64,000 nt of DNA, taken from NCBI RefSeq assembly GCF_004349065.1, contig NZ_SMKZ01000014.1, positions 1 through 64,000 of the forward strand, given 5' to 3'. The position numbers were made by a program, and so were the translations under genes. The notes beneath the pieces are model-generated. The model was not told where the DNA came from. It did not search any database and was given only the letters and a program-made list of their open reading frames with translations. The DNA is from Jiangella asiatica. Its GTDB lineage: Bacteria > Actinomycetota > Actinomycetes > Jiangellales > Jiangellaceae. This document shows positions 1 to 64,000 of the stretch, piece after piece; the stretch's first letter is position 1, and the number at the start of each line of letters is the position of its first letter.

Positions 1-18
1 CAGCTGCCCCGCCTGGGA

Positions 19-92
19 ATGATCACGTTCAGCACGAAATCTCGTGTCACACCATGCTCACAAGCCTCGTGATGCGCAGGTGATCCTCGTGA
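19..92 (-). repeat. Dispersed palindromic intergenic repeat, copy A
   Basis: Read on the minus strand this holds two TCACGAGG-type boxes spaced 20 nt start to start, then GCATGGTGTGA, then the near-palindrome CACGAGATTTCGTG, then CTGAACGTGATCATT. The same order and spacing recur at 188-263, 25035-25110 and 55447-55522. It lies beyond the 3' end of the polyprenyl synthase gene and faces copy B head to head. I see no coding role. Confidence 0.85.
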
Positions 93-187
93 TGAGCGCA
101 TCGGCCGAATGAATGTGCGCACCGCCCTGTCGCCCAGTCAGCACGCCATCACGACGAGAGGCGCCGGCGGCCCATCCGCCGCAAGCA

Positions 188-263
188 TCACCAGGATTAC
201 CCGCGCGTCACCAGGATCACAGGCATGGTGTGACACGAGTTTTCGTGCTGAACGTGGTCATTT
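188..263 (+). repeat. Dispersed palindromic intergenic repeat, copy B
   Basis: This has the same architecture as copy A but is inverted relative to it, with TCACCAGG boxes 20 nt apart and the core CACGAGTTTTCGTG. A and B are separated by about 95 bp, so a transcript across both could fold into a long stem. It ends about 18 bp from the stop codon of the polyprenyl synthase gene. Confidence 0.85.
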
Positions 264-280
264 CCCCCGCCCTGGGGTGG

Positions 281-1273
281 CTACGACATGCGGGTGACGA
301 CGGTGTCGCAGAGGGCGTGGAGGGCGTCGCGGGCTGGGACGGCGGGCAGCCCGGACAAGGTGGAGCGGGCGTCGTCGGCCCAGCGGCGAACGTCGGACTC
401 GGCCTCGGCCATCGCCGGGTGCTCGCGCAGCAGGCGCAGCGCCTCGGCGTGGTCGGCGTCGTCGACCACCGGGCCGGAGAGCAGGGACAGCAGCCGCTCG
501 TCACCGGGCCGGGCGGATCGGCGCGCGTACAGCACCGGCAGCGTCGCAACGCCTTCACGCAGGTCGGTGCCGGGGGTCTTGCCGGACAGCCGCTCGGAGC
601 CGACGATGTCGAGGAGGTCGTCGGCGAGCTGGAAGGCCATGCCGATGCGCTCGCCGAACTGCCCGAGGACCTCGACCTGGGACGGGTCGACGCCGGCGTG
701 CAGCGAGCCGAGCCGGGTGGACGCGGCGATCAGCGACGCCGTCTTGTCCGAGAGCACCGACAGGTAGTGCGCCACCGGATCCTCGCCCTCGCGCTGGCCG
801 ATGGCCTCGTGCAGCTGGCCGTGCACCAGCCGCTGGAACGTCCTGGCCTGGATGCGCACGGACTCCGGGCCGAGGTCGGCCAGCAGGTCCGAGGCGCACG
901 CGAACAGGAAGTCGCCGGTGAGGATGGCGACGTTGTTGTCCCACCGCGCGTTGGCGCTGGGGCCGCCGCGGCGCACCTGCGCCTCGTCCATCACGTCGTC
1001 GTGGTACAGCGTGCCGACGTGGGTGAGCTCGACGACGACGGCGGCCGGCACGACCTTGGGCGCGTCGATGTCGCCGAACCCCGCGGCCAGCAGCGTGAGC
1101 AGCGGCCGGAACCGCTTGCCGCCGGCCTGGGTGAGATGCCGGGAGCTCTCGCTGAGCATGGCGTCGTCGGACTTGACCGCCGCCAGCAGCCGCGCCTCGA
1201 CGTCGTCGAGACTTGCGCTGATGGACGCCTCCAGCGCGGCGTCCATGGACGGTATGCCCAGACCGCTGCTCAA
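281..1273 (-). CDS. Long-chain polyprenyl (hepta/octaprenyl-type) diphosphate synthase
   Basis: This is a trans-isoprenyl diphosphate synthase of about 330 aa that would elongate an allylic diphosphate with isopentenyl diphosphate to make the menaquinone side chain. Both aspartate-rich motifs are visible: HDDVMDEA (first DDxxD, about residue 87) and LADDLLDIVG (second). The GGKRFRP motif near residue 48 binds the substrate diphosphate. I chose TTG at 1273 because an AGGGGAGGG box sits 6 nt upstream and the resulting N-terminus (LSSGLGIPSMDAAL) looks like actinobacterial homologues; a GTG at 1300 would add 9 residues. It lies 122 bp downstream of nuoN on the same strand. The exact chain length cannot be told from sequence. 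Confidence 0.9.
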   Translation of the reverse strand: MSSGLGIPSMDAALEASISASLDDVEARLLAAVKSDDAMLSESSRHLTQAGGKRFRPLLTLLAAGFGDIDAPKVVPAAVVVELTHVGTLYHDDVMDEAQVRRGGPSANARWDNNVAILTGDFLFACASDLLADLGPESVRIQARTFQRLVHGQLHEAIGQREGEDPVAHYLSVLSDKTASLIAASTRLGSLHAGVDPSQVEVLGQFGERIGMAFQLADDLLDIVGSERLSGKTPGTDLREGVATLPVLYARRSARPGDERLLSLLSGPVVDDADHAEALRLLREHPAMAEAESDVRRWADDARSTLSGLPAVPARDALHALCDTVVTRMS

Positions 1274-1395
1274 ACCCGGCCCTCCCCTCACCACCGGCAC
1301 GTCTCACCAAGTGTCGGGTCGTCGAAAGATCCTGACACCCACCGGGAGCTGGTGGCCCCGTCGACCCTCCAGGTGACCCGGCAAGAGAGTCCACT

Positions 1396-2922
1396 CTAAC
1401 GAACGAACACCGACGCCTGCTGCGCCAGGTCCAGCAACGGACCGGGCACGACGCCCAGGAGCAGCGTCGCGGCCGCGCCCAGCGTGATGCCGACGGCGGT
1501 CCACAGGCTCGGCACGGCGACGGTCGGCCCCTCCGGCGCCGGGTCGGAGAAGAACATCAGCACGATGACCCGGACGTAGAAGAACGCCGCCACCGCGCTG
1601 GCGATCACGCCGACGATGACCAGCGGCGCCGCGCCACCGTCGAGCGCCGCCGTGAACACCGACAGTTTGCCGACGAAGCCGCTGGTGAGCGGGATGCCGG
1701 CGAACGCGAGCAGGAACAGTGCGAACGTCGCCGCGAGCAACGGCGACCGCTTGCCCAGCCCGGCCCACTTGGCCAAGTGCGTCGCCTCGCCGCCGGAGTC
1801 GCGGACCAGCGTGACGACGGCGAACGCGCCGAGGGTCGCGATGCCGTAGGTGGCCAAGTAGAAAAGGATCGCGGCGGTGGCGCTGGAGTCGGCCGCCACC
1901 AGCGCGGTCAGCACGAAGCCGGCGTGCGCGATGGACGAGTACGCCAGCATCCGCTTGATGTCGGTCTGGGTCAGCGCGACGACGGCGCCCACCAGCATCG
2001 TGGCGATGGCCACCGCCCAGAGCATCGGCTGCCAGTCGGTGCGCAGGCCGCCGAACGCGACGTAGAACAGCCGGACCATGGCGCCGAACGCGGCGAGCTT
2101 GGTGCACGCGGCCATGAACCCGGTGATCGCGGTGGGCGCGCCCTGGTAGACGTCGGGCGTCCAGGAGTGGAACGGCACCGCGCCGACCTTGAACAGCAGA
2201 CCGACGGCCATCAGGCCGACGCCGGCGAGCAGGATGCCGTCCTGGCCGAGGTTGGCGGTCAGCGCCTCGGAGATCTCGCCGAAGCGCAGCGTGCCGGCGT
2301 AGCCGTAGACGAACGCCATGCCGAACAGGAAGATCGCGGAGGAGAACGCGCCGAGCAGGAAGTACTTGAGCGCCGCCTCCTGCGAGAGCAGCCGGCGCCG
2401 CCGGGCCATGCCGCACAGCAGGTACAGCGGCAGCGACATCACCTCGAGGGCGATGAACAGCATGAGCAGGTCGTTGGCGGCCGGGAACAGCATCATGCCA
2501 CCGACGGCGAACAGCGCCAGCGGGTAGACCTCGGTCTGCAGCATGCCCTGCCGAACCAGGACCCGCTCCTCCTCGCTGCCCGGCAGGGACGACGCCGCCG
2601 GCGCGAACGCGTCGCCGCCGCCCTCGAGCCGCCGCTCGGCGAAGAAGCCGACGCTGATGATCGCCAGGACGAGGATGGTGCCCTGCAGGAACAGCGCGGG
2701 ACCGTCGACGGCGACGGCGCCGACCGCGCCGACCAGCTCGGTGCCGGCCAGCAGGATGATCTGGACCAGCGCGGCCAGCAGCGCGAGCAGCGTCAGCGCC
2801 ACCTGCACGAGGTGACGCAGCCGCCGCGGCACGAACGCCTCGATCAGCACACCGACGACGGCGGCGCCGAAGACCGTGATGAGCGGCGCGAGCTCGACGT
2901 ACTCCAGGGTCGGCGCGTTCAC
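1396..2922 (-). CDS. nuoN: NADH-quinone oxidoreductase subunit N
   Basis: This is the antiporter-like membrane subunit of complex I that forms one proton channel of the membrane arm. The 508-residue product is almost entirely hydrophobic, with about 14 predicted membrane segments and a Proton_antipo_M-type core (FKVGAVPFHSWTPDVYQGAP, with the conserved Lys and His). It starts with GTG overlapping the nuoM stop (GTGA), which indicates translational coupling, and it is the last gene of the nuo operon. Length and order fit actinobacterial NuoN. Confidence 0.97.
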   Translation of the reverse strand: MNAPTLEYVELAPLITVFGAAVVGVLIEAFVPRRLRHLVQVALTLLALLAALVQIILLAGTELVGAVGAVAVDGPALFLQGTILVLAIISVGFFAERRLEGGGDAFAPAASSLPGSEEERVLVRQGMLQTEVYPLALFAVGGMMLFPAANDLLMLFIALEVMSLPLYLLCGMARRRRLLSQEAALKYFLLGAFSSAIFLFGMAFVYGYAGTLRFGEISEALTANLGQDGILLAGVGLMAVGLLFKVGAVPFHSWTPDVYQGAPTAITGFMAACTKLAAFGAMVRLFYVAFGGLRTDWQPMLWAVAIATMLVGAVVALTQTDIKRMLAYSSIAHAGFVLTALVAADSSATAAILFYLATYGIATLGAFAVVTLVRDSGGEATHLAKWAGLGKRSPLLAATFALFLLAFAGIPLTSGFVGKLSVFTAALDGGAAPLVIVGVIASAVAAFFYVRVIVLMFFSDPAPEGPTVAVPSLWTAVGITLGAAATLLLGVVPGPLLDLAQQASVFVR

Positions 2923-4460
2923 CGGCCAGTCCCTTCCTCGACGGGTTCAGCGACAGGTGCCAGGGGTTCGGGCCGTTCGACGTCGACCTCGACGATGGTC
3001 GGCTCGACCGCCTCGTCGATGACGTCGACCAGCGGCTTCGGGAAGAAGCCCACCAGCAGGATCAGGGCGAACAGTGGCGCCACGACGACGGCCTCACGGG
3101 TGCGCAGGTCGGCCATGCCTTCGACGTCGGGCCGGACGGGTCCGGTCATGGTCCGCTGGTAGAGCCAGAGAATGTACAGCGCGGCCAGCACGATGCCCAG
3201 CGTGGCGACGATCGCCGCCGGCCGGTACCGCAGGAACGTCCCGGAGATGACCAGGAACTCCGACAGGAACGTCGACAGCGGCGGCAGCGCCAGGCCGGAC
3301 AGGCCGGCGAACAGGAACACGCCGGCCAGCTTCGGTGCCGGCTTCTGCACGCCGCCGAAGTCGCCGACCTGACGCGAGCCCCGTCGGGCGATCATGAAGC
3401 CGACGATGACGAACAGCGCGATGGTCGAGAGGCCGTGGTTGACCATGTAGAGCGTGGCGCCCGAGGCGGCCTCGCCGGTCAGCGCAAAGATGCCCAGCAC
3501 GATGAAACCGAAGTGCGAGATCGACGTGTAGCCGATCAGCCGCTTCATGTCGGTCTGGCCGATGGCCAACAGCGCGCCGTAGATGATGCTGACGACCGCG
3601 AGCACGACGATGGCCGGCGCGAACTCGCGGGACGCGTCCGGGAACAGCGGCAGCACCAGCGCGATCATGCCGTAGGTGCCGACCTTGTCGACCACGCCGG
3701 ACAGGAACGCCGCGTTCGACGGCGTCGCCTCGGCCGCCGCGTCGGGCAACCAGGTGTGGAACGGCCACAGCGGCGCCTTGATCGCAAAGGCGATCATGAA
3801 CCCGAGGAACAGCCACCGCTGGGTGTCGGTGTCGATGTCCAGCGCCACCAGGTCGGGGACGAAGAACGACGGCGCGCCGGCGTCGACCGACTGCACGTAA
3901 AGCCCGATGACCGCGGCCAGCATCAGCAGCCCGCCGACCAGGTTGTACAGCAGGAACTTCACCGCCGCGTACCGGCGCTGCGGCCCGCCGTACATGCCGA
4001 TCATGAAGTAGAGCGGGATCAGCATCGCCTCGAAGACGATGTAGAACAGCAGCAGGTCGCGCGAGGCGAACGCGGTCAGCGTCAGCGCCTCCACCGACAG
4101 CAGCAGCGCGAAGAACGCCTTGGGGTCGCGCGTCTCGTCCTCCGCCTCGCGCCACATCGCCAGGGCGACGATCGGCGTGGCGAGGACCGTCAGTGCGATG
4201 AGGGCAAGGCTGATGCCGTCTACGTCCAGCGCCCAGGAGGCACCGAACTCCGGAATCCACTCGTAGGTCTCGGCCTCGACACCCATGTCGATGTCGAACA
4301 GGTACTGGAGGCTGATGAGCGCGCCGACGACCAATGTCACCAGCGCGGCGCCTATCGCGACCTGCTTGGCGAGCGTCCCGCGCCCGGACGGCACCAGGGC
4401 GGTCAGCAGCGCGCCCAGCGCGGGCAGCGCGATGAGCGTGGTCAACCAGGGAAAGGTCAC
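2919..4460 (-). CDS. nuoM: NADH-quinone oxidoreductase subunit M
   Basis: This second antiporter-like subunit of the complex I membrane arm is 513 aa. I placed the start at GTG 4460, overlapping the nuoL stop as GTGA; the open frame runs further upstream but that part is only a shadow of nuoL. The protein begins with a membrane segment ([18 protein letters not shown]) and contains the conserved [20 protein letters not shown] signature with the channel lysine and histidine, plus VDKVGTYG. The C-terminus is a short hydrophilic acidic tail. It overlaps nuoN by 4 nt. Confidence 0.97.
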
Positions 4461-6415
4461 GGCAGCCTCACCAACAGCATGGCCAGCACGACGACGCCGA
4501 CGCCGCCGAGCATCGTCACGGCATAGGAACGGACGAACCCGGTCTGCCAGCGCCGCAGCCGGGTGGACAACCCGCCGACGGCGGTGGCCGTGCCGACGAC
4601 GGCACCGTCGACCCCGCGGTTCTCGATGTAGACCAGCGAGCGGGTCAGGTACTGGCCCGGACGCATGAACACCGCCTCGTTGAAGGCGTCGCCGTAGAGG
4701 TCGTTGCGGGCGGCGACGGTGAGCGCGTTGCCCGCCGGCACGTCCGCGCGGACCGTCCGGCGCCCGTACGTCGCCCAGGCGACCGCGACGCCGGCGAGCA
4801 CGGTGACGAGCGTGATGGTGATGAGCAGCGCCAGCGGCATCGGCAGGTCGTGGTGCTCCTCGCCGGTCACCGGCGCGAGCCAGTCGACGATGTCGGCACC
4901 GAGGTACAGCAGGCCGAACCCGCCGACGACGGACAACACCGCGAGGATGATCAGCGGGACGGTCATGACCGACGGTGACTCGTGCGGCGGTTCGCTCTGC
5001 TGCCAGCGCCGGTTGCCGAAGAACGTCATCAGCATCAGCCGCGTCATGTAGAACGCGGTGATTCCGGCACCGAGCAGGGTGCAGATGCCGACGATCCAGT
5101 TGTCGGCGAACGCCGCCTCGATGATCTTGTCCTTGGAGAAGTATCCGGCGAACGGCGGGATGCCGATGATGGCCAGGTAGCCCATCGCGAACGTGACGAA
5201 CGTGACCGGCATCATGATCCGCAGCCCGCCATAGCGCCGCATGCTCACCTCGTCGTGCATGCCGTGCATCACCGAGCCGGCGCCGAGGAACAGGTTGGCC
5301 TTGAAGAAGCCGTGCGTGAGCAGGTGGAAGATGGCGAAGGCGTAGCCGGCCGGGCCGAGCCCCGCCGCCAGCGTCATGTAGCCGATCTGGCTCATGGTCG
5401 AGCCGGCCAGGGCCTTCTTGATGTCGTCCTTGGCGCAACCGATGATCGCACCCATGAGCAGCGTGATGGCGCCGACGACCACGACGGCGGTCCGCGCGTC
5501 CGGCGCGAGGTCGTAGATGGCCGCGGACCGGACGATCAAGTAGACGCCGGCGGTCACCATGGTGGCCGCGTGGATCAGCGCCGACACCGGGGTCGGGCCT
5601 TCCATGGCGTCCAGCAGCCAGGACTGCAGCGGGAACTGCGCGGACTTACCGCAGGCACCCAGCAGCAGGAACAGGCCGATAGCGGTGACCCAGCCGGTCG
5701 AGGCGCCGTCGGCGGAGGCGAAGACCACCTCGAAGGCCGACGAGCCGAAGACGGCGAGCATCGAGGAGATGGCCAGCACCATGCCCATGTCGCCGACCCG
5801 GTTGACCACGAACGCCTTCTTCGCCGCCACGGCGGCCGAGGGCTTGTGCTGCCAGAAGCCGATCAGCAGGTACGACGCCAGGCCGACGCCCTCCCAGCCG
5901 ATGAACATGATCAGGTAGTCCGACGCCAGGACCAGCAGCAGCATTGCGGCGACGAAGAGGTTGAGGTATCCGAAGAACCGGCGCCGCCGCTCGTCGTGCT
6001 CCATGTAGCCGATCGAGTAGACGTGGATCAGCGAGCCCACGCCGGTGATCAGCAGCACGAACGCCATGGAGAGCTGGTCCAGGAGCAGGCTCACGTCGAC
6101 CTGGTAGCCGCCGGCGTTGAAGTACTCCCACAGCTGGACGGTGAACGCGCGCTCCGTCGCGCCCTCGCCGAGCATGGCTGCGAACAGCACCACACCCATG
6201 ACGAACGAGGCGATGGACGCTCCGCAGCCGATCAGGTGGCCGACCTTGTCGGTGCGGCGCCCGCCCAGCAGCAGCACCGCAGCACCCAGCAGCGGGAACG
6301 CGATGAGCAGCCAGGTCAGGGAGAAGACGCCGGTGGCCTCGACGGCGGCCTGGCCGCCGCCGTGTTCGGCCTCCGCGGCGACCGCGGTCGCCAGCGTGGT
6401 GAATGTGGAAGTCAC
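4457..6415 (-). CDS. nuoL: NADH-quinone oxidoreductase subunit L
   Basis: This is the largest proton-pumping subunit of complex I (652 aa), at the distal end of the membrane arm; in the family a lateral helix runs along the neighbouring subunits. Visible family signatures are the FGYLNLF and [18 protein letters not shown] segments, and [20 protein letters not shown] with the channel histidine region near residue 250. The start is GTG at 6415, 18 nt after nuoK. The stop overlaps the nuoM GTG. Confidence 0.97.
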
Positions 6416-6433
6416 GTGTCCCTCACTCGCCCG

Positions 6434-6733
6434 TCACAGCTTCAGCAGGCTGGCGTCGTCGACTGACGCGGACCTGCGAGTCCGGAAGATCGTCACGATG
6501 ATCGCCAACCCGACGACCACCTCCGCCGCGGCCACGACCATGACGAAGAACGCCACCATCTGGCCGTCGAGGTTGCCGTGCATGCGGGCGAAGGTGACGA
6601 ACGCGAGGTTGCCGGCGTTGAGCATCAGCTCGACGCACATGAACGCCACCAGCGCGTTGCGACGGGTCAGCACGCCGGCCGCGCCGATCGAGAACAAGAT
6701 GACCGACAGCACCAGGTACGGGGTCGGGCTCAT
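6434..6733 (-). CDS. nuoK: NADH-quinone oxidoreductase subunit K
   Basis: This is a small membrane subunit of complex I (99 aa) with three transmembrane helices. The family glutamates are in place: one in the [13 protein letters not shown] stretch (helix 2) and one in [12 protein letters not shown] (helix 3); both lie on the proton path in known structures. The ATG at 6733 overlaps the nuoJ stop (ATGA). Its length is exactly typical. Confidence 0.97.
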
Positions 6734-7602
6734 GCGCGCTCACCTCCGGTGGCGTCGTCGTCGCCGCCCAGCTCCGGCGCGGCGGCAGCCGGCTCGTCGG
6801 TCTCGCCCTCGGGTTGATCCGCGCCCTCGGCGGAGGAGAGTGTCTCGCTCGTCCCCGCCTCGATGTCGCCCGGCGTCGGCCGGTGGCTGAACTCCTCGCT
6901 CGAGCGGGCGGCGCCGCGGGCCACCAGGACCCGGTTGATCGACGCCTCGCTGGGCGTGCCGTCGGGCAGCAGCGCCGGGGTGTCGACGGCGTTGTGGCGC
7001 GCGTACACGCCCGGCACCGGCAGCCCGGCCGCGTCCTCGGGCCGTCCCTCGCGGAACCGCCTGATGGCCTGGTCGCGCTGGCTCGGCCGGTGGAAGATGC
7101 GCTCGCGGTGGGTCAGCGTCATGGCGCCGACGGCGGCGGTGATGAGCAGGGCCGCGACCACCTCGAACGCCCAGACGTAGGTGCCGAAGATCAGGTCGGC
7201 GATGCCCGCGACGTTGCCGTCCGGGGTCGCCTGCGCCATCCCGGTCGGCTCGTCCGGCAGCGTCGCCCGGACGGTGACCGTCGTCAGCAGCAGGACGACG
7301 CCGAGCACCGCCAGCGCCGCCGAGCCGCGCTGACCGCGGATCGTCTCGACGCGGGAGTCGGAGGACTCGACACCGACCAGCATGATCACGAAGAGGAACA
7401 GCATCATGATCGCGCCGGTGTACACGACCACCTGGACCACACCGAGGAACGGCGCCTCCTGGGCGATGTAGAACACCGCCAGCGTGATCATGGTGACGGC
7501 GAGCGACAGCGCACCGTGCACGGCCTTGCGCGCGAACACAAGGCCTAGCGCGCCGAGCACCGCGAACGGCGACATCACCCAGAACAGCACTTCCTCACCC
7601 AT
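6730..7602 (-). CDS. nuoJ: NADH-quinone oxidoreductase subunit J
   Basis: This is a complex I membrane subunit of 290 aa. The first about 170 residues carry five membrane segments, including the [20 protein letters not shown] stretch that corresponds to the flexible pi-bulge helix 3. The remaining about 120 residues are hydrophilic and acidic, ending in a low-complexity tail rich in Glu, Ala and Asp. Such C-terminal extensions are common in actinobacterial NuoJ and absent from E. coli NuoJ. The start ATG at 7602 shares one base with the nuoI stop (TGATG); the open frame upstream of it is shadow. Confidence 0.95.
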
Positions 7603-8141
7603 CAGGCCTCCTCGGCGGCGCCTCGGCCGAAGCCGGCGCCGAGATAGTAGGCGCGCTCGTCGTCGCCCAGGCGCATCGGGTGCGGCGGCTCCTCCATGCC
7701 CGGGAGCAGCGGAGCCAGCAGGTCCTTCTTCTCGTAGATCAGGCTCTCGCGGGTGTGGTCGGCCAGTTCGTACTCGTTGGTCATGGTGAGCGCCCGGGTC
7801 GGGCACGCCTCGATGCACAGCCCGCACAGGATGCAGCGCAGGTAGTTGATCTGATAGACGCGGCCGTACCGCTCGCCCGGGGAGAACCTGCCCCCGCCGC
7901 CTGGCTCGTCGGAGTTGGAGGCACCCTCGACGTAGATGGCGTCGGCCGGGCAGGCCCAGGCGCACAGTTCGCACCCGACACACTTCTCCAGCCCGTCGGG
8001 ATGCCGGTTCAGCTGGTGGCGCCCGTGGAAGCGTGGCGCCACCGGATGCGGCTGCTCCGGGTACTGCTCGGTGACAGGTTTGCGGAACACGTTGCGGAAC
8101 GTGACCCCGAAACCCGCGACCGGGTCGAGGAACTTAGGCAC
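7602..8141 (-). CDS. nuoI: NADH-quinone oxidoreductase subunit I (2[4Fe-4S])
   Basis: This is a peripheral-arm subunit carrying clusters N6a and N6b that pass electrons toward N2. Two ferredoxin-type motifs are present, [12 protein letters not shown] and [12 protein letters not shown], with about 180 residues in total. I chose GTG at 8141: GAGGAGGG lies about 7 nt upstream and the start overlaps the nuoH stop (GTGCCTAA). A start at 8165 would add eight residues of doubtful value. The C-terminal about 50 residues after the second cluster are polar, as in other actinobacteria. Confidence 0.95.
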
Positions 8142-9465
8142 GACTGCCCTCCTCGGGACTGTCATCGCTGGTTGAGGATGCTGTGCTGGTTGCCGGGATG
8201 CGTGGCGCGGCGGTGAAACGCTGCCCCGGCAGCGGCGGCACCGGGTGCGGGCCGGACGCGTAGGCGTCGAACTCGGCCTGCTCGACCACCTCCGGCTCCT
8301 CGGGCTGCTTCTTCTCCGGGATGAGCAGGCTCGCGACCAGCAGCACCGCGACCGCGATGCCGCCGTAGAGCAGGATGTCGTTGCGCTCGATGCCCTCGTT
8401 GAACGCCAGCCGCATGGCGGCCACCAGGACGATCCACACCAGCGAGATCGGCAGCAGCCGCTTCCAGCAGAAGTGCATGAACTGGTCGTAGCGCAGCCGC
8501 GGCAGCGTGCCGCGCAGCCAGACGAAGACGAAGATCAGCAGGATGACCTTGCCGAAGAACCAGAGCAGCGGCCACCAGCCAGTGTTGAACATGCCGTCGT
8601 TGACCGCCGAGAGCGGCCACGGTGCCCGCCAGCCGCCCAGGAAGAGCGTCGTGGCGATGGCCGACACGTTGACCATGTTGATGTACTCGGCGAGGAAGAA
8701 CATCGCGTACTTGATCGACGAGTACTCGGTGCCCCAGCCGGCCACCAGCTCGCCCTCGGCCTCGGGCAGGTCGAACGGGGCCCGGTTGGTCTCACCGATC
8801 ATCGAGATCAGGTAGATGACGAACGACGGCAGCAGGATGATCCCGAACCAGAGCCGCTCCTGCTCCTCGACAATGCCCGACGTGGACATGGTGCCGGCGA
8901 ACAGGAACACGCCGACGAACGACAGCCCCATGACCAGCTCGTAGGAGATGACCTGGGCGGTGGAGCGCAGCCCGCCGAGCAGCGGGTACGTGGATCCGCT
9001 GGACCAGCCGGCCAGCATCAGGCCGTACACGCCGACGGAGGCGATGGCCAGCGTGAACAGCACCGCCACCGGCAGGTCGGTCAGCTGCAGCCGGGTGGTC
9101 TCGCCGAAGATGGAGACCTCCGGACCCATCGGGATGACCGCGAGGATCAGGAACGACGGGATCACCGCGATGATCGGCGCGAGGATGTAGACGACCTTGT
9201 CGGCCGCCTTCGGGATGATGTCCTCCTTGAACATCAGCTTCACGCCGTCGGCCAGGCTCTGCAGCGCGCCGAACGGCCCGGTGCGGTTCGGGCCGACGCG
9301 GTGCTGCATCCGCGCCACGACCTTGCGCTCGAAGACGATGTTGAACAGCGTCAGCACCACGCAGATCACGAAGATCGCCAGACACTTGATCGCGATGATC
9401 CACCACGGGTCGCCGCCGAAACCGGCGATCTCGTCGGTCGTGTTCTCCGCAACGATGGTGATCAC
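8134..9465 (-). CDS. nuoH: NADH-quinone oxidoreductase subunit H
   Basis: This membrane subunit forms the quinone-binding chamber at the junction of the two arms. It has 443 aa with about 8-9 helices. Signatures include [20 protein letters not shown] near residue 60, the acidic loop [17 protein letters not shown], and [11 protein letters not shown]. The C-terminal about 70 residues are a hydrophilic tail of the kind seen in actinobacterial NuoH. The GTG start at 9465 lies 36 nt after nuoG. Confidence 0.96.
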
Positions 9466-9501
9466 GATGCCATCACATCCGGAAGTCGAGTCATGCGAGG
9501 A

Positions 9502-12042
9502 TCACTCACTCTCTCCAGTCACATCCATGCCACGACCGGCCGCTCGGGGGGCCTCCGGCCCCGCCTCACGGCCGCTGCTCGCATGACTCTCCTGGGCGCC
9601 TCCGCCGGCGAGGGTGACGACGGCGCCGGCATCGACGCCGAGCGAAGCGTGCACCGCCGAGCCCGGTGAGTTCTCCGGCACCCAGACGACTCGGTCGGGC
9701 ATCTCGGTGACGTGGACCGACAGCGAGATGGACCCCTTGCGGGTTCGCAGCGTGAGCCAGTCGCCGTCGGCGACGCCCACCTCGGCGGCGGTGTCGGCGG
9801 AGATCCGGGCCTGCGCGGCGTGCGCGGTCTCGGCCAGGTGGGGCTCGCCGTCCTGGCCACGGCCGCCGTCGAGCATGAGCTTCCAGGTGGCCAGTACCGC
9901 CTCGCGCTCACCGGGCCGCGGCGGGCCGGCGGGCGGGGTGTCGGTCGGCTCCGGACGGGTGCCGTCCCAGGCGCCCAGCTCGGCGATCTCGGCCCGGACG
10001 GTGTCGACGTCGCGCAGCCCGAGCCGGACGTCCAGCTCATCGGCGACGGCGTCGAGCACCGCCGCGTCGCTCAGCGACGAGGTCTCGGCGAGCACGGCGG
10101 GGAACGGCCGGGCCCGGCCCTCCCAGTTCACGAACGTGCCGGCCTTCTCGACCGGCGGCGCCACCGGCAGCACGATGTCGGCGAGCTCGGTGACCTCGCT
10201 GCTGCGCACCTCGAGGCTGACGACGAAGCCCGCGGCCTCGAGCGCGCGGCGGGCCGCGGCCGGGTCGGGCAGGTCGGCCAGCTCGACGCCGGCGACGACG
10301 ACGCCGTCCAACACGCCGCTGGTGAGTGCGGCCAGGATGCCGGTGGTGTCGCGTCCGGGCAGCGACGGCACGCTGGCGACGGACCACGCCGCGGCGACGT
10401 CGACCCTCGCCTCCGGGTCCGACACCGGCCGGCCGCCGGGCAGCAGCGTGGGTAGCGCGCCGGCGTCCAGGGCCCCGCGCTCGCCGGCCCGCCGCGGCAC
10501 CCAGGCCAGCCTGGCGCCGGTGACGGTGGCGACCCGGACCGCCGCGGACAGCGCACCGGGGATGCTGGCCAGCCGGGAGCCGACCAGGATGACCGCGCCC
10601 TTTCGCCGCAGCGCGTCGCCGAGGTACGCGACGCGGTCGTCGCCGAGCGTGACGGCGTTGAGGATCTCCGGCTCGGTGCCCGGCGCGGCCGGCAGCAGCG
10701 TGCCCTTCAGCTTGCTCAGGCCGCGGCTGGCGAACGGCGCGATCGAGTGGACCGCGGTGTGGTTCTTGCGGTTGGCCTTGCGCAGCCGCAGGAACAGCGC
10801 GCCGGCCTCCTCCTCCGGCTCCAGCCCCACGAGGAGCACGGCCGGTGCGGCCTCGACATCGGTGAACGTGACACCCAGACCGCTGCCGGCGATCGACCCG
10901 AGGAACCCGGCCTCCTCGGCCGAGTGCGACCGGGCGCGGAAGTCGATGTCGTTGGTGTCGAGCACGGTCCGGGCGAACTTGGCGTACGCGTACGCGTCCT
11001 CCAGCGTCAGCCGGCCGCCCGTGAGCACGCCGACGCCGGCGGTGTCGCGGGCGCGGGCCAGACCCTGCGCGGCCAGCGTGAGCGCCTCCGGCCAGGACGC
11101 GGTGACCAGCTCACCGGACTCCTCGTCGCGCACCAGCGGGTGGGTGATGCGATCCTCGAGCGTGGACCACCGGAACGCGAAGCGGTCCTTGTCGGTGATC
11201 CACTCCTCGTTGACCTCGGGGTCGTCGCCGGACAGCCGGCGCATGACCGCACCGCGACGGTAGTCGACGCGGATGGCGCTGCCGCAGGCGTCGTGCTCGG
11301 CCACGGACGGGACCGACACCAGGTCGAACGGGCGGGAGCGGAACCGGTACGCGGCGCTGGTCAGCGCGCCGACCGGGCAGATCTGGATGGTGTTGCCGGA
11401 GAAGTAGCTCTCGAACGGCTCCTTCTCGTAGATGCCGACCTGCTGCAGCGAGCCGCGCTCGAGCAGCTCGATGAACGGGTCGCCGGCGATCTCCTGGGAG
11501 AACCGCGTGCACCGGGCGCACAGTACGCAGCGCTCGCGGTCCAGCAGCACCTGGGCGGAGATGCTGATCGGCTTGGGGAACGTGCGCTTCTTCCCCTCGT
11601 ACCGGGAGTCGCCGCGGCCGTTGCTCATGGCCTGGTTCTGCAGCGGGCACTCGCCGCCCTTGTCGCAGACCGGGCAGTCCAGCGGGTGGTTGATCAGGAG
11701 GAACTCCATGATCCCCTGCTGCGCCTTGTCGGCGACCGGCGAGGAGAACTGGGTGTTGATCACCATGCCCGGCATGACGGTGAGCGTGCACGACGCCTGG
11801 GGCTTGGGCATGCCGCGGCCGTTGCCCATGTCGGGCACCTCGACCATGCACTGCCGGCAGGCACCCACCGGCTCCAGCAGCGGGTGGTCGCAGAACCGCG
11901 GGATCTGGATGCCGATCAGCTCGGCCGCACGGATGACCAGCGTGCCTTCGGGGACGCTGACCTCGAAGCCGTCGATGGTGACGCTCACCATCTTCGGCTG
12001 CGGCTCCACGGCGTCGGTCGTGGAGTTGGTGGTCACGGTCAT
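9502..12042 (-). CDS. nuoG: NADH-quinone oxidoreductase subunit G
   Basis: This is the large iron-sulfur subunit (846 aa) of the electron-input module. It begins with a 2Fe-2S ferredoxin-like domain ([20 protein letters not shown]), then the [13 protein letters not shown] and [18 protein letters not shown] motifs for 4Fe-4S clusters, then a degenerate molybdopterin-oxidoreductase-type domain to about residue 800. The start is ATG at 12042 (MTVTTNS); the longer open frame upstream runs into the repeated spacer described separately and is not likely translated. The last about 30 residues are low complexity. Confidence 0.95.
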
Positions 12043-12130
12043 CTGGTCGCACTCGCTTTCTCGTTCGCTTCGCGGGCGGCTCCGCAAGCTCCGCCGACCA
12101 CTCCGCTCACTCGCGCGCTCGTCGCTCCGG

Positions 12131-12135
<5 letters not shown>
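12043..12135 (-). repeat. Repeated spacer within the nuo operon, copy 1 (upstream of nuoG)
   Basis: This about 93 bp spacer between nuoF and nuoG closely resembles the spacer between nuoD and nuoE (14195-14284). On the plus strand both begin CTGGTCGCACTC, then share CTCGTTCGCT, GCGCTCACTCG-type and TCATC blocks in the same order. Most nuo genes overlap or lie within about 40 bp, so these two longer spacers stand out. Confidence 0.6.
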
Positions 12136-13503
<1,368 letters not shown>

Positions 13504-13507
<4 letters not shown>

Positions 13508-14190
13508 TTGCTGCCGCCTCCGATCTCACGCTGGCCGCCCTCAGGCGCCGTCCAGCCGTTCTCGTGCGCCAGCTCGAGGCCCACCAGCGACGCGGGACCC
13601 GCGGCGACGCCCTCGGTGGCCAGCTCGTCGGGAAACCCGGCCAGCACCCGCTCGGCCTGCCGCCACGTGCAGATGCGCGGGCCGCGGGTGGAGGTGACGG
13701 TCTCGCCGGCGCGCAGCTTGTCGACCAGCTCGCGCGCGGACTGCGGCGTCTGGTTGTCGACGAACTCCCAGTTCACCATGAGGACCGGCGCGAAGTCGCA
13801 GGCCGCGTTGCACTCGACGCGCTCGAGCGACACCTGGCCGTCCTCGGTGGTCTCGTCGTGCCCCACGCCGAGGTGCTCGGACAGGTCGTCCCAGATGGCG
13901 TCGCCGCCCATGACGGCACACAGCGTGTTGGTGCACACGCCCACGTGGTACTCACCGACCGGGCGGCGCTTGTACATCGTGTAGAAGGTGGCGACCGCCG
14001 CCACCTCGGCTTCGGTGATGCCGAGGACCTCGGCGCACAGCTCGATACCGGCCGGCGTCACGTAGCCCTCGTACGCTTGCACCAGGTGCAGCATCGGCAG
14101 CAGTGCCGAGCGCGGCTCCGGATAGCGCGCGACGATCTCGAGCATCTCCGCCCGGGCCTTGTCGTCGAGCTTCGACTCCACGTTGGTCAT
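13504..14190 (-). CDS. nuoE: NADH-quinone oxidoreductase subunit E (2Fe-2S)
   Basis: This is a thioredoxin-like subunit with cluster N1a, next to NuoF in the NADH module; 228 aa. The cluster ligands are the cysteines in GVCTNTLCAVMGG and in ECNAACDFAPVLMVN. I chose ATG at 14190 (MTNVESKLD); the frame is open further upstream, but that stretch is the repeated spacer. The about 60 residues after the core are a polar C-terminal tail typical of actinobacteria. Confidence 0.95.
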
Positions 14191-14194
14191 CTCT

Positions 14195-14284
14195 GCTGGT
14201 CGCACTCCAGTCCTCGTTCGCTGCGCGGACGGCCCCCCTCCGTCGGGCCGGCCACTGCGCTCACTCGTCCTTTCGCCGCTCATC
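14195..14284 (-). repeat. Repeated spacer within the nuo operon, copy 2 (upstream of nuoE)
   Basis: This about 90 bp spacer between nuoD and nuoE is similar along its length to 12043-12135, with shared blocks CTGGTCGCACTC, CTCGTTCGCT, CGCTCACTCG and CGCTCATC. Both copies sit directly before a gene start on the minus strand, so they could be RNA structures affecting stability or translation within the operon. That role is inference. Confidence 0.6.
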
Positions 14285-15647
14285 TGTCACATCCACCCAT
14301 CACCGGGTCGATGCTCGCGACGGCGACGATGACGTCGGCGACCATCGATCCCTCGCACATCGCGGGCACGGCCTGCAGGTTGTTGAACGACGGGTCGCGG
14401 AAGTGCGTCCGCCACGGCCGGGTGCCGCCGTCGGACACGACGTGCGCCCCGAGCTCGCCGCGCGGCGACTCGATCGGCAGGTACACCTCGCCGGCGGGGA
14501 CCCGGAATCCCTCGGTGACCAGCTTGAAGTGATGGATCAGCGCCTCCATCGACTCACCCATGATGTGCCGGATGTGGTCGAGAGAGTTGCCCATGCCGTC
14601 GCTGCCGATGGCCAGCTGGGCCGGCCAGGCGATCTTCTTGTCGCCGATCATGACCGGGCCCGGCTCCAGGCGGTCCAGGCACTGCTCGACGATCTTCAGC
14701 GACTCCTTCATCTCCTCGACCCGGATGCGGAACCGGGCGTAGGAGTCACAGGTGTCCCACGTCGGCACGTCGAAGTCGTAGGTCTCGTAGCCGCAGTACG
14801 GCTGCGACTTGCGCAGGTCCCACGGCAGGCCCGTGGAGCGTAGCACCGGGCCGGTGAGGCCCAGCGCCATGCAGCCGGCCAGGTCGAGGTAGCCGACGCC
14901 GACCGTGCGGCCCTTGAAGATCGGGTTCTCGTTGCAGAACGCCTCGTACTCGCCGATGTGGTCCCACATCCAGCGCAGGTACTCGCGGACGCTCTCGACC
15001 GCGCCGGGCGGGAGGTCCTGCGCGACACCCCCGGGACGGATGTACGCGCTGTTCATGCGCAGGCCGCTGATCAGCTCGAACAGGTCGAGGGTGCGCTCGC
15101 GCTCTCGGAAGCCGTTGGTCATGACGGTGAGCGCGCCCATCTCCATGCCGCCGGTGGCGATGCACACCAGGTGCGAGGAGATGCGGTTGAGCTCCATCAT
15201 CATGACCCGGATGACGTTGGCCCGGTCCGGGATCTCGTCGGTGACGCCCAGCAGCTTCTCGACGCCCAGCACGTAGGCGGCCTCGTTGAAGAACGGGGAG
15301 AGGTAGTCCATGCGGGTCACGAACGTGACCCCCTGGGTCCACGTCCGGTACTCCAGGTTCTTCTCGATGCCGGTGTGCAGGTAACCGATGCCGCAGCGGG
15401 CCTCGGTGACCGTCTCGCCGTCGAGCTCCAGGATGAGCCGGAGCACACCGTGCGTGGACGGGTGCTGCGGGCCCATGTTGACGACGATGCGCTCCTCGCC
15501 GGCCGCCGCGGCGGCGGCCACGTCGTCCCAGTCCTGCCCGGTGACGGTGTAGACCGGACCCTCCGTGGTCTCGCGGACCCCGGCATAAGGATCAGCAGTG
15601 TCGTCGTCCGTAGCAGGGGTGAAGGTGACGTCCTGGTAGTTGCTCAT
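14280..15647 (-). CDS. nuoD: NADH-quinone oxidoreductase subunit D
   Basis: This is the 49-kDa-type subunit that, with NuoB, forms the quinone-reduction site; 455 aa. Family signatures are [15 protein letters not shown] (about residue 55), the [14 protein letters not shown] region and the C-terminal DPVMGGCDR. Separate nuoC and nuoD genes (unlike E. coli nuoCD) are usual in actinobacteria. The start ATG at 15647 shares a base with the nuoC stop (TGATG). Confidence 0.97.
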
Positions 15648-16588
15648 CAGTTGTACGCCCTCCGCTCGTCCGGCGGCTCGATGGTCGCGCCCTTGTACTC
15701 CACCGGGATCCCGCCGAGCGGGTAGTCCTTGCGTTGCGGGTGCCCCGGCCAGTCGTCCGGCATCTGGATGCGGGTCAGCGCCGGGTGGCCGTCGAAGAGG
15801 ATGCCGAAGAAGTCGTAGGTCTCCCGCTCGTGCCAGTTGACCGACGGGTAGGTGCTGACGATCGACGGGATGTGCGGGTCGCTGTCGGGACAGACCACCT
15901 CGAGGTTGACTCGGCGGTTGTGGGTGATGGACAGCAGCTGGTAGACGGCGTGCAGCTCGCGGCCGGTCTCCTCGGGGTAGTGCACGCCGTTGACGCCCAT
16001 GCACATCTCGAACCGCAACGCGGGGTCGTCGCGGAACATCCGGGCGACCTTGGCCAGCCGCTCGCGCCGGACGAAGAACGTCACCTGGCCGCCGTGCACC
16101 ACGACCTTCTCGAACGCCTCGTCGTCGCTGCTGCCGGCCTCCTGAAGCGCCGCGCTGACGTCGTCGCCGAGTTGCTCCAGCTCGTCGGCCCAGGGGCGCG
16201 GTGTCGATCCGCCGCGCACCGGGCTGGTGTCGCGGACGACCAGCCGGCCGTACCCGGAGGTGTCGCCGGAGCCGCCGTAGGCGCCGAACATGCCGCGCCG
16301 GGACGGGTGCTCCGGCGGCAGAACCGGGCCCTCCGGCTCAGCCGGCAGGGACTCGTCCTCCGCTTCGGCCTCGTCGCCGTCGGCTCCGGCCGTCGCCTCG
16401 TCGGCTTCGCCGTCGCCGGGCGTGCCGCCGGTGGTGACCTCTTCCTTCGACGGCTCGTCCGGGCCGCCGCCGGGCTCGGCCGCCTTGCCGGGCTGCTCGA
16501 TCGGGCTGGTCTCGGCGCGCGTCCGCGAGGCCTCCTCGACCTCGTCGGGACGCTGCGTGCCGCTCTGCGGGTCGTCGTTCTCGCTCAC
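15647..16588 (-). CDS. nuoC: NADH-quinone oxidoreductase subunit C with acidic N-terminal extension
   Basis: This is the 30-kDa-type subunit of complex I (313 aa), needed for assembly of the hydrophilic arm. The core lies in the C-terminal two thirds, with the signature [20 protein letters not shown]. The first about 105 residues are low-complexity and strongly acidic (Glu, Asp, Ala, Gly, Pro), probably disordered. The GTG at 16588 overlaps the nuoB stop (GTGA), so the extension is in frame and likely translated. Confidence 0.95.
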
Positions 16589-17139
16589 CGGAGCAGGCCC
16601 TTCATCTCGTGCGTCGCCGGTGCCTCCAAAGCCCGCTGCTCGGCCTGCGCATCCGCGGCGACCTTGTGGGCACCGAGCTTGCTCTGCTGGATCTGCTCGT
16701 GCAGCTTGAGGATGGCGTCGATGAGCATCTCCGGACGCGGCGGGCAGCCGGGCAGGTACACGTCGACGGGGACGACGTGGTCGACGCCCTGCACGATCGC
16801 GTAGTTGTTGAACATGCCGCCGGAGCTCGCGCAGACGCCCATGGACAGCACCCACTTCGGGCTGGCCATCTGGTCGTAGATTTGCCGCAGCACCGGTGCC
16901 ATCTTCTGGCTGACGCGGCCTGCCACGATCATCAGGTCGGCCTGGCGCGGCGAGGCACGGAAGACCTCCATGCCGAACCGCGCGGAGTCGTGTCGCGGAC
17001 CGCCGAAGGCCATCATCTCAATGGCGCAGCAGGCCAGGCCGAACGTCGCCGGCCACACCGAGCCTTTGCGCATGTACCCCAGCAGGCCCTCGACCGTGCT
17101 GAGCAGCACGCCGGACGGGAGCTTCTCTTCAACACCCAT
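16585..17139 (-). CDS. nuoB: NADH-quinone oxidoreductase subunit B (cluster N2)
   Basis: This subunit holds the terminal 4Fe-4S cluster N2 that reduces the quinone; 184 aa. The tandem cysteine ligand is visible in [10 protein letters not shown], and the other ligands in [13 protein letters not shown] and LPGCPPRPE. The start is ATG at 17139, 12 nt after nuoA. The family also includes [NiFe]-hydrogenase small-subunit relatives, but the gene order fixes the assignment. Confidence 0.98.
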
Positions 17140-17151
17140 GATTCGCCTCCG

Positions 17152-17511
17152 CTAGTCCCAGTCGAGCCCGCCGCGCCGCCACTCGTAGACGAACGGCACG
17201 GTGATCAGGAAGATGAATGTGAGCATCGTGAAGAAGCCCCAGACACCGAGGTGGTCGAACCGCACCGCCCACGGGTACAGGAAGATGATCTCGATGTCGA
17301 AGATGATGAAGGTCATCGCGGTCAGGTAGTACTTGACCGGGAACCGCCCGCCGCCGACCGGCTGCGGCGTCGGCTCGATGCCGCATTCGTAGGAGTCCAG
17401 GCGGACCCGGTTGAACCGCTTCGGGCCGGCCACCGACGAGAACACGATGGAGCCGATGGCGAACACCGCCGCGATCGCGATGAGCCCGAGGATCGGTGCG
17501 TAGGCGTTCAC
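17152..17511 (-). CDS. nuoA: NADH-quinone oxidoreductase subunit A
   Basis: This is a small membrane subunit (119 aa) with three helices and the conserved matrix loop (LDSYECGIEPTP), which contains the Cys that becomes exposed in the deactive state of mitochondrial complex I. The start is GTG at 17511 (MNAYAPILG). It is the first gene of the 14-gene nuo operon. A strong hairpin at 17580-17610 isolates it from the menJ-like gene, so its promoter should lie within 17512-17580. Confidence 0.97.
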   Translation of the reverse strand: MNAYAPILGLIAIAAVFAIGSIVFSSVAGPKRFNRVRLDSYECGIEPTPQPVGGGRFPVKYYLTAMTFIIFDIEIIFLYPWAVRFDHLGVWGFFTMLTFIFLITVPFVYEWRRGGLDWD

Positions 17512-17579
17512 GCGGCATCACGTCCTCTCGCTGCGCCGTGCTCGGTCACGCTCGCCTCCATCGTCTCTTCTCGGGACCT

Positions 17580-17610
17580 CGCGGTCGGCCGCGAGCCCCT
17601 GCCGACCGCG
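17580..17610 (-). terminator. Hairpin between menJ-like gene and nuoA
   Basis: There is a perfect 10-bp stem, CGCGGTCGGC (17580-17589) and GCCGACCGCG (17601-17610), with an 11-nt loop. It begins one base beyond the menJ-like stop codon in the direction of transcription. There is no U-tract, which is common for actinobacterial intrinsic terminators. Confidence 0.6.
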
Positions 17611-17611
17611 G

Positions 17612-18943
17612 TCATGCGGCCGGAGCCAGTCGGGTCAGGGCGTTGATGACGCGGTCGTAGGCGTCACCGTCGCGGTGGTCGGTCAGGTTGGCCAGCAGCT
17701 TCAGCGTGAACTTCATGAGCCGCGGCCGAGGCAGGCCGTGGTTGCGGGCGATTCTCATGATCCGTGGGTCACCGATCAATCTGACGAAGATGCGGCCGAG
17801 CGTGAAGTAGCCACCGTGTTCGTGTTTCAGCGCCGCAGGATAGCTCCGCAGCGCCCGTTCCCGGCCGGCGGCGTCCCGGGACAGCGCGTCGGCGATGACG
17901 GTGGCCGCGAGGTTGGCCGCCTCCATCGCGTAGTCGATGCCCTCGCCATTGAACGGGTTGACCATCCCACCGGCGTCGCCGACCAGGAGCAGGCCACGAC
18001 TGTAGTGGGGCTGGCGGTTGAATCCCATCGGCAACGCCGCGCTGCGGATGTCGCCGATCTGGTTCTCGTCGGTGAAGCCCCACTCCGGCGGCGTCTGCGC
18101 GGCCCAGCGGCGCAGCATGTCCTTGTAGTCGACCCGTCCGAACGCCTTCGACGTGTTGGTGATGCCGAGCCCGACGTTGCTGGTGCCGTTGCCGGTGCCG
18201 AAGATCCAGCCGTAGCCGGGCAGGAGGATCTTGCCGCCGCGTCCGGCATCAGAATCGGCCCACAGCTCCAGCCACGACTCCATCCAGTCGTCGTCGTGCC
18301 GCGGCGTCTTGTAGTACGTGCGGACGGCGACGGCCATCGGCCGGTCGTCCCGCTTGTGGATGCCCATGGCCGTGGACAGCCGCGAGGACGTGCCGTCGGC
18401 GGCGACCACCAGCGGTGCGCGGTAGGTGACCGCCTCCCCGGCCGCGCGGCCGCGCTCGTCCAGCGGCTTCGCGGTGACGCCGACGATGTCGCCGGTGCGC
18501 TCGTCCAGGACCGGCCCGGTGACGTTGATGCGCTCGTGCAGCCGGGCACCGGCGCCGGCGGCGTGCCGGGCCAGCAGCTCATCGAAGTCGGTGCGGGTGC
18601 GCACGAGGCCGTAGTCGGGGTAGCTGGCCAGGTCCGGCCAGGGCAGGTGCAGTCGCATCCCGCCGCCGATGATGCGCAGCCCCTTGTTGCGGATCCAGCC
18701 AGGCTGGCTGGTGTCGATGCCCATCCGGACCAGCTGCCGCACCGCCCGCGGGGTGAGACCGTCGCCACAGACCTTGTCGCGCGGGAAGGAGGCCTTCTCC
18801 AGCAGCAGGACGTCGAGGCCCGCCCGGGCCAGGTAGTAAGCCGTCGTGGAGCCGGCCGGCCCAGCGCCGACGACGATGACGTCGGCTTCGCCGGCCATCC
18901 GGCTCGTGGCGCCCGGTCGCGCGCGACCATTGCGCTGGCTCAT
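17612..18943 (-). CDS. menJ: FAD-dependent geranylgeranyl/menaquinone reductase (MenJ-like)
   Basis: This flavoprotein oxidoreductase of the geranylgeranyl reductase family (443 aa) would saturate a prenyl double bond. Signs are the Rossmann motif VVGAGPAGSTTAYYLARAG, DKVCGDGLTPRAV, and the distal FAD motif VGDAGGMVNPFNGEGIDYAM. I chose ATG 18943 with GAGGAC about 9 nt upstream. In Mycobacterium the homologue MenJ, which reduces one isoprene unit of menaquinone, lies near menG and a polyprenyl synthase; here all three also flank the nuo operon, which supports a quinone role over an archaeal-lipid-like one. The symbol is by homology and context only. Confidence 0.75.
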   Translation of the reverse strand: MSQRNGRARPGATSRMAGEADVIVVGAGPAGSTTAYYLARAGLDVLLLEKASFPRDKVCGDGLTPRAVRQLVRMGIDTSQPGWIRNKGLRIIGGGMRLHLPWPDLASYPDYGLVRTRTDFDELLARHAAGAGARLHERINVTGPVLDERTGDIVGVTAKPLDERGRAAGEAVTYRAPLVVAADGTSSRLSTAMGIHKRDDRPMAVAVRTYYKTPRHDDDWMESWLELWADSDAGRGGKILLPGYGWIFGTGNGTSNVGLGITNTSKAFGRVDYKDMLRRWAAQTPPEWGFTDENQIGDIRSAALPMGFNRQPHYSRGLLLVGDAGGMVNPFNGEGIDYAMEAANLAATVIADALSRDAAGRERALRSYPAALKHEHGGYFTLGRIFVRLIGDPRIMRIARNHGLPRPRLMKFTLKLLANLTDHRDGDAYDRVINALTRLAPAA

Positions 18944-19211
18944 CGAAGGGTCCTCGGTGACGTGGTGCTTCCCTGTCCTGTTCGCGGTGCGCGGGCTCGT
19001 GAATCCGTTCACGAGCGCACACTCGCACCCAAGTGTAGGGGTTGCTCCCTACGGGATTCGACCGGGGTCACCGGCTCTGACCTGCAGATTTATGAACCAA
19101 CATCGTTGCGTAATTCCGGTCCTCTCAGGGCGGCCCCGAGCACGTTCTCACCGGCCAGGTCCCGCGAGACGTACGACTCGGGTGCGCCCCCGACGTCGAG
19201 CCGGCGCCGCC
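18944..19211. promoter_or_regulatory. Upstream region of the menJ-like gene with a 22-bp inverted repeat
   Basis: These 268 bp between the 3' end of menG and the menJ-like start hold no gene. The clearest element is a perfect 9-bp inverted repeat, GCTCGTGAA and TTCACGAGC with a TCCG spacer, at 18995-19016, about 52 bp upstream of the ATG. It could be an operator or an mRNA hairpin. The half-site CTCGTGAA resembles the CACGAG/CTCGTG core of the dispersed repeat family. Confidence 0.55.
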
Positions 19212-19904
19212 TCAGGGCTTGACGGCGTGGTGCAGCGCGACGACACCACCGCTGAGGTCGCGCCAGCGCACGTCGGACCAGCCTGCCCGCCGCATCCGCG
19301 CCGCCAGGCCGCGCTGGTCGGGCCAGGCGCGGATGGACTCGGCCAGGTAGACGTAGGCGTCCGGGCTGCTAGCGACCCAGCGCGCTACCACCGGCAGCGC
19401 GCGCATCAGGTACTCGACGTAGACGGTGCGGAACGGCGCCCAGGTGGGATGGCTGAACTCGCAGACGACGACGCGGCCGCCGGGCCGGGTGACGCGCAGC
19501 ATCTCGCGCAGTGCGGCGTCGGGATCGTGGACGTTGCGCAGCCCGAACGACATGGTCACCGCGTCGAACGCGTCGTCGGCGAACGGCAGCTGGGCGGCGT
19601 CGCCGGCCACGAACGGCAGCTCCGGGTTGACCCGCCGGCCCGCGCGCAGCATTCCCAGCGAGAAGTCGCACGGCACGACGTGCGCGCCGCGCTCACGGAA
19701 CGGCGCGCTGGACGTGCCGGTACCGCCGGCGAGGTCGAGCACGCGCTCACCGGGCGCCACGGCGACCGCCTGGACGACCGCCCGTCGCCAGGCACGGTCC
19801 TGGCCCAGCGAGAGGACGTCGTTGGTGAGGTCGTACCGCTCGGCGATGTCGTCGAACATCGCCGCCACCTCGTGCGGCTGTTTGTCCAGGGAGGCGCGAG
19901 TCAC
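19212..19904 (-). CDS. menG: Demethylmenaquinone methyltransferase
   Basis: This SAM-dependent C-methyltransferase (230 aa) performs the last ring step of menaquinone synthesis. UbiE/COQ5 family features are [22 protein letters not shown] near the N-terminus, the SAM loop [12 protein letters not shown] (about residue 55), and [23 protein letters not shown]. The N-terminus is set at GTG 19904; a TACAGT hexamer lies 8 nt upstream, so the mRNA may be leaderless. It is divergent from menF with only 60 bp between the starts. Confidence 0.93.
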
Positions 19905-19964
19905 GACCAACAACTGTAGACCGCGACGCGACTGCCTGCCGCGACGGCCGTACGCTTGGTGTTC
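19905..19964. promoter_or_regulatory. Divergent menG/menF promoter region, probably leaderless both ways
   Basis: On the minus strand a TACAGT hexamer (19913-19918) ends 8 nt before the menG GTG. On the plus strand a TACGCT hexamer (19951-19956) ends 8 nt before the menF GTG at 19965. Neither start has a Shine-Dalgarno sequence. A -10 element this close implies that transcription begins at or next to the start codon. Confidence 0.55.
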
Positions 19965-21221
19965 GTGACCACTGTGCCCGCACTCGCGCCCATGGTCGTG
20001 CGCACGACGGAGGTCGCCGATCCCGGCCCGCTGCTCGAGCTGTTGCCCGAGGACGGCGCACCGATGACGTGGGTGCGACGCGGTGAGGGCGTCGTCGGCT
20101 GGGGCGAGGCGGCCCGGTTCGACACCGTCGGCGCCAACCGTTTCGTCGCGGCCGACCGCTGGTGGCGGCGCATGGTCGCCACCGCCGTGGTCCGCGACGA
20201 GGTACGGCTGCCGGGCACCGGCCCCGTGGCGTTCGGTTCGTTCGCCTTCGACGACGTGCCTGGGGCGTCGTCGCTGGTTCTGCCGGAGATGGTCGTCGGG
20301 CACCGGGCCGGCCGGTGGTGGGTCACGACGGTGAGCGTGTCGGGCAACCTGCCCGGACTGGCCGACCTGCCCGCGGTGAGCCAGGCCCGCCGCCCGCGCG
20401 ACATCACGTTCTCCGACGGCTCACGCACCGGCACCGAGTGGGAGAGCATCGTCGCCGAGGGCGTGCGGCGCATCAACGCCGGCGAGCTCGAGAAGGTGGT
20501 GCTGGCGCGCGACCTGGTCGCCGAGGGCACCGAGCCGATCGACCGCCGCTGGCCCATCCAGCGGCTGGCCGAGCGCTACCCGCGTTGCTGGACCTTCAGC
20601 GTCGACGGCCTGATCGGCGCGACCCCCGAACTGCTGGTACGGCGCGAGCGCGGCCTGATCACCTCACGCGTCCTGGCCGGCACCATCCGCCGCACCGGCG
20701 ACGACGCCCGCGACCTCGCCCTTGCCGCGTCCCTGGCCCGCTCCAGCAAAGACCTCGAGGAGCACGAGTACGCCGTCCGCTCCGTCGCCGACGCGCTGGC
20801 GCCGTTCTGCTCCAGCATGAACGTGCCCGAGACGCCGTTCGTGCTGCACCTGCCCAATGTCATGCACCTGGCCACCGACCTCGCCGGCGTCACCGACGAC
20901 GACGCCTCCTCGCTGGCGCTGGCCGCCGCCCTGCACCCGTCCGCGGCCGTCGGCGGCACCCCCACCAAGGACGCCGGCGAACTGATCCGCGAGATCGAGG
21001 GCCTCGACCGGGCCCGCTACGCCGGCCCCGTCGGCTGGCTCGACGCCGACGGCGACGGCGAATGGGGCATCGCGCTTCGTTGCGCCGAAATCGACCCCGA
21101 CAACGCCGCCCGCATGCGCCTGTTCGCCGGCTGCGGCATCGTCGCCGGCTCCGATCCGGAGGCGGAACTGGCCGAGAGCGCCGCCAAACTCGTCCCTATG
21201 CGCGACGCCCTCTCAGTCTGA
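19965..21221 (+). CDS. menF: Isochorismate synthase (menaquinone pathway)
   Basis: This converts chorismate to isochorismate, the first committed menaquinone step; 418 aa, chorismate-binding family. Visible motifs are [37 protein letters not shown], and the C-terminal [20 protein letters not shown] with the catalytic-site glutamates. The start GTG 19965 is preceded by another possible GTG/TTG (19956-19959) in frame. A siderophore isochorismate synthase (EntC/DhbC type) is the alternative, but the position beside menG and menD favours MenF. Confidence 0.9.
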
Positions 21222-21334
21222 CCCGGCGCCGCCTGCCTCTGACCCCGCGCCGTCGTCTGCCGGTCGCTCCGTCGGACCCCGCGCCGGGCCGTCCCGCTTG
21301 ACACCACTCCGTCGATCATGTCCCAAAAGCGCCT

Positions 21335-21367
21335 TCCCAGCTCACCTGGGAGCCGTGGTGCCACGGC
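21335..21367. terminator. Two adjacent hairpins between convergent menF and menD
   Basis: TCCCAG/CTGGGA (21335-21340 and 21346-21351) is followed directly by GCCGTGG/CCACGGC (21352-21358 and 21361-21367). They lie between two convergent genes and could terminate both transcripts. No T-tract follows. Confidence 0.45.
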
Positions 21368-21376
21368 GACTGAGCG

Positions 21377-23044
21377 TCAGCCCAGCGCCGCGGCCACGGC
21401 GGCCCGGAGCCGCGCGTGCAGGTCGCGCAGGGAGGCTCGCTCGATCGGGACCTCGATGACGCCACGCCCGGAGACCGGCGAGGCGAGCACCGTTCGCAGG
21501 TCGCTCGGCTCCGTGACGAGGCGATGCATCACGCCGTAGCCGGCGCACAGCGCGCCCAGGTCGGCGCCGTGCGGGGTGCCGAAGACACGCTCGAAGCGGC
21601 TCGCGTGGGCGGGCTCGCCATGCTCCAGCAACGCGAAGATGCCGCCGCCGCCGTCGTTGACGACGACCACCTGCAGGTCGGGCGCCTCCTCCAGCGGGCC
21701 GATCAGCAGGCCGCCCGCGTCGTGCAGGAAGGTGAGGTCGCCGACCAGGGCCCGGGCCGGGCGGCCGGCGGCCAGTGCGACGCCGGTAGCGGTCGAGAGG
21801 GTGCCGTCGATGCCCGCCAGCCCGCGATTGGCCAGCACGGCGCCGTCGTCGGACGGGGCCGTCGGCGAGGGGGCGCCAGCCAGGTCGAGGTCGCGGATCG
21901 GGTTGGAGGAGCCGGCCACCACGTACTCCCCCGGCTGCCGGGCCGACCAGACGGCCGCGGCGACGGCAGGGCCGCTCAGCGGGCCGGTGGCGAGGACGTC
22001 GTCGACGGCCTGCTGGGCGGCCTTGCCGGCCTGCTGCCAGGCGGCCAGCCAGTCGGTGTGCCGGCTCAGGCCGCCGGCGCGGACGGCGGAGACGACGCGC
22101 GCGGCGCGCCGGCCGGCGTCGGGCCATTCGGGGGCGCGGCCGGCCACGACGACGACCTCGACGCCGGAGCGTTCCAGTAAGCCGGTGACCTGCCGCGACA
22201 GCGTGGGATGTCCGTAGACGACAGCCCGCTCGATGCGGCCGCCGAGCTCCGGGCGCTCGAGCAGGAGCCGGTACGGTCCAACGGCGTGGTCGCCGGACCG
22301 CGCGCCCGACGACGGCTCGGCCAGCAGCGGGAGTCCGGCGGCCTCGGCGAGCTCCCGGGCGGCGGCCCCGGCACGGTCACCGGCGACGACGACGGTGCGC
22401 GGCCTGTCGTCGAGCGGGACCGGCGCGACCTCGTCCACGACGGCGACCCGGACCGACCCGGTCGTGTCCGCCGGCACCGGCGCCGCGCCGTCGTCGTCGG
22501 GGACCAGCGGCTCGCGGAAGGCCAGGTTGAGGTGGACCGGCCCGGGCGCGCCGGACCGGACGCCGTCGGCGGCGGCCAGCGCGCGGCTGAGCAGGTTGCG
22601 CAGGTCGGCGTCCTCACCGGGGCGGCCGGAAGGTGCCGGGACGTCGGCGAAGAAGCGGACCGCGGCGCCGAACAGCCGTACCTGGTCGGTGGTCTGGTTG
22701 GCGCCGGTGCCGCGCATCTCGTGCGGCCGGTCCGCGGTGAGCAGCACCAGCGGCACCCCGGCGTGTGCGGCCTCCAGGACCGCCGGGTGCAGGTTCGCCG
22801 TGGCCGTGCCGGAGGTCGTCACGACGGGGACAGGGCCGGCCACCCGGGCCAGGCCGATCGCGGTGAACGCGGCCACCCGCTCGTCGATGCGGACGTGCAG
22901 CCGCAGCTCGCCGCGGCTGGCCGCGTCGGCCAGCGCGTGCGAGAGCGGGGCACTGCGGGAGCCGGGCGCCAGAACGGCGTGCCGGACGCCGCGCCGGACC
23001 AGCTCGGCCACGATGGCCCGGGCCACCGCCGTGGATGGGTTCAC
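21377..23044 (-). CDS. menD: 2-succinyl-5-enolpyruvyl-6-hydroxy-3-cyclohexene-1-carboxylate synthase
   Basis: This ThDP-dependent enzyme joins 2-oxoglutarate and isochorismate; 555 aa. Signs are the N-terminal VLAPGSRSAPLSHAL, RIDERVAAFTAIGLA (the catalytic Glu), TTSGTATANLHPAVLEA, and the C-terminal ThDP region LVGDLTFLHDAGGL with VVVNDGGGGIFALLE. The start GTG 23044 overlaps the stop of the upstream CGNR gene (GTGA), so the two are translationally coupled. It is convergent with menF. The neighbour menC is absent here. Confidence 0.95.
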   Translation of the reverse strand: MNPSTAVARAIVAELVRRGVRHAVLAPGSRSAPLSHALADAASRGELRLHVRIDERVAAFTAIGLARVAGPVPVVTTSGTATANLHPAVLEAAHAGVPLVLLTADRPHEMRGTGANQTTDQVRLFGAAVRFFADVPAPSGRPGEDADLRNLLSRALAAADGVRSGAPGPVHLNLAFREPLVPDDDGAAPVPADTTGSVRVAVVDEVAPVPLDDRPRTVVVAGDRAGAAARELAEAAGLPLLAEPSSGARSGDHAVGPYRLLLERPELGGRIERAVVYGHPTLSRQVTGLLERSGVEVVVVAGRAPEWPDAGRRAARVVSAVRAGGLSRHTDWLAAWQQAGKAAQQAVDDVLATGPLSGPAVAAAVWSARQPGEYVVAGSSNPIRDLDLAGAPSPTAPSDDGAVLANRGLAGIDGTLSTATGVALAAGRPARALVGDLTFLHDAGGLLIGPLEEAPDLQVVVVNDGGGGIFALLEHGEPAHASRFERVFGTPHGADLGALCAGYGVMHRLVTEPSDLRTVLASPVSGRGVIEVPIERASLRDLHARLRAAVAAALG

Positions 23045-23649
23045 GCCGTCGATTCTGCCCTGCGCCCGCGCCAGGCCTGCTGCTTGGCACGGTTGCCGCA
23101 CACCCGCATCGAGCACCACTTGCCCGATCGGGCGCGCGAGTGGTCGTAGAACGCCCACTGGCAGGTGTCGTTGACACAGACCTTGAGCCGGGACCACGTG
23201 CCCGCCACCATGGCCTCGTCAACCAGGCTCAACAGCGCGCCCAGCGCACCGTCGACGCCGTCGGCGGACGGAACCGGGCGCCAGCCGTCGTGCGCTGTCA
23301 GCGTCGCGACCAGCCGGGCCCGCCGGGCGGCGGCGTTGAGGACGGCGAGTGCGTCGTCGGGGACGGGTCCGCCGTCGTGGTTGGCGCCGAGCGCCGCCCG
23401 CAGCGCCTCGCGCACCCCGACGGCACGGTCCAGGTCGGCCGGGCCGGCCTCGGCGTCGGACGCACCAGCCTCCCCGCCCGCCGACAGGCCGGCGTCACCC
23501 AGCCACCGGACCAGGTCGATCGGCGTGGACAGGGCGTCGGTGGCCGCCTCGATGTCGCGCGTGTTGACGAAGCTGCGCACGGTCTCGAGCCGGCCGGGCG
23601 CCAGTGCGCTGGTTCCGGACACTCTCCGATCATAACCCCTTGCGGCCAT
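23041..23649 (-). CDS. CGNR zinc-finger / ABATE-domain regulator
   Basis: This is a 202-aa protein with an N-terminal ABATE-like domain (about residues 15-140) and a C-terminal CGNR zinc finger, CVNDTCQWAFYDHSRARSGK followed by WCSMRVCGNRAKQQAW. Such proteins are thought to be transcriptional regulators. ATG 23649 is the first start; GTG 23622 is also possible. It is divergent from an MFS exporter gene across 28 bp that contains the palindrome GGTTATGAATAACC, and it overlaps menD by 4 bp. Control of the exporter is the natural inference. Confidence 0.8.
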   Translation of the reverse strand: MAARGYDRRVSGTSALAPGRLETVRSFVNTRDIEAATDALSTPIDLVRWLGDAGLSAGGEAGASDAEAGPADLDRAVGVREALRAALGANHDGGPVPDDALAVLNAAARRARLVATLTAHDGWRPVPSADGVDGALGALLSLVDEAMVAGTWSRLKVCVNDTCQWAFYDHSRARSGKWCSMRVCGNRAKQQAWRGRRAESTA

Positions 23650-23654
23650 TCACT

Positions 23655-23668
23655 GGTTATGAATAACC
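23655..23668. promoter_or_regulatory. Palindromic operator candidate GGTTATGAATAACC
   Basis: There are 6-bp arms GGTTAT and ATAACC around a GA centre, in the gap between the divergent CGNR gene and MFS gene. A third half-site (ATAACC) lies at 23632-23637. It ends 9 bp before the MFS ATG, so a bound protein would block that start region. Which protein binds is not known. Confidence 0.5.
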
Positions 23669-23677
23669 TGTAACGCC

Positions 23678-24955
23678 ATGACAGCGGTTACCGACCCAGC
23701 CGTGAGCACCCGGGCGTGGCCCAACCGGAACTTCCGCCGGCTGTGGCTGGGGTCGGCGGTGTCGACGTTCGGCTCGGAGGTCGCGGAACTGGCGGTCCCT
23801 CTGCTGGCGATCGTCGCCCTGGCCGCGACACCGGGCGAGCTGGGCGCGGTGCGGACGGCACAGTTCCTGCCGTTCCTGCTCGCGACGCTGCCGCTCGGGG
23901 TGCTGGTCGACCGGCGCCGGCGGCTGCCTCTCATGATCGGCGCGGACGTGGGCCGGTTCGCGCTGATGATGATCATCCCGATCACGGTCTGGGCGGGCGT
24001 CGCCGGCATGGAGCTGCTCTACGTCGTGATGTTCGCCGCCGGGGTGCTGACCGTGCTGTATCAGGTCGCCGACTTCGCCTTCCTCCCCGAGATCGTGACG
24101 CACCGCCAGCTCGTGGACGCGAACGGCAAACTGGCGGCTGCGCAATCGGCCAACGAGATCGGCGGCCGCGGCTTCGGCGGCGTCATCGTCCAGGCGGTCT
24201 CGGCGCCGTTCGCCGTCGCCATCAACGCGACCGGCTACCTGGTCTCGGCGCTGAGCCTGCGCGGCATCCGCGTCGAGGAGGCGGCTCGGCCGGTCGCGTC
24301 CGCCCGGCCGTCGTGGTCCGAGATCACCGCCGGGCTGCGCGAGGCGCTGCGCCACCGCTACATCCGGGCGCTGCTCGGCGAGGCCACCACGTTCAACTTC
24401 TTCAACGAGATCTTCGTCCTCGGGCTGATGCTCTTCGCCGTGCGTGAGCTGGGGCTCGGGCCCGCGCAGATCGGCATCGTCTTCACCGCCGGCGGGATCG
24501 GCTCGTTCCTGGGCGCCTGGTTCGGCTCGCGCGTCACCGGCCGGTTCGGCTACGGCCGGGTGCTGCTGATCGCGCTCGTCCTGGGCAACACCGCGCCGGT
24601 GCTCGTGGTGTTCACCGGCACCGACCCGGTGGCGTCGCTCGTCCTGCTCGGCGCGGTCTTCGTCGTCATGGGCGTGGGCATCGGCATCGCCAACGTGCAC
24701 GCCGTGACGGTGCGCCAGGCGGCACTGCCCGAGCGGCTGCGCGGCCGGGTCAATGCCGCCTACCGGCTGATCTCGTGGGGCGCCATCCCGCTCGGTGCGG
24801 CACTCGGCGGCGGCGTCGCAGGGCTCACCGACAGCCGAACCACCATGGTGTCGGGTGGGACCGGCATGGCGCTGGCGACCCTATGGGTGGCGTTCTCGCC
24901 GGTCCGGCGGCTGGCGTCAATCGACGACGCTCGGGGCGCGGCGCCCGCTGGCTGA
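23678..24955 (+). CDS. MFS exporter (drug/metabolite efflux type)
   Basis: This is a 425-aa major facilitator with about 12 predicted helices; the N-terminal FRRLWLGSAVSTFGSEVAEL and the loop PLGVLVDRRRRLPLMIGAD (the MFS motif A position) are visible. The family resembles the Tap/EntS-type actinobacterial exporters. ATG 23678 has no Shine-Dalgarno sequence, so a leaderless start is possible. The divergent CGNR gene may regulate it. The substrate cannot be named. Confidence 0.82.
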   Translation: MTAVTDPAVSTRAWPNRNFRRLWLGSAVSTFGSEVAELAVPLLAIVALAATPGELGAVRTAQFLPFLLATLPLGVLVDRRRRLPLMIGADVGRFALMMIIPITVWAGVAGMELLYVVMFAAGVLTVLYQVADFAFLPEIVTHRQLVDANGKLAAAQSANEIGGRGFGGVIVQAVSAPFAVAINATGYLVSALSLRGIRVEEAARPVASARPSWSEITAGLREALRHRYIRALLGEATTFNFFNEIFVLGLMLFAVRELGLGPAQIGIVFTAGGIGSFLGAWFGSRVTGRFGYGRVLLIALVLGNTAPVLVVFTGTDPVASLVLLGAVFVVMGVGIGIANVHAVTVRQAALPERLRGRVNAAYRLISWGAIPLGAALGGGVAGLTDSRTTMVSGGTGMALATLWVAFSPVRRLASIDDARGAAPAG

Positions 24956-25168
24956 GCGCGGCCCCGCTGGTCGCGCGGCGCGCCGCGTGGTGCGTGGTGC
25001 GCCCGGAACCCGGCCTCGGCGACTGGCCGAGCCCTCACGAGGACTTCGTGTGCATCACGAGGGTTGCAGGCATGGTGTGACACGAGATTTCGTGCTGAAC
25101 GTGATCATTTCAGGGTCCCGCGCACCCACGGATCCGGGGTGGAAGAGCACCGACCAGCGACGCCGCCG
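24956..25168. other. Convergent intergenic region containing repeat copy C
   Basis: These 213 bp separate the 3' ends of the MFS gene and the secreted-protein gene. Apart from the dispersed repeat at 25035-25110 I see no gene. The repeat here has an extra small palindrome, CACGAGGACTTCGTG, inside its first box. Confidence 0.6.
25035..25110 (+). repeat. Dispersed palindromic intergenic repeat, copy C
   Basis: Two TCACGAGG boxes lie 20 nt apart, followed by GCATGGTGTGA, the core CACGAGATTTCGTG, and CTGAACGTGATCATTT. Its core and right flank are identical to copy A. It lies between two convergent genes, where a bidirectional terminator or a REP-like element would be expected. Confidence 0.85.
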
Positions 25169-26305
25169 TCAGGTCGCGGGTGCTTCGTCCTCGGCGACCC
25201 GGCGCAGCCAGGTGAAGCCGGTGTTGCTGCCCTGGCAGGTCTGCAGGACGACGTCGCAGGAGTCGCCGCAGGTCCAGTTGGACGCCGAGCCGAGCGCGGA
25301 GCCGCGGCCCTGGGCGATGACGCGGTCGACCACCTCGTACAGCCCGGCGAACTCGCCTTCCAGCTCCACGTAGCTGCTCACCGGGATGGAGTTCCACCAG
25401 GAGTTGCCCAGGTAGTCGTGGGCGACCACGAAGTTGCCGGACGTGACCGGCGTGTAGTGGCAGCCGACGCCGTTGGCGAGGTTGTCGATGTCGACGTCGT
25501 CGTCGCACAGCTCGACCGGAATGGTGCGCACGTCCTCGCCGAGCGCGAGGGCATCCTCGCTGACCACCGCGCCGAACCGGCTGCCGCCGGCGTAGCTGAA
25601 GCGGAACCGCGTGGTCTCCTCGGCCGCGGCCTCGGCGACCGCGGTGCCTTCGGGGCCGGTGACCGCGGTGGCCAGCGGCACCCACTCCTCGCCGTCGGCC
25701 TGCTGCAGCTCCAGCCCGCCGACGATCGGGACGCCGCCGTCGGTGGTCCATGCCGCGGTGACGCCGACCGAGCCCTCGCCGTCGCTCTCGGCGGTGGCGG
25801 TGAGGCGGGACACCATTGGCTCGCCGGCGGTGACCACCAGCTCGGTGGACGTGACGGCTTCGAGCTCGGGTCCGCCGCCGTACGCGAGCCGGTAGATGCC
25901 CGACGACGGGACCTCGACGTCGACGCCGCCGGTGCCGCTCTCGACCGGCACCGTCGTGACCGTCGTCCACGCGTTGCCCTCGATGCGCTGCAGGTCGACC
26001 TCGCCGCTGACGGGGTCGCCGTCGGGCGTAGTCCACCGCACGCCGAAGGTGACCGAGCTGCCCGGGCGTGCCTCCGCCGGAGCACTGAGGGTCAGCGGGC
26101 CTGCGGCGGGGTCGGCGTCGGGCTCGGCGTCGATGGGGCCCGCGACCTGCTCCTCGACCGGCGATGCCGCCACCTGGACGCCAGCGTCCGTGGACCCGCC
26201 GGACTCGGTCGACGTGTCGTCGCCATCGGTGGCCCCAACGATGGCGAACACGGCGGCACCGGCGAGGGCCACCACCCCGGCCCCGGCAGTCACGCGGTAC
26301 TTCAT
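25169..26305 (-). CDS. Secreted protein with Ig-like repeats and a sortase-like C-terminal domain
   Basis: This 378-aa product has an N-terminal signal segment (KYRVTAGAGVVALAGAAVFA) and no lipobox. A Ser/Thr/Gly-rich linker is followed by two about 90-residue beta-rich segments (about 70-160 and 160-250) that look like Ig-type domains. The last about 110 residues have a sortase-like layout: a His in NFVVAHDYLG, a Cys in DVVLQTCQG and an Arg in TWLRRV, matching the His-Cys-Arg triad order, but identity to known classes is low. ATG 26305 has GGAAGATAGGA upstream. The nearby IclR gene is 60 bp upstream. The function is not assigned. Confidence 0.6.
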   Translation of the reverse strand: MKYRVTAGAGVVALAGAAVFAIVGATDGDDTSTESGGSTDAGVQVAASPVEEQVAGPIDAEPDADPAAGPLTLSAPAEARPGSSVTFGVRWTTPDGDPVSGEVDLQRIEGNAWTTVTTVPVESGTGGVDVEVPSSGIYRLAYGGGPELEAVTSTELVVTAGEPMVSRLTATAESDGEGSVGVTAAWTTDGGVPIVGGLELQQADGEEWVPLATAVTGPEGTAVAEAAAEETTRFRFSYAGGSRFGAVVSEDALALGEDVRTIPVELCDDDVDIDNLANGVGCHYTPVTSGNFVVAHDYLGNSWWNSIPVSSYVELEGEFAGLYEVVDRVIAQGRGSALGSASNWTCGDSCDVVLQTCQGSNTGFTWLRRVAEDEAPAT

Positions 26306-26365
26306 GTTCCTATCTTCCATGATCACAGGCGTGCGCCGCCGACGACCCCGCGGTCTCATGTCCAG

Positions 26366-27154
26366 TCAGACGGTCGAGGCGTGCCGTTCGTTCCACCCGC
26401 GCGGCGGGTGGGGGTGTCCCATCGACGACGAGATCTCGCGGGCGGCCTCCATCAGCGGACCGGTCGCGGCCTCCATCAGGCTCTCGTTGAACCGGGTGGA
26501 CGGCCCGGAGACGCTGATCACCGCCATCTCGGACAGGGACACGCGGATCGGAGCCGCCACGGTGTGCACGCCTCGCATGGTCTCTTCGAACGCCCACTCG
26601 TATCCCTGCTCTCGGGTGCGCTCCAGGCGCGCGAGCAGGCCGTTCAGTGTGGGCGGGTCGACGTGCGTGAACGCCGCCTCACCGACGTCGGCGGCGAACC
26701 GGATGACGTCGTCGCGGGACAGCCCGGCCAGCAGGATGCGCCCGGACGCGCCGGCCCACAGGGGGTACGGCCGGCCGAGCTCGGCCTTGACCTTCAGCCC
26801 GGACCGCGCCTCGAGCTGCTCGACGTAGATGCGCGCCGACCCCGCCCGCACCGCGAGCGCGATGGTCTCGTCGAGCTCGTCGCGCAGCCGCACCATGTAC
26901 GGCATGGCCTGCGCCCGCACGTCGATGCGCTCCAGGTAGGCCATGCCCAGCGTCAGCGTGCGCGGCCCGAGGCCGTACCGGCGGGTGTCGGAGTCCTGCC
27001 GGACCAGGCCGCTGTCCTCGAGGGACTGCAGGAGCCGCTGCGCCGTGCTCTTGGGGACGTCGGTGAGCACGCTGATCTCGCGGGCGCTCATGTCACGGCC
27101 GGCGTCGGCGAGGGCCGAAAGCACGTCGGCGGCTTTGCGCACCGACTCGTTCAC
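26366..27154 (-). CDS. IclR-family transcriptional regulator
   Basis: This 262-aa protein has an N-terminal winged helix-turn-helix (about residues 5-70, VRKAADVLSALADAG and ISVLTDVPKSTAQRLLQSLE) and a C-terminal IclR effector domain with the usual GRILLAGLS motif. The start GTG 27154 has AAGGGG 4-8 nt upstream. It follows the ABC permease gene by 46 bp and is probably co-transcribed with the importer. IclR proteins commonly sense a small acid or aromatic intermediate of the pathway they control; here the divergent dehydrogenase/enolase/lyase block is the obvious target. Confidence 0.92.
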   Translation of the reverse strand: MNESVRKAADVLSALADAGRDMSAREISVLTDVPKSTAQRLLQSLEDSGLVRQDSDTRRYGLGPRTLTLGMAYLERIDVRAQAMPYMVRLRDELDETIALAVRAGSARIYVEQLEARSGLKVKAELGRPYPLWAGASGRILLAGLSRDDVIRFAADVGEAAFTHVDPPTLNGLLARLERTREQGYEWAFEETMRGVHTVAAPIRVSLSEMAVISVSGPSTRFNESLMEAATGPLMEAAREISSSMGHPHPPRGWNERHASTV

Positions 27155-27200
27155 GCTACCCCTTCCCCGCACGGTGCCATGAGTATCGCACCGGGCCCCG

Positions 27201-28139
27201 TCACTTGCCTGCGCCCAGCGTGATGCCCTCGACGATGCGGCGGCCCAGCCAGACGTACAGCAGGAGCATCGGCAGGACGAGGATGCACACGCCGGCGAAC
27301 AGGCCGCCGTAGTCGGCGCCGGAGAACTGCATGCTCGACAGGAAGTTGAGCACCGCCAGCGACAGCGTGTACTTGTCCACGCTCTGCAGGAACACGATGC
27401 CCAGGAGGGTCTCGTTCCACATCGAGATGGCGTTGAGGATCAGCACCGTCACCAAGCCCGAGCGGGCCAGCGGCAGCATGACTTGCGCGAAGGACCGCAG
27501 CGCCGAGGCTCCGTCGATGGCCGCGGCCTCCTCGATCTCGCCCGGCAACGATCGCATGAAGCCGGTCAGGAGGAACACCGTGAACGGCACATGGGTGGCG
27601 GTGTAGAGCACGTAGAGCCCGAAGAGGCTGTTGACCAGCCCGACGTTGGACATCATCTCGAACAGCGGGATGACGGTGACCTGCGCCGGGATGCCCAGCC
27701 CGAGCGCGAAGAACAGGCTCAGCGGGCCGGCCGAGCGGTGCCGCACCCGGCTGAGCACGTAGGCGGCCGGTGCCGACACGACCAGCGTGCTCACCGACCC
27801 CGCCACGGCCAGCGCGACGGTGTTCACCGTGGCCCTGGCGAACCCGCTCTCGTTCCAGGCGTTGGACCAGTTCTCCAGGTGCAGCGAGGTCGGGAGCCCC
27901 CACGGCGCGTCGAAGATGTCCGGCGTCGACTTGACCGACGACGTGATCAGGAACAGGAAGATCAGGACGTTGAACGCGACGAACGACCACACCAGCACAC
28001 GGCCGACGACGCGGCCCGGCTCCGGCCGTCCGGTGCGGCGGCGACGGGGCACCTGGCCGGTCCCGGCGCCGCGACCGGAGCGGGGCCCGCCCCGTCCCGC
28101 GCCGCGCTCCGTCGTCAGCGTGCCCGCCTCAGAACTCAA
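27201..28139 (-). CDS. Carbohydrate ABC transporter permease (MalG type)
   Basis: This is an inner-membrane permease of 312 aa with six helices. The EAA loop that contacts the ATPase reads EIEEAAAIDGASALRSFAQV. The start is TTG at 28139, 11 bp inside the preceding permease gene, with a strong GGAGGG box 7 nt upstream; no better ATG or GTG is near. The first about 45 residues are Arg/Gly-rich and cytosolic. No ATPase gene lies in the cluster, so a shared MsiK-type ATPase encoded elsewhere is likely. Confidence 0.9.
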   Translation of the reverse strand: MSSEAGTLTTERGAGRGGPRSGRGAGTGQVPRRRRTGRPEPGRVVGRVLVWSFVAFNVLIFLFLITSSVKSTPDIFDAPWGLPTSLHLENWSNAWNESGFARATVNTVALAVAGSVSTLVVSAPAAYVLSRVRHRSAGPLSLFFALGLGIPAQVTVIPLFEMMSNVGLVNSLFGLYVLYTATHVPFTVFLLTGFMRSLPGEIEEAAAIDGASALRSFAQVMLPLARSGLVTVLILNAISMWNETLLGIVFLQSVDKYTLSLAVLNFLSSMQFSGADYGGLFAGVCILVLPMLLLYVWLGRRIVEGITLGAGK

Positions 28140-29079
28140 TGGGATCCCTCCGCATCAGGCGTCGCAGGCCGACGACGAGGAAGGCGAACAGCCCCAGCAT
28201 GAGGATCGCCGATGCCGACGCGTACCCGAACAGGTAGGACGGGCTGCGGCCGCCGAAGGACTCGCCGTACACGAACAGCGCCGAGTTCCACACTCCCGGC
28301 GGCGGCAGGTCGTTGGTCGTGCCGCCGAAGGCGTAGATGAACTCGAAGATCTTGAGTGAGCTGATGGTCCAGAAGATGGCGGCGACGGAGATCACGTCCC
28401 AGGACAGCGGCAGCGTGACGTGCCGGAGGCGTTGGAAGGCGCTCGCACCGGCCAGCTGGGCGTCGTCGTAGAAGTACTGCGGGATGCGGTCGACCCCGGC
28501 CATGATGATCGTGACGTACAGGCCGGTCGAGAGCCAGACCGTGCCGATCAGGATCATCACGAAGAGGTTGTCGGCGTTCAGCCACGGGATCGGCTCGGCG
28601 CCGAACAGCCGGTCCAGGATCGTGTTGACCACGCCGTTGTGCTGGAAGATGAACCCCCAGACGATCGACAGCACGATGGCTGACACGATGTGCGGGAAGA
28701 ACAGCACCGAGCGGACGAACGACTTCCATCGCAGCTCGCGCACGATCATGGTGAGCACGAAACTGATGACGAAGATCGCCAGCCCGGCCACGACCAGGAT
28801 CACGAGCGTGTTCACCAGCGCGGTCCGGAAGGTCGAGTCCTCGAGCAGCGCCGTGTAGTTGTCCAGCCCGGTCCACTCCATCGGCGACACGCCGTCCCAC
28901 CGGTGGAAGCTGATCCACAGCGCCGCGGCCGTCGGCCCGATGACGAAAACCAGGTGGAGCAGCAGCGCGGGGACGACGAAGGGCAGGTACAGCCGCCGGC
29001 GCGAGCGCTCGAACGCGGACATCCCGCCGGCGTGGTCGCGCCGGCGGGTGGCCGTCCCGCTCAGGGCTGCGAGGGCCAT
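28129..29079 (-). CDS. Carbohydrate ABC transporter permease (MalF type)
   Basis: This 316-aa permease has six helices and the EAA motif near FYDDAQLAGASAFQRLRHV. The start ATG 29079 shares a base with the stop of the binding-protein gene (TGATG); the first about 20 residues could be skipped if MSAFERSRRR is the true start. It pairs with the MalG-type permease downstream to form the membrane channel. The substrate is unknown, presumably a sugar or sugar-like compound processed by the divergent enzymes. Confidence 0.9.
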   Translation of the reverse strand: MALAALSGTATRRRDHAGGMSAFERSRRRLYLPFVVPALLLHLVFVIGPTAAALWISFHRWDGVSPMEWTGLDNYTALLEDSTFRTALVNTLVILVVAGLAIFVISFVLTMIVRELRWKSFVRSVLFFPHIVSAIVLSIVWGFIFQHNGVVNTILDRLFGAEPIPWLNADNLFVMILIGTVWLSTGLYVTIIMAGVDRIPQYFYDDAQLAGASAFQRLRHVTLPLSWDVISVAAIFWTISSLKIFEFIYAFGGTTNDLPPPGVWNSALFVYGESFGGRSPSYLFGYASASAILMLGLFAFLVVGLRRLMRRDPIEF

Positions 29080-30383
29080 CAGCCCTGGCTCTCCCAGTAG
29101 TCCCGTTGCTCCGACGCGATCCGTTCGATGAACTCGTCCACCGAGATCTTCCCGGTCATCAGCTCGAGGTTCAAAGGCTGGAAGATCTTGGTGTCGAAGT
29201 CGGAGTGGTCGCCGAGCACTCCGTCGGTGATCTTGCTGAGGCTCTTGCTCTGCAGCAGCTCGTTGACGTCGGCCAGCTGCGGCGGCACCTCGACGTCGGC
29301 GCGCGGGGTGAGGTTCGCGGCCTCGGTGGAGATCAGCGACAGCCGGTCCTTGTTGAGGAAGTAGGCGATGAACTCCGAGGCGGCGTCGGCGTTGTCGGCC
29401 GGCTCGGGGATCGCGAACCCGATGACGCTGGCCGGCAGCGAGTCGTCCGTGCCCAGCGTCGGGAAGTTGAACGACCGGTACTCGAACTCCGGCGCGGCGA
29501 ACTCGCCGGTCTCGGTCGGCGCCCAGCTGCCCATGTACAGGAAGTCGGCGTCGCCCTGGGCCCACTGGGTCTGGATGGCGGGGAACTTGCTGCTGTCGTA
29601 GCCGGGGATGAAGTACCCCCCGCCGGCGAGCTCCTCAATCGCCGAGAGCGCGTCCCGCACCTGCGGGGTGTCCCAGCCGGCGGCCTCTTCGTCGGAAACC
29701 AGCTCGTTGTAGCCGCCCGGCCCGAGCGCCCGGACCAGCGCCGTGGCGGTCCAGTACTCCGCGTACCCGGCGATGTCGCCGTCCAGCGCGATGCCGCTGC
29801 GCCCGGCGGACTTGGCCTCGGCCAGCAGCGCCGCGAAGTCGTCCCACGTCGCCGGCGGGCTCGCCGCGACCGCCGGCAGCGCCGCGGCGTCGTACCAGAT
29901 CGTGTAGCCGATCACCTCGTACGGCACCAGGAAGTGCTCACCGTCGTCGGTGGTGGTGAACATGTCGTACTTGTCGGTGATGGCCTCGGCGACGGTGAGG
30001 TCCTCCTCCGGGATCTCCATGTCGTACACGTCGCCGAGCGGCGTGAACTGTTCGTTCCCCACGATGGCGTTGCTGATCGTGAAGTACTGCTGGTCGATGA
30101 GGTCCGGAACGTCGCCGCCGCGCAGCGCCGCGAGCAGCTTCGTGATGTTGTCGCGGCCCTGCCACTCGACGTTGACCGTGATGCCGGTATCCGCCTCGAA
30201 CGCCTCGATCGCCTCGGCCAGCACCTGGGCCTGCGGCTCCTTCTCCTGCCACATCGACCAGTAGGTCAGCTCGTCGGAGGACCCGGACGCGGAGTCCTCC
30301 GAGCCGCACGCAGCCGCGGCGGTGACCATCATCAGGGTGAACGCGAGCGCAACCCGGCCCTCGCGACGCAGTCGGTATCGCAT
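29079..30383 (-). CDS. ABC transporter extracellular solute-binding lipoprotein
   Basis: This 434-aa family 1 (sugar-type) binding protein has a charged N-terminus, a hydrophobic core and a cysteine at TAAAACGSED, which fits a lipobox loosely. After it comes the typical mature start (LTYWSMWQEKEPQAQVLAE). It captures the ligand and hands it to the two permeases encoded downstream. The start ATG 30383 has a GAAGGGAA box about 10 nt upstream. On the minus strand a TTGACA hexamer lies at 30475-30480, about 95 bp upstream of the ATG, with a weak -10. Confidence 0.9.
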   Translation of the reverse strand: MRYRLRREGRVALAFTLMMVTAAAACGSEDSASGSSDELTYWSMWQEKEPQAQVLAEAIEAFEADTGITVNVEWQGRDNITKLLAALRGGDVPDLIDQQYFTISNAIVGNEQFTPLGDVYDMEIPEEDLTVAEAITDKYDMFTTTDDGEHFLVPYEVIGYTIWYDAAALPAVAASPPATWDDFAALLAEAKSAGRSGIALDGDIAGYAEYWTATALVRALGPGGYNELVSDEEAAGWDTPQVRDALSAIEELAGGGYFIPGYDSSKFPAIQTQWAQGDADFLYMGSWAPTETGEFAAPEFEYRSFNFPTLGTDDSLPASVIGFAIPEPADNADAASEFIAYFLNKDRLSLISTEAANLTPRADVEVPPQLADVNELLQSKSLSKITDGVLGDHSDFDTKIFQPLNLELMTGKISVDEFIERIASEQRDYWESQG

Positions 30384-30527
30384 AGGAACTGGGTTCCCTT
30401 CGTCGTGTCCTGAAGAATGGGACAGTAGACCAGTTTCTGTTCAGCACCGCACGCTATGGGCTCCGGACGAGCACTGTCAACGGGGTCTTTCCGCTGTTTT
30501 CGCCCTGTTCACCCCGCCGCTACGCCA

Positions 30528-30580
30528 TTGACGCCAGCCAGCGCCACGCTAGAGTGGGGCGCTGTCCTACTCAGTGGGAC
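30528..30580 (+). promoter_or_regulatory. Promoter and operator candidate for the SDR-enolase-creatininase-lyase operon
   Basis: TTGACG (30528-30533) and TAGAGT (30550-30555) are spaced 16 bp, a good sigma-70-type promoter. Right at the expected start of transcription lies the imperfect palindrome GTCCTACT-C-AGTGGGAC (30564-30580; 7 of 8 arm positions pair). The position suggests a repressor site, most simply for the IclR protein of this locus. Confidence 0.55.
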
Positions 30581-30610
30581 GAGATGGACTCTGACGGATC
30601 GAGGGCGCCC

Positions 30611-31480
30611 GTGATCGAACGCGAAGCTCCGCCACCTGGCGGTGAGCTGGCCGGCCAGACGGTGCTCGTCACCGGCGCGACGGGCCCGGCCATCGCCTCC
30701 GGGCTGTGCGACGCGATCCACGCGGCCGGCGCGCGGCTGGTCGTCAACGGCCCGACCGACGACGAGGTGCGTGCCACCGTCGCGCGCTACCCCGGCGCCG
30801 TCGGCGTGGCCGGCGACGTGTCGCGCCCGGCCGAGGTCGAGCGGATGTTCGCCGCGGCCACCGAGCTCGCCGGGCCGCTGACCGGTCTGGTCAACAACGC
30901 CGGCATCGGGCTCGTCGCACACCTGACCGACGTCACCGACGACCAGTTCGACCACGTGGTCGGCACCGACTTCCGCGGCGTGTGGCTGGTCAGCCGCGAG
31001 TTCGCCCGGGCCGTCCTGGCGCGCGGCGGCACGGGCGCCGTCGTCAACGTCTCGTCGGTCCACGCGGCCAGGACGATCGGCGGGTACGGCGTCTACGCGG
31101 CCGCCAAGGCCGGGGTGGAGGGTCTGACCCGCGGCTTCGCGGTGGATCTCGGCCCGGCCGGAGTGCGGTGCAACGCCGTCGCCCCCGGGTACGTGCCGGC
31201 CGACCGCGACCTGGCACCGCCGGACCATCCGGTGCACGACACCTCGTGGATCGACGCGCACACCACGACCGAGCAGGCGCTGCACCGCGTCATCGAGCCC
31301 ATCGACCTCGGCTGGGCCGCTGTCTTCCTGCTCTCCGACCGCAGCCGGTGCATCACCGGCCAGGTGCTCACCGTCGACGCGGGGCTCACCGCCCTGCTCT
31401 ACAACGCCGACATGGCCACCCGCATCCATGCCGACCGGCGGCGGCGTGCGCGGGCGGCGGAGGGGAACCGCACGTCGTGA
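30611..31480 (+). CDS. SDR-family oxidoreductase
   Basis: This 289-aa short-chain dehydrogenase opens a four-gene catabolic operon. The catalytic Ser lies in VNVSSVHA and the Tyr-Lys pair in YGVYAAAKAG; NNAGIG is also present. The nucleotide-binding loop is unusual: TGATGPAIASG lacks the expected later glycines of TGxxxGxG. I chose GTG 30611 with GAGGG 5 nt upstream; ATG 30584 is an alternative. It likely oxidises a hydroxyl of the imported sugar or polyol. The stop overlaps the next gene as GTGA. Confidence 0.88.
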   Translation: MIEREAPPPGGELAGQTVLVTGATGPAIASGLCDAIHAAGARLVVNGPTDDEVRATVARYPGAVGVAGDVSRPAEVERMFAAATELAGPLTGLVNNAGIGLVAHLTDVTDDQFDHVVGTDFRGVWLVSREFARAVLARGGTGAVVNVSSVHAARTIGGYGVYAAAKAGVEGLTRGFAVDLGPAGVRCNAVAPGYVPADRDLAPPDHPVHDTSWIDAHTTTEQALHRVIEPIDLGWAAVFLLSDRSRCITGQVLTVDAGLTALLYNADMATRIHADRRRRARAAEGNRTS

Positions 31481-32625
31481 CCAGACCCAGCCGGATCGAA
31501 CGGATCCGCGCGACCGAGGTGGTCGTCCCGGCGCTCCCGGGCGCGGTGGACTCGCCGTCGTTGAACCGCCCGCTGCACAACAAGCCGTGGAGGGGCGCGA
31601 GCAGCTGGTCCGTGCAGTTCGACCGGATGCCCAAGGTGATCCTCGAGCTGGAGCTGCGCGACGGGACGGTCGGGCTCGGCGAGCTGTACCGGGCGCACGA
31701 CTGGGAGGTCGTCGACGCCGTCGCCGCCGCGCTCGTGGGCCAGGACGTGCGGGCGATGAGCCTGCAGGAGCCGCCCGTGGCGCGAACCCACGAGTTCGAC
31801 GGCTTCGAGATGGCGCTGTGGGACGCCTACGCGCGCTCGGCCGGCCTGCGCGTCGTCGACCTGCTCGGCGGGCCGGTCCGCGACCGGATCCCCGTCAGCG
31901 CGTGGTCCAGCCACCGCACCGTCGACGAGATCGGCGACATCGTCGCGCCGTTCGCCGCAGCCGGGTTCACGAACGTGAAGCTCAAGTGCTCCCTCGACGA
32001 CGACGTCGTGGCGTGGTGCCAGGCGATCGCCGAGCGGGCGCCGGGGATGTCGGTGGTGCTCGACCCGAACGGTCGCTTCGAACGGCTCGCCGACGCCCGC
32101 GCACTCGGCCTGTCACTTGCCGAGGTCGGCAACGTCGGCTGCCTGGAGGACCCGCTGCCGCACTGGGCGGTGGACGACTGGGTCGAGCTGCGCCGCGCGG
32201 TTCCGATCCCGCTGGCCCGGCACCTGTCGCTGGCCTACCCGCAGTTCGCCGACCGGGGCAGCGAGCTGGTCGCCGTCCTGCGCCGGGGCAGCGCGGACAT
32301 GCTGAACCTCACCGCGGGGCTGAACGACTTCCGCCGCCTCGACCACGTGGCCGACGTGTTCAACCTGACGACGTGGCACGGCTCGCAGGTCGACCTCGGC
32401 ATCGCGGAGGCCGCCTACCTGCACTCCTGCGCCGCCGCCCGAACGTGCACGCAGCCCAGCGACGTCTTCGGCCGGCTGATCCGCTGCCACGACCTGCTGC
32501 GCGAGCCGCTGCGCATCGAGCCTCCGTACGCCCACCTGCCGGACGGACCGGGCCTCGGCGTGAGCCTCGACGAGGAAGCGCGCGCGGAGTTCCGCACCGC
32601 TGAAAGGGAGTACGTGGCGCGATGA
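31477..32625 (+). CDS. Enolase-superfamily protein (mandelate racemase/dehydratase type) with altered metal site
   Basis: This 382-aa product has an N-terminal capping domain and a C-terminal barrel. The barrel shows a KLK lysine motif (VKLKCSLDDD), the first metal ligand in VLDPNGRF and the second in GCLEDPLP. At the place of the third ligand, usually an Asp or Glu after a hydrophobic strand, the sequence reads PLARHLSLAY, with no acid but a His. A later His lies in TTWHGSQVD. A sugar-acid dehydratase is the likeliest role. It is not obviously MenC despite the nearby men genes. GTG 31477 overlaps the SDR stop. Confidence 0.82.
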   Translation: MTRPSRIERIRATEVVVPALPGAVDSPSLNRPLHNKPWRGASSWSVQFDRMPKVILELELRDGTVGLGELYRAHDWEVVDAVAAALVGQDVRAMSLQEPPVARTHEFDGFEMALWDAYARSAGLRVVDLLGGPVRDRIPVSAWSSHRTVDEIGDIVAPFAAAGFTNVKLKCSLDDDVVAWCQAIAERAPGMSVVLDPNGRFERLADARALGLSLAEVGNVGCLEDPLPHWAVDDWVELRRAVPIPLARHLSLAYPQFADRGSELVAVLRRGSADMLNLTAGLNDFRRLDHVADVFNLTTWHGSQVDLGIAEAAYLHSCAAARTCTQPSDVFGRLIRCHDLLREPLRIEPPYAHLPDGPGLGVSLDEEARAEFRTAEREYVAR

Positions 32626-32632
32626 GGAACCC

Positions 32633-33391
32633 ATGACCTACTGGGAACACCTGACCTCCACCCGGCTCGGGACCATCGAACGGTCGCTGCCGGTAGTGCT
32701 GCCGATGGGAGCGATCGAGCAGCACGGGCCGCACCTGCCGCTGGCGACCGACCGCATGATCGTCGATCACTTCTGCCGGGAGCTCGACCGCCGGCTGGGC
32801 GACGACGTGCTGATCCTGCCGACCATCTCCGTCGGATACTCCCGCCACCACGACGACTTTCCGGGCACGCTGTCCCTCAGCCACGAGACGCTGCTGAACC
32901 AGATCGTGGAGACCGCCGACTCCGCGCTGGAGGTGGGCATGTCCAACCTGCTCATCCTCAACGCGCACGGCGGCAACGAGGGCATCGGCCAGGTGGCGCT
33001 GGAGCGCATCGGGCACCGCTGGCCCGACCGCACCATCGTCCGCACCACGTGGTGGCAGGTCGCCGCCGAGGCGCTGCTCGAGCTGAGCACCACCGGACCG
33101 GGCGGGGTCGGCCACGCCTGCGAGCTGGAGACCTCGCTGCTGCTGGAGATCGCCGCATCGCTTGTCGACACCGATGCCATCCCGGCCCGCCAGAACACCA
33201 GTGCGTTCAGCTGGGACGTCTCGGACATGCTGCGCGGCGCGCCGGCCGTCGTCTACCGGCGGTTCGCCGACGTGTCGCCGACCGGCGTGTTCGGCGACCC
33301 CCGCGCGGCCACCGCGGAGAAGGGCCGGCGGATCAGCGAAGTCGTGTCGGCGCGGCTGGTCGCCCTCGTCCGCTCGCTGCGGGAGGGGTGA
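32633..33391 (+). CDS. Creatininase-family amidohydrolase
   Basis: This 252-aa metal-dependent hydrolase carries the family motifs GAIEQHGPHLPLATD (metal ligands Glu, His, Asp), LNAHGGNEG and GHACELETS. Members hydrolyse cyclic amides such as creatinine, or C-C bonds in cyclic keto-polyols such as 3-dehydro-scyllo-inosose. In this operon, following a dehydrogenase and a dehydratase-like enzyme, ring opening of a cyclic ketone, lactone or lactam is a fair inference. The start ATG 32633 lies 7 nt after the enolase-family gene. Confidence 0.88.
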   Translation: MTYWEHLTSTRLGTIERSLPVVLPMGAIEQHGPHLPLATDRMIVDHFCRELDRRLGDDVLILPTISVGYSRHHDDFPGTLSLSHETLLNQIVETADSALEVGMSNLLILNAHGGNEGIGQVALERIGHRWPDRTIVRTTWWQVAAEALLELSTTGPGGVGHACELETSLLLEIAASLVDTDAIPARQNTSAFSWDVSDMLRGAPAVVYRRFADVSPTGVFGDPRAATAEKGRRISEVVSARLVALVRSLREG

Positions 33392-33397
33392 CGAGCG

Positions 33398-34360
33398 ATG
33401 ACGGCGGCAGGCAGCGGCGACGACGACCGGTTCCGCGGGGTGTGCCCGGTGCTCGAGGTGCCGTTCACGCCGGCGGGCGACGTGGACCAGGCCGGCTTCG
33501 CCCGGGTCGTCGACCACGTGCTCGGCACCGGCGTCACCGCGGTGATGTTCCCCGGCTTCGCCTCGGAGTTTCACAAGCTCGACGACGCCGAACGGGACCT
33601 GCTGGCCCGGATCCTGCTGGAGCGCACGTCCGGGCTCGACGTCGCGGCGATCGTGTCGGTGCCCGACCACGCCACGACGATCGCCGTCCGGCGGGCCAGG
33701 TCCGCCGTCGATGCCGGGGCCGACGCGGTCAACATCCTGCCGCCGTCGTTCCTTTCCCCGCCGGGTAACAAGGTGCTTGCCCACGTCGAGGCCGTCCTCG
33801 ACGCCGTCGCCGGGACCACCGCGATCCTGCAGTACGCGCCGGCGCAGACCGGCACCGTGCTGAGCCCGGAGGCGATCCGCGGCCTGGCGCGGGCACACCA
33901 GAACCTGCGGCTGGTCAAGGTGGAGGCGGTGCCGCCGGGCCCGGTGGTGAGCGCCCTGCTCGACGGCGAGCCATCGCTGTCGTGCCTGGTCGGCTACGCG
34001 GGCGTCCAGCTCCCGGACGCGCTGCGCCGCGGCGCCGCCGGCGTTCAGCCCGGCTGCTCCTTCGTCGAGCTGTACGTACGGGTCTGGGACCTCTGGGAGT
34101 CCGGCCGGGTCGACGAGGCGCTCGGCCTGCACGGGCGGATGCTCCCGTACCTCGCGTACTGGATGCAGGGCGTGGAGCTCATCGTCCAGGCGGAGAAGAC
34201 GATCTCACAGCGCCGCGGCCTCATCGATCACGACGTGTGCCGGGCGCCCGGACGCCCGCTCGACGCCCACGAGACAGCCATGGTTGATCGCTTCCTCGAG
34301 GAGTTCCACGACCTGCTGCCAACACCCGTTGGCAGAACAGGTACCCCTGACAACAAGTGA
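33398..34360 (+). CDS. DHDPS/NAL-family aldolase or dehydratase
   Basis: This 320-aa class I lyase of the dihydrodipicolinate synthase family has the Schiff-base Lys in LRLVKVEAVPP and the helper Tyr in AILQYAPAQ. The substrate-carboxylate loop differs from DHDPS: GFASEFHKLD replaces the GTTGE motif, so lysine biosynthesis is unlikely. It would cleave or dehydrate a 2-keto acid produced by the preceding enzymes to give pyruvate or a semialdehyde. It begins at ATG 33398, 6 nt after the creatininase-family gene, and is the last enzyme of the operon. Confidence 0.88.
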   Translation: MTAAGSGDDDRFRGVCPVLEVPFTPAGDVDQAGFARVVDHVLGTGVTAVMFPGFASEFHKLDDAERDLLARILLERTSGLDVAAIVSVPDHATTIAVRRARSAVDAGADAVNILPPSFLSPPGNKVLAHVEAVLDAVAGTTAILQYAPAQTGTVLSPEAIRGLARAHQNLRLVKVEAVPPGPVVSALLDGEPSLSCLVGYAGVQLPDALRRGAAGVQPGCSFVELYVRVWDLWESGRVDEALGLHGRMLPYLAYWMQGVELIVQAEKTISQRRGLIDHDVCRAPGRPLDAHETAMVDRFLEEFHDLLPTPVGRTGTPDNK

Positions 34361-34379
34361 CGGCCGGCACAGCACTAGC

Positions 34380-35309
34380 GTGATCACCGTGACGACCACA
34401 CCGTTCGATCCGGGCCGCTGGCGCCCCGTCGATGGCATCGAGCTCACCGACATCACCTACCACCGGCACGTCGCCGACGGGCGCGACCAAGGCACCGTGC
34501 GCATTGCCTTCGACCGGCCGGAGGTCCGCAACGCGTTCCGGCCGCACACCGTCGACGAGCTGTATCGCGCGCTCGACCATGCCCGCATGACCTCCGACGT
34601 CGGCTGCGTGCTGCTCACCGGCAACGGCCCGTCGCCGAAGGACGGCGGCTGGGCGTTCTGCTCCGGCGGCGACCAGCGCATCAGGGGACGAACCGGATAC
34701 CAGTACACGATCGGTATCGAAGGTGACACCGCCACCACCGTCGACCCCGCCCGCGCCGGCCGGCTGCACATCCTCGAGGTACAGCGGCTGATCCGGTTCA
34801 TGCCGAAGGTGGTCATCGCGGTCGTACCGGGCTGGGCGGCCGGCGGCGGGCACAGCCTCCACGTGGTCTGCGACCTGACCCTGGCCAGCGCGGAGCACGC
34901 CAGGTTCAAGCAGACCGACGCCGACGTCGGCTCGTTCGACGGCGGCTACGGCTCGGCCTACCTGGCCCGGCAGGTCGGGCAGAAGTTCGCCCGCGAGATC
35001 TTCTTCCTCGGCGACGAGTACAGCGCCGCCGACGCCCACCGCATGGGCATGGTCAACGCCGTCGTGCCGCACGCCGACCTGGAGAACGTCGCGCTGGACT
35101 GGGCCGCGCGCGTCAACGGCAAGAGCCCCACCGCCCAGCGGATGCTGAAGTACGCGTTCAACGCGATCGACGACGGCATGGTCGGCCAGCAGGTGTTCGC
35201 CGGCGAGGCGACCAGGCTGGCCTACATGACCGACGAGGCCGTCGAGGGCCGTGACGCGTTCCTGGAGAAGCGCAACCCTGACTGGTCGCGCTTCCCGTGG
35301 TACTACTGA
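34380..35309 (+). CDS. menB: 1,4-dihydroxy-2-naphthoyl-CoA synthase
   Basis: This is a crotonase-fold enzyme that cyclises O-succinylbenzoyl-CoA to the naphthoate ring; about 309 aa. Diagnostic stretches are the oxyanion region AFCSGGDQRIRG, VPGWAAGGGHSLH, and VGSFDGGYGSAYLARQVGQK, which is typical of MenB and not of other crotonases, with C-terminal NPDWSRFPWYY. The start is GTG 34380 or GTG 34389; neither has a clear ribosome-binding site. It follows the unrelated catabolic operon after 19 bp, so that block has been inserted into, or has grown inside, the men locus. Confidence 0.94.
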   Translation: MITVTTTPFDPGRWRPVDGIELTDITYHRHVADGRDQGTVRIAFDRPEVRNAFRPHTVDELYRALDHARMTSDVGCVLLTGNGPSPKDGGWAFCSGGDQRIRGRTGYQYTIGIEGDTATTVDPARAGRLHILEVQRLIRFMPKVVIAVVPGWAAGGGHSLHVVCDLTLASAEHARFKQTDADVGSFDGGYGSAYLARQVGQKFAREIFFLGDEYSAADAHRMGMVNAVVPHADLENVALDWAARVNGKSPTAQRMLKYAFNAIDDGMVGQQVFAGEATRLAYMTDEAVEGRDAFLEKRNPDWSRFPWYY

Positions 35310-35333
35310 TCGGACCACGGGTAGTATCGATTG

Positions 35334-35351
35334 TCCTACTGCGCGTAGGAT
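35334..35351 (+). promoter_or_regulatory. mazEF operator/promoter candidate
   Basis: The perfect inverted repeat TCCTAC-TGCGC-GTAGGA (35334-35350) overlaps a TAGGAT -10-like hexamer (35346-35351) that ends 6 nt before the mazE ATG. This layout suits a leaderless transcript repressed by the antitoxin itself, as is known for many MazEF pairs. Confidence 0.55.
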
Positions 35352-35357
35352 CAGGCC

Positions 35358-35579
35358 ATGGTCACCAAGGTGAGCGTCAGCCTTCCCGCGGAGGACATCG
35401 AGTTCGTCGACCGCTACGCGCGGGCCGAGAACGTCCGGTCCCGCTCCGCGGTGTTCCACCGCGCGCTCCAGCTGCTCCGGGAGTCCGAGCTCGAGAGCGA
35501 GTACGCCGACGCCACCGCCGAGTGGCTCGAGAGCGACGACGCCTCGCCGTGGGAGACCACCGCCGCCGACGGGGTGTGA
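35358..35579 (+). CDS. mazE: MazE-type ribbon-helix-helix antitoxin
   Basis: This 73-aa protein has an N-terminal ribbon-helix-helix DNA-binding segment (KVSVSLPAEDIEFVDRYARA and RSRSAVFHRALQLL) and an acidic C-terminal tail (EYADATAEWLESDDASPWE) of the kind that wraps the toxin. The ATG 35358 has no Shine-Dalgarno sequence. It is followed one base later by the MazF toxin gene. The pair sits between menB and menE. Confidence 0.88.
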   Translation: MVTKVSVSLPAEDIEFVDRYARAENVRSRSAVFHRALQLLRESELESEYADATAEWLESDDASPWETTAADGV

Positions 35580-35580
35580 C

Positions 35581-35928
35581 GTGCGGCGCGGCGACGTCTA
35601 CTGGGTCAACCTCGAGCCGGTCACGGGTTCGGAGGCCAACAAGACCCGCCCGGCCGTCATCGTCAGCAACGACGCGCTGAACCGCACCACCGAGCGGCTT
35701 CGGCAGGGAGTGGTCACCGTCGCGCCGCTCACCAGCAACATCCGGCGGGTCCGCTCGTTCCAGGTCCTCGTCCCCGCCGGTGCGGCCGGCCTGCCGCGGG
35801 ACTCCAAGGTCCAGGCCGATCAGGTCCGCACCATCTCCGCGCACCGCCTCGGCGAGCGGGTCGGCACCCTGCCGCCCGCCCTGCTCGCCGAGGTCGACGC
35901 GGCCCTGCGGCTCCACCTGAACCTGTAG
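35581..35928 (+). CDS. mazF: MazF/PemK-family endoribonuclease toxin
   Basis: This 115-aa toxin cuts mRNA at short sequences and is neutralised by the upstream antitoxin. The family signature RRGDVYWVNLEPVTGSEANK and TRPAVIVSNDALN includes the catalytic Arg/Thr region, and VTVAPLTSNI and SKVQADQVRTIS also match. It starts with GTG one base after the antitoxin stop. It looks intact. Confidence 0.93.
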   Translation: MRRGDVYWVNLEPVTGSEANKTRPAVIVSNDALNRTTERLRQGVVTVAPLTSNIRRVRSFQVLVPAGAAGLPRDSKVQADQVRTISAHRLGERVGTLPPALLAEVDAALRLHLNL

Positions 35929-35957
35929 TCGGGCCGAACATCTAAGCTGAGCGTGCG

Positions 35958-37187
35958 ATGCAGACGAATCCCTCGACCACCGGCCCGGCCACCCTGGGCA
36001 CGGTCGAGGTTCCGCTCCGCCCGGCCGTGGTACCGCGGCTGCTGCCCGCGGTCGCCGCGGCGCTGACCGGCGGCCCGCCCCTGCTTCCACTGCCGGCGTC
36101 ACCGGCCGCGGTCCGCGACGCGCTGCTGGCCGAGCTCCGACCCACACGGCCGGTCGAAAACGGTGTAGCACTGGTGGTGCCGACATCGGGTTCGACCGGC
36201 CGGCCCAAGGGCGCCCTGCTCGGCGCGGCCGCGGTCCGCACGTCCGCGATGGCCACGCACGACCGGCTGGGCGGTCCGGGCCGCTGGCTGCTGGCGCTGC
36301 CCGCCACCCACATCGGCGGGCTCATGGTGCTGGCCCGCTCCGTGATCGCCGGCACCGAGCCGGTCGCCGTCGACCTCACCGAGGGTTTCGACCCGGAGCT
36401 GTTCGCCGCGGCCAGCGTGCAGCTGTTCGCCGGCGCCTCCCGGCGGTACACGTCGCTGGTCCCGCGCCAGCTGACCGCGCTGCTCGACGCCGGCGGCGCC
36501 CCGGCCGAGGCGCTGGCCGGCTACGACGCCGTCCTCGTCGGGGGCGCCCGGGCCGGCGACGACGTCCTCGTGCGGGCGCGTGCCGCGGGTGTCCAGGTGG
36601 TCACCACCTATGGCATGACCGAGACCTGCGGCGGTTGCGTCTACGACGGCGTCCCACTCGACGGCGTCCGGGTGACCATTGCCGACGACGGCCGGATCCG
36701 GCTCGCCGGTCCCGTCCTGGCCAGCGGCTACCGTCTCCGGCCCGACCTCGCGGCGGCGTTCGGGGACGGCTGGTTCACTACGTCCGACCTCGGGTCCTTG
36801 CGGACGGACGGGGCACTGGAGGTGGCCGGCCGGGCCGACGAGGTCGCCGTCTCCGGCGGAGTCAACGTCCCACTGGCCGCCGTCGACGCGGTGGTCTCCT
36901 CGCACCCGGACGTGGCTGAGGCGCTCGCCGTCGCGGCCGCCGACGAGCGGTGGGGCGAGCGCATCGTCGTCGCTGTCGTGCCAGTGTCCGCGGACCGGCC
37001 ACCGGACCTGGATTCGATCCGAGCGCATGTGCGCCGGAGCTCTCCCGTCGCCTACGCACCGAAGGAGCTGGTCGTGCTCGACGCGTTGCCCACCCTGCCC
37101 GGCGGCAAGACCGACCGCCGCGGCCTGGCTTCACGGCTGGGCCTGACCGCGCGGCCGGGCATCGCCGAGCCCGGGGAGGGGCGCTGA
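35958..37187 (+). CDS. menE: O-succinylbenzoate-CoA ligase
   Basis: This ANL-superfamily acyl-CoA synthetase (409 aa) activates O-succinylbenzoate for MenB. Motifs are the P-loop TSGSTGRPKG (residue about 76), TTYGMTETCGG, the hinge region SDLGSLRTDGALEVAGRADE and the C-terminal catalytic Lys in LPGGKTDRR. It is shorter than E. coli MenE (about 450), as is common in actinobacteria. The stop shares a base with the menA ATG (TGATG). Confidence 0.93.
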   Translation: MQTNPSTTGPATLGTVEVPLRPAVVPRLLPAVAAALTGGPPLLPLPASPAAVRDALLAELRPTRPVENGVALVVPTSGSTGRPKGALLGAAAVRTSAMATHDRLGGPGRWLLALPATHIGGLMVLARSVIAGTEPVAVDLTEGFDPELFAAASVQLFAGASRRYTSLVPRQLTALLDAGGAPAEALAGYDAVLVGGARAGDDVLVRARAAGVQVVTTYGMTETCGGCVYDGVPLDGVRVTIADDGRIRLAGPVLASGYRLRPDLAAAFGDGWFTTSDLGSLRTDGALEVAGRADEVAVSGGVNVPLAAVDAVVSSHPDVAEALAVAAADERWGERIVVAVVPVSADRPPDLDSIRAHVRRSSPVAYAPKELVVLDALPTLPGGKTDRRGLASRLGLTARPGIAEPGEGR

Positions 37188-38062
37188 TGGCGACACTGGC
37201 CCAGTGGGTCGAGGGCGCCCGCCCGCGCACCCTGCCGGCAGCGGTGGCACCGGTCCTGGTCGGGACGGGCGCCGCGGCTGCCGCCGACGCCGCACACCTC
37301 GGCCGGGCGCTGCTTGCGCTGGCGGTCGCGCTGGCGCTGCAGATCGGCGTCAACTACGCCAACGACTACTCCGACGGCATCCGCGGCACCGACGAGAACC
37401 GCGTCGGCCCGTTCCGGCTGATCGGTTCCGGGTCGGCCGAGCCATCGGCGGTGAAGGCCGCGGCGCTGTGGAGCTTCCTCGCCGCCGGGGTGTTCGGCAC
37501 GGTGCTCATCGCGTGGTCTGGGCACTGGTGGCTGTTCGCCGTCGGCGCACTGGCCATCGGGGCGGCCTGGTACTACACCGGTGGCCGCAGCCCGTACGGC
37601 TACCGCGGCTTCGGCGAGATCTCGGTGTTCCTCTTCTTCGGGCTCGTGGCGGTCGCCGGCACCACCTACGTGCAGGCCGGCCGGCTCACCGTCACCTCGG
37701 TGGTCTCGGCGGTGGCCGTCGGCTGCCTGGCCTGTGCGCTGCTGCTGGTCAACAACATCCGCGACGTGCACACCGACGCCGTCAGCGGCAAGCGCACGCT
37801 CGCGGTGATCCTCGGCGAACGGCGCAGCCGCATGCTCTACGTGCTGCTGATGGCGGTGCCGTTCGCCATCGTGGCGGCCCTGGCCGCGGCCGGGCAGCCG
37901 TGGAGCGCACTGACACTGCTGTGCGCCCCACTGGCCGCCGCGACCGCCCGCCCCGTCGTCGCCAAGGCAAGGGGCAAAGCACTGATCCCGGTCCTACGCC
38001 GGACCAGCATGACCGAGCTGGCCTTCGCGGTGCTGCTGACGGTGGGTCTGGCCGTCAGCTGA
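37187..38062 (+). CDS. menA: 1,4-dihydroxy-2-naphthoate polyprenyltransferase
   Basis: This UbiA-family membrane prenyltransferase (291 aa, about 8-9 helices) attaches the polyprenyl chain to dihydroxynaphthoate to give demethylmenaquinone. The Mg-diphosphate motif is NYANDYSDGIRGTDENR (about residue 50), and the second aspartate-rich loop is NNIRDVHTDAVSGKRTLAV. Its chain donor is plausibly made by the polyprenyl synthase at the left end of the window. Confidence 0.95.
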   Translation: MATLAQWVEGARPRTLPAAVAPVLVGTGAAAAADAAHLGRALLALAVALALQIGVNYANDYSDGIRGTDENRVGPFRLIGSGSAEPSAVKAAALWSFLAAGVFGTVLIAWSGHWWLFAVGALAIGAAWYYTGGRSPYGYRGFGEISVFLFFGLVAVAGTTYVQAGRLTVTSVVSAVAVGCLACALLLVNNIRDVHTDAVSGKRTLAVILGERRSRMLYVLLMAVPFAIVAALAAAGQPWSALTLLCAPLAAATARPVVAKARGKALIPVLRRTSMTELAFAVLLTVGLAVS

Positions 38063-38103
38063 CCTCGTCGTGACAAGGCCCTCGGTGCGGGTCATGTCCG
38101 CGC

Positions 38104-38277
38104 TCAGGCGTGCCGCCGGGCGCGTCGCGGGCCGGTGTAGCCCCGGTCCTCGCTGGGAATCCGAGCGACGATGGCCGCGCGCAGGTCCTGGAACAGCGAC
38201 AACGCCTCGCCGCGGTGCCGGCCCCGCTTGGCCCGCTTGGCGCTGTCCACGTGCCGCTCGTATTCGTCATTCACCAT
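38104..38277 (-). CDS. Small basic protein, function unknown
   Basis: This 57-aa ORF starts at ATG 38277 with a strong AGGAGG box 6 nt upstream (CACAGGAGGTTCTCATG), which makes translation likely. The product (MVNDEYERHVDSAKRAKRGR at its start) is highly charged and ends in an Arg-rich stretch. There is no membrane segment or recognised domain. It is convergent with menA. A longer in-frame start at 38349 has no ribosome-binding site. Confidence 0.6.
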   Translation of the reverse strand: MVNDEYERHVDSAKRAKRGRHRGEALSLFQDLRAAIVARIPSEDRGYTGPRRARRHA

Positions 38278-38381
38278 GAGAACCTCCTGTGTGAGGACGG
38301 CGCCTCTCAGCCCCGTCTGACCCACAAGACAGGTGATGGCCGCGATCATGACGCGGCCATCTCAAGATTTTTTGCCCGCGG

Positions 38382-38615
38382 TCAGCTCTCGTGTCGCGCG
38401 GACGGGACGTCAGGGGCGTCATCGAGGTCACCGAGATCCCGGCCCGGCGCGTCCGCGCTGGTACCCATGGTTCCCGTGGGCGGCTGCGGATGGACAATGC
38501 CCTCCTGGGCGTCCTGCTCGTCGAGGGCGGCGTCGGTGGTGCGTTCGCGGTCGATCTCGCGCGGATCCTCGCCTGGCGTCGGTTCCTGCTTCGTGCGGCG
38601 GTCCTCTTCGGTCAT
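38382..38615 (-). CDS. Small acidic, probably disordered protein
   Basis: This is a 77-aa ORF rich in Asp, Glu, Pro and Thr (MTEEDRRTKQEPTPGEDPRE at the start), with no hydrophobic core and no known domain. There is no clear Shine-Dalgarno sequence, and the opposite strand is also open here, so translation is uncertain. Its composition is unlike a typical GC-rich shadow frame because it lacks the usual excess of Arg, Ala and Gly. Confidence 0.4.
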   Translation of the reverse strand: MTEEDRRTKQEPTPGEDPREIDRERTTDAALDEQDAQEGIVHPQPPTGTMGTSADAPGRDLGDLDDAPDVPSARHES

Positions 38616-38663
38616 GGCCGGTAGCTACCCAATCGGGCTGGTTGTACGCCGGTGGCAGGTCCC

Positions 38664-39002
38664 TCAACCGGCGTGTCGCCGCTGCTCGGTCTCGGAGCCG
38701 GCCTCGGCGGGACCGGTGTCGGCGGGACGGGCGTCCGCGGGGCGGGCGTCGGCGGCCTGGGCGCGCTGCTCGTCGTCCCAGGCGTCCTCGGCCGCGGTGC
38801 GCTCCTTGATGGTGCTCAGCCGCCGATCCCAGGCCATCGACACCTTGTCGCGGCTGTCGCGCAGGGCGAAGATGCTGATCATGCCGGAGACGAAGAGGGC
38901 TCCGGCGACGAGGACGAAGCCGCGCAGCCCCACCAGCCACAGCAGCGCACCGACGACCACGAAGACAAGGGCGCGCAGCAGCGTGTACCGGAGAAGTGCC
39001 AT
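38664..39002 (-). CDS. DUF4229 membrane protein
   Basis: This 112-aa protein has two membrane helices (LLRALVFVVVGALLWLVGLR, then GFVLVAGALFVSGMISIFAL) followed by a charged cytosolic tail (SRDKVSMAWDRRLSTIKERT) and low-complexity Ala/Asp/Pro repeats. The layout matches the actinobacterial DUF4229 family, often encoded next to menA. The function is unknown. The ATG 39002 has no strong ribosome-binding site. Confidence 0.8.
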   Translation of the reverse strand: MALLRYTLLRALVFVVVGALLWLVGLRGFVLVAGALFVSGMISIFALRDSRDKVSMAWDRRLSTIKERTAAEDAWDDEQRAQAADARPADARPADTGPAEAGSETEQRRHAG

Positions 39003-39311
39003 AACAGGGTCAGTCTACGTCCGCCGGTCCTGGCCGAACGGCGCCCTCCCGGCAGCGAACGGCCCTCTCCCAGGAGCCAAGAAGGCGCCCGGTTCCTAGC
39101 AATTCCGCCAAATCGGTACCGGCGCGCGCCGGAGTGTCGTAAGGTCGATTGGCGGGTCCGGGACGTGACTTCTCCGAAAGAGTTGGCATCGGGGTTCACA
39201 GCCAGCCGCGCCGGACATTGGAGCCGTCCCCGTCCTGTCCATCCCGGACCCGCGCCAATACTTCCCTCCACCCCCGTCGCCGGCCGCGAACACCGTGGCG
39301 GCAACACCCAC
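39003..39311. other. 309-bp intergenic region with a nested inverted repeat
   Basis: I see no ORF with a credible start here. At 39106-39154 an outer pair of arms, CGCCAAATCG (39106-39115) and CGATTGGCG (39146-39154), encloses the perfect 14-bp palindrome CCGGCGCGCGCCGG (39119-39132). Transcribed, this would fold into a two-level hairpin and could be a terminator, a small RNA or a protein-binding site. The DUF4229 promoter must also lie within this region. Confidence 0.45.
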
Positions 39312-39716
39312 TCAGTCCAGCGGCGCCGGCCACTCGTGCATCGGCAGCAGCTCGCGCAGCGGCAGAGAGCGCTCTCGGTTCACCACAACCTCGGTGTTCA
39401 CGTTCCCGGGGTCCATCTGCCTGATGAACTCCCGACAACGGCCACAGGGCGGCAGCACGGACAGCCGCCCGTCGTCGTCGCGCCAGACCGCGACGATCTT
39501 CATGATCCGGCTTTCGCCGGCGGTCACCATGGCCGCGATCGCGGCATGCTCGGCGCAGAACCCGGTGCCGCACGGCGTGTCGATGCAGACGCCGTCGTAC
39601 CGGTTGCCGGCCTCCGTGACCAGCGTCGACGCCACGTCCCCGATGAGCCGTCCGGCCACCGTCCGGGGCCGCAGGGACGCCGCGGCCGCCTCGATGAGCT
39701 CGCCGTTCGTCGTCAT
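39312..39716 (-). CDS. cdd: Cytidine deaminase-family protein
   Basis: This 134-aa zinc enzyme would deaminate cytidine or deoxycytidine to uridine for pyrimidine salvage. The zinc site is visible: FCAEHAAI (Cys ligand and catalytic Glu) and PPCGRCREF (two Cys ligands). The length is typical of the homotetrameric class. I set the start at ATG 39716 (MTTNGELIEAA); upstream in-frame sequence is the remnant region of vapB on the other strand. Blasticidin-type deaminases share these motifs, so the exact substrate is not certain. Confidence 0.85.
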   Translation of the reverse strand: MTTNGELIEAAAASLRPRTVAGRLIGDVASTLVTEAGNRYDGVCIDTPCGTGFCAEHAAIAAMVTAGESRIMKIVAVWRDDDGRLSVLPPCGRCREFIRQMDPGNVNTEVVVNRERSLPLRELLPMHEWPAPLD

Positions 39717-39773
39717 CGGCGCACCGTACCAGCGACCGGTTCCCCAGCAGTGACCACTGCCGGCCCCTTCTAG

Positions 39774-39920
39774 CGGCTGGAGCGGCAGCGCGGCGGCTCC
39801 ACCGCGCGCATCACGCGCCGCCTGCGGGCGCTCCAGGCCGACGTGCGGGAACACCGCGTGCTCGATCCGCGACCCGCCGACGAGATCCTCGGCTACGACG
39901 ACGACGGCCTGCCCAGGTGA
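39774..39920 (+). pseudogene. Truncated VapB (PSK/Rv0623-type) antitoxin, N-terminal half lost
   Basis: The frame ending at TGA 39918-39920 reads like the C-terminal half of a PSK-type VapB antitoxin: RLERQRGGSTARITRRLRAL, then a region ending DEILGYDDDGLPR. Directly upstream in the same frame is a TAG (39771-39773), and the DNA-binding N-terminal half is not found. The stop overlaps the vapC GTG (GTGA), so the original junction is kept. What remains is the toxin-binding part, so a short peptide could still act if it is translated from a non-standard start. Confidence 0.75.
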
Positions 39921-40330
39921 CGGACGGGCGAGCACTCGTCGTCGACACGTCCGCAGCGATCGCCGTCCTCACCGGCGAGGACGGGGCCGAGTGGCTGGTG
40001 AGGACGTTGGCGCTCGCCGACCGGCGGTACATATCGGCCGCGAGCTACGTCGAGCTGGGCATCGTCATCGAGTCACGCCTCGGCCCGGTAGGCACCGGGA
40101 CCGCCATGCGGTTCACCCGAGACGCTGAGATCGACGTCGTGCCGGTGGAGCCTGGGGTGGCGGAGCGAGCACTGGAGGGATGGCGACGTTTCGGCAAGGG
40201 TCGTCATCCCGCGGCGTTGAACTACGCAGACTGCTTCACCTACGCGCTCGCGGTCGAGTCGAGCCTCCCGATCCTCTGCGTCGGCAATGACTTCGCCCGG
40301 ACCGACGTCGACGTGCTCAGCCCAGACTGA
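39917..40330 (+). CDS. vapC: VapC-type PIN-domain ribonuclease toxin
   Basis: This 137-aa PIN-domain toxin keeps the acidic active-site residues: Asp in LVVDTSAAIAVL, Glu in SAASYVELGIV, Asp in NYADCFTYALA and Asp in CVGNDFARTD. It starts with GTG overlapping the stop of the damaged vapB frame. The toxin reads as intact even though its antitoxin partner is broken. The target RNA cannot be inferred. Confidence 0.9.
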   Translation: MTDGRALVVDTSAAIAVLTGEDGAEWLVRTLALADRRYISAASYVELGIVIESRLGPVGTGTAMRFTRDAEIDVVPVEPGVAERALEGWRRFGKGRHPAALNYADCFTYALAVESSLPILCVGNDFARTDVDVLSPD

Positions 40331-40586
40331 GGGCCATCATGGTGCGGCGGGCGCTGGCCCAGTCGGCGTGGTCGCCGCTGACGCCGCCGCCGGCACCGTC
40401 GACGACGAGGTCGACGTAGCTCGCATCAATGATCCGAGGCCACACCAGGCGATCTCGCGCCTCACCAGGCCCGCAAGCATGGTGGAGCACGCAGAATCCT
40501 CGTGGCGTCGGCGATCGTTGATCGATCACGAGGTACGGCGAGGGCGCGCCCGTGCCCACACCCCCGCCGGCTGCTCGCTTCTCGGC
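40331..40586. other. Convergent intergenic region with a decayed repeat copy
   Basis: These 256 bp lie between the 3' ends of vapC and the LLM gene. At about 40441-40505 (plus strand) two CACCAGG boxes 20 nt apart precede GCATGGTG at the same spacing as in repeat copies A-D; the right half (GAGCACGCAGAATCCTCGTG) is only loosely alike. A reverse-strand ORF at 40317-40559 has no ribosome-binding site and I do not call it. Confidence 0.4.
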
Positions 40587-41627
40587 TCAGCTCAGAGCAG
40601 GGATGACCTCCTTCTCGAACAGCTCCACGGTGCCGATGTCGTACGCGGCGAACGGGAAGTAGCAGATGGCGTACGTCATGCCGAGGCCCTTGAGCTCGAG
40701 CAGCGACTCGATCACCTGGTCCACCGTCCCGACCGTCGGGCCGTCGGTGAACGCCTTGCGGGAGTTCGCGGCCTTCTTCGGGGTCAGGAACCGGGCGTTG
40801 CGCTCGTCGAGCCGGGCCAGCTGGTCGTCGACCTCGGCCTGGGTTCGCCCGACGATCACGTTGTAGTCGGCCGTGCGGGTGATCGAGTCGAAGTCGGTGC
40901 CGAGGTCGTCGCAGTGCCGCTTCAGCACCTCCGACTTGCGCCGGAAGATGTCCGCGATGCCACCGAAGTTCGTGTACTTCGTGTGGGCGCTCAGACCGTC
41001 GTCGTCCTGGCCGCGGGCGTTCTTGGCCGCGATGCGCAGGGTCACCTTCTCTCCGCCGCCGGCGATCCACAGCGGGATGCCCCCGTCCTGCAGGGGCAGC
41101 GGCCGGCAGATGGCGCCGTCGACCTGGTAGTGCTCACCGTCGAGCGTCGACACACCGTGCGTCCAGGCCTGGCGCATGATCTGGACGGCCTCGTCGAGCA
41201 TGCCCAGCCGCACGCCCGCGGACGGGAAGCCGTACCCGTAGGCCCGCCACTCGTGCTCGTACCAGCCCGCGCCGATGCCCATCTCGAGCCGGCCGCCGGA
41301 GATGCTGTCCACCGTCGCGGCGACCTTCGCCAGGTACGCCGGGTTTCGGTACGCCGTGCACGTGCACATCTGCCCGAGCCGGATGCGCTCGGTGGCCGCG
41401 CCGAGCGCCGCCATCAGCGACCACGCCTCGTGGGTCGCCTCGTCGGTAGGCGTCGGGGTCGTGTGGAAGTGGTCGTAGACCCAGATGGACTCGAACGCCC
41501 CGCCGCGATCGGCGTGCTCGGCCACTCGGAGCATCGCCTCCCACTGATCTCCGGGAGCGATGTCGACGAGGTCGAGCCGCCAGCCCTGCGGTACGAAGAG
41601 CCCGAAACGCATGGGGGAAGAAGTCAT
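40587..41627 (-). CDS. LLM-class (probably F420-dependent) oxidoreductase
   Basis: This 346-aa luciferase-like barrel protein begins MTSSPMRFGLFVPQGW. The segments IWVYDHFHTTP, RIRLGQMCTCTAYRNPAYLA, GRLEMGIGAGWYEHEWRAYG and IPLWIAGGGEKVTLRIAA fit actinobacterial F420-dependent members rather than FMN luciferases. The cofactor is inferred from family; the substrate is unknown. It is separated by 38 bp from the GH109 gene, which is on the same strand and upstream, so read-through is possible. Confidence 0.85.
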   Translation of the reverse strand: MTSSPMRFGLFVPQGWRLDLVDIAPGDQWEAMLRVAEHADRGGAFESIWVYDHFHTTPTPTDEATHEAWSLMAALGAATERIRLGQMCTCTAYRNPAYLAKVAATVDSISGGRLEMGIGAGWYEHEWRAYGYGFPSAGVRLGMLDEAVQIMRQAWTHGVSTLDGEHYQVDGAICRPLPLQDGGIPLWIAGGGEKVTLRIAAKNARGQDDDGLSAHTKYTNFGGIADIFRRKSEVLKRHCDDLGTDFDSITRTADYNVIVGRTQAEVDDQLARLDERNARFLTPKKAANSRKAFTDGPTVGTVDQVIESLLELKGLGMTYAICYFPFAAYDIGTVELFEKEVIPALS

Positions 41628-41665
41628 GGCCCCAACTTATGCCCGCCCGAGTGCACCCGCGGACC

Positions 41666-43111
41666 TCAGCCGTCGAGCCAGGGGTCGTCGGGACGCTCGC
41701 GGTCGAACGTCGGGCGGGGGTCCTCCCAGTAGCCACGGGTGAAGTCGGGCACCTTGACCGCCTGCATGCGTCCCAGCTTCATCGACTCGTGGCTCAGTGG
41801 GATGATCGAACACCAGGCCGCGGAGTCGTAGACATCGATGTCAGGTGTCATGCCCAGTCGCATCAACTGCACGAGGCGGAAGATGGCGATGAAGTCGCCG
41901 CCGCCGTGGCCGCCGTACTGGTCGGCCAGGTCCTCCAGGGCCGGCCAGAGCCAGTGGTCGTGCTCGGCCAGGATGGCGTTGTACTCGCCGCCGGTGCGCC
42001 AGGAGTGGTTGGTGTGGCCCAGTGACTCCAGGTAGATGCGGGCATTGTCGAGCTCGACGGTGCCGCGGGTGCCGGTGAGCGTGGTCTCGCGGCTGTAGGG
42101 GTGCGGCGAGTTGACGTCGTGCTCGACCCGGATCATCAGGCCGTTCGCCGTCTTGATCAGGGCGGTGTGGCGGTCGCCGGAGATGTACTCGTCGTCGTCC
42201 CAGGAGGAGTGGTCCGGCCCGACCCGAGGGTCCTCGGAGCGGAACAGCGCGAGGTTCATCGGCGGTGTGGCCACCGCGACCAGCTCGTCGAACCGGTCGC
42301 CGCGGTTGATGCCCATGGTCGCCGAGACCGGGCCCAGGCCGTGCATGGGGTAGTGCAGTGCGTTCATCCGGGTCTGCCAGCGCCGCCGCCAGTACTCGGG
42401 GTGGTAGGCGCCGCCGAACAGGTACGGCCACCGCAGGTCGTGCACGTAGCCGCCGGAGGCGTGCTGCAGCTCGCCGAACAAGCCAGCCTTGGCCATGTTG
42501 AACATGCGCAGCTCGGGCCGGAAGTAGTTGACGTTCTCCAGCAGCATGCAGTGCTTGCCGGTGCGCTCGGAGGTGCGCACGAGGTCCCAGATCTCGTCCA
42601 GGTACGGCGAGATGGGCAGCTCGACGGCGACGTGCTTGCCGGCTTCCATGGCGGCCTTCGCCTGCGGATAGTGCCACTCCCACGGGGTGGCGATGTAGAC
42701 CAGGTCGATATCGTCGCGGGCGAGGAGGTTGCGGAAGTCCTCCTCGCCGTCGGAGTACCCCACCGGCTCCACGTCCTGAAAGCCCTGGGCCATGATCCTG
42801 CCGATGGTGCGGCTGACCCGCTCCGGCCGGATGTCGGCGACGGCGCTGATCTTGGACACGGCGCCCCAGCGGACGTCCTGGCCGCCGCCGCGCTCGCCGA
42901 GCCCGATGAGGCCGACGCGGACCTCGTCGAACCCTTCGAAGGGCACTTCGGCCATCGACTTCTCGCGCCCGGGGATACGCGGGGGCTCACGGTGGATGTC
43001 CGCGGCGGCGGTCGTGGTGGCGGCGGCACCGGCGATGCCGGCCGCGCCGAAGGCGGCTCCCGACCTGATGACGTCACGGCGGGACGGTCGATACCTGTTC
43101 GGACGGGACAC
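41666..43111 (-). CDS. Tat-exported Gfo/Idh/MocA protein, GH109-type alpha-N-acetylgalactosaminidase
   Basis: This 481-aa protein begins with a twin-arginine signal, SRRDVI at residues 10-15, followed by an Ala-rich hydrophobic stretch. The mature part is a Rossmann oxidoreductase fold (VGLIGLGERGGGQDVR) with GH109 features such as ELPISPYLDEIWDLV and HPYSRETTLTGTRG. GH109 enzymes use bound NAD+ to cleave terminal alpha-GalNAc. Tat export allows folding with NAD inside the cell before secretion. The start GTG 43111 has GAGGAG 8 nt upstream. The adjoining GalNAc-type pathway genes support the substrate. Confidence 0.82.
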   Translation of the reverse strand: MSRPNRYRPSRRDVIRSGAAFGAAGIAGAAATTTAAADIHREPPRIPGREKSMAEVPFEGFDEVRVGLIGLGERGGGQDVRWGAVSKISAVADIRPERVSRTIGRIMAQGFQDVEPVGYSDGEEDFRNLLARDDIDLVYIATPWEWHYPQAKAAMEAGKHVAVELPISPYLDEIWDLVRTSERTGKHCMLLENVNYFRPELRMFNMAKAGLFGELQHASGGYVHDLRWPYLFGGAYHPEYWRRRWQTRMNALHYPMHGLGPVSATMGINRGDRFDELVAVATPPMNLALFRSEDPRVGPDHSSWDDDEYISGDRHTALIKTANGLMIRVEHDVNSPHPYSRETTLTGTRGTVELDNARIYLESLGHTNHSWRTGGEYNAILAEHDHWLWPALEDLADQYGGHGGGDFIAIFRLVQLMRLGMTPDIDVYDSAAWCSIIPLSHESMKLGRMQAVKVPDFTRGYWEDPRPTFDRERPDDPWLDG

Positions 43112-43135
43112 CCGAATCACTCCTCGATCGAACCT

Positions 43136-43190
43136 GCACCTTTTGATCGGATAACGAGCATTATCGAGCACTAGAGTTCCGGCCTGCAAG
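43136..43190 (-). promoter_or_regulatory. Promoter and inverted-repeat operator candidate for the GH109 gene
   Basis: On the minus strand TTGCAG is followed after 18 nt by GATAAT, a good -35/-10 pair, about 60 bp upstream of the GTG. The -10 is part of an inverted repeat, GATAA-TGCTCG-TTATC, so a repressor could cover it. The gene therefore probably has its own promoter apart from the operon upstream. Confidence 0.5.
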
Positions 43191-43224
43191 GGTTTGATCG
43201 GTTGAAATCTGGTCAATTCGGAAT

Positions 43225-43249
43225 CCGTCGGGCTCGGCGAGCCCGACGG
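43225..43249 (-). terminator. Strong hairpin after the aldolase gene
   Basis: There is a perfect 11-bp stem, CCGTCGGGCTC (43225-43235) and GAGCCCGACGG (43239-43249), with a GGC loop, 80 bp past the aldolase stop codon on the minus strand. It separates the kinase/aldolase operon from the GH109 gene. Confidence 0.7.
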
Positions 43250-43328
43250 CGCCGCTGACCACGTTGACGACGCTCGTGAACAGTCCGACGTCGAGCCGAC
43301 AGCCATGGCGCATCCCGACCAGCCGATG

Positions 43329-44171
43329 TCAACCGGATGCGGCCCGCAGCACCCCAAGCAGCCGCGCCGTCTCGTGAGCGACGGCGTCCCGGCCGGCCGC
43401 GACGTAGCGGCGCGGATCGGTGAGCGCGGTGTCCTCGTCCAGCCGGCGGCGGATCTCGGCGGTGAAGACACCGTTGAGGTGCGTGGCGATGTTGACCTTC
43501 GTGATGCCGTTCGCGACCGCCTTCGTCAGCTCGGCGTCGGGCACCCCGGACGAGCCGTGCAGCACCAGCGGGACCGGCACGGCGGCGCGCAGGTCAGCGA
43601 TGAGCGCGTGGTCGACGACGGCGTCGCGGGTGCGCATCGCGTGCGACGTGCCGACCGCGACGGCCAGCGAGTCGACCCCGGTCGCGGCGGCGAACGCGGC
43701 CGCCTCGGCCGGGATGGTGCGCGCGCCGGGGGCGTGCACGCCGTCCTTGCCGCCGACCTCGCCCAGTTCCGCCTCCACCGCCACCCCGCGGGCGTGGCAG
43801 TGCTCGACGACGGCTCGGGTGGTTGCGACGTTGTCGTCGTAGTCAAGCTTCGAGGCGTCGAACATGACGCTGGTGATGCCGAGCTCGACCGCCTCGTCCA
43901 CCAGGTCGGCGTCCTCGGCGTGGTCGAGGTGGACGCAGACCGGCACCCGGGCGGCGCGGGCGACGGCCAGCGTGGCCAGCGCGATCGGCTCCAGCGCGCG
44001 GTGGTAGCGCACACAGTTCTGGCTGATCTGCAGTACCACGGGCGCCTGCGCCAATTCCGCGCCGGCGACCAGCGCCTCGGCGTGCTCGAGCAGGATCACG
44101 TTGAACGCGCCGACGCCGCCGTCGCGGGCCAGCGCGTAGTCCAGCAACTCGGTGATCGGTGTCAGGGTCAT
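43329..44171 (-). CDS. Class II (tagatose/fructose-bisphosphate-type) aldolase
   Basis: This 280-aa zinc-dependent aldolase is of the GatY/KbaY/Fba family. Zinc ligands appear as VCVHLDHAEDADLV (His), VEAELGEVGGKDG (Glu region), AVGTSHAM (His) and LVLHGSSGVPD (His), and GITKVNIATHLN contacts the phosphate. In this operon it most likely splits tagatose-1,6-bisphosphate from the preceding kinase into glyceraldehyde-3-phosphate and dihydroxyacetone phosphate. ATG 44171 overlaps the kinase stop (ATGA). Fructose-bisphosphate is the alternative substrate. Confidence 0.87.
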   Translation of the reverse strand: MTLTPITELLDYALARDGGVGAFNVILLEHAEALVAGAELAQAPVVLQISQNCVRYHRALEPIALATLAVARAARVPVCVHLDHAEDADLVDEAVELGITSVMFDASKLDYDDNVATTRAVVEHCHARGVAVEAELGEVGGKDGVHAPGARTIPAEAAAFAAATGVDSLAVAVGTSHAMRTRDAVVDHALIADLRAAVPVPLVLHGSSGVPDAELTKAVANGITKVNIATHLNGVFTAEIRRRLDEDTALTDPRRYVAAGRDAVAHETARLLGVLRAASG

Positions 44172-45097
44172 GCGATGCGCTCCGCGGACAGGGTGGGCAG
44201 GAATCGGTGGTACGCGGCGAGATCGACCTCGCCGGCGACGTCGGCCAGCACCGCCGCGGCGCCGAGCGCGGCCGCGTCGACCAGCGCGTACGGCCACGCC
44301 GTACCGGCGACCAGGGCGTGCGCGAGGGCGGCGACGGCGGCGTCGCCGGCGCCGGTCGGGTTGCCGGCGACGCCGGGCACCGCGGGTACGTGCCACCCGC
44401 CGTCGGCGTCCACGCCCAGCAGGCCGTCGGCGCCGCGTGACACCACGACCCGCCGGGCACCGAGGGCCACCAGTCGGCGAGCCGCCACCAGCGCGTCGTC
44501 GCCGGCCGCGATCTCGGCCAGTTCCTCGGCGTTCGGCTTGACGACGTCCGGGCCGGCCTCGACGGCGGCGAGCAGCGGCGGGCCCGAGGTGTCGACCACG
44601 GCGGGGACACCGGCGTCGCGGGCCAGCGCGACCAGCCGCGCCGGCAGGTCAGCCGGCGCGCCGACGGGCAGGCTGCCGGAGACGGTCATGGCGGCGGCTC
44701 CGATCAGCGCGTCGGCCGTAGCGGCGAGGAAGCCCGCCCACTCCGCCTCGGTCAGCGGCCGGCCCGGCTCGTTGAGCGCGGTGGCGGTTCCCGACCCGTC
44801 GACGACGGTGACCGTGCGGCGCGTCTCGGCGGCGACGGGGACCGCGAGCACCCGGAAGCCGGTGTCGTGCTCCGCCCGCAGCGCGTCGACGAGCCACTCG
44901 CCGGTGGGGCCGCCGACGGGCACGACGACCGTCGCCGGCACGTCCAGGGCGCGCAGCACCCGCGCGACGTTGACGCCCTTGCCGCCGGGCCGCCGCAGCA
45001 CCCGGCGCACCCGGTGCGTGGCTCCCGGCATCAGCGCCGCGACCTCGTAGGTGACGTCGGCGGCGGGGTTCGGGGTCACGCAGACGACGTGGTTCAC
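44168..45097 (-). CDS. PfkB-family hexose-phosphate kinase (1-phosphofructokinase/tagatose-6-phosphate kinase type)
   Basis: This 309-aa ribokinase-superfamily kinase shows the N-terminal VVCVTPNPAADVTYEV, RRPGGKGVNVARVLRALD, and the C-terminal catalytic motif GNPTGAGDAAVAAL with the base Asp. The subfamily (LacC/FruK/PfkB) phosphorylates phosphorylated ketohexoses. Between an AgaS-like protein and a GatY-type aldolase, tagatose-6-phosphate is the expected substrate. GTG 45097 overlaps the ROK kinase stop (GTGA). Confidence 0.87.
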   Translation of the reverse strand: MNHVVCVTPNPAADVTYEVAALMPGATHRVRRVLRRPGGKGVNVARVLRALDVPATVVVPVGGPTGEWLVDALRAEHDTGFRVLAVPVAAETRRTVTVVDGSGTATALNEPGRPLTEAEWAGFLAATADALIGAAAMTVSGSLPVGAPADLPARLVALARDAGVPAVVDTSGPPLLAAVEAGPDVVKPNAEELAEIAAGDDALVAARRLVALGARRVVVSRGADGLLGVDADGGWHVPAVPGVAGNPTGAGDAAVAALAHALVAGTAWPYALVDAAALGAAAVLADVAGEVDLAAYHRFLPTLSAERIA

Positions 45098-46014
45098 GAG
45101 AGCAGCTCCCACGCCAGCAGCCCGGCGCCGACGCAGCCGGCACGGTCGCCCAACTCGGCTGGGACGACCCGGGGCACGCGGTGGAACGTCAGCCGGTCCG
45201 CCAGCCGCTCGCCCAACGGCGCGATCACCAGGTCGGCAGACTCGGCGAAACCGCCGCCGACGGCGATCACCTCTGGTGCGACGATGCCGGTCAGCATCGC
45301 CAGCCCGCGGGACAGCGCATCGAGCGCCTCGTCCCAGACGGCGACGGCGGCCGGATCTCCCGCGCGGACCCGCGCCGCGACGTCGCGGCTGCCGTCCACC
45401 CGCGTGCCGGACGCGGCCGTGTACCGGCGGGCGACCGCCGCCGCCGACGCCACCGTCTCCAGGCAGCCGCGGCCGCCACAGGCGCACGGCAGGTCGCCGC
45501 CGACGTCGACGTGACCGATCTCGCCGGCGTAGCCGTCGCCGGCGAAGAGCCGGCCGTCGAGGACGAGCGCGGCCGCGATGCCGGTGCCGACCGGCACGAA
45601 CGCGGCGTTGCGTGCGCCGCGGCAGGCCCCGGTGCGGTGCTCGGCCAGTCCGCCTGCGCGCACGTCGTGCCCCAGGACGACCGGGCAGCCCAGCCGGTCG
45701 GAGAGCAGGTCGCGCAGCGGCACGTTCTGCCAGCCGAGGTTCTCCGCGCCGACCGCGACCCCGGCCCGCTCGTCGACGATGCCCGGGACGACCACGCCGA
45801 CGGCCGCCGCGCGCCGCGCCGGGTGACCGGCGACCAGCCCGTCCAAGACCGCCACGACGGCGTCGACCACGGGCTTGCCGTCCGCGCCGGCCGGCGGTGT
45901 CGTCGCCCGCACCAGCCGGCTAACTGCTCCGTCCGCGCTCACCACACCGGCTTTGATGGACGTGCCGCCGACGTCGACGGCGACAACCGGGGGACTCGCG
46001 TCGACCGGGCCCAT
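45094..46014 (-). CDS. ROK-family N-acetylhexosamine kinase candidate
   Basis: This 306-aa sugar kinase has the ATP phosphate motif VAVDVGGTSIKAGVV at the N-terminus and the ROK zinc motif GEIGHVDVGGDLPCACGGRG with its following C-L-E (residues about 165-190), in which the ExGH glutamate/histidine contacts the sugar. It has no DNA-binding domain, so it is a kinase and not a ROK repressor. In the operon it would phosphorylate GalNAc at C6 after import. ATG 46014 lies one base after the SIS gene stop. Glucokinase is the alternative. Confidence 0.88.
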   Translation of the reverse strand: MGPVDASPPVVAVDVGGTSIKAGVVSADGAVSRLVRATTPPAGADGKPVVDAVVAVLDGLVAGHPARRAAAVGVVVPGIVDERAGVAVGAENLGWQNVPLRDLLSDRLGCPVVLGHDVRAGGLAEHRTGACRGARNAAFVPVGTGIAAALVLDGRLFAGDGYAGEIGHVDVGGDLPCACGGRGCLETVASAAAVARRYTAASGTRVDGSRDVAARVRAGDPAAVAVWDEALDALSRGLAMLTGIVAPEVIAVGGGFAESADLVIAPLGERLADRLTFHRVPRVVPAELGDRAGCVGAGLLAWELLS

Positions 46015-46015
46015 C

Positions 46016-46909
46016 TCAACCGGCCGGGAGGACGACCGACCGGGTGAGGTGCCGCGGCCGGTCCGCGTCGAGCCCGCGCTCCTGCGCTATGGCGACCGCC
46101 AGCCGCTGCGCCACGACGAGGTGGGCCATCGGGTCCAGGTCGCTGGTGACGAAGCCCGCGCCGGTGGCCGCGACGTCGGCGGCCAGCCCGGCCGGCGGCG
46201 CGCCGAACGACCACACCAGCCGGCCGGGCTCGGCGATCGCGATGGGGCCGTGGCGGTAGTCCATGGCGGGATACGCCTCGGCCCAGAACTGCGCCGCCTC
46301 GCGCAGCTTCAGCGCCGCCTCGTGCGCCAGGCCGATCGTCCAGCCGCGGCCGACGAAGCTGACCTGCTCGGCGGCGACCCAGCCGTCCAGCGGCTCGGCC
46401 AGCGCCTTCTCCGCATCGGCGACGATCGGCTCGAGGTCGTGCCCCAGGTGGGCGCGCAGCAGCGCGAGTGTCGTCGTCGCACAGCGGGACTGCACCACCG
46501 ACTCCTCGTCGGCGAAGTCCAGGACGACCGACTCGTCGACCGCCCGCACGACCGGGGAGTCCGGCACGGCGGTGATGGCCACCGTCCGGGAGCCGTGGCC
46601 GGCCGTGTCGATGGCTGCCAGCAGGTCGAGGATCTCCGTCGTGGTACCCGAACGCGTGATGGCGACGACCGCGTCGTACCCGCGCCCCACCGGCGCCTCG
46701 GATGCGGCGAACGCGTCGGTCTCGCCGGCCCCGGCCGCCTCACGCAGCGCCGCGTAGGCCATCGCCATGAACCAGGACGTGCCGCAGCCGACGACGGCGA
46801 CCCGCTCGCCCGCCGCGGGGAGCACCCGGCCGGCCGGCTCCAGGATGTCGGCCACGCGGCCCCAGCAGGCCGGTTGGCTGGCGATCTCCGCCCTGACATG
46901 TTCGCTCAT
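46016..46909 (-). CDS. SIS-domain sugar isomerase/deaminase (AgaS-like)
   Basis: This 297-aa protein has two SIS domains, as in the isomerase half of GlmS but without the glutaminase domain. SIS signatures are VVGCGTSWFMAMAYAAL, VVAITRSGTTTEIL, and the C-terminal GRGWTIGLAHEAALKLREAA with AYPAMDYRHGPIA. AgaS proteins convert galactosamine-6-phosphate to tagatose-6-phosphate and ammonia. The start ATG 46909 has GAGGAG upstream, and a minus-strand TATGAT hexamer lies at 46964-46969. It is the first gene of the intracellular operon. Confidence 0.85.
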   Translation of the reverse strand: MSEHVRAEIASQPACWGRVADILEPAGRVLPAAGERVAVVGCGTSWFMAMAYAALREAAGAGETDAFAASEAPVGRGYDAVVAITRSGTTTEILDLLAAIDTAGHGSRTVAITAVPDSPVVRAVDESVVLDFADEESVVQSRCATTTLALLRAHLGHDLEPIVADAEKALAEPLDGWVAAEQVSFVGRGWTIGLAHEAALKLREAAQFWAEAYPAMDYRHGPIAIAEPGRLVWSFGAPPAGLAADVAATGAGFVTSDLDPMAHLVVAQRLAVAIAQERGLDADRPRHLTRSVVLPAG

Positions 46910-47171
46910 CGGGTGATCGTCTCCTCGTCCACTGTAGAGCCCACATCAGGCTCGCGCCCCTGCATCATATCGATCGAACTGACCACTAAACGAGCAGAGT
47001 CAGTCAGGACCCTGTCACAGACCGCCATGATTGCATTCGGGTCACGAGCCATTGACACGGCTCTGTCACTACGACAAACATGGATACCCGCACTCGACAG
47101 ATTGTGCGCGAAACGCGTGCGAAACGCGTATAAACAATCATCGCGGTCATCGAACCACCCAGGAGGCGGAC
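46910..47171. promoter_or_regulatory. Divergent control region of the GalNAc-type locus
   Basis: These 262 bp are clearly more AT-rich than their surroundings. On the minus strand a TATGAT -10 (46964-46969) lies about 55 bp before the SIS gene. On the plus strand a TTGACA hexamer (47053-47058) lies upstream of the binding-protein gene, and a TATAAA follows the repeats. Perfect tandem 11-bp repeats GCGAAACGCGT occupy 47108-47118 and 47119-47129. AGGAGG at 47161-47166 is the ribosome-binding site for GTG 47172. Confidence 0.65.
47108..47129 (+). promoter_or_regulatory. Tandem 11-bp direct repeats, DeoR-type operator candidate
   Basis: Two adjacent identical copies of GCGAAACGCGT sit about 43 bp upstream of the binding-protein start codon, immediately before TATAAA. 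DeoR-family repressors of amino-sugar operons typically bind repeated short boxes, and the DeoR gene ends this same plus-strand operon. Binding here would block the importer promoter. Confidence 0.6.
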
Positions 47172-48425
47172 GTGAGACGACTGGTGTCCTTGGCGGCGGC
47201 AAGCGTGGCGATGGGCCTGACGCTCACCGCCTGCGGGTTCGGCGGCGACGACGACGGTGGCGACGGCGGTGACGGCGGTGAGGGCGGCTCGACCAGCCTA
47301 GACCTGCTGGTCCCGCAGTACAGCGACGGCACGACCGCGCTGTGGGAAGAGATCATCGCCTCCTTCGAGGAGGATAACCCCGACATCACCGTCAACCTCG
47401 AAGTGCAGTCGTGGGACAACATCAACGACGTCATCCGCACCAAGGTGCAGGCCGGTGAGGCGCCTGACATCCTCAACATCGACGCGTTCAGCGGCTTCGC
47501 CAAGGACGACCTGCTCTACCCGGCCGAAGACGTCGTCTCCTCCGAGACCATGGACGACTTCCAGGAGTCGTTCATCGAGAACGCCTCGCTGGACGGCACG
47601 GTCTACGGCCTGCCCATGATCGCTTCGGCCCGGGCGCTGTTCTACAACCAGGACGTGCTCACCCAGGCCGGCATCACCGAGCCGCCGGCCACGTGGGACG
47701 ACCTGCTGGCCGCCGCCACCGCCGTCAGCGAACTGGGCACCGGCGTCTTCGGCTACGGCATGCCGCTGGGCAGCGAGGAGGCCCAGGCCGAGACGTCCAT
47801 CTGGACCTTCGGCGGCGGCGGCTCGTGGACCGCCGGCGACACCATCACCGTCGACACCCCGGAGAACCTGGCCGCGGTCGAGTTCATGAAGACCATGATC
47901 GACGCGGGCGCCACCCAGCCCGACCCGGGCGCCACCGACCGGACCCCGATGCTGGACGTCTTCGTCCAGGGCCAGATCGCGATGGCGGTCGGCCTGCCGC
48001 CCACGATCGGGCAGATCGAGGAGCGCAACCCCGAGCTCAACTACGGCATCGCACCGGTGCCGACGCAGGACGGCTCGCCGGTCACGCTCGGCGTCGCGGA
48101 CCACCTGATGGCCTTCCGCAACGACGACGACAAGCAGGAGGCCATCCGCGCCTTCCTCGACCACTTCTTCAGCACCGACGTCTACCTCAGCTTCGTGGAC
48201 ACCGAGGGCTTCCTGCCCACCACGATGTCCGGCGCCGAGGGCACCGCCAACGCCGAGCGGTTCGCCGACTTCCTCGAGGTGCTGCCGGAGGCGCAGTTCT
48301 ACCCGAGCACCAACGAGGCCTGGGCCGCCACCCAGGGCGCGCTGCAGAGCCTGGTCGGGCAGATCCAGACCCAGGACGCCGCGTCGGTTCTGCAGCAGAT
48401 CCAGGCCAGCGCCGACAACGCATGA
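47172..48425 (+). CDS. ABC transporter extracellular solute-binding lipoprotein (GalNAc-type locus)
   Basis: This 417-aa family 1 binding lipoprotein has the signal MRRLVSLAAASVAMGLTLTA ending in a clear lipobox, LTAC, then an Asp/Gly-rich linker of about 20 residues. The mature part starts LDLLVPQYSDGTTALWEEI. GTG 47172 has AGGAGG 5 nt upstream. It would capture GalNAc or a GalNAc-containing glycan released by the GH109 enzyme; the ligand is inferred from neighbours. The stop overlaps the next gene as ATGA. Confidence 0.92.
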   Translation: MRRLVSLAAASVAMGLTLTACGFGGDDDGGDGGDGGEGGSTSLDLLVPQYSDGTTALWEEIIASFEEDNPDITVNLEVQSWDNINDVIRTKVQAGEAPDILNIDAFSGFAKDDLLYPAEDVVSSETMDDFQESFIENASLDGTVYGLPMIASARALFYNQDVLTQAGITEPPATWDDLLAAATAVSELGTGVFGYGMPLGSEEAQAETSIWTFGGGGSWTAGDTITVDTPENLAAVEFMKTMIDAGATQPDPGATDRTPMLDVFVQGQIAMAVGLPPTIGQIEERNPELNYGIAPVPTQDGSPVTLGVADHLMAFRNDDDKQEAIRAFLDHFFSTDVYLSFVDTEGFLPTTMSGAEGTANAERFADFLEVLPEAQFYPSTNEAWAATQGALQSLVGQIQTQDAASVLQQIQASADNA

Positions 48426-49360
48426 CGACACAGACCGAGACCCGCCCCGTGCGCCGGCACTCTCGCCGGCCGCGGGGCGGTTCCTCACGCTGGGGGACGC
48501 TGGGCCGGGCGCTGCCCTGGCTCGGCCCCACCCTGGTGCTCATCGCCGGGGTGGTGTTCTTCCCGGCCGGGTACATGGCGTGGACGTCGTTCCGCGACCT
48601 GAGCCAGTTCGGCGTCGACAACGGCCCGGCCGGTCTGGACAACTACACCCGGCTGCTGGAATTCACGGCGCTGTCGCGGGTGCTGACCAACACCGTGGTG
48701 TGGGTGGTCGGTGTCGTCGTCGTGACGGTGCTCATCTCGCTGGGGCTGGCGCAGTTCCTGGACAAGGCCTTCCCCGGCCGCCGGCTGGTCCGGCTCGCCA
48801 TCATCATCCCGTGGGCGGCCAGCGTCGTCATGACCACCACGGTCGTCTACTACGGGCTGGACCCGTTCTACGGCATCATCAACGCGTTCTTCGTCGACAT
48901 CGGGCTGCTGGACCGGCCGTACGGCTTCACCCGCAACGCGGTGCCGGCGTTCCTCACCGCCATGGGTATCGCGGTGTTCGTGTCGCTGCCGTTCACCACG
49001 TACACGCTGCTGGCGGGGCTGCAGACGATCCCGACCGACGTGCGTGAGGCGGCCCAGATGGACGGCGCCGGGTCGTGGGCCACCTACCGGCGCATCATCC
49101 TGCCGCTGCTGCGCCCGGCCCTGGCCGTCGCCACCATCATCAACATCATCAACGTGTTCAACTCGCTGCCGATCCTGCAGGTGATCACCGGCTCGATCCC
49201 CGGCTACAACGCCGACACCACCACCACGCTGATCTTCAAGTTCATCCGCGCCGACCGGCAGATCGACACAGCCAGCGCGCTGAGCGTCGTCAACTTCCTG
49301 ATCGTGCTCGCCGTCATCCTCGTCTACCTGCGGGTCGTCCGGCCCATGAGGGAGGACTAG
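48422..49360 (+). CDS. Carbohydrate ABC transporter permease (MalF type)
   Basis: This 312-aa permease has six helices after a basic N-terminal tail of about 30 residues. The ATPase-contact EAA loop reads VREAAQMDGAGSWATYRRI. ATG 48422 overlaps the stop of the binding-protein gene (ATGA). It pairs with the MalG-type permease 62 bp downstream. No ATPase is encoded in the locus. Confidence 0.93.
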   Translation: MTTQTETRPVRRHSRRPRGGSSRWGTLGRALPWLGPTLVLIAGVVFFPAGYMAWTSFRDLSQFGVDNGPAGLDNYTRLLEFTALSRVLTNTVVWVVGVVVVTVLISLGLAQFLDKAFPGRRLVRLAIIIPWAASVVMTTTVVYYGLDPFYGIINAFFVDIGLLDRPYGFTRNAVPAFLTAMGIAVFVSLPFTTYTLLAGLQTIPTDVREAAQMDGAGSWATYRRIILPLLRPALAVATIINIINVFNSLPILQVITGSIPGYNADTTTTLIFKFIRADRQIDTASALSVVNFLIVLAVILVYLRVVRPMRED

Positions 49361-49422
49361 CCCAGCGCCGACCGCGAGGTCCCAGGCGCGAGCGAGTCCC
49401 ACAAAGGGGAAGGAAACCAGCC

Positions 49423-50325
49423 GTGGCCGCCACCACCACCTCTCCGTCCGCCGACCCGGCCGTCCTTCAGGTCGACGGGGGACGGCCCGCCCGTGGTTCC
49501 CGGGGCCGGCGCCGCGTGCTGATGGCCGTCGCGGGCGGCGTCATCGCCCTGGTCTTCGTGCTGCCGTACCTGGTCATGCTGATCGGGTCGTTCAAGTCGC
49601 GAGCCGAGATCCTGCAGGTGCCTCCGACGTACCTGCCGCAGGAGTGGCTGCCGTCGAACTACGTGGACATGTGGTCCACGCCCGAGACGCCGCTGCCGTA
49701 CAACCTGGTGTCCACCATCGTCATCTCGGTGTGCGCGACGCTGCTGGTGCTGGCCGTGGCCGCGCCGGCCGCGTACTACACCGCGCGGTTCCGGTTCCCG
49801 GGCCGGCTGGTGTTCCTGCTACTGGTGCTGGTGACGCAGATGCTGCAGCCGACGGTGCTGGCGGCCGGGCTGTTCCGGCAGTTCGTCACCCTCGGCATCA
49901 ATGACACCTGGCTGGCGATGATCCTGGTCAACAGCGCGTTCAACCTCTCGTTCGCGGTGTGGATCATGCACAGCTTCTTCGCCGCCATCCCGCGCGAGCT
50001 GGACGAGGCCGCGGCCCTGGACGGCGCGTCGCGGCTGCAGATCCTGCGCCGGGTGACCATGCCGCTGGTGTGGCCGGGCGTCGTCACCGCCATCATCTTC
50101 ACGTTCGTCGCCTGCTGGAACGAGTTCGCCGCCAGCCTCGTCATCCTGACGACCGCGGAGAACCAGCCGCTGTCCGTCGCCCTGACGAAGTTCGTCGGCC
50201 AGTACGAGTCGGCCTGGCAGTATGTGTTCGGGGTGTCGATCGTCGGCATCGTCCCCGTCGTGATCCTGTTCGCGCTCATCGAGAAGCGCCTGGTGGCAGG
50301 GCTCACGGCGGGCGCCGTCAAGTGA
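49423..50325 (+). CDS. Carbohydrate ABC transporter permease (MalG type)
   Basis: This 300-aa permease has six helices; its EAA loop is ELDEAAALDGASRLQILRRV, and its C-terminus GLTAGAVK is the usual MalG-type tail. The start GTG 49423 has GGGGAAGGAAA about 10 nt upstream. It completes the importer; the missing ATPase is probably a shared MsiK-like protein, as in Streptomyces sugar importers. Confidence 0.93.
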   Translation: MAATTTSPSADPAVLQVDGGRPARGSRGRRRVLMAVAGGVIALVFVLPYLVMLIGSFKSRAEILQVPPTYLPQEWLPSNYVDMWSTPETPLPYNLVSTIVISVCATLLVLAVAAPAAYYTARFRFPGRLVFLLLVLVTQMLQPTVLAAGLFRQFVTLGINDTWLAMILVNSAFNLSFAVWIMHSFFAAIPRELDEAAALDGASRLQILRRVTMPLVWPGVVTAIIFTFVACWNEFAASLVILTTAENQPLSVALTKFVGQYESAWQYVFGVSIVGIVPVVILFALIEKRLVAGLTAGAVK

Positions 50326-50341
50326 GGAGGTGGGGGCCGAC

Positions 50342-51196
50342 GTGACGGAACAGCCGCTCACCGATCCCGGCGACGAGGGTGCTTCGGGCGAGGGCGCCGA
50401 CGGGCAGACGCCGGACCGCGCCGGCCGCTGGCGCCAGATGCTCGACCTGCTGGCAGAACGCGGCCGCCTCAGCGTCACCGAGACCGCCGCCGCGCTCGCC
50501 GTCTCCGAGGCCACCGTCCGGCGCGACTTCACCGAGCTGGCGCGCCAGCAACTCGTCACCCGCACCCACGGCGGCGTCCTCGCCACGTCGGTCGCCTACG
50601 ACCTGCCGGCCCGTTACCGTGCGTCGTCCGGGCACGACCCCAAGGAGCGCATCGCCGCCGCGGCCGCCGACATGGTCGAGCCCGGCATGGTGGTCGGCTT
50701 CAACGGCGGCACGACGACGTCGGCGACGGCTCGCCGTCTGGCCGCGCGCATCGAGCACGGGCCGCACTCGGGCGACCCAGCGCTCACCGTGGTCACCAAC
50801 GCCCTCAACATCGCCACCGAGATGGTGCTGCGGCCGCACATCCGCACGGTCTCGCTGGGCGGCGTGGCGCGGCCGCAGTCGTACGAGATGACCGGGCCGC
50901 TGGCGACGCTCGTGCTCAACGAGCTCTGGCTGGACATGCTGATCCTCGGCATCGACGGGCTCACGGCCAGCGGCGGCGCGTCGTGCCGGCACGTGGGCGA
51001 GGCCGGCATCAACGCGCTCATGGTGCAGCGCGCCAGCCGGGTGGTCGTCGTCGGCACCGGCGACAAGATCGGGCGCCGCGCGTTCGCCCGCATCTGCGAC
51101 GTCGACCAGGTGAACGTGCTCGTCACCGACCCGGGCGCCGCAAAGGACGACCTCGCCGCCCTCCGCTCCGCCGGCGTCGACGTCCACGTCGTCTGA
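50342..51196 (+). CDS. DeoR/GlpR-family transcriptional regulator
   Basis: This 284-aa regulator has an N-terminal DeoR helix-turn-helix (about residues 30-80, RLSVTETAAALAVSEATVRR followed by the DFTELARQ wing) and a C-terminal sugar-phosphate-sensing domain (ALTVVTNALNIATEM, TVSLGGVARP, FNGGTTTSATARRL). GTG 50342 follows GAGGAGG at 11 nt; GTG 50330 is also possible. It is the last gene of the importer operon and the likely repressor of the GalNAc-type locus, with a phosphorylated pathway sugar as inducer. Confidence 0.92.
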   Translation: MTEQPLTDPGDEGASGEGADGQTPDRAGRWRQMLDLLAERGRLSVTETAAALAVSEATVRRDFTELARQQLVTRTHGGVLATSVAYDLPARYRASSGHDPKERIAAAAADMVEPGMVVGFNGGTTTSATARRLAARIEHGPHSGDPALTVVTNALNIATEMVLRPHIRTVSLGGVARPQSYEMTGPLATLVLNELWLDMLILGIDGLTASGGASCRHVGEAGINALMVQRASRVVVVGTGDKIGRRAFARICDVDQVNVLVTDPGAAKDDLAALRSAGVDVHVV

Positions 51197-51267
51197 CCCC
51201 GGCCGCGGATCGCCGGTTCGCCGCCTGGCCAGCCGGTCGCCGCAGATCGTCCGGCCGCGGCGGACCC

Positions 51268-51280
51268 GTTGATCATCAAC
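51268..51280. promoter_or_regulatory. 13-bp palindrome GTTGATCATCAAC between convergent genes
   Basis: This perfect palindrome (15 bp if the flanking C and G are counted) lies in the 171-bp gap between the DeoR gene and the LytR-CpsA-Psr gene. A terminator hairpin for either gene is possible. Just beyond, at about 51291-51360, a sequence loosely resembles the dispersed repeat, with a TCACCAC box and GATGG, but it is much decayed. Confidence 0.35.
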
Positions 51281-51367
51281 GATCCGGCACATCAGAGGAC
51301 CGCTGGTGCGTCACCACGCTTGCATCCCTGATGGGGCACCAGAGAAGTCCCGGTGATGTCGTTCCCG

Positions 51368-53038
51368 TCAGCAGACCTCGGCGATGGACTGGGCACCGTC
51401 GGACTCGTCGGGCGTCTCCTCGGCACCCGGGGTCCCGGACTCGCCGTCGGACGGCTCGGTCGGGTCCTCCGTGGGCGGCTCGGTCGGGTCCTCATCGGCC
51501 GGGGACTCCGTCGGGTCGGCCGTATCGCTCGGCTCGTCCGGGTCGGTCGGGTCCGGCGACGACGTCTCACTGGGGGCCGGCGTCTCCCGGGGCGGCTCGA
51601 GCGACTCCTGGACGAACTCGCGGATGAGATCGTAGTTTGGTTCGTGGTACTCGATGATGTCGTCGGTGAACGGGAGGCTGCGGATGCCGGTCTCCTGCAC
51701 CTCGAGCGCCAGCTCGGCGAAGTCGGAGAGTCGGCTGGCCGGGATGTCCGTCGACATCGTCTCCTCGGCCGCGGTCGCCAGCTCTTGGTACCGGGTGAGC
51801 AGGTTGAACGGGTCGGCCTGGGCGGCGATGGCGCCGATGACGCAGCGCTGCCGGCGCATCCGCTCGTAGTCGTCGGACACCGGCCCGGGGCCGCAGCGCG
51901 CGCGGGCGAACCACAGCGCGTGGTAGCCGTCGAGGTGCTGGTTCTCCCCGGGCTCGATCCAGCCGCTGGCCTCGGTGCAGCCGCCGCTGACCTCCTTGGT
52001 GCCGATCGGGATCCGGTACGGCACGTCCAGCTCCACCCCGCCCAGCGCGTCGACCAGGTACTGGAAGCCGCGCAGGTTGACCATCACGTAGTAGGAGATG
52101 TCCAGCCCCAGCGCCTCGCCGACCACCAGCTTCATCGTTTCGGCACCGGGGTCGGCGATGCCCTCGAAGAACTCCGGGAACTCGTGTGGGACGAACCGGT
52201 ACATCGCCGAGAGCCAGTAGTAGGCGTCCTCCTCCGGGCCGCTGAACCCGTCGGGGTAGGCCTCGTGCAGCGGGGTGCCCTCGGGCATCGGCACGTTCAG
52301 CAGGTTGCGCGGCAGCGAGAACAGTGCGGTGTCACCGGTCCGCGTGTCGATGCTGGCCACCATGACGGTGTCGGTGCGGGTCTCGTCGCGGCCCGGCCCG
52401 CTGTCCGAGCCGAGGATGAGGACGTTGACTCGGTCCTGGCCGGCCCACGGGTCGCCCTCGGTGGCGTCGTCCGGGATGGTCAGGCTGTGCTGGTCGTCGT
52501 CGGCGAAGACGTTGTCGATGAACTCCAGCTGGCGGAACGCGTACCGGCTGCCGAAGCTGATCGGCACCACCATCAGCGAGACGAGAGTGATGACCAGGAC
52601 CGCCGACAGCAGCCGCTGCGGTGCCCGCAGCCCTTCCGGCTGGAGCAGGTAGAGACCGACGACGGCGATCACCAGCCAGATGACGGCCAGGGCCAGCAGC
52701 CCGCGCGCCATCAGTGTCAGCGTGTCCGGATCGGTGCCCATGCGGGCGGCGCTGGTCGCGTCGGTGCGCATCAGGAGCACGACGGCGCCGGCGATCGCGG
52801 CCAGGAAGAGGATCAGGACGAACCAGCCGAGGACCTTGCGGCCGGCCGAGATGAGACTCAGTCCGGGGACGAGCGAGCCGACGCTGACCTGACGGAGGAA
52901 CCGGCGGTACTCGCCGGGCCGCAGAGCGCCGGAGCCCCGGCGGGCGGGGTCGTAGGAGCCAGCGGACGACGGCGCCGGGCGTCCGCGCCCGCCTCGCCGA
53001 CGACCTCCCGGATCGTCCATCTCCTCGCCGATCATCAC
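51368..53038 (-). CDS. LytR-CpsA-Psr family protein
   Basis: This 556-aa membrane protein probably transfers cell-wall glycopolymers from lipid carrier to peptidoglycan. A cytosolic N-terminus of about 60 residues is followed by three helices (about 65-175). The extracellular LCP domain starts near DRVNVLILGSDSGPGRDETR and includes TRTDTVMVASID, ALFSLPRNLLNVP and a YRIPIGTKEV-type loop. The last about 90 residues form a Pro/Glu/Asp/Ser-rich acidic tail, likely disordered, ending in a Cys. Start ATG 53038; ATG 53035 is equally possible. Confidence 0.88.
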   Translation of the reverse strand: MMIGEEMDDPGGRRRGGRGRPAPSSAGSYDPARRGSGALRPGEYRRFLRQVSVGSLVPGLSLISAGRKVLGWFVLILFLAAIAGAVVLLMRTDATSAARMGTDPDTLTLMARGLLALAVIWLVIAVVGLYLLQPEGLRAPQRLLSAVLVITLVSLMVVPISFGSRYAFRQLEFIDNVFADDDQHSLTIPDDATEGDPWAGQDRVNVLILGSDSGPGRDETRTDTVMVASIDTRTGDTALFSLPRNLLNVPMPEGTPLHEAYPDGFSGPEEDAYYWLSAMYRFVPHEFPEFFEGIADPGAETMKLVVGEALGLDISYYVMVNLRGFQYLVDALGGVELDVPYRIPIGTKEVSGGCTEASGWIEPGENQHLDGYHALWFARARCGPGPVSDDYERMRRQRCVIGAIAAQADPFNLLTRYQELATAAEETMSTDIPASRLSDFAELALEVQETGIRSLPFTDDIIEYHEPNYDLIREFVQESLEPPRETPAPSETSSPDPTDPDEPSDTADPTESPADEDPTEPPTEDPTEPSDGESGTPGAEETPDESDGAQSIAEVC

Positions 53039-53223
53039 TGCCGCTACCCGCGTCGTGGGGCCGGAGTCACCCTCGCGCGCGTGCGCCTCCTTACGTCACG
53101 TGGCCGCCCGGCGGGTGGTGCTGCCGGCCGTCCTGGTGGTCGTCGAGCCGATCGTCGCCTGGTCATTCTGCCCGACCGGGACAAACGTAACTCAGCCGCC
53201 CCGGCCCGAGACCCGGCCGCCCG

Positions 53224-53739
53224 CTACACCTTGCGGACCATGAGCACCGAGTCGCGGTCGTCGCCCGGCGCGACCCGGATCATACCCGGCAGCCGGCCCA
53301 CTTCCTGGTAGCCGGCGGCCTCGTAGAACCGGCCGAGCCCCAACCCGTCGCGGTAGGTGAGGTGGAGCAACTCCAGGCCGTCGGCGCGGGCGAGGTCGCT
53401 CACGCCCTCCAGGAGCACCCGCCCGGCGCCTCGTCCCTGGAACCGGGGGTGGACCTGCAGCCGCAGCACCGTCGCCCAGTGCCGGAAGAGCTGATTGTCG
53501 GTGCCGACGATGAAGGCGAAGCCGGCCCGCTCGCCGTCGACGCGCAGTAGAGCTGTTGTCGTCGTGCCGGCCGCCATGCCCGCCAGCGCCTCGTCGAGCG
53601 TGGGCCTGACGTCGTCGGCGTCGACGGGTGCGACGAACCCCACCGCCCCGCCGGCATTGGTGACGTCGACCCAACAGCTCAGCATCCAGGCCCGCAGGTC
53701 GTCGTCGACGTGGTCGACTCGTTCGACGGTTTCGCTCAC
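53224..53739 (-). CDS. GNAT-family N-acetyltransferase
   Basis: This 171-aa protein carries the acetyl-CoA-binding motif LQVHPRFQGRGAGRVLLEGV (the R/Q-x-x-G-x-G/A loop) and a C-terminal FYEAAGYQEVGRLPGM typical of the family. The substrate cannot be inferred. I set the start at GTG 53739 with a G-rich box just upstream; the longer open frame overlaps the divergent helicase gene. Only 19 bp separate the two divergent starts. Confidence 0.85.
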   Translation of the reverse strand: MSETVERVDHVDDDLRAWMLSCWVDVTNAGGAVGFVAPVDADDVRPTLDEALAGMAAGTTTTALLRVDGERAGFAFIVGTDNQLFRHWATVLRLQVHPRFQGRGAGRVLLEGVSDLARADGLELLHLTYRDGLGLGRFYEAAGYQEVGRLPGMIRVAPGDDRDSVLMVRKV

Positions 53740-53758
53740 CCCCCGACCGTACGGGACA

Positions 53759-55414
53759 ATGGTGAACGTGAACGACGGCCCGCTGATCGTCCAGAGCGAC
53801 AAGACCCTCCTCCTCGAGGTCGAGCACCCTCAGTCCGGCGACTGCCGGCGTGCCATCGCGCCCTTCGCCGAGCTCGAACGCGCGCCCGAGCACGTCCACA
53901 CCTACCGGCTCACCCCGCTGGGGCTGTGGAACGCCCGCGCCGCCGGCCACGACGCCGAGCAGGTGGTCGACACGCTGCTCACCTACTCCCGCTATCCGGT
54001 ACCGCACGCGCTGCTGGTCGACGTCGCCGAGACAATGGCGCGGTATGGCCGGCTGCGGCTGGAGGCCCACCCGGTGCACGGGCTGGTCCTCGTCACCAGC
54101 GACCGCGCGGTGCTCGAGGAGGTGCTGCGCTCCAAGCGCGTGACGCCGCTCGTTGGCGCCCGCGTCTCCGAGGACACCGTCGTCGTACATCCCTCGGAGC
54201 GGGGCAACCTCAAGCAGGCTCTGGTCAAGCTCGGCTGGCCGGCCGAGGACCTGGCCGGCTACGTCAACGGCGAGGCGCACTCGATCGCGCTGGACGAGAC
54301 CACCTGGGCACTGCGCCCCTACCAGCGCGACGCCGCCGACGGCTTCTGGCACGGCGGCTCCGGCGTGGTGGTGCTGCCGTGCGGCGCGGGCAAGACCCTC
54401 GTCGGCGCGGCCGCGATGGCCCGCGCACAGGCGACCACGCTGATCCTGGTCACGAACACCGTCGCCGCCCGCCAGTGGCGCGACGAGCTGGTGCGCCGCA
54501 CCAGCCTCACCGAGGACGAGATCGGCGAGTACTCCGGCGCCAAGAAGGAGATCCGCCCGGTCACCATCGCCACCTACCAAGTGCTCACCACCCGGCGGAA
54601 GGGCGTCTACACCCACCTCGAGCTCCTCGACGCGCGCGACTGGGGCCTCATCGTCTACGACGAGGTGCACCTGCTGCCCGCTCCGATCTTCCGGATGACG
54701 GCCAACCTGCAGGCGCGCCGCCGGCTCGGGCTCACCGCCACGCTGGTGCGCGAGGACGGCCGCGAGGACGACGTCTTCACCCTCATCGGCCCCAAACGTT
54801 ATGACGCGCCCTGGAAGGAGATCGAGAACCAGGGCTACATCGCGCCGGCCGACTGCGTCGAGGTGCGGGTCACCCTCTCCGACGGCGAGCGGCTCGCCTA
54901 CGCCACCGCCGAGCCGGACGAGCGCTACCGCCTCGCCTCCTGCACCGACGCCAAGACCCGCGTCGTGGAGGGCCTGGCGAAGCGGCATGCCGGCGAGCCG
55001 ACCCTGATCATCGGTCAGTACATCGACCAGCTCGACGAGCTCGGCGAGCGCCTCGACGCGCCGGTCGTCAAGGGCGAGACCACGGTCCGCGAGCGGCAGC
55101 GACTGTTCGAAGCGTTCCGCTCCGGCGAGCTCACCACGCTGGTCGTCAGCAAGGTCGCCAACTTCTCCATCGACCTGCCCGAGGCAAGCGTCGCCATCCA
55201 GGTGTCCGGGACCTTCGGCTCGCGCCAGGAGGAGGCGCAACGCCTTGGTCGCATCCTGCGTCCCAAGGCCGACGGTCGCACGGCCCGGTTCTACTCCGTC
55301 ATCGTCCGCGACACCGTCGACCAGGACTTCGCCCAGCACCGGCAGCGGTTCCTCGCCGAGCAGGGCTACGCGTACGAGATCGCCGACGCCGAAGACGTCC
55401 TGCGCGACACCTGA
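53759..55414 (+). CDS. XPB/Rad25-type DNA helicase
   Basis: This 551-aa superfamily 2 helicase has, after an N-terminal domain (about 1-180) that resembles bacterial XPB proteins, the Walker A motif LPCGAGKT (about residue 207), the DEVH box IVYDEVHLLP (about 301), LGLTATLVREDGREDD, and motif VI QEEAQRLGRILRPK. Bacterial XPB acts as a 3'-5' helicase and is presumed to work in DNA repair. ATG 53759 has no clear ribosome-binding site. It is divergent from a GNAT gene. Confidence 0.93.
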   Translation: MVNVNDGPLIVQSDKTLLLEVEHPQSGDCRRAIAPFAELERAPEHVHTYRLTPLGLWNARAAGHDAEQVVDTLLTYSRYPVPHALLVDVAETMARYGRLRLEAHPVHGLVLVTSDRAVLEEVLRSKRVTPLVGARVSEDTVVVHPSERGNLKQALVKLGWPAEDLAGYVNGEAHSIALDETTWALRPYQRDAADGFWHGGSGVVVLPCGAGKTLVGAAAMARAQATTLILVTNTVAARQWRDELVRRTSLTEDEIGEYSGAKKEIRPVTIATYQVLTTRRKGVYTHLELLDARDWGLIVYDEVHLLPAPIFRMTANLQARRRLGLTATLVREDGREDDVFTLIGPKRYDAPWKEIENQGYIAPADCVEVRVTLSDGERLAYATAEPDERYRLASCTDAKTRVVEGLAKRHAGEPTLIIGQYIDQLDELGERLDAPVVKGETTVRERQRLFEAFRSGELTTLVVSKVANFSIDLPEASVAIQVSGTFGSRQEEAQRLGRILRPKADGRTARFYSVIVRDTVDQDFAQHRQRFLAEQGYAYEIADAEDVLRDT

Positions 55415-55678
55415 CCCCCCGTCAGACTGGCCGGCCGGCCCCGTCATCACGAGCCCTGCCCGAGCCTCACCATGATTGCGAGCATGGTGTGACACGAGAT
55501 CTCGTGCTGAACGTGATCATTCCGGGGCCGCGCGCAGCCACGGAAGCAGCAGAGGAGACTCATGTGGTGGCGCGCGGCGGGGATCTGCACTAAGGTCTTG
55601 TGCCCTTCGCGACCGGACCGGGTCACCGGGCCGTCGGAAACGCCCCATCTTCCGCCGAGCCCGAGGAGGCCGTCCCCC
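55415..55678. other. Intergenic region with repeat copy D upstream of helR
   Basis: This 264-bp gap follows the XPB gene and precedes the helR start on the same strand. It holds repeat copy D (55447-55522), whose core is the perfect palindrome CACGAGATCTCGTG, and the helR ribosome-binding site GAGGAGG at 55663-55669. I could not find a sequence I would call a rifamycin-associated element. Confidence 0.5.
55447..55522 (+). repeat. Dispersed palindromic intergenic repeat, copy D
   Basis: It has the same order as copies A-C: two TCAC boxes 20 nt apart (TCACGAGC, TCACCATG), then GCATGGTGTGA, a core that is here a perfect 14-bp palindrome, and CTGAACGTGATCATT. Unlike copy C and the decayed copies it lies between two genes on the same strand, so it is also part of the helR upstream region. 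Confidence 0.85.
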
Positions 55679-57721
55679 GTGTCCGCGACCGATCCCACAC
55701 TCCTGGCCGAGCGAGAGCACCTGCTCCGCGCCCGCGCGGACCTGCGCGCGATGCGCGAGCACACCTTGTCGCTCAACGCGCAGGGCGGCGACCACGTCTC
55801 CACCGAGTACCTGAAGGCCGCGCTCTACCGCCGCGCGAAGGCGCTGGAGGACGATCCGTCGCTGCCGCTGTTCTTCGGCCGCATCGACCGCGTCGAACCG
55901 GGCCACGGCCGCGAGGAGACCCACGAGTCGTTCCACATCGGCCGGCGGCACGTCATGGACGGCAACGGCGACCCGATGGTGGTCGACTGGCGGGCCGACG
56001 TGTCCCGTGCGTTCTACCGGGCCACCCGCAACGACCCGCACGGCGTGGTGCTGCGCCGGCGGTACGGGTTCGCCGAGGGTGAGCTCACCTCGTACGAAGA
56101 CGAGCACCTGCTCGACACCAGAGAGGCGGACATCACCAGCCGCATCCTGACCGAGGAGATCGAGCGGCCCCGCGTCGGGCCGATGCGCGACATCGTCGCC
56201 ACGATCCAGCCCGAGCAGGACGAGGTGGTGCGCACGAGCCTGGAGCGGACCGTGTGCGTGCAGGGCGCACCGGGCACCGGAAAGACAGCGGTCGGGCTCC
56301 ACCGCGCCGCGTACCTGCTGCACACCTACCGCGACCGGCTGGCCCGCACCGGCGTGCTGGTCATCGGCCCGAACCAGGCGTTCCTGCACTACATCGCCCA
56401 GGTGCTGCCGACGCTCGGCGAGGTGGACGTGCGCCAGGTGACAGTCGCCGAGCTGGTCGACGGTACGGGGGTGCCACCGCGGGTCACGGACACCCCCCAG
56501 GTCGCGGCGCTCAAGGGCGACGAGCGGATGGCCGAGGTGATCCGGCGGGCGGTGTGGTCGCACGTCGGCGAGCCGGCCGAGACGCTGTACGTCACGCGCG
56601 GCACCCGGCGCTGGCGGGTCCCGGTGCACGAGGTGGTCGAGGCGATCGCGGTGCTGCGCGGGCGCGGCGACGGGTACACGACGGCGCGGTCCCTGCTCGG
56701 GCAGCGGCTGGCGCACCGCATCCTGCTGCGGATGGAGGCCGCCGGCGAGATCACCGACGACCGTGTCCAGAACGCGGTGGCCCGGTCCCGGCCGGTGAAG
56801 GCGTACGTGGACGAACTGTGGCCGGCGCTGGACCCGGTGAAGCTGGTGCTGCGGCTGCTCAGCGAGCCGGAGCTGCTCGCCGTCGCCGCAGCCGGGATCC
56901 TCGACGCCGACGAGCAGGCCCGGCTGCTGTGGTCCAAGCCGGCTCGCGGCCCGAAGTCGGCGCCCTGGTCGCCGGCCGATGCCGTCCTCGTCGACGAGGC
57001 CGCTGCCGCGCTGGAGCGGGTGCCGGGCGTCGGACACGTCGTACTCGACGAGGCGCAGGACCTCTCGCCGATGGAGCTGCGCGCGGTCGCCCGCCGGGCC
57101 GGCACCGGCTCGCTCACCGTCCTCGGCGACATCGCCCAGGGCACGACGCCGTGGGCGACGCCGTCGTGGCCGGACGCGCTGCGTCATCTCGGCCGCGAAG
57201 ACGCCCACCTGGAAGTGTTGCGCAAGGGCTACCGGGTACCCGCCGCGGTGGTCGACTTCGCCGCACGACTGCTGCCGTTCATCGCGCCGGGCATCGAGCC
57301 GCCGGAGGCGGTGCGCTCCAACCCGGGGCGGCTGGACGTGGTGGCCGCAGACGGCGACCTGCTCGCGGCGGTGGCCGATGCGGCCGCCGACGTGGCCACG
57401 AGGATCGGCTCGATCGGCGTCATAGCGGCCGACGACATGGCCGACCAGGCCGCCGCGGCACTGACGGCGGCCGGGGTCGAGCACGGACGGCTCGCCGACG
57501 ACGCCCGCGTCACCGTCGTGCCCGCAACGCTCGCCAAGGGCTTGGAGTACGACCACGTGATCGTCATCGAGCCGGCCCGGATCGTCGCGGCCGAGCCGAG
57601 CGGGCTGCGCCGCCTCTACGTGGTGCTGACCCGGGCGGCCTCCTCGCTCACCGTGGTGCACGACGACGCTTTGCCGGAGCCTCTCACCAGCCGGGAACCA
57701 CTGGTCCACCAGGGGGGATAG
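55679..57721 (+). CDS. helR: HelR/HelD-type RNA polymerase-associated SF1 ATPase
   Basis: This 680-aa UvrD-like ATPase has an N-terminal coiled-coil region (LLAEREHLLRARADLRAMRE) followed by the family segment GRRHVMDGNGDPMVVDWRAD. Helicase motifs are Walker A QGAPGTGKTAVGLHRAAYLL (residue about 196), HVVLDEAQDLSPMEL (about 457) and LAKGLEYDHVIV. HelD/HelR proteins displace nucleic acid or rifampicin from RNA polymerase; actinobacterial HelR contributes to rifamycin tolerance. GTG 55679 follows GAGGAGG at 9 nt; the longer ORF to 55562 lacks support. Assignment to HelR over other HelD classes is by overall resemblance. Confidence 0.8.
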   Translation: MSATDPTLLAEREHLLRARADLRAMREHTLSLNAQGGDHVSTEYLKAALYRRAKALEDDPSLPLFFGRIDRVEPGHGREETHESFHIGRRHVMDGNGDPMVVDWRADVSRAFYRATRNDPHGVVLRRRYGFAEGELTSYEDEHLLDTREADITSRILTEEIERPRVGPMRDIVATIQPEQDEVVRTSLERTVCVQGAPGTGKTAVGLHRAAYLLHTYRDRLARTGVLVIGPNQAFLHYIAQVLPTLGEVDVRQVTVAELVDGTGVPPRVTDTPQVAALKGDERMAEVIRRAVWSHVGEPAETLYVTRGTRRWRVPVHEVVEAIAVLRGRGDGYTTARSLLGQRLAHRILLRMEAAGEITDDRVQNAVARSRPVKAYVDELWPALDPVKLVLRLLSEPELLAVAAAGILDADEQARLLWSKPARGPKSAPWSPADAVLVDEAAAALERVPGVGHVVLDEAQDLSPMELRAVARRAGTGSLTVLGDIAQGTTPWATPSWPDALRHLGREDAHLEVLRKGYRVPAAVVDFAARLLPFIAPGIEPPEAVRSNPGRLDVVAADGDLLAAVADAAADVATRIGSIGVIAADDMADQAAAALTAAGVEHGRLADDARVTVVPATLAKGLEYDHVIVIEPARIVAAEPSGLRRLYVVLTRAASSLTVVHDDALPEPLTSREPLVHQGG

Positions 57722-57837
57722 GGTCCCGATGCCCGCGAAGAGCTACATTCTGTGTATTCTCTGCACCGCGTAAGGGGTCATCGGCACCCCCCGAGATTCG
57801 CTCGGCGCGAGCGACGGCACCTGCCTGGGGAGGGCGC
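57722..57837. promoter_or_regulatory. Upstream region of the ether-lipid-type operon
   Basis: These 116 bp between helR and the leader ORF contain the most AT-rich stretch of this neighbourhood (GCTACATTCTGTGTATTCTC at 57740-57759), where a promoter is likely. I could not settle on one -10/-35 pair. A GGGGAGGG ribosome-binding site precedes the leader ATG. Confidence 0.4.
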
Positions 57838-57900
57838 ATGGCATCTGACTTCGACCTGACTCCGGCCGTACGCGATGCCCGCCCGGGAAGCCACCGGTGA
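57838..57900 (+). CDS. 20-codon leader ORF coupled to the reductase-HAD gene
   Basis: ATG 57838 has a strong GGGGAGGGCGC box and encodes 20 residues, MASDFDLTPAVRDARPGSHR. Its TGA overlaps the GTG start of the large downstream gene (GTGA), the coupling arrangement used throughout this genome. The peptide is polar and is not a signal sequence. It may serve only to bring ribosomes to the GTG, or be a small functional protein. Confidence 0.55.
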   Translation: MASDFDLTPAVRDARPGSHR

Positions 57901-60194
57901 GCCCGGCCACGAGCGGCACCGCCCCAGTGCTGGGTGAGGGCGCGCACGTCCTGCTCACCGGCGCCACCGGTTTCGTCGGCCAGGCGGTCCTCGAGAAGCT
58001 GCTCTCCGCGTATCCCGGCATCCGCGTCAGCGTGCTCGTCCGGCGACGCGGCGCCTTGAGTGGCGAGCAGCGGATGGAGCGGCTGTTCCGCAAGCCGGTC
58101 TTCGGCCCGTGGCGCGACGCCGTCGGCGAGGAGACCGCGCTGCGCGAGTTCCGCGAGCGGGTCCGCGTCATCGAGGGTGAGCTCGGCGACGTGCCGCCGC
58201 TACCGGCCGACCTCGACGTCGTCGTCCACTCCGCCTCGACGGTCTCCTTCGACCTGCCCATCGACGAGGCCTTCACGTCCAACGTCGCCGGGCCGCAGTC
58301 GCTGTACCGGGCGCTCCTCGACAGCGGCACGCGGCCGCACGTCGTGCACGTCTCCACCAGCTACGTGGCGGGGCTGCGCAAGGGCATCGCCGAGGAGCGC
58401 TCGCTGGAGCACGAGGTCGACCGCCAGGCCGAACTGGAGCACGCGCTGGCCGCCCGCGCCGATGTCGAGCGGCTGTCGCGCAATCCACGACTGCTCGGCA
58501 GGCTGGTCGCGAAGGCCCGCGACGATCACGGCCGGGCGGGCGCCCGGGTGGTCACCGAGGCCGCCGAGCAGGCCCGCCAGAACTGGGTGCGCGACCAGCT
58601 GATCGAGGCCGGCCGAACCCGGGCCCAGAGCCTCGGCTGGCCGGACGTCTACACCTTCACCAAGGCGCTGGGCGAGCGGGTCGCCGAGGACCTGTGGGCC
58701 GGGGCCGGTAACCGGCTCTCCGTCGTGCGCCCCACCATCATCGAGTCCGCGCTCAAGCATCCCTACCCGGGCTGGATCGACGGCTTCAAGGTGGCCGACC
58801 CGCTGATCGCCGCCTACGGACGCGGACTCCTGCCGCAGTTCCCGGCGCTGGCCGACACCGTGCTCGACGTCATACCGGTCGACTTCGTGGTCAACGCGAT
58901 CATCGCAGCAGCACAGTCGCGGCCTCCGATTGGCGAGGTCCGGTACCTGCAGGTCAGCTCCGGCATCACCAACCCGCTGCCGTTCGGCCGGCTGCTGCGG
59001 CTGGTCCGGGAGTACTTCGAGGCGAACCCGCTCAAGGACGCCAAGGGCGGCTACCTCGCCGTGCCGTCGTGGTCCTTCCCGCACCGCGGGGTGGTCGAGC
59101 GGGCGCTGCGCCGTCGCGAAAAGGCTGTCAACTTCGCAGACCGGGCCGTCGACCGGCTGCCGCCCGGCGACCGCACCCGCTCCTGGATCTCCGCCATCTA
59201 CCGCACCCGGCGCGACCTGGAAACCCTGCGCAAGTTCACCTCGCTGTACCAGCCGTACACCGAAACCGAGGTCATCTTCGACGACGCCCAGCTGCGGACC
59301 CTGCACGCGGCGCTGCCCGACGACCGCAAGGCCGACCACGGCTTCGACGTCACCGAGATCGACTGGGCGCACTACCTGCAGAAGATCCACATCCCGGGCG
59401 TGCCCGGCCTGACCCGCGGCGGTTCCGGCGACGGTGGCGGCCCGGCCACCCTGCGGCCGGACCTGCCCGCCCGCACCGACGTCATGGCGGTCTTCGACCT
59501 GCAGCGCACGGTCGCGGCGGCCACGCTGGTCGAACACTACGTCTGGATCGAGCTGGCCGCGAAGCCGCTGTCGCGCTGGCCGGTCGTCATGAGCAACCTC
59601 GTCGCGCTCGGGCCGCGCTACCTGCAGGCCGAACGGCGCGACCGGGGCGACTTCATCCGCACGTTCATGCGCCGCTACGAGGGCGTCCACGAGGACGAGC
59701 TGCGCAAGATCATCGCCGACGAGGTCACGGTCTCGCTGCACCGCGGCCTGTTCGAGCAGGCGCTGGAGCGCATCCGCGCGCACCGCGAGGCCGGGCACCG
59801 CACCGTCCTGCTGACTGGCGAGATCGACGTGTTCGTCGAGCCACTGGCGCCGCTGTTCGACGTCATGGTGGCTGGGCGCATGGAGTCCGACCCGACCGGC
59901 CGGTGGACCGGGCACCTGGCCACGCCGCCGCTGGTGGGCGAGGCGCGGGCGGCCTGGCTGCGCCGGTACGCCCGCAGCGAGGGTCTCGACCTCGCCGGCT
60001 CGTACGCGTACGGCGACAGCTACGCCGATCGTTCCTGGCTCGAGATGGTCGGCCATCCCAACGCCGTCAACCCCGACGCCAGCCTCTACCGCTACGCCAA
60101 GTCCAAGCGCTGGCCGGTCCACAGCTGGACCACCACCGCCGAGGGCCGGCTGACACCGGTGCTGCGCAGCATCAAGGGAGCGCGACGGGGATGA
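57897..60194 (+). CDS. Fatty acyl-CoA reductase (extended SDR) fused to a HAD-like domain
   Basis: This 765-aa fusion has residues about 15-480 forming a male-sterility/FAR-type NAD(P)-binding domain: TGATGFVGQ at 21-29, VVHSASTVSFDLP, and the catalytic YTFTK at 252-256. Such domains reduce acyl-CoA to fatty alcohol or aldehyde. Residues about 525-760 form an HAD fold of SerB type, with motif IV GDSYADRSWLE (Asp 707). HAD motif I reads FDLQRT (534-538): the nucleophile Asp is kept but the second Asp of DxD is Gln, so phosphatase activity is doubtful. It heads an operon with SDR, acyltransferase and alkyl-DHAP synthase genes. Confidence 0.85.
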   Translation: MSPATSGTAPVLGEGAHVLLTGATGFVGQAVLEKLLSAYPGIRVSVLVRRRGALSGEQRMERLFRKPVFGPWRDAVGEETALREFRERVRVIEGELGDVPPLPADLDVVVHSASTVSFDLPIDEAFTSNVAGPQSLYRALLDSGTRPHVVHVSTSYVAGLRKGIAEERSLEHEVDRQAELEHALAARADVERLSRNPRLLGRLVAKARDDHGRAGARVVTEAAEQARQNWVRDQLIEAGRTRAQSLGWPDVYTFTKALGERVAEDLWAGAGNRLSVVRPTIIESALKHPYPGWIDGFKVADPLIAAYGRGLLPQFPALADTVLDVIPVDFVVNAIIAAAQSRPPIGEVRYLQVSSGITNPLPFGRLLRLVREYFEANPLKDAKGGYLAVPSWSFPHRGVVERALRRREKAVNFADRAVDRLPPGDRTRSWISAIYRTRRDLETLRKFTSLYQPYTETEVIFDDAQLRTLHAALPDDRKADHGFDVTEIDWAHYLQKIHIPGVPGLTRGGSGDGGGPATLRPDLPARTDVMAVFDLQRTVAAATLVEHYVWIELAAKPLSRWPVVMSNLVALGPRYLQAERRDRGDFIRTFMRRYEGVHEDELRKIIADEVTVSLHRGLFEQALERIRAHREAGHRTVLLTGEIDVFVEPLAPLFDVMVAGRMESDPTGRWTGHLATPPLVGEARAAWLRRYARSEGLDLAGSYAYGDSYADRSWLEMVGHPNAVNPDASLYRYAKSKRWPVHSWTTTAEGRLTPVLRSIKGARRG

Positions 60195-60979
60195 CCGGCG
60201 GTCCGAAGCTCACCGGCCGGGCAATGGTGACCGGCGGGACGTCGGGCATCGGGCTGGCCTTCGCCGAGGCCTTGGCCGCGCGCGGGTGCGATCTGGTCCT
60301 GGTGGCCCGCGACGCCGAACGGCTCAAGGAGACCGCTGACGCCCTGCGCGGCCGGCACGGTGTGCAAGTGGAGATCCTCCCGGCCGACCTCGCCGTCCGC
60401 GAGCAGGTCGACGACGTCGCAGCCCGCCTGGCCGACCCCGCCGCCCCGATCGACGTCTTCGTCAACAACGCCGGCAAGGGGGTTCACTCGCCGCTCGCGG
60501 TCGAGGACACCTCCGAGCACGAGCACGCGATCGACCTGATGATCACCGCCGTCCTGGTGCTGGGCGCTGCGGCCGCCCGCACCATGCGCGAGCGCGGCGG
60601 CGGCGTGATCATCAACGTCTCGTCGGTGGCCGGCCTCATCACCATGGGCGGCTACTCGGCGGTCAAGTCGTTCGTGCGCACCTACTCCGAGAGCCTGTCG
60701 CTGGAGCTGTCCGGCACCGGGGTGCAGGTCACAGTGCTGCTGCCGGGCTGGGTGCGCACCGAGTTCCACCAACGGGCCGGCATCCGCACCGGCTCGATCC
60801 CGTCGTCGCTGTGGCTCCAGGCCGACCACGTGGTCGCCGGCTGCCTGGCCGATGTCGAGAAGGGGCGGGCACGTTCGGTACCGTCGGCTCGGTTCAAGGT
60901 GCTGGCCTGGTTGGCCGAGCACGCACCCCGGGCGGCGGTGCGGCGGGTCACGGCCAGACTGGTCAGCGGGCGGCGGTGA
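60191..60979 (+). CDS. SDR-family reductase (candidate acyl/alkyl-DHAP reductase)
   Basis: This 262-aa classical SDR has the cofactor motif TGGTSGIGLAFAEALA at about residues 15-30, DVFVNNAGKG, the catalytic Ser in INVSSVAG and YSAVKSF as the Tyr-Lys pair. LLPGWVRTEFHQRAGI is typical of lipid-related SDRs of the DHRS7B/DHRS group. In the operon it could reduce 1-alkyl-DHAP to 1-alkylglycerol-3-phosphate; this is inferred from context. ATG 60191 overlaps the preceding stop (ATGA), and the stop overlaps the next GTG. Confidence 0.88.
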   Translation: MTGGPKLTGRAMVTGGTSGIGLAFAEALAARGCDLVLVARDAERLKETADALRGRHGVQVEILPADLAVREQVDDVAARLADPAAPIDVFVNNAGKGVHSPLAVEDTSEHEHAIDLMITAVLVLGAAAARTMRERGGGVIINVSSVAGLITMGGYSAVKSFVRTYSESLSLELSGTGVQVTVLLPGWVRTEFHQRAGIRTGSIPSSLWLQADHVVAGCLADVEKGRARSVPSARFKVLAWLAEHAPRAAVRRVTARLVSGRR

Positions 60980-61737
60980 GCGGCATGACGAGTACGAAGA
61001 GGTACCACGCGGCCTGGCACCGCTGGGCACGGTTCGTCGCCCAGCGGCTGGTGCTGCGGCCGGTCGTGCACGCCGTCACCAAGGTGTCGGTGCGTGGCGC
61101 GGAGAACCTCGACGGCGTGTCCGCGCCGTTCGTCGTCGTCGCCAACCACAGCAGCCACCTCGACGCCCCGCTCCTGGTGACGGCGCTGCCGCGGCGCTAC
61201 ACGCGCACGCTGGCCGTCAACGCGGCCGCCGACTACTTCTACCGGCGCAAGTGGATGAAGGCGACCACGTCGCTGTTCTTCAACACCTATCCGGTCAGCC
61301 GCACCAACGCCGACATGGGCAAGGGCAAGGGATTGGCGAACCAGCTTCTCAGCGAGAACGTCCCCGTGGTGATCTTCCCCGAGGGCACCCGGCGCAACAC
61401 CGAGAACGGCGTCAAGAGGTTCAAGCCGGGCGCCGCGGCGCTGAGCATCACCCAGGACGTCCCGTGCATCCCGGTGGCCATCGTCGGCACCGACCAGGCC
61501 ATGCCGGTGGGCCACTTCTGGCCGGTCCCGGGCCGGCCGCCGGTGACGCTCCTCGTCGGCGCCCCGATCCGGCCGCAGCCGGGCGAGCGGGTGCGCGACC
61601 TCAATGATCGGCTGGAGGCTCAGGTGGCGGCGATGCTGGCGACCGGGGACCCCAACGCCAAACCGGACCTGACCCGCCACGAGGCGCGGCCCCAGGACCA
61701 TTCCAGCGAGCGCACTCAGAAGGAGGAGGCGTCGTGA
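60976..61737 (+). CDS. PlsC-type phospholipid/glycerol acyltransferase
   Basis: This 253-aa acyltransferase has the catalytic motif I NHSSHLDAPLL (HxxxxD) and motif III IFPEGTRRNTENG, with PVAIVGTDQAM as motif IV. Most members acylate lysophosphatidic acid, but in this operon an acyl transfer to dihydroxyacetone phosphate, the substrate needed by the alkyl-DHAP synthase, is a fair alternative. GTG 60976 overlaps the SDR stop; ATG 60985 is also possible. The C-terminal about 30 residues are polar and likely disordered. Confidence 0.88.
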   Translation: MSGMTSTKRYHAAWHRWARFVAQRLVLRPVVHAVTKVSVRGAENLDGVSAPFVVVANHSSHLDAPLLVTALPRRYTRTLAVNAAADYFYRRKWMKATTSLFFNTYPVSRTNADMGKGKGLANQLLSENVPVVIFPEGTRRNTENGVKRFKPGAAALSITQDVPCIPVAIVGTDQAMPVGHFWPVPGRPPVTLLVGAPIRPQPGERVRDLNDRLEAQVAAMLATGDPNAKPDLTRHEARPQDHSSERTQKEEAS

Positions 61738-63422
61738 CCGGTGTGCAGCACCAGAAGTGGTGGGGCTGGGGGGTCGAGGGCATCACCTTCACCCACGAAG
61801 ACAAGCCGAAGCTGGCTCCGTTCGTGATGGAGAAGGTCGGCATCGACCTCAACGCGCCCGGCACCCCACCGCCGGCCTTCGAGGATCTCAAGGTCCCGGC
61901 GTCACTGCTGGACGGCGACCTCGCCAGTGTGCTGCGCGCGGCCGTCGGCGACGCCTACGTCGGCACCGACGACATGGACCGCGTCGTACACACCTACGGC
62001 AAGGGCCTGGTCGACCTGGTTCGGGTGCGCGCCAGCGACCTGCCGCGGGTGCCCGACGCCATCGTCTACCCCGCCGACGAGGACCAGGTGCGCCAGGTGG
62101 TCGACGCGGTGGTCGCGGCGGACGGCGTGCTGATCCCGTTCGGCGGCGGCTCCAACATCTCCGGGTCGCTGACCCCGCCGGTGGACGAGAAGCGCGTGGT
62201 CGTCTCGCTCGACCTCGGCCGGCTCAACCGGGTGCTCGAGGTCGACGAGGCCGCCGGGCTGGCCCGCGTCCAAGCCGGCGTGCTCGGACCGGACCTCGAG
62301 GACCAGCTCAACTCCCGCGGCTGGACCACCGGCCACCAGCCCGACAGCTTCCGTCACTCCACCCTCGGCGGCTGGGTCGCGACGCGCAGCAGCGGCATGC
62401 AGTCGGACAAGTACGGCGACATCAGCGACATCACCCGGGGCATGCGGGTCGTGCTGCCCGGCAAGGTCATCGCGTTGCGGCCCCTGCCCAGCACCTCCTC
62501 GGGGCCGAGCGTGCGCGAGATGATCCTCGGCTCGGAGGGCCGCCTCGGTGTCATCACCGAGGTCTGGGTCAACGTGCACCGGCTGCCGAAGAACCGCGAG
62601 ATCGTCGCCTACCTCTTCCCCACCTGGGCGGCCGGGCTGGCGGCCATGCACGCCATCACCGAGTCCGACGCGTCGCCGACGGTCACCCGGGTCTCCGACG
62701 CCAACGAGACCGCGTTCTCGCTGTCCATGCAGAAGCCGTCGAAAGGGCTGGCCGCGAAGGCCGGGCCGATCCTCTTCAACGTCCTGGAGCGGCGCGGCTG
62801 GGACCTGAACGCGGCCTGTCTGTCCTACATCGGCTACGAGGGCGACGACGACCACCTCAAGTACGAGAAGTCCATCGTCGGCAAGATCGTGCGCAAACAC
62901 GGCGGCATCAAGCTCGGCAAGGGCCCGGGCGCGTTGTACGACCAGAAGAAGTTCGACACCCCGTACATCCGCGACTTCCTGCTTGACATCGGCGCCCTCG
63001 GCGACGTGTCGGAGACCGCGGCGCCGTGGTCCAAGCTGATGGACCTCTACGCCAACACCGTCCGCGCCGCCACCGACGCCTTCGCCGAACTCGGTGTCAT
63101 GGGCTTCGTGATGTGCCACCTGTCGCACAGCTACCACTCCGGCGCGTGCCTCTACTTCACCTTCGCCTTCCCGCCCAGCAGCGACGTCGCCGCCGAGCAG
63201 ATCGAGCAGTACTGGGTGGTGAAGCGGGCCATCCAGCAGTCCTTCGTCGACAACGACGCCACCATCTCGCACCACCACGGCGTCGGGACCGACCACGCCC
63301 ACTGGCTGGAGGACGACATCTCCAGCGCCGGCACCGAGGTCATGGCCGGGTTGCTGCGCGCCGTGGACCCGGGCCGCAACCTCAATCCCGGGACGTTGCT
63401 GCCAGCGCACCGCGAGTGGTGA
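61734..63422 (+). CDS. agpS: Alkyldihydroxyacetonephosphate synthase-like FAD protein
   Basis: This 562-aa flavoprotein of the FAD-linked oxidase (VAO/PCMH) superfamily would exchange the acyl group of acyl-DHAP for a fatty alcohol to make the ether bond. It has the FAD loop IPFGGGSNISGS, then TGHQPDSFRHSTLGGWVATR, GSEGRLGVITEVWV, CHLSHSYHSGACLYFTFAF and the signature SHHHGVG (His triplet from about residue 513), all corresponding to AGPS. GTG 61734 overlaps the acyltransferase stop, with AGGAGGAGG upstream. The 3' end overlaps the convergent MFS gene by 41 bp. Confidence 0.88.
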   Translation: MTGVQHQKWWGWGVEGITFTHEDKPKLAPFVMEKVGIDLNAPGTPPPAFEDLKVPASLLDGDLASVLRAAVGDAYVGTDDMDRVVHTYGKGLVDLVRVRASDLPRVPDAIVYPADEDQVRQVVDAVVAADGVLIPFGGGSNISGSLTPPVDEKRVVVSLDLGRLNRVLEVDEAAGLARVQAGVLGPDLEDQLNSRGWTTGHQPDSFRHSTLGGWVATRSSGMQSDKYGDISDITRGMRVVLPGKVIALRPLPSTSSGPSVREMILGSEGRLGVITEVWVNVHRLPKNREIVAYLFPTWAAGLAAMHAITESDASPTVTRVSDANETAFSLSMQKPSKGLAAKAGPILFNVLERRGWDLNAACLSYIGYEGDDDHLKYEKSIVGKIVRKHGGIKLGKGPGALYDQKKFDTPYIRDFLLDIGALGDVSETAAPWSKLMDLYANTVRAATDAFAELGVMGFVMCHLSHSYHSGACLYFTFAFPPSSDVAAEQIEQYWVVKRAIQQSFVDNDATISHHHGVGTDHAHWLEDDISSAGTEVMAGLLRAVDPGRNLNPGTLLPAHREW

Positions 63423-64000
63423 CGGCGGGAGTCTCCGCACCGCGTTCCGTCGTGCCCCGTGCCCGGACGGCCGCCGCGACCAGTGCCACCGTCGCGGCGG
63501 TCACCGTGACGGCGAACGCCGGCCGGTGGCCGCCGAGGTCGGCCAGCCGGCCGGCCACCCCGGAGCCGATGGCGTAGCCGATGCCGGTGGCGCCGGCCAG
63601 CACGGTCATGGCAGCGCCGACGCGGTAGGGCGGCACCAGGTGCTCGGCGGCGGCGAAGACGCTGATCATGTACGGAGCGACCGCCAGCCCCAGCACCAGG
63701 ACCGCGGGCACGAGCGCCGCCAGCGAACCGACCAGCAAGAGCGGCGTCGACAGCATCATCAGCGCGCCGGAGAACACCAGGATGCGGCGCTGGTATCCGA
63801 ACCGCTCGGGCAGCGCCGCGGTGGCCAGGCCGGCCAGCACGCTGCCGACACCGAGCAGCGCGTGCACGAGCCCGGCCAGGCCCGGGCGCCCTTCGGCGGT
63901 GGCCAGGGCCGTCGTCCCGGTCTGGGTCGCGCCGAAGATCATCCCGATCAGCAGCTGTGCCAGCGCCAGGGCCAGGAACGCGGCGGTGACCAACCGCCCG
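63382..64000 (-). CDS. MFS transporter, C-terminal part (cut by window edge)
   Basis: The frame runs off the right end of the window; the visible about 205 residues contain about six helices (LVTAAFLALALAQLLIGMIF, VHALLGVGSVLAGLATAALP, ILVFSGALMMLSTPLLLVG and others), that is, the C-terminal half of a 12-helix major facilitator. A TTG at 63993 could be read as a start, but the frame stays open beyond it. The gene is convergent with, and overlaps, the alkyl-DHAP synthase gene. The substrate is unknown. Confidence 0.8.
   Translation of the reverse strand, partial: GRLVTAAFLALALAQLLIGMIFGATQTGTTALATAEGRPGLAGLVHALLGVGSVLAGLATAALPERFGYQRRILVFSGALMMLSTPLLLVGSLAALVPAVLVLGLAVAPYMISVFAAAEHLVPPYRVGAAMTVLAGATGIGYAIGSGVAGRLADLGGHRPAFAVTVTAATVALVAAAVRARGTTERGAETPAVTTRGALAATSRD

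Follow-up and report, generated by a model that had tools for sequence, protein, structure and literature searches.

The nearest described counterpart of the locus analysed here is the ong pathway of Pseudoalteromonas prydzensis ACAM 620, which degrades GlcNAc1A and in which RidA is essential, its role being called unknown (PMC9537276). With the route proposed below the ong pathway has in common that an oxidised amino sugar is handled unphosphorylated, that an amide is hydrolysed and ammonia is lost with RidA, and that KDG is an intermediate; it also shares a KDG-kinase-like gene, which we find in Embleya. A second related system is the Weimberg-type pentose pathway, which resembles our operon in having an SDR, an enzyme that may dehydrate an aldonate and, from the DHDPS family, a Schiff-base protein of the 2-keto-3-deoxy-aldonate dehydratase type. 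For the last enzyme, the closest comparison is L-2-keto-3-deoxyarabonate dehydratase of Azospirillum (PDB 3FKK, 7C0C); roles of active-site residues in this type of enzyme are taken from PMC9795676.

The stretch studied, referred to as the window, comprises 64,000 nt of Jiangella asiatica (GCF_004349065.1, contig NZ_SMKZ01000014.1, positions 1 to 64,000). MLE, CRE and SBP denote the enolase-superfamily gene or protein, the creatininase-family one and the solute-binding lipoprotein, respectively. The features are as follows:

26366-27172, minus strand: IclR-family regulator, last gene of the importer operon (PF01614, 4.2e-35; PF09339, 6.4e-16)
27201-28139, minus strand: sugar-type ABC permease (PF00528; nearest NCBIfam model GlcU, below cut-off)
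28129-29058, minus strand: second sugar-type ABC permease (nearest NCBIfam model GlcT, below cut-off; 3' end exact, 5' end approximate)
29079-30383, minus strand: SBP (PF01547, 1.6e-24)
30611-31480, plus strand: SDR dehydrogenase (open frame from 30554; PF13561, 1.6e-52)
31477-32625, plus strand: enolase-superfamily (MLE-type) enzyme (PF13378, 7.4e-27; PF02746, 5.2e-7)
32626-32632, plus strand: 7-bp MLE-CRE junction, the site of RidA in relatives (comparison with congener G006, Nonomuraea, Embleya and Microvirga)
32633-33391, plus strand: creatininase-family amidohydrolase, a proposed N-deacylase or, in a rival reading, a lactonase (PF02633, 1.2e-63)
33398-34360, plus strand: DHDPS-family Schiff-base enzyme, 2-keto-3-deoxy-aldonate dehydratase type (PF00701, 2.7e-23; Q145, K174, E176)

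Open frames and Pfam matches thus reveal a tight SDR-MLE-CRE-DHDPS operon facing an importer-IclR operon, and both the four enzyme families and the divergent importer with its regulator, as named in the preliminary description, are borne out. The SDR and MLE frames share 4 bp, and the CRE-DHDPS gap is 6 bp. GTG at 30611 is the likelier SDR start, since relatives resemble the protein only from about 30605-30645 onwards. Aligned with their G006 counterparts, the proteins show 78-88% identity, and the differences by codon position in the four operon genes (32/35/93, 25/23/108, 20/13/56 and 52/34/105) fall mostly on the third position, the pattern expected for real genes.

Compared with the ong system, the window differs in several respects. 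OngC (a PLP enzyme) and OngB (D-aminoacylase type) have no counterpart among the genes at 26366-34360, where MLE and CRE are the proposed stand-ins; an SDR step precedes, IclR lies beside the importer, the importer is of the ABC rather than the SSS type, and the last enzyme belongs to the DHDPS family. RidA is also missing from the window, whereas it is present in G006 and occurs as a fusion in Nonomuraea, Embleya and Microvirga.

With regard to the importer, the best NCBIfam model for the SBP was NgcE (GlcNAc/diacetylchitobiose), although its 132 bits lie far under the cut-off of 399.65. Three PDB relatives were obtained at E <= 1e-8, not all of them chitin-related, with the chitin-oligosaccharide protein NagB2 as the weakest. 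No ATPase gene was found among the importer-operon genes. The second permease is 93% identical in G006 and 81-82% in Nonomuraea, and IclR relatives occupy the equivalent place in both (94% and 75-76%, respectively).

The SDR carries the glycine motif TGATGPAIASG, in which one Gly is replaced by Ala. MLE matched both the N and C domains of the MR_MLE type above the Pfam cut-offs, which places it in the enolase superfamily, and it has the KxK motif (K168/K170) and the carboxylate metal ligands D196 and E224 expected at the ends of the barrel strands, with the unusual His249 at the third ligand position. K168, K170, D196, E224, H249 and H301 were invariant in all nine aligned sequences, including that of the window. 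Its solved-structure relatives include N-acylamino acid racemases. In the AlphaFold model (pLDDT 65.5), which served for strand positions only, the 50 Foldseek matches listed were all titled as enolase-superfamily proteins or putative isomerases and had query TM-scores of 0.42-0.49.

Between MLE and CRE an intact RidA gene lies in G006 (L026, 11472-11877), and a fusion of an N-terminal domain to RidA takes the same place in two Nonomuraea genomes, Embleya and Microvirga (L022 and L024, the two of three loci read gene by gene at the fusion). This missing partner could not be seen in the preliminary description. In a Saprospiraceae bin, RidA or a Rid fusion lies directly 3' of MLE, with CRE on a separate contig. 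The Rid domains contain an invariant Arg within a PVRT stretch, which we take to be the catalytic Arg of RidA. The N-terminal domain of the fusion had no Pfam match, and the 50 Foldseek matches listed for the fusion all concerned the Rid half. Both the window operon and L018 are without a RidA gene; in the window operon it seems to have been lost, and a Rid-like gene elsewhere in the genome may take over its function. We also considered DHDPS and RidA as interchangeable, an idea that was dropped because G006 carries both.

CRE shares the PF02633 family with IolN, MftE and creatininase, including conserved Glu29, His31, Asp40 and His112, but it scored under the curated cut-off of each of them, and of ArfB. 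On these scores we rejected its identification as MftE of the mycofactocin system (TIGR03964, 138 bits against 172) or as the 3-dehydro-scyllo-inosose hydrolase IolN (NF041098, 56.9 bits against 245), and an inositol route through the latter finds no support.

The DHDPS-family protein lacks the catalytic Tyr of the aldolases and has Gln145 in its place. Its profile matched L-2-keto-3-deoxyarabonate dehydratases best among PDB entries (1.4e-35, compared with 7.9e-30 for the aldolase YagE), and alignment to 7C0C and 3FKK revealed the full signature of L-2-keto-3-deoxy-aldonate dehydratases: the Schiff-base Lys, Gln for Tyr and Glu two residues after the Lys, Q145 and E176 being equivalent to Q143 and E173. 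The Azospirillum enzyme is otherwise distant, with Asp where the window protein has Tyr146. The loop GFASEF, noted previously as differing from lysine-pathway enzymes, is indeed found at residues 53-58, in five of six aligned proteins (the sixth has GVASEF), in place of the GXXG motif of classic DHDPS/NAL enzymes, and the DapA assignment (4-hydroxy-tetrahydrodipicolinate synthase) was rejected at 45.5 bits against a cut-off of 206.15 (TIGR00674). As judged by these residues the protein is not an ordinary aldolase, and because the Tyr is missing and the profile lies closest to the arabonate enzyme, its earlier designation as a keto-acid lyase is doubtful; it more likely acts as a dehydratase.

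The Microvirga cluster has its regulator, SDR, N-domain and Rid in common with rhizobial clusters. The four rhizobial stretches read were all annotated with beta-N-acetylhexosaminidase or GH20 (Pfam was run on one); they share with the ong system this hexosaminidase, a MurR/RpiR regulator and, in two of the four, a PLP enzyme, here D-threonine-aldolase/hydroxyaspartate-dehydratase-like. Identities between Microvirga and rhizobial clusters were 36% for RpiR, 46-49% for SDR, 53-57% for the N-domain and 28-32% for Rid. No KDG kinase was present in the four rhizobial stretches. S. meliloti was dropped as functional evidence because its pSymB record has no features annotated for the matching region and its D-galactosamine genes are predicted at other loci in PMC4961836.

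In haloarchaeal plasmids, CRE and MLE lay no more than 20 kb apart in 28 of the 30 records that contain the two (3.1 expected); the same held for CRE and Rid in 21/29 (2.9 expected) and NamZ and MLE in 10/11 (expected 1.1). These counts use one best place per record and positions transcribed by hand, and the records are often close relatives and hence not independent. They cover 38 of 40 CRE records (two bacterial ones left out), all 34 MLE records (39 places), the 11 haloarchaeal of 26 NamZ records, and 31 of the 60 Rid matches listed, of 271 records. A Natrononativus pair that was counted apart is actually adjacent through a second MLE place. The 13 neighbourhoods read among the 40 CRE plasmid records contained MLE in nine cases and Rid in seven. 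Since the aligned haloarchaeal MLEs are only 24-26% identical and have Asn in the His249 column, this co-location is evidence by analogy. A haloarchaeal glycosaminoglycan study describes a phosphorylated route for amino sugars, and its main text does not contain the words "mandelate" or "creatinin" (PMC13260240).

The presence of RidA and amino-sugar genes in the related clusters points to a nitrogen-containing substrate rather than the plain cyclic sugar or polyol first envisaged. We tentatively favour, at somewhat below even confidence, an import-coupled route that degrades a 2-acetamido (N-acyl) sugar, for instance GlcNAc or MurNAc, oxidatively and without phosphorylation. The ABC importer would take up the sugar and the SDR would oxidise C1, giving a lactone or aldonate that is an N-acyl-alpha-amino acid. 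MLE would then remove the C2 proton by means of K168/K170 and a metal, with expulsion of the C3 group, and CRE would hydrolyse the acyl group off the resulting dehydro-amino acid to yield an enamine/imine, which RidA would convert into a 2-keto-3-deoxy acid and ammonia. This acid would go to the DHDPS-family enzyme, for which dehydration is a likelier reaction than aldol cleavage; the Embleya cluster instead holds the KDG-kinase-like gene, a PfkB whose closest model is KDG/KDGal kinase (188 bits, cut-off 400). We infer every reaction step, and the substrate is unproven; gene content and order, together with RidA in the congener's operon, are the observed part. From the chemistry proposed previously this retains a sugar-type, import-coupled route of oxidation, elimination and hydrolysis, probably via a 2-keto-3-deoxy acid, while the pyruvate-releasing lyase is given up.

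The position of RidA or the Rid fusion in relatives, the hexosaminidase company, the likeness to the ong cluster, the neighbours of a second Microvirga CRE (given below), the Embleya PfkB, the kinship with N-acylamino acid racemases and NgcE as the nearest SBP model support the amino-sugar route, as does, by analogy, the haloarchaeal co-location. Counting against it are the missing RidA in the window and L018, the SBP score, a dehydratase-type DHDPS that suits a five-carbon acid better than KDG and has relatives in clusters for other sugars, and the rhizobial stretches without KDG kinase. The window operon itself holds no amino-sugar genes, glycosidases included. Moreover, the genus survey found NamZ over cut-off in 12/12 and MurQ-like genes in 12/12 at at least 293 bits (6/12 over the cut-off of 302), and the MLE clade in only 2/12. 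NamZ and MurQ-like genes thus do not track the MLE clade, which likewise counts against the route and led us to reject MurNAc as the sole substrate.

A nitrogen-free Weimberg-type route, in which the SDR forms a lactone, CRE opens it, MLE dehydrates the aldonate and DHDPS converts the 2-keto-3-deoxy acid to a semialdehyde on the way to 2-oxoglutarate, RidA being accessory, is less likely but is the main rival. The DHDPS residues and PDB matches support it. An IlvD beside the DHDPS relative in Streptomyces L058, where no kinase occurs in the stretch examined, reached 826 bits with the L-arabinonate dehydratase model (cut-off 882) and exceeded cut-offs only of general dihydroxy-acid dehydratase subfamilies. 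Halocatena has a DHDPS relative of 35-36% identity that keeps this Q and E, and its neighbours are an enolase-superfamily gene, genes for a sugar importer and an alpha-L-rhamnosidase. An enolase-superfamily arabinonate dehydratase is also a named NCBIfam family, to which MLE scored 41.5 bits against a cut-off of 650. On the other hand, this route gives no account of the RidA conserved in most relatives or of the hexosaminidase, PLP, NamZ and Amidohydro_3 company; no aldehyde dehydrogenase, including 2-oxoglutarate-semialdehyde dehydrogenase, is encoded among the genes at 26366-34360, and we know of no lactonase from the creatininase subfamily of CRE. In addition, a KDG-type kinase occurs at related DHDPS loci of Embleya (L051) and Streptomyces (L059), and at L051 and the E. 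coli locus L056 a kinase is accompanied by an aldolase for KDPG or KDPGal, so the intermediate may have six carbons.

A route that degrades N-acyl D-amino acids, or peptide or muropeptide fragments containing D-amino acids, with an incidental sugar-type importer, would agree with a second Microvirga CRE whose neighbours are Amidohydro_3, IclR, Rid and a PLP enzyme of the D-serine dehydratase type; by eye, a dipeptide-type importer also lies near that gene. We consider it improbable in view of the carbohydrate-type importers in the window and Nonomuraea operons and the KDG-kinase-like gene of Embleya. Equally little credence is given to the original proposal, in which oxidation, dehydration and ring opening of a cyclic sugar, inositol-like polyol, lactone or lactam are followed by aldolase cleavage to pyruvate and a semialdehyde. 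It has in its favour the order of the four families and the existence of IolN as a named creatininase-family diketo-inositol hydrolase, and against it Gln145 and the low IolN score.

The preliminary description knew of no pathway with exactly these four families, and we likewise found no paper describing them together in the searchable literature listings. The amino-sugar reading can be put in a bolder form, to which we attach a rather low probability: the His-ligand MLE would beta-eliminate D-lactate from oxidised N-acetylmuramate or water from N-acetylglucosaminate, followed by the creatininase-family deacylase and RidA, in a non-phosphorylated pathway that occurs sporadically in Actinomycetes, Alphaproteobacteria and Bacteroidota and has a parallel on haloarchaeal plasmids, in some cases beside NamZ and AnmK. 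If true, the pathway would represent a second, PLP-independent way of deaminating an amino-sugar acid. It would also give a role to uncharacterised clades of the creatininase family and enolase superfamily, offer an explanation of why pathways of this kind need RidA, and aid the annotation of haloarchaeal plasmid clusters with peptidoglycan-type hydrolases.

The region 26366-34360 of the window holds two divergent operons separated by an intergenic space of approximately 170-230 bp (the exact length varies with the start chosen for the SDR), in a genome of 134 contigs (7.03 Mb):

within 26366-34360, minus strand: importer operon, encoding a sugar-type binding protein, two permeases and an IclR regulator
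within 26366-34360, plus strand: enzyme operon, encoding an SDR, an enolase-superfamily protein (MLE, 31477-32625), a creatininase-family protein (CRE, 32633-33391) and a DHDPS-family protein (DHDPS, 33398-34360)

The enzyme operon with its divergent importer and IclR regulator, as proposed in the preliminary description, is real. In each of the four enzyme genes, third codon positions account for most of the differences between the window and the congener genome G006. The operon looks catabolic. No ATPase gene was found within the importer operon, and a limited literature search found no published description of this enzyme set. The nucleotide-binding motif of the SDR reads TGATGPAIASG in the window (30611-31480) and TGGTGPAIASG in G006 (locus L026, 9482-10315), so that an Ala replaces the Gly kept by Nonomuraea and Embleya. 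Adjoining the IclR gene, 25169-26359 encodes a 396-residue protein that is 82% conserved in G006, has no Pfam match and looks secreted by eye.

Six residues of MLE (K168, K170, D196, E224, H249 and H301) are invariant in all nine aligned sequences, and a predicted structure of low mean confidence would place them where barrel strands end or close by. We take His249 to occupy the position of the third metal ligand, which in the enolase superfamily is usually Asp, Glu or Asn; the residue aligned with it is Asp in a cycloisomerase and Asn in 2OQH. The nearest solved relatives of MLE include N-acylamino acid racemases, a kinship that would agree with proton abstraction from an N-acylamino acid, but other enolase-superfamily functions would agree with it too.

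The MLE clade has a rare, patchy distribution. Within the genus, 2 of the 12 genomes have it, that of the window included (six others gave only 32-35% matches); the class yielded 4 in 393 genomes, the order containing Nonomuraea 2 in 345, and Microvirga's class 1 in 385, namely the starting genome itself. When genome contigs were scanned with a pattern, seven loci came out at 49-81% and an eighth at 27%, and the plasmid collection added one close MLE, from Embleya (58%). Across relatives, MLE and CRE diverge from the window's proteins roughly in parallel.

Identity to the window's proteins, MLE / CRE
G006: 88 / 88%
L018 (a further related locus): 81 / 73%
Nonomuraea deserti: 78 / 75%
Embleya: 58 / 53%
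Microvirga alba: 50 / 50%

In G006, MLE and CRE flank an intact RidA, about 134 residues long. At the same place Nonomuraea (L019, L020), Microvirga (L022, L024) and Embleya encode a fusion of an N-terminal domain of about 160 residues, without a Pfam match, to a Rid domain, and in the Nonomuraea fusion the Rid half is 73-77% identical to the G006 RidA. A Saprospiraceae bin has MLE followed by the fusion, with CRE on a separate contig. RidA is missing from the window operon, where 7 bp separate MLE from CRE, and from L018, where the two genes share one base; six further Rid-like matches occur in the window's genome. The simplest history is that RidA was lost from the window operon. DHDPS would be part of the operon only in the window's genome and G006, as far as seen, because the window protein has no match in L019-L024 at E <= 1e-5; L018 ends after CRE.

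The N-terminal domain of the fusion matches 239 plasmid records, mainly rhizobial, only one of which covers at least 80% of the fusion. Besides this domain, whose protein is annotated simply as hypothetical (L052-L054, L083), the four rhizobial-type plasmid clusters examined (Pararhizobium, Qingshengfaniella, R. phaseoli and S. meliloti Ak57) encode a separate RidA, an SDR, a MurR/RpiR regulator, an M81 metallopeptidase and a hexosaminidase, which in R. phaseoli lies several genes from the rest; two of the four have a D-threonine-aldolase-type PLP enzyme. Since RpiR, SDR, N-terminal domain and Rid are common to the Microvirga MLE cluster and these clusters, MLE and CRE may replace the M81 and PLP enzymes. 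The published ong pathway converts GlcNAc1A to KDG through the deacetylase OngB and the PLP deaminase OngC, includes a KDG kinase, and requires a RidA whose role is described as unknown (PMC9537276; PMC12017989). A second CRE in the Microvirga aerophila genome neighbours an Amidohydro_3 protein, a D-serine-dehydratase-type enzyme, IclR and Rid.

CRE relatives of 32-40% identity occur on haloarchaeal plasmids, where sugar importers and genes for IclR, SDR, Rid and an enolase-superfamily protein are often close by. CRE and MLE lie within 20 kb in 28 of the 30 records holding both (3.1 expected), as do NamZ and MLE in 10 of 11 (1.1 expected), and 8 of 9 records have NamZ and CRE no more than 12 kb apart, many of these records being close relatives. 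These clusters bear on the window operon as analogy only, because, apart from this relatedness, their MLE forms a separate clade (24-26% identity, Asn at the His249 column), some lack NamZ, and MLE is absent from the examined stretch in 4 of 13 CRE neighbourhoods. Two Haladaptatus plasmids (L067, 7620-17532; L070, 1302-20043) carry clustered NamZ, NagZ/GH3-type and AnmK genes, a peptidoglycan-sugar toolkit in archaea; Pfam confirmed AnmK in L067 and both NamZ and GH3 in L070, whose own AnmK is an apparent fragment. Archaea such as Haladaptatus are not known to have murein.

DHDPS has Q145, K174 and E176 where the Azospirillum dehydratase has Q143, the Lys and E173. The relatives of DHDPS at 57-60% (Embleya and two Streptomyces plasmids) adjoin IlvD-type dehydratases and are followed by a PfkB kinase in Embleya and one Streptomyces; a KDPG aldolase is present in Embleya as well. 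On a conjugative plasmid of E. coli (L056, 4179-9918), IlvD, a DHDPS (39%) belonging to the same subfamily, KDGal kinase and KDPGal aldolase adjoin a dgo set. As the kinases of the MLE/CRE and IlvD/DHDPS clusters of Embleya are 50% identical, both routes may converge on a KDG-type acid, which sits uneasily with a dehydratase as the final step. Of the substrate classes considered for the window operon, 2-acetamido sugars are the likeliest, the main rival reading being a nitrogen-free, Weimberg-type route of oxidative sugar breakdown.
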